Both the position numbers and the translations under genes were made by a program. From an uncultured Acholeplasmatales bacterium (GTDB lineage: Bacteria > Bacillota_I > Bacilli_A > Acholeplasmatales > UBA5453), in contig CAKMJY010000097.1 of the NCBI GenBank assembly GCA_927433595.1, positions 1 through 44,369 of the forward strand: a DNA stretch of 44,369 nt, given 5' to 3'. This document shows positions 1 through 44,369 of this stretch, piece after piece. Each line of letters begins with the position of its first letter. Position 1 is the first letter of the stretch. The notes below the pieces were generated by a model. It made no database searches, was not told the DNA's origin, and saw only the letters and a list, made by a program, of their open reading frames with translations.

Positions 1-145
1 GAATTAATCACGAGTGCACTATAAAAATAACATCATTTTTTGATATAACAAACACTATCATTGTTGTTCATCTAGATATGTGGTAAGATGAATTGCTTCA
101 AAAATTATGAAGAAAAAATGTAGAAGTTAAAAGTTATATCAACGC

Positions 146-163
146 CTGTCAATCTATTGGCAG
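146..163 (+). other. Stem-loop in the leader upstream of the DEAD-box helicase gene
   Basis: CTGTCAA-tcta-TTGGCAG, 7-bp stem; a second small hairpin CTTGT-tgt-ACAAG lies at 181-193. Confidence 0.5.
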
Positions 164-213
164 TTTGAACATATTAAATGCTTGTTGTACAAGTTACTTA
201 ATCTTGAGGATTC

Positions 214-255
214 AAAAGCGCTGGCTAGCTTATTTTAAACAGCGCTTTTTTTTGT
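214..255 (+). terminator. Intrinsic terminator (or attenuator) just upstream of the DEAD-box helicase gene
   Basis: AAAAGCGCTG...CAGCGCTTTT 10-bp perfect stem followed by a T tract. Confidence 0.75.
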
Positions 256-291
256 TTTTTTAAAAGCAAATTCAAATCACAAGGAGAACAT

Positions 292-1836
292 ATGACATTT
301 GAACAATTAAACATTATTAAACCGATTTTAGAGGCAGTAGAACAAGAAGGGTACTTAACACCTTCACCAATCCAAGCACAAGCCATTCCAGTTTTACTAG
401 AAGGCAAAGATATGCTTGCAAGTGCACAAACAGGCACAGGTAAAACAGCAGCTTTCGCAATCCCGATCATTCAAGGTATCTATAATAATAGAGATCACAA
501 TACTAGATTACACGATATTAAAGCTTTAATCCTAGCACCGACTAGAGAATTAGCAGAACAAATTAAAGATAGCTTTAGAAACTATAGCAGAAACTTAAAC
601 ATCAGAACCGAAGTCGTCTATGGTGGGGTTTCACAACGTGGACAAGAAAAAGCATTAAACAGAGGTGTCGATGTATTAATCGCTACACCAGGTAGACTAC
701 TAGACTTATTAGGACAAAAATTAATTGACCTATCAAAAGTTGCCTACTTTGTTTTAGATGAAGCAGACCGTATGTTAGACATGGGCTTTGTCCATGACGT
801 CAGACGTGTTGTGGTGTCAATCCCTAAAGAAAGACAAACTGCACTTTTTTCAGCAACCATACCTAAGGAAATCTTAAAACTGGCTGATGAATTACTCAAT
901 AATCCAGTTAGAATTGAAGTCACACCACCAGAAGCCATGGTCGATAAGATCAAACAATCTGTATTCCATGTGACTAAGAAAGACAAAATCAATTTGTTGC
1001 TAGATTTATTGGTTGACCCTAAATTAGCATCTGTGCTCGTATTTACAAGAACTAAACATGGTGCAAACAAACTGGTCAAAGATTTAGTTGCTTATGGCGT
1101 TAAAGTCAATGCCATTCATGGTAATAAATCTCAGAATCAACGTCAACAAGCTCTTGAAGATTTTAAAAAGAAAAAATTAAGAGTCTTAGTTGCAACGGAT
1201 ATCGCTGCTAGAGGCATCGATATTGATGAATTGTCACACGTCATTAACTATGATTTACCTGAAACAGCTGAAACCTACGTTCACCGTATGGGTAGAACAG
1301 GTAGAGCAGGATTGTCAGGTGAGGCATACTCATTCTGTAGTCAAGATGAAAATAGCTTATTAGTAGCCATTGAAAAGCATATTAAGATGGCATTACCAGT
1401 CAATGAAAAACATGATTATCATGTTTCAATCAGATTAAATGCAGAATCTAATATTCCTGTTAAAAAACCATCTAGTTCAACTAAAAACACCAACAGAAGT
1501 GGCTATAATGCAAACAAGCAAACCGGTACAAGGGATGCTTATAAGCGTTATGATCAACCAAGCAGAAAACCAAAGACAGATAAAAAATCAGATAGTGAAC
1601 CTTTAGCAAGATTTAGAAAAGAATACATCGCTAAAGAAGCGAATGCAGATGATCAATTTAAATTTGGCAACAAGAAAAAAAGAGTGACACCATCTAAGTC
1701 TACCTTTAATTCACCAAAACCATCAAACAATAAGATCCATAGACGATTTGATGAGGACAAACCAATCAGTGAGAGAAACTCAAAAATACAAGATACATAT
1801 TTCAAATCAACCAAAAAATCCAATCGAGGATTATAA
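292..1836 (+). CDS. DEAD-box ATP-dependent RNA helicase (CshA/RhlE-like)
   Basis: Q motif, AQTGTGKT, PTRELAEQ, DEADRMLDMGF, SAT, ARGIDID, HRMGRTGRAG; RBS AAGGAG; basic C-terminal tail. Confidence 0.95.
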   Translation: MTFEQLNIIKPILEAVEQEGYLTPSPIQAQAIPVLLEGKDMLASAQTGTGKTAAFAIPIIQGIYNNRDHNTRLHDIKALILAPTRELAEQIKDSFRNYSRNLNIRTEVVYGGVSQRGQEKALNRGVDVLIATPGRLLDLLGQKLIDLSKVAYFVLDEADRMLDMGFVHDVRRVVVSIPKERQTALFSATIPKEILKLADELLNNPVRIEVTPPEAMVDKIKQSVFHVTKKDKINLLLDLLVDPKLASVLVFTRTKHGANKLVKDLVAYGVKVNAIHGNKSQNQRQQALEDFKKKKLRVLVATDIAARGIDIDELSHVINYDLPETAETYVHRMGRTGRAGLSGEAYSFCSQDENSLLVAIEKHIKMALPVNEKHDYHVSIRLNAESNIPVKKPSSSTKNTNRSGYNANKQTGTRDAYKRYDQPSRKPKTDKKSDSEPLARFRKEYIAKEANADDQFKFGNKKKRVTPSKSTFNSPKPSNNKIHRRFDEDKPISERNSKIQDTYFKSTKKSNRGL

Positions 1837-1840
1837 AGAT

Positions 1841-1868
1841 AAAATCAGCCATTTGTGCTGATTTTTGT
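1841..1868 (+). terminator. Intrinsic terminator after the helicase gene
   Basis: AAAATCAGC...GCTGATTTTT. Confidence 0.7.
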
Positions 1869-1964
1869 CTATAATGGCGGTATTTATCTTTTAAGTATAA
1901 GTGTGAACAGTGAAAAACTCTTGAATATATGATAAACTAACCATATAAAAAATAGGAGGTATTT

Positions 1965-3467
1965 ATGACACTCTTACTCGCGTTATTACCAGCACTTGTG
2001 ATGATTACGATGGTGATCATCACTAGAAAAGTATTAATTTCCCTTGGTGTAGGTATTATATTGGCTGCACTGATACATGAAGGATTCAATCCAATCGATG
2101 CTAGTTATTACATATGGCAAAGTTTTATTGGGATTGTAACAGATATCCACTGGTACTTACCGATACTAGCATTTGTTGTCTTAATTGGTAGCATCACTGC
2201 CGTGATTTCATTATCCGGTGGGGTTAAAGCATTTGCTAGTTGGGCAGTTTCTAAAGTAAAAACCCCAGTAGCTGCACAACTTTTAACCTGGGTCTTGGGG
2301 ATCATCATTATGATTGATGATTATTTTAATGCACTGGTCATCGGTGAAGTCTCAAAACCAATCACCGACCAGTATGGTATATCAAGGGCAAAATTATCTT
2401 ATTTGATTGATTCAACGAGTGCACCCGTTGTGATTTTAATGCCTTTTTCAACTTGGGGTGCGTATATCATAGGATTAATAGGGGCATTATTCATCGAATC
2501 TGGATATACTGTTCAATCGGGATTCTCTGGATTCGTGAGCGCGATTCCTTATCAATTCTATCCAATTACGACCTTAATTATGGTATTTCTAGTCGTTAGA
2601 TTTGGCTTAGAGTTTGGACCAATGAAACGGTTTGACGATGGTGCTATATTAGGCAATGACACTTCAAAGGTAGAAGCCGAAGAAGAACAGGTTGAAGTTG
2701 AAGGTAGAAGTGCAACCCACTGGCATTTAATTTTACCTATTTTATTACTGGTTGTGATGACATTTGTCATGATGTTAGTCAAAGCTAACTTTAATGTTAG
2801 TGCCATCATGGAACAAGAAATCACAATCCCATTACTCGTAGGTGGTATTTCAGCATTTTTACTCGCACTAATCATGGCGCTTTTGGATAGAAGTATTCAT
2901 CCAAAAAGCATTTTAACCGATGCATTAAAAGGGTCTTGGGCGATGGCAAAGTCAGCAGTCGTTATCTTAATATTGGCGTGGATGGTAAGCAATGCCATTC
3001 AAGATTTAGGCACAGGTGATTTAATTGCAGAAGTAGTGGTTGATGCGAATTTGACCCCATCATTATTACCACTCATATTATTTGTTATCGCAGGTGCCAT
3101 GGCATTTTCAACTGGGACTAGTTGGGGGTCGTTTGGGATTTTATTACCAATCGCCATTCCGATTGCGATGAGCACAGATTTAACGTTTATGCCTGCAATC
3201 ATAGCTGCTGTATTAGGTGGTGCTGTCTTTGGCGACCATGCTTCACCTGTTTCTGATACGACTGTATTATCTGCAACAGGCGCAAGATCTAAGTTACATG
3301 CCCATTTTATTTCGCAGTTACCTTATGCATTGATATCTGCATCGATTGCGGCAATTGGTTATCTTATATATGGGTTATCTCACATGGTTATCCTCAGTTA
3401 CATCTTTATTGTAATAGCCTTATTTATTTTTGTTAAATCCAAACAATTTTGGCAAAGAAACCAATAA
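1965..3467 (+). CDS. Na+/H+ antiporter NhaC-family membrane protein
   Basis: About 12 hydrophobic segments; IMIDDYFNALVIGEVSKPITDQYGISRAKLSYLIDSTSAPV and FGDHASPVSDTTVLSATGA motifs typical of the NhaC family. Confidence 0.88.
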   Translation: MTLLLALLPALVMITMVIITRKVLISLGVGIILAALIHEGFNPIDASYYIWQSFIGIVTDIHWYLPILAFVVLIGSITAVISLSGGVKAFASWAVSKVKTPVAAQLLTWVLGIIIMIDDYFNALVIGEVSKPITDQYGISRAKLSYLIDSTSAPVVILMPFSTWGAYIIGLIGALFIESGYTVQSGFSGFVSAIPYQFYPITTLIMVFLVVRFGLEFGPMKRFDDGAILGNDTSKVEAEEEQVEVEGRSATHWHLILPILLLVVMTFVMMLVKANFNVSAIMEQEITIPLLVGGISAFLLALIMALLDRSIHPKSILTDALKGSWAMAKSAVVILILAWMVSNAIQDLGTGDLIAEVVVDANLTPSLLPLILFVIAGAMAFSTGTSWGSFGILLPIAIPIAMSTDLTFMPAIIAAVLGGAVFGDHASPVSDTTVLSATGARSKLHAHFISQLPYALISASIAAIGYLIYGLSHMVILSYIFIVIALFIFVKSKQFWQRNQ

Positions 3468-3475
3468 TATCACAT

Positions 3476-3513
3476 TAATGACGGTATTCTTCACGAATAT
3501 CGTCATTTTTTTT
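3476..3513 (+). terminator. Intrinsic terminator after the nhaC-like gene
   Basis: AATGACGgtATTC...GAATatCGTCATTTTTTTT. Confidence 0.7.
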
Positions 3514-3555
3514 GACGTTGACTGATATACTAGAATAATAAGGGGAGATGATTTT

Positions 3556-4887
3556 ATGTCTATAAGCACCCGAAAAATAAATCTATTCTTCATCCTTTGG
3601 ATACTTGTTCCTTTCATGGTTGCGTGCGAAAAGAAAGATGATAAAATCGAACAATTATCATCAACGTTACCGGTCATTTATATAGAAACAAGCAATGCAA
3701 TCGCTAGTCATGAGATATATGAACGTGCCACCATAACTGTGGATGCCATGATGGATATGTATGATTTTACAGATTCAAATGCGGGCATTAGACTTAGAGG
3801 TCATAGCACATCCAACTTCGAAAAGAATCCTTATAGGATTAAATTTGAAAACGATCAAGCCTTGCTTGGTCTTGGTAAGGGTCCTTCTAAGTCTTGGGTA
3901 TTACTGGCTGACTATATGGATCAATCATTGATGAGAAATTATATTACCTATAAAATGGCTAAAAGGATCATGAGAACCTCTTTTGTCAGTGACGTTACAT
4001 TCGTTGAAGTGGTCATAAATCACGTACACAAAGGTGTTTATTTGTTGGCAGAACAGACGCACGTGAATCCTTATAGAGTTGATATTGATGAATCCGGTGT
4101 AAAAGAACAGGATATTGTTGATACGGGGTACTTACTAGAACTAGAAGTAGATGAAAATAGACGATTAGATTCTGGTGCTTTTATGACTGATTGGATAGAT
4201 GTATTAGGCTATACGAATACGGATATTAGGTTCACTTGGGAAAATGCATTTACTTATTCAACGTCATATGAGATTGCGTATTATACAATTAAGAGTGATG
4301 CTAAAAATCCGCTTCAAGTCGAGTTTATCCAGCAATCTTTAGTGAGTTTATATGATGCGGTTTATGTGGCCAAAACGTATGATAGTATAAAACAGGTTCT
4401 AGATATTAACTCTGCAGTTGATATGTATATACTCCAACTCATAACCAACGATTATGACAATAATTTTAGTAGCAATTTCTTATATAAAGATCAAGCAGGT
4501 AAGTTCATATTTGGTCCACCATGGGACTTTGATTTGACATATGGTAACCATTATTTGAACAGAAGTTCTAGTTCAATTAATCTCCATCATCTATTATATG
4601 AACTTGGCAATCAGGCATGGTTCATCACATTGGTAAAAGATAGATTGAACGAGCTAGATACAACCGAGTTATCTTTGTTCGATTATTTGAATCAAGAGAT
4701 AGAAACTATTCAAAACACGTATGAAGTTGAGCTGTTAAGAAACTATCAATTGTGGCAAGATACCAGAAGAACAGATGGTTGGCATATCATTTATAACCAT
4801 TATGATACCTATAATGAGGCAGTTGATGATTTGGTCAGTTGGATAGAAGAGAGATGGCAATTTATAGCCTTGTATCTTGATGTTTAA
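3556..4887 (+). CDS. CotH-kinase-family lipoprotein
   Basis: Lipobox MVAC; IRLRGHSTSNFEKNPYRIKF, SWVLLADYMDQSLMRNYITY, GVYLLAEQ, FGPPWDFDLTYGN are CotH-family signatures. Confidence 0.85.
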   Translation: MSISTRKINLFFILWILVPFMVACEKKDDKIEQLSSTLPVIYIETSNAIASHEIYERATITVDAMMDMYDFTDSNAGIRLRGHSTSNFEKNPYRIKFENDQALLGLGKGPSKSWVLLADYMDQSLMRNYITYKMAKRIMRTSFVSDVTFVEVVINHVHKGVYLLAEQTHVNPYRVDIDESGVKEQDIVDTGYLLELEVDENRRLDSGAFMTDWIDVLGYTNTDIRFTWENAFTYSTSYEIAYYTIKSDAKNPLQVEFIQQSLVSLYDAVYVAKTYDSIKQVLDINSAVDMYILQLITNDYDNNFSSNFLYKDQAGKFIFGPPWDFDLTYGNHYLNRSSSSINLHHLLYELGNQAWFITLVKDRLNELDTTELSLFDYLNQEIETIQNTYEVELLRNYQLWQDTRRTDGWHIIYNHYDTYNEAVDDLVSWIEERWQFIALYLDV

Positions 4888-4906
4888 AACCTACATAAAT
4901 GAGAAA

Positions 4907-4934
4907 AAATAGAGACGAGCAATCGTCTCTATTT
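4907..4934. terminator. Bidirectional intrinsic terminator between convergent genes
   Basis: Perfect 12-bp stem AAATAGAGACGA-gcaa-TCGTCTCTATTT. Confidence 0.8.
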
Positions 4935-4949
4935 CTATATCTTAATTAT

Positions 4950-6317
4950 TTATCCTTGGTTATGCGATTCATAACGAATGGTGTGTTCGTAACGGATTTG
5001 AAGTTGTGCTTCAGCATTGAGTGCATTCATTTGTAGTTTGAATTGGTTCATGACTTGATTGTATTGGTTCAAAGTCATTTGTAAGTATGTACCAATGTTA
5101 CCTAAGAACAATGCTTCAAACGATTGTAGTTCAATGTTATGTTCTAAAAATAGTTGTCTATATGTTTCTCTAACGGTTCTAAATTCAGTCATATAATTGC
5201 TTAAGAAGATGATATGGATTTCACCATTGCGGTAGAAGAACACATAGTCATAAGGTAGTTCTTCAGCCACTACGTAAACTTCAACAGCAGCACGAAGATC
5301 AGCTTTTGCTTGTAGGTATGCTTCTAAGGTTGCTTTAGCTTCAGCTTTCAACGCTTCATGGTCACCTTGACCTTGGAATTGTTGGTACTGTGCTTGTAAT
5401 TCAGCCTTGAGTGTTACCAATGTTTCTTCTAGTAATTGAATATTCGCATCTGCGTCTACTTTAGTTTGAATAGATACTTCATAAGGTGTTGGGTCTGGTG
5501 CTTCGATTGCTTCAATTGCAGCCACATATTCACCATATAAAGCAACTGCGGCAGTCGCATCTAAATCAGAATCTACTAATACATCATCAAATACAGTTGC
5601 ATCTGTGGTTAATGCTAATTGTGCTTGAGCATAAATGAAGTTGGTCTTCATATAATGGAATGTTGCTAGGCCATTTGCTTTTAATTGTAGATATGCAAAT
5701 CTTGCATGATCACTAATGAATTGGCTTGTTTCTGCTCTACCAGTTCTAACTTCTGATAATAAGTCTCTAACGCTCATTTCAATGGCTTGTTCATAGGTCA
5801 ATTCGACATTGACTTGCATAGCTGCTTTGATAATTAAATATTTACCAACTGTTATACCAAGTTCATTGGCCATGTCGATATCAACTTGTGCTACTGCTTG
5901 GTTTCCATCTACGACTTCAGCTTCAATATTTTTTGATTCTAAATGGGCTTTTACTTGATTTCTAAGCTGTGTTTGAAGTTCAGTCATGTCAGCTTCATTT
6001 TCCATTTCAGTACGGATGACTAATGCATTTTCAGCATTGGCATCAATATAACCATATGTGGTTGCTAAATCTGTGATTTCAAGGATGGCTTCAATGGCAG
6101 TCTTACCCTTTAAATCAACGTCTAATAGTAAGCCTTCAGCTGCTTCGTTTAATGGGGATACCATTTCAACTTTACCCTCTGCATTGGTTATGATTTCAAC
6201 AGAAGGATTAATGTCCATGGTGATTCTTGCATCTTCAGCAGATGCCTCTACTGATTGACATGCAATCAGTGCGAATAGTGATGTGATCACTAATGCTAAT
6301 GATAATAGTCGTTTCAT
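4950..6317 (-). CDS. Lipoprotein with RsgI-like extracellular domain (ITMDINPSVEI...)
   Basis: Signal peptide with lipobox LIAC; DINPSVEI and ELGITVGKYLIIKAAM segments resemble the upstream anti-sigma protein and the RsgI family. Confidence 0.75.
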   Translation of the reverse strand: MKRLLSLALVITSLFALIACQSVEASAEDARITMDINPSVEIITNAEGKVEMVSPLNEAAEGLLLDVDLKGKTAIEAILEITDLATTYGYIDANAENALVIRTEMENEADMTELQTQLRNQVKAHLESKNIEAEVVDGNQAVAQVDIDMANELGITVGKYLIIKAAMQVNVELTYEQAIEMSVRDLLSEVRTGRAETSQFISDHARFAYLQLKANGLATFHYMKTNFIYAQAQLALTTDATVFDDVLVDSDLDATAAVALYGEYVAAIEAIEAPDPTPYEVSIQTKVDADANIQLLEETLVTLKAELQAQYQQFQGQGDHEALKAEAKATLEAYLQAKADLRAAVEVYVVAEELPYDYVFFYRNGEIHIIFLSNYMTEFRTVRETYRQLFLEHNIELQSFEALFLGNIGTYLQMTLNQYNQVMNQFKLQMNALNAEAQLQIRYEHTIRYESHNQG

Positions 6318-6319
6318 GA

Positions 6320-7645
6320 TTAATTCTCCTTTGTGTTTTGATAGGTTGTAATGATGGTTTGAATATAGGTAGAATCTTTTAATGTTTGAGAAACATCATC
6401 CGATTCATAATAAAGCATAAACTCTACATAAAGTGTGTCTACGATACGCTTGTATGCATGTCCTGCATCGCTTGGCATGTCGTTAAGCAATGTGTTTAAC
6501 CTGTCTGCGATTTCTATGAATATTTGATCTTTAATGTTTGCATCGACAAAGCTTGCTAACTTAGCTAAGCCTTGAATACCGACATTCGGTAATTCAAGTG
6601 TTGCTAATATGTCTAAATCAGCATGTGTATCGACTAAATGGGCATTGAATTTTGTTAACCACAGTTGATACATCGATGACACTTGTGCTTGTAAGTAAGC
6701 TTGATAGTCTGATAACTTAGATTCTAAGTTCAATACTCTTTGATATTGTACTGCCGGTAAGATAGGTATTGTAGCATCTGGAAAGTAGGTAGTTGAAAAG
6801 GTTTGGTACGCTAATGAAAAGGCAATCATGTCAGTTTCATATAACGATTTAAGGTTATTAATGTCTGCAGTTAAAGTTTGGATATATGTGTTAACTTCAG
6901 ATTCTAATAACGCCTTTTTGTTTTCTAACCCTGCTCTATAGGCGGTTACTTTATCTTTTAATAGATCAATTTCATTGGCGATATAGGCCATTTTGATTTC
7001 GTTTAATGCGATGACATCTAGTTTAACCAATTGGTCAAATGTATAGTCATCATGTGTCACTAATATTTGTTGAATCAATAACAATTTTCTAGGGCTAATG
7101 TTTAATGATTTAGCTTCATCTAGAGTGTCCTGATCCACTTCACTGATTGTAATACGGTTTGTAAAGTATGCTTTTAATGCTTGATTCACTTTTTCTTCAG
7201 TAGAAGTCCTTTGGTTATATGCAGCGACCTCGATGGTGGATGTATCTGTTGCATATCCCAATTCATAGGCTTTATTGATTAATGTGTCTAAAGCTTGGTT
7301 GATATCAGAACCTACTAAGTCATAAGACTCAATGAGGACTGCACCATCTAAATTTAGTGCACGGTATGACGTGACTTGATTGTTTTCATCAAGGCTAAAT
7401 TCTACCGATGGATTAATATTAAGTGTCACAAAAGTTGGATAAGACTCACTTTTTGGTAATAAGGAAATACCAAATGTAATCATAATCAGTAACATCAAAG
7501 CCATCGCAAGTTTAGGTTGCCAGATCAAGATATGTTTATGCACTTTTTCTTGTCTAGGGATGTTGGATAAAATAGTATCTTTGATATCTGGGACAAAATG
7601 CTTGCCTTCAGTCTTTAGTTGGTCAATGAGCGACTTTTTAGTCAT
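6320..7645 (-). CDS. RsgI-like membrane anti-sigma factor
   Basis: Short cytosolic N-terminus, one TM segment (LAMALMLLIMITFGISLL), then TLNINPSVEFSLDENNQV RsgI-type domain and coiled-coil C-terminus; overlaps the sigma gene by 8 nt. Confidence 0.78.
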   Translation of the reverse strand: MTKKSLIDQLKTEGKHFVPDIKDTILSNIPRQEKVHKHILIWQPKLAMALMLLIMITFGISLLPKSESYPTFVTLNINPSVEFSLDENNQVTSYRALNLDGAVLIESYDLVGSDINQALDTLINKAYELGYATDTSTIEVAAYNQRTSTEEKVNQALKAYFTNRITISEVDQDTLDEAKSLNISPRKLLLIQQILVTHDDYTFDQLVKLDVIALNEIKMAYIANEIDLLKDKVTAYRAGLENKKALLESEVNTYIQTLTADINNLKSLYETDMIAFSLAYQTFSTTYFPDATIPILPAVQYQRVLNLESKLSDYQAYLQAQVSSMYQLWLTKFNAHLVDTHADLDILATLELPNVGIQGLAKLASFVDANIKDQIFIEIADRLNTLLNDMPSDAGHAYKRIVDTLYVEFMLYYESDDVSQTLKDSTYIQTIITTYQNTKEN

Positions 7646-8165
7646 GTTTGGTACCTCCTTCCAATTGGTTTTTAAGTTTATCCAAAGCTACATTCAGCTT
7701 GAATGTGACACCAGAAGTAGATAGGTTTAATATTTTCCCGACTTCCTTTCTGGTTTTTTGATCTACTACACAACTCATTACGATGATAAACTCATCTTCG
7801 TCTAGGATATGACTTGCTAGATCAATAATAGGTGATGCTGTTTGATCATAGGATTTTTGATTGAGTGTATCAATGTCAACAACGGTTTCTCTCTTCATTC
7901 TTTTATACTGATTGAGCGCTTCATTTCTAGCGATACTCAGTATCCAAGATTTTGGTTGATCTTGCTCTTGATACTTTAAGATATTGTTTAGAACTTTCAT
8001 GTATACATCTTGCATGATGTCCTCTGATATATCTCTGCGTTTAATGATCTGATAAATTTGATAGTAAACCATTCGATTGGTTACATCATAAATGTAATCC
8101 ATGGCATTGTTGTTTCCTTTTTTTAGATCACGCATTGCGTATTTGAGCTTTGTATTATCGAACAT
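7638..8165 (-). CDS. ECF-type RNA polymerase sigma-70 family factor
   Basis: Region 2 (ISEDIMQDVYMKVLNNILKYQEQDQPKSWILSIARNEALNQYKRMKRE) and region 4 HTH; ORF track begins at a GTG at 8192, but ATG at 8165 has a GGAG RBS 7 nt upstream. Confidence 0.85.
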   Translation of the reverse strand: MFDNTKLKYAMRDLKKGNNNAMDYIYDVTNRMVYYQIYQIIKRRDISEDIMQDVYMKVLNNILKYQEQDQPKSWILSIARNEALNQYKRMKRETVVDIDTLNQKSYDQTASPIIDLASHILDEDEFIIVMSCVVDQKTRKEVGKILNLSTSGVTFKLNVALDKLKNQLEGGTKHD

Positions 8166-8366
8166 ATCATCACTCCAAACATCCCTTGACACCTATATAA
8201 CAATTAAAGTTATCGGTTTTGCCAGTAAAATTTTATATTTGTTCAATTTCATTATACAACTTGCTGCGACAAAATATTAATGCACACACGTATTAGACAA
8301 AAATAATTAATAAAAATAATTCTAAATAAGCTTAATTAGACGACAGACTTTTTAAAAATAAAATTC

Positions 8367-8381
8367 TATAAACGGTTTATA
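8367..8381. promoter_or_regulatory. Operator-like palindrome TATAAACGGTTTATA
   Basis: Perfect 7+1+7 inverted repeat in the sigma/pectinesterase intergenic region. Confidence 0.5.
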
Positions 8382-8461
8382 TAACTTTATAGACCAATTT
8401 TACCCGTCTATAGAATTTGATAATGTGAATATTTATTTTCTAACATTTCAAGTACTTAAAT

Positions 8462-8476
8462 TTAAACGCCGTTTAA
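8462..8476. promoter_or_regulatory. Operator-like palindrome TTAAACGCCGTTTAA
   Basis: Perfect 7+1+7 inverted repeat sharing the TAAACG/GTTTA core with 8367-8381; CG core resembles LacI-family operators. Confidence 0.5.
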
Positions 8477-8492
8477 TAAATCGCCAATGACG

Positions 8493-8520
8493 TTGACATT
8501 ACGCGATTTATCAGTATATT
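8493..8520 (+). promoter_or_regulatory. Sigma-A-like promoter for the pectinesterase gene
   Basis: TTGACA (8493-8498), 16-nt spacer, TATATT (8515-8520). Confidence 0.6.
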
Positions 8521-8565
8521 AATAATTAAATATGTACGAATATAACAATATTAGAAAGGGTTTTT

Positions 8566-11500
8566 ATGAAGAACAAAATTGGTTATTTATTATTAATGTT
8601 GGGTGTTTTATTTACTGTGGGAGCATGTAAAAGCACACCTAATTATGATGCGTACGTTGAAGCATATAACTTCAATATACCAAGTGAAGTCACATCCAAT
8701 CTATTTTTGCCTAATCAGATCATCGCTGATGATGATTTCTTAGATGTTGCTTGGTCATCCAGTCATCCAGAAATCATCAACATGGCGGGTACTTTTAATG
8801 CCCCATCACTTGAAATTGGGGATACAGAAGTGACATTAACGGCAACCATCAGAAAAGACACGTATCAAAAAGTATTAATATTTGTTGTTATGGCTAAATC
8901 AGTTGCCACCACACATACCGTGACATTTGATCCTGCAGGCGGTACCAGCGTCCTTAGTCAAGTAATCACGCACGGCCAAACGTTGGTACTTCCTGATGCA
9001 CCAACAAAAGAACATTATGTTTTTGATGGCTGGTACACAAGTTATGCGTTTGATACCATTTGGGATTTTTCAAGTGCTGTTACATCGAGTATGACGCTTT
9101 ATGCCAAGTGGATAGAACAATTTACGATTACTTTCGAGGATAGTGTTGGCGGTGTATTCGATACACAAGTGGTATCAAGTGGCGATAAAGCAACGCTACC
9201 TGGTACTCAACCTGAGAAATCATTCTATACATTTGATCATTGGTTAAAAGAGGGCGTTACATTTGATTTCAATGAAGCGATCACAGCTGATTTGAGGCTT
9301 GTGCCAGCTTATCGTCCGGTCGAATTTAATATCACATATGTGATACCATCAGGCGCAACTTTATCAGAAGATGGCGATGACAAATATTCAGTCGAACAAG
9401 CACCAACTTTAAAAACTGCAATGCTAACTGGCATGAATTTCATGGGCTGGTTTGATCAATCTGAAGGTGGCAATCTAGTTGATTTACCGCTAGGCTCACA
9501 CGGCGATATCACCTTATACGCACAATTTGAAGATGAAAATACCCTACCAACAGGCACACTCATTTATACAAAAGAAGACTTGTTAACCGTTATCAACGAT
9601 GGGGCTACTTCTGATGTCTATTTAATGAATGATATTGATATGACTGGGGTTATTTTGACTGGTAGTCCTAAAACATTCGGTTATACATTTGATGGTAGAG
9701 GTTATACCATTAAGAATGCCATCATCAATGCTTCTGGCAATAAGATGGGTTTCCTATTCAAAGAAGTATTATCCACAGGGATCATCAAAAATGTTACATT
9801 TTCAGACTCAACCCATTTTGGTGGTGGGACTTCTGAATCATCCGCATTTATTTCAGCCTTTGCACAAGGTGGCGCAAGGTTTGAACATATCACATTTTAT
9901 AATGTATCTGTAAAACATGCGGGTTCTTATGCAGGCTTAATCTTCGGTGATGTCATCAATGAGGTCAGTGGAGAAACGATTTATATTAGAAATATCACAG
10001 TCATCAATGACGATAACAACTGGATTGAAGGTAGTTCTTATGTGGGTGGTTTGATTGGTTCTGCAAGAAAACCAGTCACCATTGATATCGAAAATGTCTA
10101 CTTTGATTCTAAAGTCATTGCACCTAACCAAGCGGTTGGGGCAATCATGGGTAGGTTAAATAGTGCAGGTATCACGCTCAATGTTAGACAGACTGTCATC
10201 AAAGGTGATATTGAATCTGCTAAGAATGTCGGTTCAGTCTTAGGCACCAACGTGAGTGGATCAACCTTAATCGCAGATCACATCTATATTAGCGATATCA
10301 CACAAAAATCAGGTACAAACACCGTCAAAATAGGTGCTGGTAATCAACCTTCAGGCTCTATCAATACGGTAACTAACCTTTACTATCAAAGTGAAACATC
10401 CACTTTTCTAGTTGCGGCATTAGAGGTAAGTATCCTAGACGGCACTGGCTTATCTTTTCCACAATTAACAGAAACGTGGTTTAATGAGAGTGGCTTTAGT
10501 CAAACATTCTTTAAGTATGGTCAAACCACCATCGTTAAAAATAGCGACACTCAAGGTGAAGTTGTTGAAACGGGCTTCACTATCTCTAGTGCCAATGTCA
10601 AAAAATACTACATGGTTGGTGAAGCACTAGATTTAACAGGTTTACTGATTTATAAAACGTATTCAGATGGGTCTAGTATCTTACTAGAAGCAGGCTATAC
10701 AGTAGATACAACCGAATTTAGTGATACCCAAGCCGGTACATACTCTATATATGTGACATATAATAATGACATCAAGTCATTTGAAGTCAATGTGATCGAA
10801 ATCACTGGTGTTTTAGCAGAACCACTATTTATGAAACAAACCTACTTAGTTGGCGATACAATCAATTATAGCAATCTAGTCTTAAAGGCCATCCTAAGTG
10901 ATGGCACACACCTTATCTTAAATGAATCTGATTATACGAAAGACCTTACTGCAGTTAATATGGCCATAGCAGGTGAATACCAAATTGGGTTTATTTACAA
11001 ATCTTTTTCACCAGTATATGTCGATATATATGTAACAGATTTATCAGTCATCACAGCAGGTATGGTTGAAATCAATGTCAATCAAAGCGTCACTAGCATA
11101 GATGGTGATGGCGAAGACCGTCCAACCTTTAAAACGATGAAGTCAGCTTTACAATACTTGGTGAATCAGAATTACGCATCGGAACTTGAAAAAGTGATTT
11201 ACATATCAGATGGCACCTATGATGAAAAAATCACCATCACAGTACCGAATCTAACCTTAGTTGGACAAAGCAGAACAAACACGATTTTAACGTATGATGC
11301 TGCATCCGGTTTAAAACAACCGAACGGATCAACATGGGGCACACAAGGGTCGGCAAGTGTATCTGTCAAGAGTTCAGCAACCAACTTTATGGCAACCAAT
11401 CTTACAATTCAAAATCATTTTGACTATAATGGGTCAACGATTTTGGATAAACAAGGCGTCGCTTTAGTGAATGAAGCCGATCAAGTGATCTTTTATCAAG

Positions 11501-12090
11501 TAGATTTTAAAGGTTATCAAGATACACTTTACGCTAAATCTGGTAGACAATATTATCTAGATGTTTATATTGAAGGGGTGGTCGATTACATTTTTGGTAA
11601 TGGCGGACCTGCATTCTTTGAACAAGCTATCATTAAGAACTTAGCAAGATCGACAGGCGTTATTTCAACCAATAAAGGCTATAACACATCTAGCAGTGCA
11701 CTTGTGACATATGGGTATGTTTTCTATCAAAATGAATTTATATTTGAAGTAGGCGTGCCATCAGGGTCTGTCGATTTAGGTAGACCATGGGATCAATCAG
11801 CAGCCATCGCTTATATCGATAATAAGTTTGATACACACATCACGACAAGAGGTTGGACAGAGATGTCTGGTAATTTACCTGAGAATGCGCGATTCTATGA
11901 GTACCAAAACAAAGATTTATTCGGTTTGATGATACCAAAGACAACCATAGGCAAACCAATAACCGAACAAGAAGCATTGAATTACACCAACAAAGCCATT
12001 GTATTCGGACAATTAAATGGCGCGGTTGACTTTGGCAGTGCTTGGGATTATAGTAGTGATCTTATAATGCTTCAAGGACACTTAAATTAA
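8566..12090 (+). CDS. Large multidomain lipoprotein with C-terminal pectin methylesterase (CE8-like) domain
   Basis: Lipobox GAC; InlB/Flg_new-type repeats (FDPAGGT...FDGWYT...LYAKW); Ig-like segments; C-terminus has GTYDEKI, QGVAL, GYQDTLY, VDYIFGNGG, LGRPWD pectinesterase motifs. Confidence 0.85.
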   Translation: MKNKIGYLLLMLGVLFTVGACKSTPNYDAYVEAYNFNIPSEVTSNLFLPNQIIADDDFLDVAWSSSHPEIINMAGTFNAPSLEIGDTEVTLTATIRKDTYQKVLIFVVMAKSVATTHTVTFDPAGGTSVLSQVITHGQTLVLPDAPTKEHYVFDGWYTSYAFDTIWDFSSAVTSSMTLYAKWIEQFTITFEDSVGGVFDTQVVSSGDKATLPGTQPEKSFYTFDHWLKEGVTFDFNEAITADLRLVPAYRPVEFNITYVIPSGATLSEDGDDKYSVEQAPTLKTAMLTGMNFMGWFDQSEGGNLVDLPLGSHGDITLYAQFEDENTLPTGTLIYTKEDLLTVINDGATSDVYLMNDIDMTGVILTGSPKTFGYTFDGRGYTIKNAIINASGNKMGFLFKEVLSTGIIKNVTFSDSTHFGGGTSESSAFISAFAQGGARFEHITFYNVSVKHAGSYAGLIFGDVINEVSGETIYIRNITVINDDNNWIEGSSYVGGLIGSARKPVTIDIENVYFDSKVIAPNQAVGAIMGRLNSAGITLNVRQTVIKGDIESAKNVGSVLGTNVSGSTLIADHIYISDITQKSGTNTVKIGAGNQPSGSINTVTNLYYQSETSTFLVAALEVSILDGTGLSFPQLTETWFNESGFSQTFFKYGQTTIVKNSDTQGEVVETGFTISSANVKKYYMVGEALDLTGLLIYKTYSDGSSILLEAGYTVDTTEFSDTQAGTYSIYVTYNNDIKSFEVNVIEITGVLAEPLFMKQTYLVGDTINYSNLVLKAILSDGTHLILNESDYTKDLTAVNMAIAGEYQIGFIYKSFSPVYVDIYVTDLSVITAGMVEINVNQSVTSIDGDGEDRPTFKTMKSALQYLVNQNYASELEKVIYISDGTYDEKITITVPNLTLVGQSRTNTILTYDAASGLKQPNGSTWGTQGSASVSVKSSATNFMATNLTIQNHFDYNGSTILDKQGVALVNEADQVIFYQVDFKGYQDTLYAKSGRQYYLDVYIEGVVDYIFGNGGPAFFEQAIIKNLARSTGVISTNKGYNTSSSALVTYGYVFYQNEFIFEVGVPSGSVDLGRPWDQSAAIAYIDNKFDTHITTRGWTEMSGNLPENARFYEYQNKDLFGLMIPKTTIGKPITEQEALNYTNKAIVFGQLNGAVDFGSAWDYSSDLIMLQGHLN

Positions 12091-12098
12091 AAGTACAG

Positions 12099-12127
12099 GC
12101 ACGACTTATCGAAGTCGTGCTTTTCTT
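12099..12127 (+). terminator. Intrinsic terminator after the pectinesterase gene
   Basis: GCACGACTT-atcg-AAGTCGTGC TTTTCTTTC. Confidence 0.75.
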
Positions 12128-12220
12128 TCGAATGAAATAGTTATGTAAATTATGCTATATTGGCACTTAGTACTTGACATTGCCAAAAATATCCATAAAA
12201 TAGTGATTGGAGGCGATACT

Positions 12221-14068
12221 ATGTCAAAGACAAATCAATTTAAAACAGAATCACAAAAACTTTTACACTTAGTGACACACTCAATTTATACACAAAAAGA
12301 AATCTTTTTAAGAGAACTCATCTCAAATGCGAGTGACGCGATTGATAAAAGACATTTCTTATCATTAACAGATGAATTGGTCCCACAAGCGGACTATAAA
12401 ATTGAGATTATCCCAAACAAAGCGGATAAAACATTAACCATTAAAGACAATGGGATTGGATTTACAGAAGCTGAATTAATCGAAAACTTAGGGACCATTG
12501 CACAAAGTGGTTCAAAAGCATTTATCGAACAATTGGATAAGAATGATACCAACATCATTGGACAATTTGGTGTCGGTTTCTATAGTGCGTTCATCGTCAG
12601 CAAGCATGTGGTTGTAAAAACCAAATCACCTTTTGCAGAAACAGGGTTTATTTGGGAAAGTGATGGCGTGTCTACTTATACCATTGATACTTATGACAAA
12701 ACAGAAATCGGTACAGAAATCATTTTGTCATTAAGAGACGATATTAGCGATGAAGATGAAGTAGAAACATTCCATCAATTCTTAGAAGATTATGAGATCA
12801 AACAATTGGTTAAAAAGTATAGTGATTATGTCAGATATCCAATCTATTTAACGGGTGAAGAAAAACCACTAAATCAGATGACACCGCTTTGGAAACGTTC
12901 TAAACAAGACGTTAAAGAAGAGGATTTAAATCAATTTTATAAACATCAATTTAACGATTTTGAAGAACCAATGCATGTCATTCATATGTCAGTTGAAGGG
13001 ATGTTAACGTATCAAGCACTATTATTTATCCCTAAAAAACCGGCTTATAACTTCTATTCTGAAACCTATGAAAAAGGCCTACAACTTTATTCTAAAGGCG
13101 TCTTTATCCAAGATAAAAACAAAGACTTAATTGGAGATCACTTCAAGTTTGTCAAAGGCGTCGTGGATTCAGCGGATTTATCTTTGAATATCTCAAGAGA
13201 ATTACTACAACACGATAGACAATTAAAGAAAATTGCTACAAACATTGAAAAGAAGATTAAGAGTGAATTAGAGAAGTTGCTTGACAATGACAGACCAAAA
13301 TACATTGAATTCTATGATCAATATAAGACATCATTGAAATATGGTATCTATCAAAACTTTGGCTTACATAAGGAACTCTTACAAGATTTAATCTTATTTA
13401 AAACCAATACGAGTGATGACTATATTAGCTTTAAAGAATATGTATCACGCATGAAAGAGGATCAAAAAGACATCTACTATGCATCCGGTAAATCAAAGAA
13501 TCAAATCTTAAATTTACCACAAATGGATATCATGAAAGATAAAGGTTATGAGGTATTGTTATGTACCGATGAAATCGATGAATTTATGTTCCAAATGATG
13601 AATAGTTATCAAGAAAAACCATTCAAGTCGATTCAAACAGCGAATATCGATTTAGCAGATGACAAAAAGAAAAAGGAAATCGATAAAAAGACCAAATCAA
13701 ACAAAGACTTATTGAACGCCCTTAAAGAAGCACTTGAAGGCAAAGTCAGCGACGTCAAGTTATCTTCAAGATTAAAAGACGCACCAGTATGTTTGGTATC
13801 CGGTGAAGGCTTATCACTTGAGATGGAAAAAGTATTAAAACAAATGCCTAATAGCGATGAGATTAAAGCGGAAAAGATATTAGAAATTAATCCAGAACAC
13901 GATATCTTTAGTACACTCAATCATGTATTTGAAGTGGATAAAGACGACATCAAAGATTACGCAACCATGCTTTATCATCAAGCACTTATTATGGAAGGGT
14001 TGCCAATCGAAGACCCAACCGATTATGTGAAAGCTATGACGAAGCTCATGGTTAAAAAAGGCAACTAA
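12221..14068 (+). CDS. htpG: Molecular chaperone HtpG (Hsp90)
   Basis: FLRELISNASDAIDKRHFLSL, DNGIGFTEAELIENLGTIAQSGSKAF, GQFGVGFYSAFIVS; ATG at 12221 with GGAGG RBS, inside the longer ORF. Confidence 0.95.
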   Translation: MSKTNQFKTESQKLLHLVTHSIYTQKEIFLRELISNASDAIDKRHFLSLTDELVPQADYKIEIIPNKADKTLTIKDNGIGFTEAELIENLGTIAQSGSKAFIEQLDKNDTNIIGQFGVGFYSAFIVSKHVVVKTKSPFAETGFIWESDGVSTYTIDTYDKTEIGTEIILSLRDDISDEDEVETFHQFLEDYEIKQLVKKYSDYVRYPIYLTGEEKPLNQMTPLWKRSKQDVKEEDLNQFYKHQFNDFEEPMHVIHMSVEGMLTYQALLFIPKKPAYNFYSETYEKGLQLYSKGVFIQDKNKDLIGDHFKFVKGVVDSADLSLNISRELLQHDRQLKKIATNIEKKIKSELEKLLDNDRPKYIEFYDQYKTSLKYGIYQNFGLHKELLQDLILFKTNTSDDYISFKEYVSRMKEDQKDIYYASGKSKNQILNLPQMDIMKDKGYEVLLCTDEIDEFMFQMMNSYQEKPFKSIQTANIDLADDKKKKEIDKKTKSNKDLLNALKEALEGKVSDVKLSSRLKDAPVCLVSGEGLSLEMEKVLKQMPNSDEIKAEKILEINPEHDIFSTLNHVFEVDKDDIKDYATMLYHQALIMEGLPIEDPTDYVKAMTKLMVKKGN

Positions 14069-14078
14069 AACAAGAACG

Positions 14079-14108
14079 AGAGACCATTTTATAAGGTCTC
14101 TTTTTTTA
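14079..14108 (+). terminator. Intrinsic terminator after htpG
   Basis: AGAGACC...GGTCTCTTTTTTT. Confidence 0.75.
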
Positions 14109-14200
14109 AGCTATTTAGAAATCCCATCATTTTACACCAGTTATTTAAGATATATTTAGATGGTTTTCAGTTATAATAAACATAAAAGGTGTGTGACGTT

Positions 14201-15418
14201 ATGAAGTGGATCATGTTTATCAGATTATTTAAACAAATCTTCTCCAAAAAGAAATTACCAGATTTAGATTTTATCCAAAAACAAGGCTTATTAGCCGTAA
14301 AAATCGCTCAAACTTTCGCATTGAGAATCGATTTTTTAAGTGAGGAAACGTGTACACACTTAGCAAAACTATATACCAAAACAACCCCAATCGAAGGGGA
14401 GAACTTCAGAAGCTTAATCACAGCCTATACGAATCCGACATTTTTAGATCATTTTAAAGAAATCGATGAAACCCCAGTTGGTAGTGCATCCGTCGGACAA
14501 GTTCATAAAGCCATTTTAAATACTGGCGAAGTCGTTGTCATTAAGTTCATCAAACAAGATTTTAAAAAGAAGTTTGAAAAAGATGTGAAATCCTTAAGGC
14601 GGTTCATCCGTTTCATTATCTTCTTTTATCCAAAACTAAAACGGGTTGCAGACCCAGTTGGTATATTAGAACATATTGAGACTTATACACTTGCAGAACT
14701 AGATTTAAGAAATGAAATCGCTCATGGTGAGGTATTAAAAGAAATCTATGAAACAAATAAGGTTCGTTTTGACTTATCCAGACTTAGATTTCCTAAAATC
14801 TATCATGAACTTTCGAATGAATATGTCTTGGTATCTGAGTTTATCGAAGGTGAAACAGTCGATAAACTACTAGAAGAAAAAAGGTTACCATTTAAAGATA
14901 TCTTAGAAATATTCCATATTCACGGGTTCTATATTTTCTTAATTGGGACATTCCATGGTGATTTACATCCTGGCAATATGATTTTAAAAGACGACTGTTT
15001 TTACTTCATTGATACAGGTGCCATTTCTGAAGTTGGTAAAAAGATTCAAACTGGCTTATTTGAGTTTATGACTCACCTTGCGTACTATGATTTTGACCAA
15101 TGTGCCGAAGCTTTAAACCACATGGCAGAAAAAGAGATATCGGGTAAAGCGTATCAAGCGTATCATGAGAAACTACTTATACTTTATAAAGACTTCAAAG
15201 GCAAGACTGTGAGTGAGGTATCACTAACGAGAAAAATGATGGAGACCATCAAACTGGGTGTCAACTCAGGGATGGTGTTTGAAAAAGGGATGTTCCCGAT
15301 TATTAAGAGCATGATGTATCTAGATGGCATGGTTTTAAAAGGTGCACCAGATACCGTATTGATGGTTGAAATGAGACAGTTTATCGAAGAATTTGACGCC
15401 GTAAAGGACAGTGAATAA
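14201..15418 (+). CDS. ABC1/UbiB/AarF-family atypical kinase
   Basis: GSASVGQVHKAILNTGEVVVIKFIK, HGDLHPGNMIL, FIDTGAISEVG; ATG at 14201 preferred over the track start. Confidence 0.85.
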   Translation: MKWIMFIRLFKQIFSKKKLPDLDFIQKQGLLAVKIAQTFALRIDFLSEETCTHLAKLYTKTTPIEGENFRSLITAYTNPTFLDHFKEIDETPVGSASVGQVHKAILNTGEVVVIKFIKQDFKKKFEKDVKSLRRFIRFIIFFYPKLKRVADPVGILEHIETYTLAELDLRNEIAHGEVLKEIYETNKVRFDLSRLRFPKIYHELSNEYVLVSEFIEGETVDKLLEEKRLPFKDILEIFHIHGFYIFLIGTFHGDLHPGNMILKDDCFYFIDTGAISEVGKKIQTGLFEFMTHLAYYDFDQCAEALNHMAEKEISGKAYQAYHEKLLILYKDFKGKTVSEVSLTRKMMETIKLGVNSGMVFEKGMFPIIKSMMYLDGMVLKGAPDTVLMVEMRQFIEEFDAVKDSE

Positions 15419-15419
15419 T

Positions 15420-16868
15420 ATGAAAAAAATCGCAATCATTGGTGCAGGTCCAGGTGGACTTGCGGCTGGGATGGTTTTAGTTAATGACTATGAGGTCCAC
15501 ATATTTGAAAAAGATGCCACTGTTGGTGGCAGATCAAAAAAGATGTCCCTAGGGGAGTATCATTTTGATGTTGGTCCAACCTTCTTGATGTATCTAGAGA
15601 TTCTCAAAGATGTATTTAAACAAGCTGGATTTGAACTAGAAAAAGAACTAGATTTAATCAAACTCGAACAACTTTATACCTTAAGATTTAAAGACGTTAC
15701 ATTCAATATCAGCAGTGACAAAGAAGAGAACGTTAAGATGTATAACAAATACAAACCAAACCTTGGTAACGACTACCTCAGATGGTTAAATGCGCAAGAA
15801 AAAAAATTACAAGCAATTGGTCCAATTTTAAAGAAACCATTTCCTAATGTGTTTCATTTCTTAAGACCAGATGTCTTAAAGGCAGTCCCATATGTCCATC
15901 TTGGACAATCGGTTTATCGCCATTTAGAGACATTTAATAAGGATGAACATTTCATCCATTCCTTATCATTTCAAGCGAAATATTTAGGGATGTCTAGTTA
16001 TCAAGCACCATCCATTTTTACGATATTACCTTATCTAGAACATGGTTTAGGTCTTTATCACGTCAAGGGCGGCCTCAATCAAATCAACCATGTCATGGCT
16101 AAATTAATCGAACAAAAAGGTGGGAAAATACACTTATCCAGTCCTGTTGATCAAATCATCGTTGAAGACGGTGTCGCTAAAGCACTTAAAGTAGGGAATC
16201 AAACCTTAACTTTTGATGAGATAATCCTTAATGGCGACTTCGCTTACAGCATGGCAAACCTGGTTGATCAAGCACACCTTAAGAAATATAAAAAAGAGAA
16301 ACTAGACAAGATGAGATATAGTGTCTCCACGTTTATGGTTTATTTGGGCTTAGACAAAACCTATGATTTTGCACATCATGAGATTTTGTTTTCAAACGAT
16401 TATAAAGCCTATTTACATGGTTTGACGTCTAACCAGTTTACAGAAGATATTAGTGTTTATGTACATAACCCTTCTTTAATAGATGAAACCTATGCACCAA
16501 AAGGGCATTCTTCTTTATTCATATTAGTCCCGGTACCGAATCTAAAAGCGAAAAAGGACTGGACTACTTATGGTAAAACACTAAAAGAAACCGCGATAAA
16601 GATGATTGAAGAAAAGCACCAAGTGAATTTGAAAGACCACATCGTTGAATCCAAAATCATTGACCCAACCAATTGGGAAAAAGACTATCATGTCTATCAA
16701 GGTGCTGTATTTAACTTATCTCACGATTTAGGTCAAATGCTCCATAAGAGACCAAAAAATCAGTTTGATGAAATTAAGCATTTATACTTAGTTGGTGGTG
16801 GTACACACCCAGGTAGTGGGTTACCAACCATCTATCAATCTGCATTAATTCTAAAGCATTATTTGTAG
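15420..16868 (+). CDS. CrtI/CrtN-like FAD-dependent oxidoreductase (phytoene desaturase family)
   Basis: GAGPGGLAAGMVL Rossmann motif, VGGRSKKMSLGEYHFDVGPTF, C-terminal LVGGGTHPGSGLPTIYQSALI; starts 1 nt after the kinase stop. Confidence 0.87.
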   Translation: MKKIAIIGAGPGGLAAGMVLVNDYEVHIFEKDATVGGRSKKMSLGEYHFDVGPTFLMYLEILKDVFKQAGFELEKELDLIKLEQLYTLRFKDVTFNISSDKEENVKMYNKYKPNLGNDYLRWLNAQEKKLQAIGPILKKPFPNVFHFLRPDVLKAVPYVHLGQSVYRHLETFNKDEHFIHSLSFQAKYLGMSSYQAPSIFTILPYLEHGLGLYHVKGGLNQINHVMAKLIEQKGGKIHLSSPVDQIIVEDGVAKALKVGNQTLTFDEIILNGDFAYSMANLVDQAHLKKYKKEKLDKMRYSVSTFMVYLGLDKTYDFAHHEILFSNDYKAYLHGLTSNQFTEDISVYVHNPSLIDETYAPKGHSSLFILVPVPNLKAKKDWTTYGKTLKETAIKMIEEKHQVNLKDHIVESKIIDPTNWEKDYHVYQGAVFNLSHDLGQMLHKRPKNQFDEIKHLYLVGGGTHPGSGLPTIYQSALILKHYL

Positions 16869-16949
16869 GCATATCTAGTATAAATAAGACATATATGATA
16901 TGATTTATCTAGCATTGAACATTCCACAAGAATGGAAAGGGGAGAAAAT

Positions 16950-17267
16950 ATGACTAAAAGAAGTATTGGTATGATGATTTTACTGACTTTCGTCACTTTA
17001 GGACTTTACATGATTTATTGGATCATTAAATTCCAAGTCGAATTGAAAGCGAAGACCGGAGAAGGATTTGGCGCACTAGGACACATTCTAATGTTACTAT
17101 TCACATTTGGTATATATGGTATTTACTGGCAATTTGCAGCAGGTCAAAGACTTGGCAAAGCTGGTGCAAACGATTATGGTGTGCTTTATTTGGTACTATC
17201 TATCGTCGGTTTTGGATGGTTAAATCCATTCTTAATGCAAGTTGAAGCAAACAAAATTTCAGAATAA
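16950..17267 (+). CDS. DUF4234-like small membrane protein
   Basis: KRSIGMMILLTFVTLGLYMIYWIIKFQVELK pattern; ATG at 16950. Confidence 0.65.
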   Translation: MTKRSIGMMILLTFVTLGLYMIYWIIKFQVELKAKTGEGFGALGHILMLLFTFGIYGIYWQFAAGQRLGKAGANDYGVLYLVLSIVGFGWLNPFLMQVEANKISE

Positions 17268-17271
17268 TTAA

Positions 17272-17293
17272 AAAAGGACCGCGAGGTCCTTTT
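17272..17293. terminator. Bidirectional terminator between convergent genes
   Basis: AAAAGGACC-gcga-GGTCCTTTT. Confidence 0.7.
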
Positions 17294-17582
17294 ACTTTAT
17301 CTCTTCTATTTTTCCTTTTTTCATACTGACAACCAGTAAAGTTATCAAGAATACAACTAATGTCGCAATCAATCCAAATACGCCAAATAAAGCGTACACC
17401 ATACCTGCCCATGAACCTGGGTCTTGAGGTAACTGGGTTGCACCTATGAGTAATAATGAAAGAATCAATAATACATAAGTAGGTATGAATGCAAACTTCT
17501 TTTTCATGACTGCAAAAACAATACCAGTCACTGCGAGTATAATGCCAATGATACTAATATATGGTACAAATGGTGCTAGCAT
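17292..17582 (-). CDS. Small hypothetical membrane protein (3 TM)
   Basis: Hydrophobic 96-aa ORF with GGAGG RBS upstream (minus strand). Confidence 0.7.
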   Translation of the reverse strand: MLAPFVPYISIIGIILAVTGIVFAVMKKKFAFIPTYVLLILSLLLIGATQLPQDPGSWAGMVYALFGVFGLIATLVVFLITLLVVSMKKGKIEEIK

Positions 17583-17750
17583 AATGGCCTCCTTTTTAAA
17601 TCATTCTACCCAGTAAGGGTCATTTAGTCAAATGAATTCATCTAGCTTATAAAAATTGTTGTTAGTATTTTTAATCAGGTAGGCAAATACGTTTACAAAA
17701 TCAGGATAGTTTCATACAATATACATAATGTGTAAAAAGGAGTCTTTTTT

Positions 17751-18401
17751 ATGATGGAAAACCGTAAGTATCAACTTTATTTTAGAATCACCTATGTTTC
17801 AGTTGCCTTATTTGGTGTGATATTAGCCCTAGAGATAGGATCGAGTACGATATTCAATCAGTCATTCTTTGTGTATTACACGAATTTATCGAATTTGATT
17901 GGATTAGTCTTTGGTGGTTTCTTATTGTATGAAACCATTGGGTTTATTAACCGTAAAGAATTAAAGGGTTATTCTAGCATCAACCCTAGATGGCATTTTA
18001 TGATTGCCATTTTGTTGTTGGTTACCCTGATTATCTATAATACACTACTTGGCAATATGTTTTCAAAAGACTACTGGCAAGTCAGAAATGTCATCATGCA
18101 TTTGGTTGCCCCTAGTATGATGGTGATTGATTTTATGTTGTTTTCTGATAAAGGTATTTTAAAGTTCAAAGACATTCTTTACTCACTCATCATGCCTTAT
18201 ATTTATGTGGGTTATGCTTTATTAAGAGGGTTAGTTGTGGGTGAATACCCATATTTCTTTTTGAATGCAACTGAGTTAGGCTATTTGGGTGTCGCTAGAT
18301 GGGTCATCATTCTAACGCTCTTATTTGTTCTTTTAAGTTTCATTGTCATCGGCTTAAACAAGATTCAATATAAAATGAATAAAAAATATTCAAACAACTA
18401 A
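17751..18401 (+). CDS. Pr6Pr-family membrane protein
   Basis: Six TM segments; YYTNLSNLIGLVFG, IMHLVAPSMMVIDFMLF, YPYFFLNATELGY. Confidence 0.75.
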   Translation: MMENRKYQLYFRITYVSVALFGVILALEIGSSTIFNQSFFVYYTNLSNLIGLVFGGFLLYETIGFINRKELKGYSSINPRWHFMIAILLLVTLIIYNTLLGNMFSKDYWQVRNVIMHLVAPSMMVIDFMLFSDKGILKFKDILYSLIMPYIYVGYALLRGLVVGEYPYFFLNATELGYLGVARWVIILTLLFVLLSFIVIGLNKIQYKMNKKYSNN

Positions 18402-18433
18402 ATTATTTGTTACAATAGAAATAGGTGATTAGC

Positions 18434-19330
18434 ATGAAAGTTGGATTTATCTTTAACCCCGAAAGTGGCAATGGCAAAATTAATCGCTTATATCCGGTGA
18501 TAGAAAAAGCTTTTATTGCTAAAGGTCATGATATCTCAATCCTTAAGACACAAAAATCAGGTGATGCGAAGTTGTTTGCACAAGAACCTGTTTTTGACAT
18601 GCTCTTGGTAGCTGGTGGGGATGGCACCTTAAATGAAGTCGTCAATGGCATCATGACACTGGATAAAAAACCACGAATTGGGTATATTCCAACTGGTACT
18701 GTAAACGATGTTGCTCACCTACTTGGCATCCCTAGAAACATTAAGAAAGCCCTAAATCTCATTTTGGAAACTGGCGAATTAAGAAAGATGGATGTATCCA
18801 AGATCAATAACACGTATTTCACCTACGCGGCAGCAACCGGTAAGTTTGCAAAAGCGAGTTATGATTTAAAACGCAGTGATAAAAAGCGGTTTGGATCACT
18901 AGCCTATGTGGTTAGAGGGATCACAGACATGTTTTATGATTATAAGATGCCTTTAAAGATTACCCATGAACAAGGTGTGATTGATAAGACGTTTACATTA
19001 CTATTATTCTTAAATGGCCCACGTGTTGGTGGCATCAATTTGTTTTTGATTAAAAAATCGAAATTAAATGATGGTAAGATAGAAGCCCGCATATTTGAAA
19101 GAAGACGCTACATGACGTTATTTAAAGTCTTATCATTCTTCGCGATTGGTGGTTTAGTGTCCAAAGGCGTCCATATGCTCAAGTCAAGTTTTTATGATAT
19201 TGAAGCGAAAGGCTATGTAGAATGGAATACCGATGGCGAACAAATTGAGAAAAACTCAGCTCGTATCGAAGTAATCAATGAAGCCATTGAAATCTATGTA
19301 TCTAAACGCGCATCAAAATTATTATTCTAA
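18434..19330 (+). CDS. Diacylglycerol/lipid kinase family protein (DagK/YegS-like)
   Basis: FIFNPESGNGK, VAGGDGTLNEVVNGIM, GYIPTGTVNDVAHLLGIP, WNTDGEQ. Confidence 0.9.
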   Translation: MKVGFIFNPESGNGKINRLYPVIEKAFIAKGHDISILKTQKSGDAKLFAQEPVFDMLLVAGGDGTLNEVVNGIMTLDKKPRIGYIPTGTVNDVAHLLGIPRNIKKALNLILETGELRKMDVSKINNTYFTYAAATGKFAKASYDLKRSDKKRFGSLAYVVRGITDMFYDYKMPLKITHEQGVIDKTFTLLLFLNGPRVGGINLFLIKKSKLNDGKIEARIFERRRYMTLFKVLSFFAIGGLVSKGVHMLKSSFYDIEAKGYVEWNTDGEQIEKNSARIEVINEAIEIYVSKRASKLLF

Positions 19331-19332
19331 CC

Positions 19333-19363
19333 AAGATCTTATCCACCGATAAGGTCTTTTTTT
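19333..19363 (+). terminator. Intrinsic terminator after the lipid kinase gene
   Basis: AAGATCTTATC-cacc-GATAAGGTCTTTTTTT. Confidence 0.75.
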
Positions 19364-19399
19364 GTGGTAAAATTTACATAAAATTTATACGTATTTTGA

Positions 19400-19428
19400 T
19401 TGACTCACTAGGCGCTTATTGATATAAT
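19400..19428 (+). promoter_or_regulatory. Sigma-A-type promoter of the RND-TetR operon
   Basis: TTGACT (19400-19405), 17-nt spacer, TATAAT (19423-19428). Confidence 0.8.
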
Positions 19429-19437
19429 CATTACTAG

Positions 19438-19457
19438 CCGACCGACCATTCGGTCGG
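19438..19457. promoter_or_regulatory. TetR-family operator
   Basis: CCGACCGA-ccat-TCGGTCGG, 8-bp perfect dyad 9 nt after the -10 box; TetR gene is downstream in the same operon. Confidence 0.75.
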
Positions 19458-19478
19458 GTTAAATTTGGAGGAATACAC

Positions 19479-22400
19479 ATGAGTGGATATAGCGTCAGAA
19501 AACCCATCACAGTTTTGATGGGGGTATTAATTTTAATTGTCTTAGGGATTTTCTCAGTCACGAGACTACCTTTGACTTTGTTTCCTGATATTGAGTTACC
19601 GTTTGTTGTAACGATAACAGACTATCAAGGGGCATCACCAGAAGAAGTGGAACAGGATGTGACCACAAAGATTGAATCCAGTGTTGCAACCATCGGGAAC
19701 TTCTCAGAAGTATCATCGATGTCAAACGAACATTTTGGGATTTCTATCATCACATTTGCTGAAGGGTCCAATATGGATTCTGTCGTCATTGAATTAAGAG
19801 AACTTTTAAATAACGTTGAATTCAATGAGGGCGTTGGTAATACCAGAATATTAAGAATCAGTCCAGACATGTTACCTGTCATGACCGTCACGTTATTTAG
19901 GGAATATGACGAAACGTTAACGGATGAAGAAATCCTCATACGTAATACAGAATGGATCAATAGAGACATCATGTTAGACCTACAAAGCATTCCAGGCGTT
20001 GCGGATGTTAGTGTATCTGGTCAAGCAGAAGTCGTATTACAAATCAATTTAGATCAAACAAAGCTAGATACATATGGACTAGATCATCAAACGGTTTTAT
20101 CCATCATTGAAGCTCAAAATGTTGGTGGATTAATTGGGATTGCTTTAGATAGTGGCGAATTAAGAATGCTCTATTTAGGGGATAAAATTAATCAACTTGA
20201 AGATATCGCATCACTACCTATCCATTTTGATAATTCAGAAGTCATTTATTTGAGTGATTTAATCGTATCTAACGGGATTAAATATATCAACGCGAACACG
20301 GATACCTATTCCAAAATCAATGGGGTACAGGGTATTCAAGTATCGTTCACCAAACAATCGAATTACGGTATCACGGAATCCAGTGATTTGATTTTAGAAA
20401 GACTAGAAGACATCATGGCTAGAGAAGGCAGCGATGCCCATTATGAAGTACTTTTAGACCAAGGTGAATACATCAACCAATCGATTGGGTCTGTCTTACA
20501 AAATCTAATTGTTGGTGGATTACTTGCTATCATCATCTTATTTTTATTCTTAAAAGACGTTAAACCAACCTTAATTGTTGGGTTAGCCATACCGATTTCA
20601 GTTATCACAGCGTTTATGTTGATGTACTTCACTGGGGTATCACTAAACTTAGTATCCATGGGTGGATTAGCACTTGGGATTGGGATGTTAGTAGATAATG
20701 CAGTCGTTGTCATTGAAAATATTTACCGTATGATTGGCGAAGGTAAATCTAAGAAAGAAGCGTCGATTGAAGGTGCAAAACAAGTAGCAGGTGCGATTAC
20801 ATCATCTACGATTACCACCGTTGCCGTCTTCTTACCGATTGTCTTCATTGAAGGCATGATTGCAGACATCTTTATGTCGATGGCATTAACCATTGCTTAT
20901 TCATTGGGTGCATCCTTATTCATTGCTTTAACCTTAGTACCAATGATGGCATCGAGAATGCTTGAAGATAAAAAACCTCAAAAAGAAGGTAAGACACTGC
21001 ATGCGATTAAGCATGCATATGAAGTATCAGTGTTATTCACATTAAAACATAAAGTGAAGAGTTTATTGGTTGTTTTATTACTATTGATAGGATCAGTTTA
21101 CGTGGTGGCAAGCAAAGGCTTTATCTTATTGCCACAATCAGACGAAGGCACCATCACCATCGATATCACTACCACTTCACAAACATCATTTGAATCTAAA
21201 GCGATTTATACAGATACAATCACAGCAGAGTTAATGGATTTATCTGATGTTGAAACGGTATCAGCAACCATTGGTTCAAGTGGTGGATTTGGTGGGTTTG
21301 CGATGATGGCAGGTGGCCAACAAGGGTCAATTAGCATCACGGTCAACCTAAAAGATGGTCGTCAAAATAGCACAAACGAAAATGAAAAAACCATCACAAA
21401 CATCATAGAATCATTCGATTATACGAGTATATCAGGGTTTGATCAAACCAATATGCTCGAAACATCGATTTCATCTCAAAACTCAACTGGTGCACTTGGT
21501 GGTGCATCGGGCATTAATATTAAAGTATCCGGTTATGATTTAGAAACACTTGAGGCGATCGCGAACGATATTACAACAATCATTAGCGAAATCGATGGGG
21601 TAGTTAAAGCAGATAATGGTGTCTCGCAAGGTAGCGATAACGTCAAAGTAACCGTGAATAAAGACGTTGCGATGACTTACGGCTTAACGGCATCAGATGT
21701 CTCTAAAAACATCAGTTACTTATATCAAAATCTAGACGGCTTAGGTCAGACACAATCCTTTAATTTAACCATTGAAGGGGTTTCTTATCAAATTGATTTA
21801 CCAAATAACAGCATATCGGGCGGTTTAACGTTAGATATGTTTGGAGACTACTTAAACTTCTTAGGTGGTATAAAAGTCTTTGATCAAGCAACCATGGCAA
21901 TGATTGACGCCTATGTGAGTGAAACGAACCAAGGCATATATACAGTCGACCCAAGTGGTTTAGCAACTGGTGATCCGCTTAAATTCGTCGTTAACCCATT
22001 CTTAAAAGTGGTTAACAATGAGATTGTCATGGATTTTGATCCAATGAGTACAGAAACACCACTATTTACACTTGCAGTCGCACCGATATTGACTAATGAT
22101 GCGAATTCAATCACATCGATTGATTACATCACAGGTTTCACAACGATTGAGACCGATGGGTCAAATCGTTATGTCACAGTCACGGCTGAAATTGAAAAAG
22201 GTAAAAACGTTACATTGGTATCAACTGAAGTCAATGATAAGGTTAATGATTACCTAGCTAGTACGGATTATACACAATATGGTGCAGGCTACAAAGTCAC
22301 TTTCCAAGGTGAAAACGAAGAAATCATGCAAGCAGTATCCGATATGGTGATTGCAGCTTTAGTTGCCATCTTGTTGGTATACATGGTCATGGCCATTCAG

Positions 22401-22859
22401 TTCCAATCACTTTTATACCCATTCATTATTCTAGGTACCATTCCACTGGCATTTACGGGTGGTATGTTAGCACTATTGGTCACCAACTCATATTTAAGCT
22501 TGGTATCGATCATGGGGTTAGTTATCCTGATAGGTATTGTGGTTAATAATGGTATCGTCTTGATTGACTATATAAACGTATTAAGATCAGAAGGTCATCC
22601 TGTTGTTGAGGCCATTGTCCAAGCAGGTAAAACCAGATTAAGACCAATCTTCATGACATCCTTAACTACCATATTGGGGTTAGCAGCAATGGCATTAGGA
22701 CTTGGTGAAGGCTCAGAATTACTACAACCAATGGCGATTACTGCTATTGGTGGGTTAATTTATGCCACCATATTAACACTGGTTGTCGTTCCAGCTATCT
22801 ATGCGTTATTTAACGGAAGAACGATTAAAAAAGAGGCGTTATCTCATGTCAACGACTAA
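19479..22859 (+). CDS. RND-family efflux permease (AcrB/HAE1/SwrC-like)
   Basis: SVRKPITVLMGVLILIVLGIFSVTRLPLTLFPDIELP, GASPEEVEQDVTTKIE, GMLVDNAVVVIENIYRM, TSLTTILGLAAMALGLGEGSELLQPMAI. Confidence 0.93.
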   Translation: MSGYSVRKPITVLMGVLILIVLGIFSVTRLPLTLFPDIELPFVVTITDYQGASPEEVEQDVTTKIESSVATIGNFSEVSSMSNEHFGISIITFAEGSNMDSVVIELRELLNNVEFNEGVGNTRILRISPDMLPVMTVTLFREYDETLTDEEILIRNTEWINRDIMLDLQSIPGVADVSVSGQAEVVLQINLDQTKLDTYGLDHQTVLSIIEAQNVGGLIGIALDSGELRMLYLGDKINQLEDIASLPIHFDNSEVIYLSDLIVSNGIKYINANTDTYSKINGVQGIQVSFTKQSNYGITESSDLILERLEDIMAREGSDAHYEVLLDQGEYINQSIGSVLQNLIVGGLLAIIILFLFLKDVKPTLIVGLAIPISVITAFMLMYFTGVSLNLVSMGGLALGIGMLVDNAVVVIENIYRMIGEGKSKKEASIEGAKQVAGAITSSTITTVAVFLPIVFIEGMIADIFMSMALTIAYSLGASLFIALTLVPMMASRMLEDKKPQKEGKTLHAIKHAYEVSVLFTLKHKVKSLLVVLLLLIGSVYVVASKGFILLPQSDEGTITIDITTTSQTSFESKAIYTDTITAELMDLSDVETVSATIGSSGGFGGFAMMAGGQQGSISITVNLKDGRQNSTNENEKTITNIIESFDYTSISGFDQTNMLETSISSQNSTGALGGASGINIKVSGYDLETLEAIANDITTIISEIDGVVKADNGVSQGSDNVKVTVNKDVAMTYGLTASDVSKNISYLYQNLDGLGQTQSFNLTIEGVSYQIDLPNNSISGGLTLDMFGDYLNFLGGIKVFDQATMAMIDAYVSETNQGIYTVDPSGLATGDPLKFVVNPFLKVVNNEIVMDFDPMSTETPLFTLAVAPILTNDANSITSIDYITGFTTIETDGSNRYVTVTAEIEKGKNVTLVSTEVNDKVNDYLASTDYTQYGAGYKVTFQGENEEIMQAVSDMVIAALVAILLVYMVMAIQFQSLLYPFIILGTIPLAFTGGMLALLVTNSYLSLVSIMGLVILIGIVVNNGIVLIDYINVLRSEGHPVVEAIVQAGKTRLRPIFMTSLTTILGLAAMALGLGEGSELLQPMAITAIGGLIYATILTLVVVPAIYALFNGRTIKKEALSHVND

Positions 22860-23427
22860 AGATAAACTCATTCAAGTTTTGGTATCTCATATTAAAGCAG
22901 GCGTGAATTTAAACGACTTGTCTTTATCTCAAATTGCGACAGAAGCAGAAATTGGTAAGAGTACCGTCTATGAACATTTTGCCAGCAAAGAAGCGATGAT
23001 TTCTGATACGTATGCCTATTTATTAAAGTCATATGAAGCGATTTTGTTAGAACCAATCAGCCAAAAGACATTCAAAGCTGCATTTATCGAACAATTAACA
23101 CGTATCTTAACTGTGATGAAAGATGCAAAAGTTATCATGGATGCCATTATGAACAATACATTTGATCAAATTCCTAATCTAAAACCTGAACATCAATGCT
23201 TGATTGAAACCATTCAGCATAGTATGGGTAAACGGTTTGAACAAATCATCAAAATGGCCATCGATACAAACGAGATTGATATTAAAAGCATCAAGCCTTA
23301 TAGTAAACATGTCATTCAAGCACTCATCTCAGGGATTTTATTACAGTATGTTAAAAATGAAATCGACATGAGCGAACAAGCAGTTTGCGACATGATTTAT
23401 GAACAAATTTTAAAATCGATTAACTAA
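22846..23427 (+). CDS. TetR/AcrR-family transcriptional regulator
   Basis: SLSQIATEAEIGKSTVYEHFASKEAMISDTYAYL HTH; ATG at 22846 overlaps the RND gene by 14 nt. Confidence 0.88.
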   Translation: MSTTKDKLIQVLVSHIKAGVNLNDLSLSQIATEAEIGKSTVYEHFASKEAMISDTYAYLLKSYEAILLEPISQKTFKAAFIEQLTRILTVMKDAKVIMDAIMNNTFDQIPNLKPEHQCLIETIQHSMGKRFEQIIKMAIDTNEIDIKSIKPYSKHVIQALISGILLQYVKNEIDMSEQAVCDMIYEQILKSIN

Positions 23428-23430
23428 AGA

Positions 23431-23460
23431 AAATGCCAGGCTAATTGCCCGGCATTTTTT
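23431..23460 (+). terminator. Intrinsic terminator after the tetR gene
   Basis: AAATGCCaGG...CCcGGCATTTTTT. Confidence 0.7.
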
Positions 23461-23464
23461 GAAT

Positions 23465-24580
23465 TTAAATGGATTTTTTGTAACAACGTCTGCGTTTGTG
23501 GTCTACATAATCAAAGTCTTTCCACTGTGATTGAATCGCGGTATTTAGTTCTAACTCAGGACCGCTTTCTGCATAAAGCACACCATGTTTCATCGCTTCT
23601 TTAATGCCGTCTTGAAGCATTAAAGCAGGAATGCCCCTGCCTTGATGATTTGGGTCAACCGCAATGAAATATAAGTCAATCACTGAATGTTTCTTTAAGG
23701 CACGCATAATTCTAAATATCCCAAATGGAAACAACTTACCATTGCTTTTTTTGTTTGCCATCGCAAGCGAAGGCATCATCAGGCCAAACCCAACGACTTT
23801 ATCCTCTTTGTCCAACACGAACCAAAGATAGTCTAACTTCACAATTTGAATCATCTGCTTGATGTAGTAATCCATAACCTTATCACTGATAGGGAAGAAA
23901 CCATATAAAGCATTGAATGCCACATTATACATGTCAAAAGCATCGTAGATATACTTGAAAACATCCTTTTTCTTCTTCAATTTCAATAAACGATAGCCAA
24001 ATCGTCTTTCGGTAATATTGGCGACCTTCTCAATCTTTTCTGGGATAGATGTAAGCTTGATTTGTTTTTCAATCCAGTCAACGTCCTTCACGAAGCCAAG
24101 TAACTCAAGGTGTTTCATATAATAAGGTGGATTCCAAATGGTGATAAACATATTTAAATGTTCAAAGCCATCTACTAACATACCCATACGGTCTAGATCA
24201 GTAAAGCCGATTGGTCCGATTAATTCGGTCACGCCCTTATCTTTATGCCAATTGGTGACCGTTTCTATCAATGCCTTGGTAACCTCTAGATCATCAATCA
24301 TGTCAATACGTGAGAATCGGCCAATCTTGGTTTGATTGGACTCATTCCATCTATGATTGATGATGCCTGCAATTCTGCCAACTAAATTTTTGTCTTTGTA
24401 GGCTAAAAAGCATTGCGAATCACAATATTCATGGGCAGGATTTCTCTTTTGATCAAACACATGCATTTCATCTATGGAAAGCGCAGGCACATATGCTTTC
24501 TCTTTTCTAAATAACTTATTTGGAAACTCAGTGAATAACCTTAAATCGTGTTTCGTTAATACAGGTTTTACAATAATCAT
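23465..24580 (-). CDS. GNAT-fold acyltransferase-like protein
   Basis: C-terminal IDLYFIAVDPNHQGRGIPALMLQDGIKEAMKHG resembles GNAT acetyl-CoA-binding motif A. Confidence 0.65.
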   Translation of the reverse strand: MIIVKPVLTKHDLRLFTEFPNKLFRKEKAYVPALSIDEMHVFDQKRNPAHEYCDSQCFLAYKDKNLVGRIAGIINHRWNESNQTKIGRFSRIDMIDDLEVTKALIETVTNWHKDKGVTELIGPIGFTDLDRMGMLVDGFEHLNMFITIWNPPYYMKHLELLGFVKDVDWIEKQIKLTSIPEKIEKVANITERRFGYRLLKLKKKKDVFKYIYDAFDMYNVAFNALYGFFPISDKVMDYYIKQMIQIVKLDYLWFVLDKEDKVVGFGLMMPSLAMANKKSNGKLFPFGIFRIMRALKKHSVIDLYFIAVDPNHQGRGIPALMLQDGIKEAMKHGVLYAESGPELELNTAIQSQWKDFDYVDHKRRRCYKKSI

Positions 24581-24628
24581 TTCATATACCTCATATAAAC
24601 ATTTGATTCTATTCTATCATACAAGAAA

Positions 24629-24657
24629 TTGCATGTAGCAAATAATTGTGTTATATT
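24629..24657 (+). promoter_or_regulatory. tRNA-Thr promoter
   Basis: TTGCAT-17-TATATT. Confidence 0.55.
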
Positions 24658-24667
24658 ATTGGCGAAA

Positions 24668-24742
24668 GCCGAAATAGCTCAACGGTAGAGCAACTGAATC
24701 GTAATCAGTAGGTTGCGGGTTCAAATCCTGTTTTCGGCACCA
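24668..24742 (+). tRNA. tRNA-Thr (anticodon CGT)
   Basis: Cloverleaf: acceptor GCCGAAA/TTTCGGC, anticodon arm ACTGA-ATCGTAA-TCAGT, TTCAAAT T-loop, encoded CCA. Confidence 0.93.
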
Positions 24743-24926
24743 TAATTGTAAATTTCTTACTTGATTAAAAGGCTAATAGATATTTGCCTTTTATTTTTTT
24801 CTCAATTAAAGCCGATTCAATAAATCATAAAGTATCATGAATATAAATTAATAAATATCATGAATGGTTTTTGAAGATGGGTGTGATAAAATATAAAAAA
24901 AGGCACATATGTTAAGGAGTATATCG

Positions 24927-26177
24927 ATGAAGAAATGGATTATATGGATGATTATCATGTTGGCAGCACTTTTTGTTGCTGGCTGTTCAAAAAAAACAAT
25001 CGTCATAAAACAAATCTCTTTAGGTTGGCATCATTCTTCAGCACTCACTGTATCGGGTCAATTATTCACGTGGGGATTGAATGAAGATGGTCAATTAGGT
25101 GATGGTACAACAACTAATAAATTAAAACCAGTCAATATCACCAAACAATTCAATTTGGAAGAAGGCGAAATCATTCTACAAGTTTCACTTGGTAATTTAC
25201 ATTCAACAGCCCTTACATCAATGGGTAGGATCTTCACCTGGGGCGACAACAAATATGGTCAATTGGGTGATGGCACTTTAACAAATCAAACAAATCCGGT
25301 CGACATCACCAATCAATTTGAACTAGACATAGATGAGACCATCGAATACATCTCTTCAGGCGGATATCATGTTGCCATCCTTACTTCAACGGGACGTATC
25401 TTGACATGGGGAGATAATGCGTATGGTCAATTAGGTGACGGTACACTAACAAACAAATCAAATCCGGTTGATATCACGAATCAACTTAATCTAAGTCTAG
25501 ATGAATCCATCAAATACATCTCTTCAGGTGGATATCATTGTAACATCATCACGTCAACAGGACGGATGTTCACTTGGGGAACTACTTATCAAGGCAGTGT
25601 AGATGATGACCCAATGTTGGATTATAGTGTGACAAGTCCAACAGACATAACAGAGCAATTTAATTTGGCTACAGAAGAAACCATCGAACTTATCACAAGT
25701 GGTAGTGCTAACTCAGCAGCAATCTCTTCCTCAGGTAGAACTTTTATATGGGGTAGTCAATATTATGGGCATTATGAATCAGGTGGGGTAATAAATACCA
25801 CCATAACAAACCCTAAAGACATTACCGATGAGTTTGACTTGAAAGATGGCGAAATCATTCAACATATTTCACTAGAATTCACACATGCTTTTGTAGCGAC
25901 TTCAGAAAACCGAATTTTCGCTTGGGGTAATAATGAGAATGGTCAATTGGGTGATGGATCATCAATAGATAAATATAGCCCAACCGATATCACCAAGCAA
26001 TTTAAATTGGGCAAAGGAGAGTCAATTGAACAAGTATCATTAGGCGAAAATCATTCAGTAGTTGTCACCTCAAAAAACAGAGTATTATCATGGGGCTGGA
26101 ATTTTGTAGGCCAACTAGGTGATGGGACAACGACAAAAGTTCGAAACAGTCCAACCGACATCACGAAGCATTTTTGA
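24927..26177 (+). CDS. RCC1-repeat (beta-propeller) lipoprotein
   Basis: Lipobox AGC; seven xWGxNxxGQLGDG-type repeats about 52 aa apart; ATG at 24927 with RBS AAGGAG; stop TGA. Confidence 0.85.
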   Translation: MKKWIIWMIIMLAALFVAGCSKKTIVIKQISLGWHHSSALTVSGQLFTWGLNEDGQLGDGTTTNKLKPVNITKQFNLEEGEIILQVSLGNLHSTALTSMGRIFTWGDNKYGQLGDGTLTNQTNPVDITNQFELDIDETIEYISSGGYHVAILTSTGRILTWGDNAYGQLGDGTLTNKSNPVDITNQLNLSLDESIKYISSGGYHCNIITSTGRMFTWGTTYQGSVDDDPMLDYSVTSPTDITEQFNLATEETIELITSGSANSAAISSSGRTFIWGSQYYGHYESGGVINTTITNPKDITDEFDLKDGEIIQHISLEFTHAFVATSENRIFAWGNNENGQLGDGSSIDKYSPTDITKQFKLGKGESIEQVSLGENHSVVVTSKNRVLSWGWNFVGQLGDGTTTKVRNSPTDITKHF

Positions 26178-26254
26178 TTTTGACATACTTACGCGTAAAG
26201 TCGACCTTATTTTTTATCTTATCACATGAATAACATGAATTATTTGTGTCAAAT

Positions 26255-26302
26255 ACAGCATATGATGAATTTTCGCTATGTGCTGTTTTTATTTTTACCT
26301 AA
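26255..26302 (+). terminator. Probable terminator after the RCC1 gene
   Basis: ACAGCA...TGCTGTTTTTATTTTT. Confidence 0.5.
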
Positions 26303-26441
26303 ATGAGGCTTTTTTCCTATAACTAAGGGAAACATAGCCTAGGCCTAGTTTGCGGTGACACCTCATTAAGTGTTTAAACACATAACAAATGTAAATGTTT
26401 CAAACATAACTAAACGTGGTAAAGTGTAGTTGAATAGAACA

Positions 26442-26457
26442 ATGAAAATATTTTCAT
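26442..26457. promoter_or_regulatory. 16-bp perfect palindrome upstream of the ice-binding protein gene
   Basis: ATGAAAATATTTTCAT. Confidence 0.4.
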
Positions 26458-26479
26458 AGCTATTCAAGAGGAGAACCAC

Positions 26480-27790
26480 ATGCAGAATTTAAAACGAAAC
26501 ACAGCTTTAAAGATTTTCACATTAGTACTTTCATTTGGCTTGTTATTGTCAGTCATTGGATGTACACCAAAAACAGATAATTCTATTCCTGTGACGGGGA
26601 TTAGCATACAAAGTGCTGGTGCAAGCACAACCATTACATCACATGGGGGAACATTACAACTTAGCTTCACAGTAACACCAACCGATGCAACAAATAGATT
26701 GGTATCATGGACCGTGACAGATGGTACAGGTAGTGCAACCATTAATCAATCTGGATTGTTAACTGCGGTTTCAAATGGCACAGTAACTGCTAAGGTAACA
26801 TCTGATAGTACACCAACCTTAAAAGCAGAATTGGTTATTACGATTTCAAATCAAGTGACAGATAATACAGAACCGCTTGCAGATGCGATTGCAGAAGCAA
26901 ACCTAAATATGAATGAAACCATGGTAGGCGTTAGTGCGGAAGCTTTCGTGCCTGAAGTCAAATGGGTAGTAGCCGCAGATAAAGCAACCTACAGCGCTGC
27001 AATTGCAGTGGCAGTTGCCGTACTTGCAGTTACACCGCTTACAGACACTGAAGTTTCAGATGCTGTGTCAGACTTAAACACGGCAACCATCGCTTTTAAT
27101 GCATCAAAAGAAAATGGCACTAAAGTTGTTTTAGCGATTAACTTAAGAACAGCGGATAATTTTGTATTATTATCTAAAACCGGGATTGCAACAACAGGCA
27201 CAACAGCCATCGTTGGTAATATCGGTGTCAGTCCAGTATCGGCATCTTATATTACAGGATTTGGCTTAACAATGGATAGTGCAAATGAATTTTCCACTTC
27301 TTCACTAGTCACAGGTCATGTATTTGCAGCTGATTATCAAGTCGGAACACCTGCTTACCTTACCACTGCAGTAGCAGATATGATGATTGCTTATAATGAT
27401 GGTACAGGTAGACCAGCAGATTACACCGAACTATATACAGGCGACTTAAGTGGAAAAACATTATCTAGCGCAGTTTATATGTGGAGTAATGATGCATTAA
27501 TCAATACGGACTTAACATTAGACGGGACATCTACAGATATTATGATATTCCAAATTGCAGGTACCCTTAAGATGGCAGCCAACACACAAATTATATTAAC
27601 TGGTGGATTAAAAGCCGAAAATATCTTTTGGTTAGTTGCGGATACAGTCGCAATCGGTGTTGGTGCAGATTTCTCAGGGGTCATTTTGACAATGACCAAT
27701 GTTAGTATGAATACCGGATCATCGATTAATGGTATGATATATGCTCAAACATCAATTTCACTTGATGCAACTGCAGTTACAAAACCATAA
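26480..27790 (+). CDS. DUF3494 ice-binding-domain lipoprotein with Big_2 Ig-like and FIVAR-like segments
   Basis: Lipobox IGC; NLRTADNFVLLSKTGIATTGTTAIVGNIGVSPVSASYITGFGL...FQIAGTLKM...KAENIFWLVADTVAIG...FSGVIL...MNTGSSINGMIYAQTSISLDATAVTKP matches the ice-binding (IBP-1/DUF3494) pattern. Confidence 0.88.
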   Translation: MQNLKRNTALKIFTLVLSFGLLLSVIGCTPKTDNSIPVTGISIQSAGASTTITSHGGTLQLSFTVTPTDATNRLVSWTVTDGTGSATINQSGLLTAVSNGTVTAKVTSDSTPTLKAELVITISNQVTDNTEPLADAIAEANLNMNETMVGVSAEAFVPEVKWVVAADKATYSAAIAVAVAVLAVTPLTDTEVSDAVSDLNTATIAFNASKENGTKVVLAINLRTADNFVLLSKTGIATTGTTAIVGNIGVSPVSASYITGFGLTMDSANEFSTSSLVTGHVFAADYQVGTPAYLTTAVADMMIAYNDGTGRPADYTELYTGDLSGKTLSSAVYMWSNDALINTDLTLDGTSTDIMIFQIAGTLKMAANTQIILTGGLKAENIFWLVADTVAIGVGADFSGVILTMTNVSMNTGSSINGMIYAQTSISLDATAVTKP

Positions 27791-27796
27791 AAAAAT

Positions 27797-27828
27797 AAAC
27801 TGACAAGCCATAAAGCTTGTCAGTTTTT
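27797..27828 (+). terminator. Intrinsic terminator after the ice-binding protein gene
   Basis: AAACTGACAAGC-cata-GCTTGTCAGTTT. Confidence 0.8.
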
Positions 27829-27836
27829 ACATTTTA

Positions 27837-28139
27837 TCAAACCCAATAGTCGCTCCATTTGGATATTTCAGCCATAATTGGCTTTAATGCATACCCTTTT
27901 TCAGTTAGACTATATTCAATTCTAACGGGTGTTTCAGGGTACACAATCCTTGAAACAATACCCAGTTGTTCTAGTTCTTTTAATCTAAATGATAATACCT
28001 TACCACTAATTTTGATTTCATTTTCTAGTTCATTAAAACGCTTAACGCCATCCATTAGTTGGTTCACAATTAAACCAGTCCACCTTTTACCTAGGACCTG
28101 AAAGGCACTTTCAAATTTTGAACAGATTGCTTTTTCCAT
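27837..28139 (-). CDS. HxlR-family transcriptional regulator (YodB/HypR-like)
   Basis: MEKAICSKFESAFQVLGKRWTGLIVNQLMDGVKRFNELE...LSFRLKELEQLGIVSRIVYPETPVRIEYSLTEKG; ATG at 28139 chosen over the track start. Confidence 0.88.
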   Translation of the reverse strand: MEKAICSKFESAFQVLGKRWTGLIVNQLMDGVKRFNELENEIKISGKVLSFRLKELEQLGIVSRIVYPETPVRIEYSLTEKGYALKPIMAEISKWSDYWV

Positions 28140-28188
28140 ATGTATCACCATTTTTATTATACTAGATTTCTTTGGATAAGCAAATCAC

Positions 28189-28237
28189 TTTACATTACTA
28201 AGTTACCAATATATAATAGGTTACATAAAGTAACTTA
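28189..28237 (+). promoter_or_regulatory. Promoter and HxlR operator of the FMN reductase gene
   Basis: TTTACA-17-TATAAT (28189-28217); TAAGTTAC (28199-28206) / GTAACTTA (28230-28237) and GTTAC-ataaa-GTAAC (28220-28234). Confidence 0.6.
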
Positions 28238-28256
28238 TATAAAGGAGAACTAAATA

Positions 28257-28802
28257 ATGACACAAGATACATTAAAGATTGGTATCATCTTAGGTAGCAC
28301 TAGAGATGGTAGAGTAAGCCCAGCCGTAGGCAATTGGGTAAAAGGATTAGCAGATAAAAGAACAGATGCTACATTTGAAATAGTAGACATCAAATCATTT
28401 GGATTACCGTTACTAGGTGAATCAGCAGACTTAACAGGTGTAATGGCTTGGAATGCAAAATTAGCAGAACTCGATGGGTTTATCTTCATCGTTTCTGAAT
28501 ACAACCATTCTATTTCTGGTGCACTTAAGAATGCACTAGACTCAGCAAGAGACCCTTGGAACAATAAAGCTGCAGGCATCGTTTCATATGGTTCAGCTGG
28601 TGGCGCAAGAGCGGCAGAACACTTAAGAACCATTTTGGGTGAACTTCAAGTTGCTGATGTGAGATCACATACTTTATTATCATTATTCGATGATTTTAAT
28701 CAATCAGGTTTTAATCCAAGACCACTACATGAAGTAAACGTCAACGATATGTTGGATCAATTAACCAAATGGAGCCGTGCTTTAAAACAAGTTAGAGCGT
28801 AA
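28257..28802 (+). CDS. NADPH-dependent FMN reductase / flavodoxin-like quinone reductase
   Basis: IGIILGSTRDGRVSPAVGNWV, FIVSEYNHSISGALKNALD, KAAGIVSYGSAGGARAAEHLR. Confidence 0.9.
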   Translation: MTQDTLKIGIILGSTRDGRVSPAVGNWVKGLADKRTDATFEIVDIKSFGLPLLGESADLTGVMAWNAKLAELDGFIFIVSEYNHSISGALKNALDSARDPWNNKAAGIVSYGSAGGARAAEHLRTILGELQVADVRSHTLLSLFDDFNQSGFNPRPLHEVNVNDMLDQLTKWSRALKQVRA

Positions 28803-28810
28803 TGAATTTA

Positions 28811-28838
28811 AACAGGTCAGTTGGCCTGTTTTATTTTT
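28811..28838 (+). terminator. Intrinsic terminator
   Basis: AACAGG...CCTGTTTTATTTTT. Confidence 0.6.
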
Positions 28839-28901
28839 GGGCATATTGTTTAAAAAAGTGATACCATACATGCTAAAATATGTACCGAAGGAAGTGAGTT
28901 T

Positions 28902-29243
28902 ATGAGTTTTTTTGAATTCTTTGTAAAAGGCCCATATGCCAATGATTTGTCCCCGAAAGATTATGTACAAAAAGTAGAGGATGGTGAATCCATCATCCTA
29001 CTGGATGTTAGATCCTATGAAGCTTATTTAAATAGCCACATCCCTGAAGCAGTGAGTTATCCATTTCAATCTTTTAATAACATTGAAAACGATTATCCAG
29101 ATCGCTATCAGACTTATGTGCTTTATTGTGATGAAGGGGTATTAAGTTATAGAGCACTTGAAATCATGAAGAAAATTGGTTACCTGCATGTGTATGATTT
29201 AGGTAGCTATCAAACATGGCCATACGAAAAAGTAGAACAATAA
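28902..29243 (+). CDS. Rhodanese-like domain protein
   Basis: ESIILLDVRSYEAYLNSHIPEAVSYPF, VLYCDEG (Cys in the active-site loop). Confidence 0.85.
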   Translation: MSFFEFFVKGPYANDLSPKDYVQKVEDGESIILLDVRSYEAYLNSHIPEAVSYPFQSFNNIENDYPDRYQTYVLYCDEGVLSYRALEIMKKIGYLHVYDLGSYQTWPYEKVEQ

Positions 29244-29247
29244 CTAA

Positions 29248-29276
29248 AGATTAGACGATGAGTCTAGTCTTTTTTC
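29248..29276 (+). terminator. Intrinsic terminator
   Basis: AGATTAGAC-gatga-GTCTAGTCTTTTTT. Confidence 0.65.
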
Positions 29277-29347
29277 TCATTGTTTTTTTAAAATATAGGT
29301 GCTACTATTATATTAGTATAGACGATATCTAATTTAAAGGAGCACAT

Positions 29348-30190
29348 ATGAGTAACCGTTCTGATTCCCCAAGAGAATTACTAAGAGATTATCTAGAAAT
29401 TCGGTTTTATATTAGACTTGCAGTTTCTCTATTCTGGTTAGTTTTACTGTTTATCTTTTTGCTTTATAATTTCGCAATTGGTAATTTTGGAGGGTTAGTG
29501 ATTTTCTTTAGTGTATTTTTCATCATTATTTTCTCGATTACCGTTCTTGTTTTAACGTTTAGATTCATAAAAAATGCGCGTTTGAAACGAAAATACTTGA
29601 GCTCAGATTGTTATAAAATAACCAAAGTGCCATTTAAGAAAACGTATAGAATGCCTTATTACCAATATCAATTCGAGGTATTTGATAAGCTTTATAGTCA
29701 CCATTTAGGGGACATGTTGTTTGATACAGTCTTAAAAGAACAAATATTTGATAACAGTGATATTTCTATTGATATCATATTGTTTCATGAGAGCGGCATT
29801 TATGTTGTCCAAACATTGGCACTCGATGGACCACTAAAAGGCAGTGCCGATGAACGTATTTGGACACCTCACTTTTATTTAGGTGTTAAGAAGACATTAT
29901 CAGTTGATCACACACTTCTAAAATCTTGGAAACAAGCAAACACCCTCGTGAACCCTATCATGCAAACGGATTTACATGTTAAAAACTTGAAGAAAGTCTT
30001 GCCTAAGTATGAAATCAAAGGTGTGACAATCCTAGGTAAAAAGATGATAGATCAATCATTTTCGAATATGAATAATCACTTATTTTCGATGGATCAATTT
30101 ATCGAGTATGTTTCTTCACAGCCATACCTCTATTCAGATTATGAACTGAAGGAAGCTAAAACCATCATTGAAAACACCAATCGAATCTAA
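29348..30190 (+). CDS. Membrane protein, possible NERD-like domain
   Basis: Two N-terminal TM segments; SIDIILFHESGIYVVQTLALDGPLKGSADERIWT resembles a NERD core. Confidence 0.45.
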   Translation: MSNRSDSPRELLRDYLEIRFYIRLAVSLFWLVLLFIFLLYNFAIGNFGGLVIFFSVFFIIIFSITVLVLTFRFIKNARLKRKYLSSDCYKITKVPFKKTYRMPYYQYQFEVFDKLYSHHLGDMLFDTVLKEQIFDNSDISIDIILFHESGIYVVQTLALDGPLKGSADERIWTPHFYLGVKKTLSVDHTLLKSWKQANTLVNPIMQTDLHVKNLKKVLPKYEIKGVTILGKKMIDQSFSNMNNHLFSMDQFIEYVSSQPYLYSDYELKEAKTIIENTNRI

Positions 30191-30245
30191 ACCATTGTAA
30201 GCTAGTCTTTATTTTGTGATATCATAGTCCTTGGGCGGGGATATC

Positions 30246-31427
30246 ATGAAAAGACTAGCTTTTAAATCATTCATACTACTAAGTGTTATTTATATTGCGT
30301 TTATTGCGTTGGGATTACCAGATGCATTATTAGGATCAGCTTGGAATTTGGTCAGAGAAGACTTATCAGTTGGACTCGGTACGCTGGGTATCATGACGGT
30401 TTTTATTTATATCATGTCAATCATAGCAACCTTTAATGCACCAAGACTATTGAGACTATTTGAAACAAAATGGATTACGTTCGTATCGATTCTATTTACA
30501 GGCATCGCATTGATTCTAATGAGTCAGGTAAATGAGTTCTATCAAATGTTATTCTTTGCACTACCATTAGGGATAGGTGCAGGTGCGATTGATGTGTCAT
30601 TAAACCACTATTTAGCCGTTAACTACAAGGCATCACATATGAGTTTCCTTCACTCTTTCTATGGCATTGGGGTAACATTAGGACCTACCATTATGGCTTA
30701 TACACTAAAAGACGAACAATGGCGATTAGGTTATATCATCGTGGGGGCCATTTTAGTGTTTATCGCATTAACGGTTTTCTTATCGATGCCATTATGGCAT
30801 AAAGAACGCCATGTGAAATCAGACCATGTGCATATCCCATTAAAAGAGATTGTTAGTAGTAGAGGTGCAATTCTATCCATGATTCTATTTTTATTATATG
30901 TCCATATTGAATCATTGCTTGGCGTTTGGATATCCAGTTATATCTACATTGAAAAAGGGGTTAGTTATAGTGTTGCTGCGTTGTTCACAACCAGTTACTA
31001 TCTAGCCTTAACCCTAGGTAGATTGGTGTCTGGTATACTAGCGACTAAGTTAAAACCAAGTCTATTAATTCTTGCTGGCGAAGCATTCATTTTACTAGGT
31101 GCAGTTTTATTATTTGTTAAGCTCGATTATTGGTTTTATTTTGTTGTCGCTGGTCTTTTAGGATTTGGTTCAGGTCCGATTTATCCAAACCTAATGTTCT
31201 CTAATAATTTTCATTTCTCAAAAGAAAAATTATCTAGAATCATCAGCCTTCAAATGGTAATTGGTTATATGGGTTTTGGCTTATTAACGCCACTTGCTGG
31301 TCTATTCTTTGACCGAGTTTCAATCGCGTTTTATCCAGTCTTTTTAATAAGTGCATCATTATTGCTAGTTATACTTACAGTGAAATATTTGTATGAAAAA
31401 CCAATCTTAATAATAGATCAAAAGTGA
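30246..31427 (+). CDS. MFS transporter
   Basis: GLPDALLGSAWNLVREDL, 12 TM pattern, ALTLGRLVSG; ATG at 30246; TGA stop. Confidence 0.85.
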   Translation: MKRLAFKSFILLSVIYIAFIALGLPDALLGSAWNLVREDLSVGLGTLGIMTVFIYIMSIIATFNAPRLLRLFETKWITFVSILFTGIALILMSQVNEFYQMLFFALPLGIGAGAIDVSLNHYLAVNYKASHMSFLHSFYGIGVTLGPTIMAYTLKDEQWRLGYIIVGAILVFIALTVFLSMPLWHKERHVKSDHVHIPLKEIVSSRGAILSMILFLLYVHIESLLGVWISSYIYIEKGVSYSVAALFTTSYYLALTLGRLVSGILATKLKPSLLILAGEAFILLGAVLLFVKLDYWFYFVVAGLLGFGSGPIYPNLMFSNNFHFSKEKLSRIISLQMVIGYMGFGLLTPLAGLFFDRVSIAFYPVFLISASLLLVILTVKYLYEKPILIIDQK

Positions 31428-31452
31428 TTACCTTATTTGGTAATCCTTTTTT
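31426..31452 (+). terminator. Terminator overlapping the MFS stop codon
   Basis: GATTACC-ttattt-GGTAATCCTTTTTTT. Confidence 0.65.
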
Positions 31453-31533
31453 TGATTTAAGGAAAGCCTCATTTGATTTTAAGATTATCGGGTAGGGTTA
31501 TTATGTTATAATAAAGAAGAAGGATGTGTTTAT

Positions 31534-32748
31534 ATGAAAGCGCATATTGTCGTAATTGGCGGTGGTGCAAGTGGCTTGATTGCAGCAATCAGATTGAAGC
31601 AATTAAATGCCAATGTTACACTGATTGAACGTAATAATAAATTGGGTAAGAAGATACTTGCAACCGGCAATGGTCGATGCAATTTTACCAATGTACTTGC
31701 AACTGAACAAGACTATAATCGTCCAAACTTTGTCAAAGAAACCTTCGATCAGTTTGGTGTGAAAGATACAATATCTTTTTTTGAATCGTTGGGGATTATT
31801 CCGAAGACTGAAGAGTTAGGTAAGACTTATCCTTTATCTGAACAAGCGTCCTCGATGACAGATGTATTGATATATGAGGTTAAAAGATTGGGTGTAAATC
31901 TGTTACTCGAAACAAGTGTCATAGACATCAAAAAGGGTAAAACATTTAGCCTTAAACTATCCTCAGGCAAAACAATGGAAGCGGACAAAGTCATATTATC
32001 CACAGGTGGTAAGGCGATGCCTTTAAGTGGTTCTGATGGGAGTGGGTATCAATTGGCCACTAACCTAGGTCACCACATGACAGACATATTTCCAGCTCTT
32101 GTGAAACTAGAACTTGAAAGTCCGCACTTAAAACATATGGATGGTGTTAAGTTTAAAGGCGAAGCTACTTTAATCCATAACAACCATATACTTCAAGTTG
32201 AACAAGGTGACATTTTGTTTACCAAATATGGCATCTCTGGACCGACTATTTTACAACTATCTAGAAAGGCCAATGCGCTATTACTAGATTATCAAACGAT
32301 ATTCATCAAGGTGCAATTAATCAATGGCATCGATGAAAAACGTGTAATGGACCGCTTTTTAATGTTAGAAAGAAAAACCATAGAAGATGGACTAGTTGGT
32401 TTAATTCATAAAAAACTCATTAAGTCGGTATTAAAAGAAGTTGGTATATTCGAACATACCTTAATTAAGGATATCCCAAATAAACAGTTAAACAAATTGG
32501 TTAAACTGCTATTTGATTGGCGTTTTAAAGTCATTGGCTCAAAAGATTTTGACGATGCTCAGGTCACGGCTGGTGGCATCGTAGTAGAAGAAATTAATCC
32601 TAAAACACTTGAATCTAACTTGGTTAGAGGGTTATATTTTACAGGCGAAATCATCGATATTGATGGTTTATGTGGTGGGTACAACCTACAATGGGCTTGG
32701 AGTAGCGGATATGTCGCCGCGACACATGCAGGAGGATTAAATGATTAG
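31534..32748 (+). CDS. NAD(P)/FAD-dependent oxidoreductase, HI0933/YhiN family
   Basis: VIGGGASGLIAAIRL, GKKILATGNGRCNFTN, GYQLATNLGH, GEIIDIDGLCGGYNLQWAWSSGYVA. Confidence 0.92.
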   Translation: MKAHIVVIGGGASGLIAAIRLKQLNANVTLIERNNKLGKKILATGNGRCNFTNVLATEQDYNRPNFVKETFDQFGVKDTISFFESLGIIPKTEELGKTYPLSEQASSMTDVLIYEVKRLGVNLLLETSVIDIKKGKTFSLKLSSGKTMEADKVILSTGGKAMPLSGSDGSGYQLATNLGHHMTDIFPALVKLELESPHLKHMDGVKFKGEATLIHNNHILQVEQGDILFTKYGISGPTILQLSRKANALLLDYQTIFIKVQLINGIDEKRVMDRFLMLERKTIEDGLVGLIHKKLIKSVLKEVGIFEHTLIKDIPNKQLNKLVKLLFDWRFKVIGSKDFDDAQVTAGGIVVEEINPKTLESNLVRGLYFTGEIIDIDGLCGGYNLQWAWSSGYVAATHAGGLND

Positions 32749-34336
32749 ACTAACCGAATTAAAGATACCTGTTCAACAGGTTAATGATCAAACAGAATTA
32801 TCCATGATTAGTGCCTTGTTAAAGGATAAATATAACATTAGAGATGCTGATATCATTGAAATGTCACTCTATAAAAAAGCAATAGATGCAAGAAAAAAGG
32901 AACAAGTGTTCTATGTTTATTCTGTTGATTTGATTGTCAAAGACGAACAAAAGTTAGTCAATAGGCGATACCCAAATTTAAGTGTGGTAACCGATGAGCA
33001 CTTTGACCCAATGATCACAGGCGACATCCGATTGAAACACCGCCCTGTGGTAATAGGATTTGGCCCATCTGGTATTTTTGCTAGCCTCTTACTAGCGAGA
33101 CTAGGCTATAAACCAATCGTTTTAGAACGAGGGTTAGATGTCGATACAAGATCAAAATATGTCGATGACTTTTGGAAAACAGGCAACTATAGTGAATCAG
33201 CAACCATTTTGTTCGGAGAAGGCGGCGCTGGGACGTTTTCAGATGGTAAGCTAACAACTTTAATCAATGATTTTAGATGTAAGTACGTCTTACAAGCATT
33301 GGTTAATCACGGTGCTCAAAAAGAGATTTTATATTTAAATAAACCACACGTTGGCACAGACGTTTTAAAAGGGGTCATTAAAAACATCAGACAAGAAATC
33401 ATTGCCTTAGGTGGTGAGGTTAGATTTTCTAACAAAGTCACAGATTTTATCATTAAAGATGGCGTCTTAAAAGGTGTCATCGTCAATGATCAAGAAAAGA
33501 TTGATACAGACATCTGTTTAATGGGTATTGGTCATAGTGCTAGAGAAACATTTGAGAAACTCTATGCATCTGGATTTGAAATCAAACAAAAAGCCTTCTC
33601 AGTTGGATTGCGTGTGGAACACCCTCAATCCTTAATCAATGAGTCACAGTTTAAGAAGTTTGCGAAATACTTAAGACCGGCGGAGTATAAACTCAATTAT
33701 CACAGTCCAAATGGTAGAGGCGCATATACATTCTGCATGTGCCCAGGTGGCTATGTCATGTGTGCTACCTCAGAAGATGGTGGCGTAGTCACCAACGGCA
33801 TGAGTGAATCAAAGCGTGATGGCGATAATGCGAATTCTGCTGTCTTAGTTAATGTCATGCCTGAAGACTTTGGTAGTGACCACCCACTGGCTGGTATGTA
33901 CTATCAAAGAGAAATCGAACAAAAAGCATATCAAATTGGTGGTAAGAATTATCATGCCCCACTTCAGTTATTAGGTGACTTCCTACAAAATAAAGTATCG
34001 ACTAATATAGGGTCAGTTAAGCCTACTTATTTACCAGGGTATAAATTCGTCAATCTTGCCGATATCTTACCAGATTATGTTACAGAAACCTTGAGAGAAG
34101 CATTCCATGATTTTGATAAACGCATCCGCGGATTTGCGATGCATGATGCCATATTAACAGGTGTTGAAACGAGAAGTTCATCCCCAATTAGAATCGTCAG
34201 AAATGATGAAGGTGTATCTAACATCAAAGGCCTATATCCAATGGGTGAAGGTGCAGGGTATGCTGGTGGTATTATGTCTAGTGCCGTTGATGGCTTGAAG
34301 CAAGTCGAAAAACTTATCCAAATATATAAAATGTAA
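32741..34336 (+). CDS. FAD-dependent dehydrogenase (COG2509-like)
   Basis: VVIGFGPSGIFASLLLARLGYKPIVLERG, GEGGAGTFSDGKLTT, FCMCPGGYVMCATSEDGGVVTNGMS, PMGEGAGYAGGIMSSAVDGL; overlaps the upstream gene by 8 nt. Confidence 0.9.
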   Translation: MIRLTELKIPVQQVNDQTELSMISALLKDKYNIRDADIIEMSLYKKAIDARKKEQVFYVYSVDLIVKDEQKLVNRRYPNLSVVTDEHFDPMITGDIRLKHRPVVIGFGPSGIFASLLLARLGYKPIVLERGLDVDTRSKYVDDFWKTGNYSESATILFGEGGAGTFSDGKLTTLINDFRCKYVLQALVNHGAQKEILYLNKPHVGTDVLKGVIKNIRQEIIALGGEVRFSNKVTDFIIKDGVLKGVIVNDQEKIDTDICLMGIGHSARETFEKLYASGFEIKQKAFSVGLRVEHPQSLINESQFKKFAKYLRPAEYKLNYHSPNGRGAYTFCMCPGGYVMCATSEDGGVVTNGMSESKRDGDNANSAVLVNVMPEDFGSDHPLAGMYYQREIEQKAYQIGGKNYHAPLQLLGDFLQNKVSTNIGSVKPTYLPGYKFVNLADILPDYVTETLREAFHDFDKRIRGFAMHDAILTGVETRSSSPIRIVRNDEGVSNIKGLYPMGEGAGYAGGIMSSAVDGLKQVEKLIQIYKM

Positions 34337-34339
34337 AAG

Positions 34340-34365
34340 AAAAGCGTCCAGTTTTGGACGCTTTT
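34340..34365. terminator. Bidirectional terminator between convergent genes
   Basis: AAAAGCGTCC-agtttt-GGACGCTTTT. Confidence 0.75.
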
Positions 34366-34366
34366 A

Positions 34367-35599
34367 TCATACATCGGCATTGTAAATGTGTTTGAATGCT
34401 TTATGCATTCTAATTGGAAATAGTAGAATTGCAGACAATGAAATAACAGCTGCCAGTAACATGATGAATCTAAAATCTAAGTTACTATACTCAGCGACCA
34501 AACCAGCACTTAATGCACCAACAATCGCACCAATTTGCCACAATAGATTTTGAGATGCGTTGACTCTACCACGCATATGCTTTGGAATATATATTTGAGT
34601 TGCAGACATTCTAATGTTAAAGGATGTAACAGAAAGTAACCCCACAATAAAGCTAATAGTAATCATAACGAATAGCGGTGTATAAAGCAAGGTTGCCGAT
34701 AATACTTCAACGGTGATATAAACACTAACTGCGATGATATAACGCTTTTTAGGTGGGTATTTAAATATATAGTGGATAAACCCACCGATGATTCTACCAA
34801 TCGAACTGGCTGAGATTAATAACGAAAAATGGGTTAAATCATAGATATCACTGTTAGCAAAGTAAGGCATTCTCAATAAATCATGTGAAGCATATACAAA
34901 ACTAAAACAAGCAAATAGTAAACCGATACCTAATATACCCTTTTCAACTTTGTAATACTGGAAACCTTCTTTGATATCATGAATAAACTTAAAACCAACT
35001 ACTTCATTTTGGTTCAAGTGTTCAGTTACTTTGATTCTAGTCTCAAATAAGGCAGCAATGAAATATGTAATACCATTAAATAACATGAGTAGTGCAATCC
35101 CGTCTTGGATGTTTTCAATCATAAATGTTGCAACAGGGGCCATAACTGCAGCTGAGAGTGGCCAAATTAAACTGGATAATGAGTAAGCCCTTGAGTGATT
35201 TCCTTCAGAAATGGTTTCAGGAAACAAACTCATGAAAGCTAACTGGTATATGGTATCAATGATCCCAAAGAAGCTACCGATTAGTGTGAATACCAACACA
35301 TCAAAATAGCCTGAATAAAGGGTAAGTGATATGAGTATAAATATGAGTGCAGAAAAGAAATCTAAACCGTATACGATTTTAACGCGACTGTGCCTGTCGA
35401 CAAATGGCCCTGCAATGAACGCGGTGAGCAATCTTGGAATGATGTTCGCTACGACAAATAATGCTAAGGTTAACGGGGAACCTGTTCGTTGATAAATCAT
35501 GATACCAAAAGCAACACTAGCGGCTGAATTACCGAGTGCAGATATAAACGACCCTAAAGTCAAAATTGTAAAGTTTTTTTGCCACAGCTTATTGATCAT
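34367..35599 (-). CDS. MFS transporter
   Basis: 12 TM pattern; RLLTAFIAGPFVDRHSRVKIVYGLD; ATG at 35599 more plausible than the track start. Confidence 0.83.
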   Translation of the reverse strand: MINKLWQKNFTILTLGSFISALGNSAASVAFGIMIYQRTGSPLTLALFVVANIIPRLLTAFIAGPFVDRHSRVKIVYGLDFFSALIFILISLTLYSGYFDVLVFTLIGSFFGIIDTIYQLAFMSLFPETISEGNHSRAYSLSSLIWPLSAAVMAPVATFMIENIQDGIALLMLFNGITYFIAALFETRIKVTEHLNQNEVVGFKFIHDIKEGFQYYKVEKGILGIGLLFACFSFVYASHDLLRMPYFANSDIYDLTHFSLLISASSIGRIIGGFIHYIFKYPPKKRYIIAVSVYITVEVLSATLLYTPLFVMITISFIVGLLSVTSFNIRMSATQIYIPKHMRGRVNASQNLLWQIGAIVGALSAGLVAEYSNLDFRFIMLLAAVISLSAILLFPIRMHKAFKHIYNADV

Positions 35600-35780
35600 G
35601 TTATCACCGCTTGATAGTATATCACATTTATATTGTACATTGCTTCCATAATAAAACACGAATTTTTGAACGTCTAAAATGCTAGATTTCAAACATGAAA
35701 CAATTTTGAAAAAAGCTATTAAAATAATGAAATATCTATGTTATAATTACTTATATGATTACATACGGGAGGAAATAACA

Positions 35781-36071
35781 ATGGCTTTTTGTAAAAAATG
35801 TGGCAGTGAATTAGAAGAAGGACAACAAGTTTGTGGCAATTGTGGCACATCTGTATCTAGTACAAGTGTACAATCAACCTCATCAGGCGTTAATGACAAT
35901 GGTGGATTTGGCTGGGGTCTATTAGGCTTCTGTTTCCCAATTGTTGGTTTAATTTTATATCTAGTATGGAGACAAGATAAACCTAATAATGCTAAAGCAG
36001 CAGGTATTGGTGCAATCATTGGCTTTGTACTTGGCTTACTCTCAAGCTTCTCACAATTAGGTGCAATGTAA
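35781..36071 (+). CDS. Zinc-ribbon membrane protein (paralogue A)
   Basis: CKKCGSELEEGQQVCGNCG followed by hydrophobic segments; ATG at 35781 with GGGAGG RBS. Confidence 0.8.
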   Translation: MAFCKKCGSELEEGQQVCGNCGTSVSSTSVQSTSSGVNDNGGFGWGLLGFCFPIVGLILYLVWRQDKPNNAKAAGIGAIIGFVLGLLSSFSQLGAM

Positions 36072-36072
36072 T

Positions 36073-36411
36073 ATGGGATATTGTACAAAGTGTGGGGCTG
36101 AACTTAAAGATGGCCAAAGCTTCTGTACACAATGTGGCAAACCTGTAAATGACATATCTTCAAATATACCATCAAACGTGAATGACGATGGTGGGTTTTT
36201 ATGGGGTTTACTAGGATTCTGTGTACCAGTAGCTGGATTAATTCTATATTTGGTATGGCAAACTGAAAGACCATTATCAGCAAAAGCAGCTGGTAAAGGT
36301 GCACTTGTTAGTGTGATTCTTAATGTGATTTTCGTAATTATTTATATCATCGCGATGATCGCTTTAGCAGCCTCTGGTGCGTTTATATTTGAACCAGGCG
36401 TTGGATACTAA
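36073..36411 (+). CDS. Zinc-ribbon membrane protein (paralogue B)
   Basis: CTKCGAELKDGQSFCTQCG; GGFLWGLLGFCVPVAGLILYLVW is near-identical to paralogue A. Confidence 0.8.
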   Translation: MGYCTKCGAELKDGQSFCTQCGKPVNDISSNIPSNVNDDGGFLWGLLGFCVPVAGLILYLVWQTERPLSAKAAGKGALVSVILNVIFVIIYIIAMIALAASGAFIFEPGVGY

Positions 36412-36414
36412 TCG

Positions 36415-36993
36415 ATGCATTATTGTGATTCATGTGGTAGAAAAGTAGAAACTAGCTGTAGCTGTTTATATAAAAAAAAGATAAGTAAATTTGAAACCTA
36501 TCTTGTATTTATATATTTGATGGCGGCACCAGCTGCCTTAATCACATATCAATATAATCAATATCAAAGTTTAAATTTTCCATTCATGGCTTTTGGTGCA
36601 ATGGCTTTAGCACTATTACTAATTGTGTTGTCACTATTAAATGCCATCTTTAGAAAATCCTATTTGGCTTTGTTCTTTGGTTGTCACCAAATGACATCTC
36701 GTAGTTTTAAATTAAGAGACTATGTGTTCCCAATTTGTGCCAGATGTACTGGCATATATATGGGTATCTTGTTATCAGTTATTCTCGGTTATTATAATAA
36801 GCTTTATTACTTTTATCCAATCTTCATGATACCACTCATCGTTGATGGCATCATACAAAAAAAGACTAATTATAGAAGTAATCAGTTCAAACGATTTCTA
36901 ACTGGCATATTATTTGGACCTGGATTTAGTCTAATTTTCTCATTCTATCATTATCTTATTTTATATCTAGCATTATGGTTAAGAACACTGTAG
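36415..36993 (+). CDS. DUF2085-type membrane protein with N-terminal zinc-ribbon half
   Basis: MHYCDSCGRKVETSCSC; FFGCHQMTSRSFKLRDYVFPICARCTGIYMGILL. Confidence 0.75.
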   Translation: MHYCDSCGRKVETSCSCLYKKKISKFETYLVFIYLMAAPAALITYQYNQYQSLNFPFMAFGAMALALLLIVLSLLNAIFRKSYLALFFGCHQMTSRSFKLRDYVFPICARCTGIYMGILLSVILGYYNKLYYFYPIFMIPLIVDGIIQKKTNYRSNQFKRFLTGILFGPGFSLIFSFYHYLILYLALWLRTL

Positions 36994-37054
36994 CAACATG
37001 AATATTATGTGCGGTAATATTTAAAAATATGTTGGTGTGATGAAAATCACGGCG

Positions 37055-37095
37055 AAAAAGAGCTTAGATCTTTCAATTTAAGCTCTTTTTTGTTT
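37055..37095 (+). terminator. Intrinsic terminator upstream of degV
   Basis: AAAAAGAGCTTA...TAAGCTCTTTTT perfect 12-bp stem. Confidence 0.75.
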
Positions 37096-37204
37096 TTTCA
37101 AATGCGATTTGAAGTTAAAAAAATTGACAAAATATCCGTTACATGATAACCTAGTATTGAAAACTAGATATTATCGACTTTACATATATAGGGGGAATTT
37201 AATT

Positions 37205-38050
37205 ATGAAAGTAGCAGTTATAACAGACTCAGGGGCAAACCTGCAAAAAGCATACTTAGAAGCACACAAAAATTTATTCGTTGTGCCACTAAACATTGTC
37301 ATTGATGGCAAGAATTTTAAAGATCAAATCGAAGTATCAGCTAAAGAAGTGTATGAGAAACTGGATACACATCAAATCTCAACATCATTACCAGATGTAA
37401 AAGACTTAGAAGACATCATTGAAGATGTCAAAAAACAAGGATATGAGGCTATATTAGTCATCAATATTTCATCCGGATTGTCAGGCACATTTAACGCATT
37501 CAGATTGGTTTTAAATCAAGTTGAAGGCTTAGAAGTGGTTCAGTATGACACAAAAACATTAGGTGCTGGTCAAGGCTATATCGTTGAATACGCAATGGAG
37601 TTACTTGAACAAAACTTATCGGTTTCAGAAATACTACCTAAGTTAGACCAAATGAGATTTAAAGACTCAATTGCAATGTACACCATCAACACACTGAAGT
37701 ATTTAAAACGTGGCGGTAGAATTGGTAAAGTTGAAGGTACGATTGGTGAATTATTACACATTAAACCAGTTGTCACAGTCAATGATGAAGGTGTCTATAT
37801 TACTTTAAGCAAGGCAATTGGGATGCAACGTTCGATTCTAACCATGAAAGATATCTTGGTGAAGAAATTTGCAGGCCAAACCATTGACCTAACCGTTCAC
37901 TTTGGTGACGACGAAGAAAAGGCAAGTCAACTTGGTTCAATGTTACAAAAAGCATTGAGCGTTAGAACATTGACTATTTCACCATTAACACCAGTGCTAG
38001 GTATTCATACTGGTCCACAAATGTTCGCGTTTGTCGCAAGAAAGATTTAA
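37205..38050 (+). CDS. DegV family fatty-acid-binding protein
   Basis: VAVITDSGANL, VPLNIVIDGKNFKD, ISTSLPDV, LVINISSGLSGTFNAFRL, TLKYLKRGGRIGK; ATG at 37205. Confidence 0.92.
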   Translation: MKVAVITDSGANLQKAYLEAHKNLFVVPLNIVIDGKNFKDQIEVSAKEVYEKLDTHQISTSLPDVKDLEDIIEDVKKQGYEAILVINISSGLSGTFNAFRLVLNQVEGLEVVQYDTKTLGAGQGYIVEYAMELLEQNLSVSEILPKLDQMRFKDSIAMYTINTLKYLKRGGRIGKVEGTIGELLHIKPVVTVNDEGVYITLSKAIGMQRSILTMKDILVKKFAGQTIDLTVHFGDDEEKASQLGSMLQKALSVRTLTISPLTPVLGIHTGPQMFAFVARKI

Positions 38051-38058
38051 CTAAAAAT

Positions 38059-38092
38059 AAAAGTTTGAAGCACTCGTCTTCAAACTTTTTTT
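38059..38092. terminator. Intrinsic terminator after degV
   Basis: AAAAGTTTGAAG-cactcgt-CTTCAAACTTTTTTT. Confidence 0.8.
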
Positions 38093-38791
38093 CTATATAA
38101 ACGGCTCAATGATTGGTTTAATTTCATATGTAACGTCTTTTTCATCATAGGATGAATCATTCACTTTTGAACTGACGGGATATATGTTAAGTGTGTCTTT
38201 GAAAGGCTTCAATAATTGTTGTAAGAAATCTAAATCTTTATGACTTGGATCTAACCAAATCTTGGCTTCTGCTTCAGATAGTATGACAGGCATTCGGTCA
38301 TGAATTTTTGACATATCACCATTCGCATTGGTGGTGATGATGGTCGTAGAAAAAAACTTTTTATCCTCATCATGCCAAATGGTATATAGCCCAGCCATGC
38401 CAAATACGCCTTTATGGGGCAAGGTGATTCTATACGCTTGTTTTGAGGTTTGTTGCGTTTGCCACTCATAAAAACCATCGGCGAGAATGACACATCTTTT
38501 GGTCTCGAAAGAACCTTTAAATGCTTTTTTATCTCTCAATGATTCAGACTTAGCATTGATCATTTGATACCCGATTTTTTTGTCTTTTGAAAAAGGTGGT
38601 ACGAAGCCCCAATGGATTAAACCACATCTAAACTTTGTGCCATCGCTCAGTAAGGCAATGACCGATTGGCCAGGGGAGACATTATATCTAGGTAACTGAA
38701 TGTCTTTACTGATTTCTTTGATACCATACGTTTTGTCCAAATAAATCTTTAAATCACTGACTGTGATCGCAACACTGACTCTGCCACACAT
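38093..38791 (-). CDS. SRAP/YedK (HMCES-like) abasic-site-processing protein
   Basis: MCGRVS with Cys2, NAKSESLRDKKAF, CVILADGFYEWQ, KIHDRMPVIL. Confidence 0.92.
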   Translation of the reverse strand: MCGRVSVAITVSDLKIYLDKTYGIKEISKDIQLPRYNVSPGQSVIALLSDGTKFRCGLIHWGFVPPFSKDKKIGYQMINAKSESLRDKKAFKGSFETKRCVILADGFYEWQTQQTSKQAYRITLPHKGVFGMAGLYTIWHDEDKKFFSTTIITTNANGDMSKIHDRMPVILSEAEAKIWLDPSHKDLDFLQQLLKPFKDTLNIYPVSSKVNDSSYDEKDVTYEIKPIIEPFI

Positions 38792-38944
38792 ATGACCACT
38801 TCCTTAAGACTATTATACTTTATGTAGTCAAATATGAATAGAATTATGACTGCCTTACCAATCGTGCTAAAGGGTTACATCCTGTAATGTTTGCTTTTAA
38901 ATGTGGCTTTATTTAGGTATAATAAGAGATAGAGGAGTGATACT

Positions 38945-40243
38945 ATGGCAAAAGATACAAAAGAAAGTTTAAGAAGTTTAAACATCTACCAGATCTTCTT
39001 AAGACAACACACAGAAGCAGGTACTTTTTTATCACTAATAAAAGACTTACCAAGAATTAAAACGTTAGGTATGGACTACATTTACCTACTACCAATTCAT
39101 CCAATTGGTAAAGAAAATAGAAAAGGTTCGATTGGTAGCCCATATTCAATCAGCGATTATAGAGCAGTTAATCCGGACTTTGGTACAGAAGCGGATTTTG
39201 TGACATTGATAGAGAAAGCCAATCAAGAAGGTTTGAAAGTCATGATTGATGTGGTCTTTAACCATACATCACATGATGCTGTATTATTGAAAGAACACCC
39301 TGAATGGTATTACAGAAAAAACGGTAAACTTGCTGGTAAAGTAGGTGACTGGTGGGACATCACTGACCTTGACTTCACACATAGAGGTTTATGGGATTAC
39401 TTAATTGAAACCCTCGTTAAATGGGCTAAATTAGGCGTAGATGGCTTTAGATGCGATGTTGCCCCAATGGTACCACAAGCATTTTGGTTAGAAGCACGTG
39501 AGGCGGTTAAAAAGGTTAATCCAAGCCTCATTTGGCTATCAGAAACCGTACACGGTGAATTTGTTAAATATATCAGAGACTCTGGTTTTGAAGCGATGTC
39601 AGATTCAGAGACCTTTGAAGCATTTGATATTTGTTATGACTATGACATTCATCATGATTTCTTAGGGTATGTCCAACACCATAAACCACTCAATGATTGG
39701 TTAAAAGCGATGCTTAGACAAGAATACACATTCCCAAGAAACTATGTTAAACTTAGAAATTTGGAAAATCATGACCAAGAAAGAATCGCACATTTCATAG
39801 AAAACCCAATGAAGCTACTAAACATGACAGCGACCTTATTCTTCTTAAAAGGTGCGACCATGATTTATGCAGGTCAAGAGTATGGTGTGACAAAGAGACC
39901 TGATTTATTCGAAGTCGACAAAGTGGATTTATCGAATCACAATCTAGAACTCAGAAACCTAATTCATAGAATGAGTCACTTGAAGAAAGATTCTTTATTC
40001 CAAACTGGCCTATTTAACATTCACCTTCAAGATAAAGAAGCAATTGTGATTAGTTATGAAAACAAAAATTCGATGACATTTGGTATCTTTAATGTTGGTC
40101 AAGTCAAAGGTGAAGTAGAAGTTAAGCTACCTGATGGGACATACCAAAATATCTTATATCCAAATCAAGTCGTGGTCAAAGGTGGTAGACTCACTTTAAC
40201 CGATAAACCGATGGTGCTATTTGGCCTCAAACAAAATATCTAG
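38945..40243 (+). CDS. GH13 alpha-amylase-family enzyme
   Basis: DVVFNHTS, DGFRCDVAP, LSETVHG, LENHDQERIA. Confidence 0.9.
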   Translation: MAKDTKESLRSLNIYQIFLRQHTEAGTFLSLIKDLPRIKTLGMDYIYLLPIHPIGKENRKGSIGSPYSISDYRAVNPDFGTEADFVTLIEKANQEGLKVMIDVVFNHTSHDAVLLKEHPEWYYRKNGKLAGKVGDWWDITDLDFTHRGLWDYLIETLVKWAKLGVDGFRCDVAPMVPQAFWLEAREAVKKVNPSLIWLSETVHGEFVKYIRDSGFEAMSDSETFEAFDICYDYDIHHDFLGYVQHHKPLNDWLKAMLRQEYTFPRNYVKLRNLENHDQERIAHFIENPMKLLNMTATLFFLKGATMIYAGQEYGVTKRPDLFEVDKVDLSNHNLELRNLIHRMSHLKKDSLFQTGLFNIHLQDKEAIVISYENKNSMTFGIFNVGQVKGEVEVKLPDGTYQNILYPNQVVVKGGRLTLTDKPMVLFGLKQNI

Positions 40244-40254
40244 TTTTATCTATT

Positions 40255-40286
40255 AGACTTATGCAGCATTGCATAGGTCTTTTTTC
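40255..40286 (+). terminator. Intrinsic terminator after the GH13 gene
   Basis: AGACTTATGC-agcatt-GCATAGGTCTTTTTT. Confidence 0.7.
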
Positions 40287-40296
40287 TATATAAAAA

Positions 40297-40328
40297 TAAA
40301 AAACGACTCGTTTTAGGAGTCGTGTTTT
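40297..40328 (-). terminator. Terminator of the minus-strand tRNA pair
   Basis: ACGACTC...GAGTCGT with T tract on the minus strand. Confidence 0.6.
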
Positions 40329-40335
40329 CTTAGAA

Positions 40336-40409
40336 TGGCAGGCCTAGCTGGATTTGAACCAACGATGACGGAGTCAAAGTCCGTTGCCTTACCGCTTGGC
40401 TATAGGCCT
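40336..40409 (-). tRNA. tRNA-Gln (anticodon TTG)
   Basis: Minus strand: AGGCCTA/TAGGCCT acceptor, ACGGA-CTTTGAC-TCCGT anticodon arm, encoded CCA. Confidence 0.92.
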
Positions 40410-40421
40410 ATATTCTTCGCA

Positions 40422-40498
40422 TGGGGCGGCTAAAGGGAGTTGAACCCTCCAGTGCCGGAGCCACAATCCGGTGTGTTAACCGCTTCACCATAGCCGCC
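40422..40498 (-). tRNA. tRNA-His (anticodon GTG)
   Basis: Minus strand: GCGGCTA/TAGCCGC acceptor with extra 5' G (G-1), CCGGA-TTGTGGC-TCCGG anticodon arm, encoded CCA. Confidence 0.92.
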
Positions 40499-40637
40499 AT
40501 CTATGCGCAAATATTATTATACAATATTTTTCTAAGATGTAAAGAGATAAATATAGAATTTTTTACATGAGTGCTAAAAAAGTTTTCTTTATGGGCATTA
40601 TTTGGTATCATTAGATGTGGAATAAGAGGTGTTTTAT

Positions 40638-41531
40638 TTGAAATTATTAGGTAGATTATTTTTTGGATTTCTAGTGGCGTATATTGGACTGAATGTCTAT
40701 GCCCTATCCAATTTTGATATGCAAACTGCATATGTGAAGAAGTATGGTAATGAAGCAGTAGAAAATGCTGACCAAACATTCTTTAAGAGTTTATATGATT
40801 ATTATTTAGATGAAAATTTGGTTGAGGTATCAGATACTTATCAAGAAACGGTACTCAATGATGAAAATGAATCAGAAGTTGTAACCTATAGCTATAATTT
40901 ATACATGTTTTATGGCATTGCTGGCGGCAGAAACTTTATTAGAGTTCAAATGGATGATTTAGGTGGCTATGATTACTCAAAAGGCATTGAAGTAACATTC
41001 TATGTTGAAGGTGGAAATGCATTTACGTTATCCCTTTATGATATTTCAGACAGTTTCATGTTCGGTGCGGTAGATTTGAAGAAACTTTATTCACCAGATG
41101 GCGAAACAGAGTTTTATTATAATATCCTAGATGTTAAAGTCTATGCGTTAGGTGTAGATGATAACGGATTGAATACGAAAGTGAAATTATATGATTTTGA
41201 TGGTGACGTATTCTTAGATAAAGCGGATATGCAGTTGGCTGAAGCTTTAACCACACCATTAGATCCAAATGCTGCAGATAAAGTGTATCCAACCCCTGAG
41301 TCTTTAGGCCTAACTAAAGGTGTTGCACATAACTATTTCAACGAGTTCCAATGGACCTTATGGAAGAATATGGCGATGTATGTCGTTATCATTGCGTTTT
41401 TAACGTATTTACTATTCTTTAGAAAGAAAAAGTCGTACGGTACAACCAAAGGTTCACCAGTCAGATTCAAAGAAAATCTGAACTCAAAAGTCATCGAAGA
41501 GAAAGATGAAGATTTGCCACAACAAAAATAA
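40638..41531 (+). CDS. Hypothetical membrane protein (N- and C-terminal TM segments)
   Basis: Long ORF; TTG at 40638 with AAGAGGTG upstream looks a better start than the track GTG at 40629. Confidence 0.7.
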   Translation: MKLLGRLFFGFLVAYIGLNVYALSNFDMQTAYVKKYGNEAVENADQTFFKSLYDYYLDENLVEVSDTYQETVLNDENESEVVTYSYNLYMFYGIAGGRNFIRVQMDDLGGYDYSKGIEVTFYVEGGNAFTLSLYDISDSFMFGAVDLKKLYSPDGETEFYYNILDVKVYALGVDDNGLNTKVKLYDFDGDVFLDKADMQLAEALTTPLDPNAADKVYPTPESLGLTKGVAHNYFNEFQWTLWKNMAMYVVIIAFLTYLLFFRKKKSYGTTKGSPVRFKENLNSKVIEEKDEDLPQQK

Positions 41532-41535
41532 CTAT

Positions 41536-41564
41536 TGAAGAATTATGAAACGTGTGTTATATTA
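41536..41564 (+). promoter_or_regulatory. tRNA-Trp promoter
   Basis: TTGAAG-17-TATATT. Confidence 0.55.
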
Positions 41565-41580
41565 ATAATGCACGTTAATT

Positions 41581-41655
41581 AGGGATATGGTGTCAACGGT
41601 AGCACAGCGGTCTCCAAAACCGTTAGTACGGGTTCGAATCCTGTTGTCCCTGCCA
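41581..41655 (+). tRNA. tRNA-Trp (anticodon CCA)
   Basis: AGGGATA/TGTCCCT acceptor, GCGGT-CTCCAAA-ACCGT anticodon arm, encoded CCA. Confidence 0.92.
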
Positions 41656-41710
41656 TTTTACATATCAACAAGTCAAAACTTGTTTGATCATATAATTGAA
41701 TCATCCATTA

Positions 41711-41812
41711 GAGATGCCACCGGGTATCTCGGCATATTGCATTTTATTTTACATCGTTAGGTCTTTGAAGATGTGAATTAAGATGTTTTTTTATTTTTTA
41801 ATGGAGGTATTT
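41711..41812 (+). promoter_or_regulatory. Structured 5' leader of the pnuC-like gene
   Basis: 8-bp hairpin 41711-41730, GGCAT 41731-41735 complementary to ATGCC within it, second hairpin ACATC...GATGT. Confidence 0.4.
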
Positions 41813-42496
41813 ATGACATCAATTTTTCGCTATTTTAATCCACTGGAATGGTCTATTTGGGCTATTAGTATCATCACCATGACTGTCTTTTTCTTTATAT
41901 TCAATCAAACACAGTATCTTTATTTAATTGGTTCTTGGATTGGCTCAACGGCCTTAATTTTCTTATCAAAGGGTCATCCGTTTGGACAGGTATTGGTCAT
42001 TATTTTTGCAGTATTTTATGGCATAATCGCTTATTCATTTTCATATTATGGGGAAATGATTACCTACTTGTTTATGACTGCACCTATTGCTTTATTGTCC
42101 CTAATCACATGGATGAATAACCCATATGAAGGTAAAATGAGTGAGGTTAAAATCAATGTCATAAAGCAGAAGGAGTATCAGCTTCTAACGCTATTGAGTT
42201 TGGTTGTAACGGCGCTATTCTATTTTATACTGGCCTATTTTGATACAAATTACTTATGGCTTAGTACACTATCCATCCTAACCAGCTTTGTTGCGGCATA
42301 TCTAACCATGAGAAGAAGCATTTATTATGCCCTTGCTTATGCGGTTAACGATGTCGTATTGATCATTTTATGGGTACTTGCAAGCATCGAAGAGCCTGCC
42401 TATATGGCGTTGGTTATTTGTTTCATAGCCTTTTTAGTCCACGACATATATGGATTCATCAGTTGGCAAAAACGCTATATTCAACAAACCACATAA
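41813..42496 (+). CDS. PnuC-family vitamin (nicotinamide riboside-like) transporter
   Basis: LIGSWIGSTALIFLSKGHPFGQVLVIIFAVFYGIIAYSFSYYGEMITYLFMTAPIALLSLITWMNNPYEG; ATG at 41813. Confidence 0.82.
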   Translation: MTSIFRYFNPLEWSIWAISIITMTVFFFIFNQTQYLYLIGSWIGSTALIFLSKGHPFGQVLVIIFAVFYGIIAYSFSYYGEMITYLFMTAPIALLSLITWMNNPYEGKMSEVKINVIKQKEYQLLTLLSLVVTALFYFILAYFDTNYLWLSTLSILTSFVAAYLTMRRSIYYALAYAVNDVVLIILWVLASIEEPAYMALVICFIAFLVHDIYGFISWQKRYIQQTT

Positions 42497-42500
42497 CCTT

Positions 42501-42527
42501 GTACAGTTCTAAACTGTACTTTTTTTT
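42501..42527 (+). terminator. Intrinsic terminator after the pnuC-like gene
   Basis: GTACAGTT-cta-AACTGTACTTTTTTTT. Confidence 0.75.
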
Positions 42528-42599
42528 CAAATAAGGTTTAAAATGTAGCCTAATATAGGTGCTATAATAACAGTAGATAAAAAATCAGGGAGTCTACCG

Positions 42600-43394
42600 A
42601 TGCTAACATTTAAACAATTACAACATGACATCTCATTACCAATCTACGTTAAGACCTATTTTAGAAATGTCAAAATAGATCAGGCGACATTAGATAAGTA
42701 TAAAACCCGGTTGACAAGTATGACGACTGCACCGCTTAGCTATCAATCACTCACTAAGCAATATAAAGACACTTTAGTGCAGTTATATGTCATGCTTTAT
42801 AGTGCACTAGAAACTTACAATATCTATCAGTCTAAAGGCATTGGTTACGATATATTTATCGACACGATGAAGGCTTTCACGCGCTTTATGTTAGAAACCA
42901 AAAAGAAAAGTGGTATCTATCAATTTGACCGAGGATTTTGGATTTATCGACAATTATCAGCTGTTTTGTTTAGATTAGGATCTTTAGAATATGAAATTGC
43001 TACACTAGAAGGCGAAGATGTCATTAGTATTCATATTCCTTCAGATGCCTTATTGACTAAGGATGCCATTGCTGAATCCTTAAATCAATCGAAAACCTTC
43101 TTTAAAGCATACTTTAACATTGAGGGTTACCGATATTACTGTAAGTCTTGGCTATTAAGTCCAAGGTTAAAAGACGTCTTAAACCCGGATGCACGATTAT
43201 TGATTTTCCAATCTTTTTTCGAAGACTACACTTTCTATGAAGATGACTTACAATGTCTTTATTGGGTATTTGATACGAGAGACCAGGATTTTTCAAAACT
43301 AAAGACAGAAACAACCTTACAAAAGAACTTAAAAGCCTACTTATTAAAAGGCAATAAGATAGGTTCTGCCAAAGCTTTTATAAAACCTTTCTAG
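42600..43394 (+). CDS. Acyltransferase-domain protein (GNAT_C / DUF5596-like)
   Basis: ISIHIPSDALLTKDAIAESLNQSKTFFKAYF...YCKSWLLSPRLKDVL...ARLLIFQSFF pattern. Confidence 0.6.
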   Translation: MLTFKQLQHDISLPIYVKTYFRNVKIDQATLDKYKTRLTSMTTAPLSYQSLTKQYKDTLVQLYVMLYSALETYNIYQSKGIGYDIFIDTMKAFTRFMLETKKKSGIYQFDRGFWIYRQLSAVLFRLGSLEYEIATLEGEDVISIHIPSDALLTKDAIAESLNQSKTFFKAYFNIEGYRYYCKSWLLSPRLKDVLNPDARLLIFQSFFEDYTFYEDDLQCLYWVFDTRDQDFSKLKTETTLQKNLKAYLLKGNKIGSAKAFIKPF

Positions 43395-43448
43395 ACTGAG
43401 TCTATATATTCATCAAGAAATATGCGATAATTTAAGTGGGTGATATAT

Positions 43449-43850
43449 ATGAGAGTAGCACTAATAGCACATGATAAGAAGAAACCTGAAATCATCGAAC
43501 TGGCTTTAAAATACAAACACGTATTAAAAGACCACACGTTATATGCGACAGGGACAACTGGTACCTTGGTTATGGGTGAAACACAATTACCAATCATCAG
43601 AATGAAATCTGGCCCACTTGGTGGGGACCAACAAATCGGTTCAATGGTAGCGGACCATCAGTTAGATTTGGTCATCTTTTTAAGAGACCCACTCACTGCA
43701 CAACCTCATGAACCAGATGTATCGGCTTTATTGAGGTTATGTGATGTGTTTTCAATACCACTCGCAACCAATAAAACCAGCGCCGAAATCATGCTAAAAG
43801 CATTAGAGAATAAACAAATCTTTAATCGCTTCCAACAAAACAAGGTATGA
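43449..43850 (+). CDS. mgsA: Methylglyoxal synthase
   Basis: [70 protein letters not shown]. Confidence 0.95.
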
Positions 43851-44263
43851 TATTAGACCTTACCAAAACCATTGTTGACCAAATGGCTGTCTACGATGGT
43901 GACCCTGAAGTGTCATTAAAACAAATCGCAGATATCACGCGTGATGGCTATCAAAATAGCCTATTAACCATAAACATGCACGCAGGCACGCACGTGGATG
44001 GGTTAGCGCACATGCTAGAAAACAAACCCATGATAAGCGAATACCCATTAGACCGCTTTATCGGTTTAGCACGGTATGTCAATGACAATGAAGCCTATAT
44101 CAACCATGGTGAATCGATTTTGGTTGTGAACATGCAGGATAGTAGTCTAAATAAAGCGTTTGTTGAATCGATCATAAAAACAAACATCCGGATGATTGTG
44201 ATTGAAAAAGATTCAATTGATCAACCGACTTATGACATACATAAATTATTGTTCTCACATGGG
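43847..44263 (+). CDS. Cyclase family protein (kynurenine formamidase-like), apparently truncated at 3' end
   Basis: [33 protein letters not shown]; similarity by eye stops near SHG; remaining in-frame residues look unrelated. Confidence 0.75.
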
Positions 44264-44369
44264 ATCAAAAGCAGCTATGAATACGCTAGCAGAGGCCGAT
44301 GTCATCCTCGCTCTCGGCACAAGATTATCCGTGTTTGGCACCTTGCCACAATATGATATCAATTACTTC
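44262..44369 (+). other. Partial ThDP-dependent enzyme coding fragment (sulfoacetaldehyde acetyltransferase/Xsc-like central domain), runs off window end
   Basis: Frame distinct from the cyclase: [36 protein letters not shown], open to the last base; ~46% GC by hand count. Confidence 0.7.

What the first reader, a model, noticed from the sequence alone, without database searches (positions are those of the whole stretch)
4950..12090. Candidate surface-sensing system: ECF sigma + RsgI-like anti-sigma + lipid-anchored RsgI-like paralogue, divergent from a pectin methylesterase lipoprotein
Seen: three minus-strand genes with 8-nt overlap then 2-nt gap encode an ECF-type sigma, a one-TM protein with TLNINPSVEF, and a lipoprotein with the matching TMDINPSVEI. 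Both carry a similar downstream segment (SLNISPRKLLLIQQIL / ELGITVGKYLIIKAAM). The lipoprotein has no cytosolic or TM anti-sigma part. Divergently transcribed is a 1174-aa lipoprotein ending in a pectinesterase domain. Known: RsgI-type anti-sigma factors control SigI, and in cellulolytic clostridia sense polysaccharides. Inference: this is a Mollicute version using an ECF-type sigma plus a second soluble or lipid-anchored copy of the sensor domain (competitor or second ligand receptor) to control surface polysaccharide enzymes.
Basis: partly seen in the sequence, partly recalled or inferred. Interest (0 to 1): 0.82.

Follow-up and report, generated by a model that had tools for sequence, protein, structure and literature searches.

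The report
Self-regulated sigma factor with sensor-copy lipoprotein
A wall-less bacterium carries a three-gene stress switch (an ECF sigma factor, the membrane sensor that presumably holds it back, and a lipid-anchored extra copy of that sensor's outer domain) that appears to switch on its own operon rather than the neighbouring pectin-degrading enzyme, and the same arrangement recurs in many related bacteria.

Summary
In detail: an ECF sigma, a one-TM protein and a lipoprotein form a minus-strand operon, and both exported proteins carry the RsgI "CRE" domain (Pfam RsgI_M, E 5e-25 and 1e-22; AlphaFold models match solved RsgI domains). The anti-sigma lacks RsgI_N and pairs with a true ECF sigma, so it is RsgI-like only outside the cell. 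The pectinesterase link fails: the pair is unlinked in same-genus genomes, and the enzyme gene lacks the operon's promoter motif.

New here: (1) the ECF + CRE-lipoprotein arrangement occurs in 52 of 80 related loci, in either gene order, across Acholeplasmatales, Izemoplasma-like bacteria and Clostridia. (2) A conserved bipartite promoter motif (22 bits against 10 in shuffles) precedes the operon. It is unique in this genome, and elsewhere it sits directly before the lipoprotein gene. (3) The same genome holds a second trio with an unrelated ectodomain, again present in both anti-sigma and lipoprotein, under the same type of motif.

Best explanation: an autoregulated envelope-stress switch whose main output is a lipid-anchored copy of its own sensor domain, probably a feedback regulator. 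Operon and motif are shown by sequence; proteolysis and feedback are inferred. New variant of a known kind.

The parts
8190..8227 (-). Conserved bipartite promoter-like motif TACTGGCAAAAC-N12-TTGTTATATAGGTG upstream of the sigma gene (putative ECF-sigma autoregulatory promoter)
   Evidence: Gibbs motif 22.0 bits vs 9.6-10.1 in shuffles; unique in window, 0 in 100 shuffles; unique in own genome
7638..8192 (-). ECF sigma factor (likely true start ATG at 8165, about 175 aa)
   Evidence: Sigma70_r2 E 2.1e-10, TIGR02937 56.8 bits above cut-off over full model; orthologues with clear sigma region 4
6320..7645 (-). One-TM anti-sigma-like protein: cytosolic aa 1-43 (VPD motif), TM about 44-61, CRE/RsgI_M aa 72-193, helical C-terminal region
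   Evidence: PF23750 E 5.5e-25; AlphaFold pLDDT 87.6; Foldseek to 8t9n B. subtilis RsgI E 4.8e-5
7067..7432 (-). CRE (RsgI_M) domain of the anti-sigma; NINP|SVEF motif, N78-P79, at 7409-7414
4950..6317 (-). Lipoprotein (lipobox Cys20) with CRE/RsgI_M aa 30-164 and a helical C-terminal region; no cytosolic or TM anti-sigma part
   Evidence: PF23750 E 9.6e-23; AlphaFold pLDDT 89.0; Foldseek to 8her RsgI6 E 8e-7
5826..6230 (-). CRE (RsgI_M) domain of the lipoprotein; DINP|SVEI motif, N37-P38, at 6204-6209
8566..12090 (+). Neighbour, judged NOT part of the system: 1174-aa pectinesterase lipoprotein with List_Bact_rpt and Big_3 domains

Best explanation
The three genes are an autoregulated ECF sigma / membrane anti-sigma / CRE-lipoprotein switch for the cell envelope. 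At rest the short cytosolic N-terminus of the one-TM protein holds the ECF sigma. Its outer CRE domain is expected to cut itself at the conserved Asn-Pro bond and stay together non-covalently, as in RsgI. When a membrane or surface insult pulls the two pieces apart, an RseP-type protease frees the sigma. The sigma then transcribes its own operon from the conserved promoter motif, and with it the lipoprotein. The lipoprotein is a lipid-anchored copy of the sensor's outer domain; it most likely acts back on the system by competing for the same ligand or partner, or by capping the sensor, so that the response shuts itself off. SHOWN by sequence or model: domains, topology, operon, motif, its uniqueness, conservation of the trio and of the motif before lipoprotein genes. 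INFERRED: sigma/anti-sigma binding, that this sigma reads the motif, self-cleavage in these two proteins, RseP cleavage, the stress signal, and the feedback role.
For: CRE domain in both proteins. Five PDB chains of RsgI CRE domains begin exactly at the Pro of the aligned N|P; N-P lies between strands 1 and 2 in both models and is invariant in both alignments. Published RsgI route: self-cleavage, RseP, ClpXP (PMC12203970; PMC10202637). RseP-like Peptidase_M50 present in the genome. ECF + CRE lipoprotein in 52 of 80 loci, two gene orders (41 sigma-first, 11 lipoprotein-first). Motif 22 bits vs 10, also before the lipoprotein gene when that is first, before the lipoprotein inside the operon in all 11 f4 genomes, and before stand-alone CRE lipoproteins. 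Only copy in own genome. Parallel trio with an unrelated ectodomain, again duplicated in a lipoprotein under the same motif. Other motif-linked genes include secreted S8 subtilases and surface lipoproteins.
Against: No experiment. Sigma/anti-sigma interaction and lipoprotein/anti-sigma contact were not tested (no multimer prediction). In the window anti-sigma the Asp at -2 of the cleavage motif is Asn (NINP), and it varies in other ECF-linked anti-sigmas, so self-cleavage there is uncertain. In f4 genomes the anti-sigma's outer domain is a different family from the lipoprotein's, so simple competition between identical domains cannot be the whole rule. The lipoprotein could be an effector and not a regulator. 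The 80 loci were found with a pattern containing DINPS, so the motif's conservation among those lipoproteins is partly by selection.
Confidence: 0.55

Rival explanations
1. The lipoprotein is simply the main protective product of the sigma (a surface binding or membrane-stabilising protein) that happens to use the same domain as the sensor; it does not regulate the switch.
For: The motif lies directly before lipoprotein genes, including stand-alone ones and a triple-CRE lipoprotein away from any sigma, as expected for an effector; in f4 the anti-sigma ectodomain is unrelated to the lipoprotein's.
Against: Homologous ectodomain in anti-sigma and lipoprotein arises with two unrelated domain families, which a pure effector role does not predict.
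Confidence: 0.27
2. The lipoprotein is a resting-state co-inhibitor, as RseB is for RseA: it binds the anti-sigma outside the cell and blocks signal-dependent release until it captures the stress ligand.
For: Third gene of a sigma/anti-sigma operon with tight spacing, a place like that of rseB in the rpoE operon (PMC8103513; PMC10202637).
Against: No contact evidence; the fold is CRE and the best structural matches are RsgI only; stand-alone copies exist.
Confidence: 0.13
3. One reading: a polysaccharide sensor that controls surface glycan enzymes, among them the divergent pectinesterase.
For: Divergent neighbour; RsgI proteins of cellulolytic clostridia sense polysaccharides (PMC12203970).
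Against: No shared motif, no conserved linkage, no carbohydrate domain, and a TTGACA-N16-TATATT sigmaA-like site precedes the enzyme gene (such sites are not above chance there).
Confidence: 0.04

Closest known systems
SigI-RsgI (Bacillus subtilis, Clostridium thermocellum)
   Same: One-TM anti-sigma with the CRE/RsgI_M domain just outside the membrane, Asn-Pro between strands 1 and 2, RseP-type protease in the genome; sigma gene immediately upstream
   Different: No RsgI_N; sigma is a sigma2+sigma4 ECF and not SigI; no carbohydrate-binding or enzyme domain; extra CRE lipoprotein in the operon
RpoE-RseA-RseB of E. coli and AlgU-MucA-MucB of Pseudomonas
   Same: ECF sigma, membrane anti-sigma and an exported third component encoded together, with autoregulation
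   Different: From general knowledge, RseB/MucB are not homologous to the anti-sigma ectodomain and are not lipoproteins; no CRE domain
SigE-CseA of Streptomyces (from memory, not tested)
   Same: A lipoprotein that modulates a sigma response, encoded beside the sigma
   Different: Works with a two-component system (CseBC); unrelated domain
Sigma24C-Rsi24C of C. thermocellum (from memory; only the name was met)
   Same: ECF-type sigma paired with a polysaccharide-linked anti-sigma
   Different: Carries an enzyme domain; no sensor-copy lipoprotein known to me

Membership tests
RsgI anti-sigma-I factors | N-terminal RsgI_N domain (PF12791) that binds SigI | tested here: not met
   No PF12791 in own genome or in the protein; canonical RsgI controls L111 and L130 have it
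RsgI anti-sigma-I factors | CRE/RsgI_M periplasmic domain | tested here: met
   PF23750 E 5.5e-25 and 9.6e-23; PDB RsgI chains E down to 1.6e-21; Foldseek
RsgI anti-sigma-I factors | Asn-Pro cleavage motif between strands 1 and 2 | tested here: met
   N78-P79 and N37-P38 between strands in models; cleavage itself not testable with these tools
RsgI anti-sigma-I factors | Cognate SigI (sigma2 plus SigI-C, no sigma4) | tested here: not met
   ECF: TIGR02937 over the full model, sigma region 4 clear in orthologues
RsgI anti-sigma-I factors | C-terminal polysaccharide sensor (CBM, GH, PA14) as in C. thermocellum | tested here: not met
   No such domain in Pfam scan; helical C-terminal region. B. 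subtilis RsgI is reported to sense cell-wall defects, so this feature does not hold for the whole family
ECF sigma factors with membrane anti-sigma | sigma2+sigma4 only, adjacent one-TM anti-sigma gene, own promoter motif | tested here: met
   window region 4 itself is weak (E 0.03)
ECF sigma factors with membrane anti-sigma | Physical inhibition of the sigma by the anti-sigma | not testable with these tools
   No multimer prediction or experiment
RseB/MucB co-regulators | RseB-like fold | tested here: not met
   The lipoprotein is CRE plus helical region; Foldseek hits with E <= 0.001 are RsgI only
RseB/MucB co-regulators | Binding to the anti-sigma ectodomain | not testable with these tools
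   No multimer prediction or experiment

The most novel reading that the evidence does not exclude
A general regulatory design, used with at least two unrelated ectodomain families: an ECF sigma whose conserved primary target is a lipid-anchored copy of its own anti-sigma's sensor domain, made to titrate the signal or cap the sensor (a 'mirror-receptor' feedback).
Probability: 0.33. Interest if true: 0.8.

Novelty: new variant of a known kind. Interest (0 to 1): 0.62.

Why it matters
Wall-less bacteria keep few regulators, yet this switch survives, with a domain best known from cellulose sensing and cell-wall homeostasis. It shows the self-cleaving CRE domain used with ECF sigmas and detached from the membrane helix, which opens a test of what that domain actually senses. 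A sigma whose main output is a copy of its own sensor would be an unusual feedback design; the predicted promoter and targets make it directly testable.

Tried and rejected
Pectinesterase as target: no motif, no conserved linkage. A first motif regular expression was too strict and missed the true sites; replaced by motif discovery. The idea that lipoproteins keep the Asp of DxNP while anti-sigmas lose it is kept only as a hint, because the scan that fetched L051-L130 used a DINPS pattern. Homology of the short cytosolic tails between the two trio types is weak (best 13 bits against 3.6 in shuffles) and not claimed. f4 anti-sigma ectodomain: no Pfam family. The key cleavage paper (Sci. Adv. 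doi 10.1126/sciadv.adg4846, recalled from memory) is not in the library. No prior description of an ECF + CRE-lipoprotein module was found; the library is incomplete.

Full report
OBSERVATION. The first is an ECF sigma: Sigma70_r2 E 2e-10 and the ECF superfamily model TIGR02937 over its full length at 56.8 bits against a cut-off of 42.9. Region 4 is weak in the window copy (E 0.03) but clear in orthologues. The second and third proteins both match RsgI_M, PF23750, at 5.5e-25 and 9.6e-23, and no other RsgI_M gene was found in the genome (the genome is about 86% complete). Profile-profile comparison of the two families gives probability 99.95 and E 8e-38 over 187 columns. No RsgI_N was found in the genome, while canonical RsgI controls L111 and L130 carry it.

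WHAT THE DOMAIN IS. Profiles of both proteins hit the solved RsgI periplasmic domains 8her, 8hep, 8heq, 8hdj, 8u9o and 8t9n with E-values down to 1.6e-21. Five of these chains start at the Pro that aligns with the Pro of NPSVE, i.e. the deposited chain begins after an Asn|Pro cut; the literature describes this self-cleavage, followed by RseP and ClpXP steps (PMC12203970), and for B. subtilis a cleaved but still associated RsgI that senses cell-wall defects (PMC10202637). AlphaFold models of the window anti-sigma (pLDDT 87.6) and lipoprotein (pLDDT 89.0) place the Asn-Pro between strands 1 and 2, and the only Foldseek PDB matches at E <= 0.001 are RsgI domains. N, P and a downstream Asn are invariant in both alignments. 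In the window anti-sigma the residue two before the N is Asn and not Asp, and this residue varies in other ECF-linked anti-sigmas, so cleavage there is not assured. A site-2 protease homologue is encoded.

CONSERVATION. In 20 of 101 related genomes RsgI_M is present. Neighbourhoods show the same trio with different flanks: genes that look like aspS, hisS and msrA in close relatives, leuS- and polC-sized genes in family f4 (names from my reading of the translations). A scan of GTDB genomes gave 80 loci; 52 have an ECF sigma beside a CRE lipoprotein, 41 in the order sigma...lipoprotein and 11 in the order lipoprotein...sigma. They come from Acholeplasmataceae, Izemoplasma-like, Haloplasma-like and uncultured Clostridia records. 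Caveats: the 80 are those most similar to the lipoprotein query, and the scan pattern contained DINPS.

PROMOTER. Unaligned upstream regions of 54 cassettes share one bipartite motif, CCAATAAAA-N12-TTGTATAtt.GTG, 22.0 bits against 9.6-10.1 in four shuffled sets. The window form is TACTGGCAAAAC-N12-TTGTTATATAGGTG at 8190-8227. It was not in the training set and scores 13.1, the best of the window, while the pectinesterase upstream region scores -6.9 and no other window gene exceeds 5.8. A strict pattern finds exactly one copy in the own genome, in front of this operon, and one each in G001, G004, G006 and G011; genomes of the genus or family without the cassette (G002, G003, G008) have no exact copy. 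In lipoprotein-first loci the motif precedes the lipoprotein. In all 11 f4 genomes a second copy sits inside the operon directly before the lipoprotein gene, and 10 of 11 also have it before the sigma (downstream genes identified for part of them). Stand-alone CRE lipoproteins L049 and L040 carry it too. So the lipoprotein, rather than any glycan enzyme, is the constant target. Other genes behind motif copies are secreted S8 subtilases, a DUF2202 lipoprotein and a weakly trypsin-like lipoprotein; these look like surface or envelope functions, but each rests on few sites, and reversed-pattern controls give 12 hits against 45.

A PARALLEL SYSTEM. In f4 genomes the anti-sigma's outer part is a different, beta-rich family without a Pfam name (unrelated to CRE by profile comparison). 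Searching with it revealed, in the window's own genome, a second trio on contig C75: lipoprotein, ECF sigma and one-TM anti-sigma, both exported proteins carrying this second domain. The same trio exists in G001, G003, G024, G026, G032 and G044, and the same type of motif precedes the lipoprotein; the matrix trained only on CRE cassettes ranks these lipoprotein genes at or near the top of their loci. In the own genome this motif form also precedes a secreted S8 subtilase. In G005 an extra lipoprotein with the second domain (40 bits against at most 8 for shuffles) lies behind the CRE-type motif. Thus an anti-sigma ectodomain and a lipoprotein of the same family are paired with two unrelated domains, with f4 as a hybrid.

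PECTINESTERASE. The large pectinesterase has relatives in G001 (contig C1) and G006 (C35), on contigs other than those of their cassettes (C3 and C2), and none of 1139 neighbour proteins is a pectinesterase or CotH protein. Its upstream region has a TTGACA-N16-TATATT site and inverted repeats, which would fit ordinary sigmaA control but is not above chance. Divergent placement here is therefore most likely incidental.

MECHANISM. Shown by sequence: domains, operon, motif, uniqueness, conservation. From established knowledge: membrane anti-sigmas of this shape are destroyed by regulated proteolysis, and CRE domains self-cleave in C. thermocellum RsgI. Inferred: this sigma reads the motif; the anti-sigma is cut in the same way; the signal is envelope damage; the lipoprotein feeds back. 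Feedback is preferred over a pure effector because sensor and lipoprotein share a domain family in two independent cases; the f4 hybrid and stand-alone copies argue the other way, hence the moderate confidence.

VERDICT. Real, conserved, and not described in the papers I could search. It works like an RsgI/ECF hybrid but is not a SigI-RsgI pair: two defining features (RsgI_N, SigI) were tested and not met.

Noticed in passing
G000:C75, locus L209 1199-4142: Second trio in the same genome: lipoprotein, ECF sigma and one-TM anti-sigma sharing an unnamed beta-rich ectodomain unrelated to CRE; promoter motif before the lipoprotein.
   Followed up: yes
L221 (G000:C43), L223, L220, L164, L154, L172: Secreted S8 subtilases directly downstream of the same type of motif in six genomes, a likely shared target of these sigmas.
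   Followed up: partly
L040 7016-9391: 791-aa lipoprotein with three CRE domains, away from any sigma gene, with a motif-like site upstream.
   Followed up: partly
L049 7849-8730: Stand-alone single-CRE lipoprotein with the motif, in a genome that also has the full cassette elsewhere.
   Followed up: partly
window 8366-8380, 8462-8476 and 8476-8511: Inverted repeats (around ATAAACGGTTTAT, TTAAACG/CGTTTAA, and ATAAATCGC...GCGATTTAT) before the pectinesterase gene; possible repressor operators.
   Followed up: no
window 3556-4887: CotH-kinase-domain lipoprotein gene convergent with the operon; an inverted repeat (AGAGACG...CGTCTCT) lies between them, possibly a shared terminator.
   Followed up: no
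G000:C22:2986-3183 and G000:C7:14303-14512: Two further ECF-like sigma genes in the genome, partners not examined.
   Followed up: no
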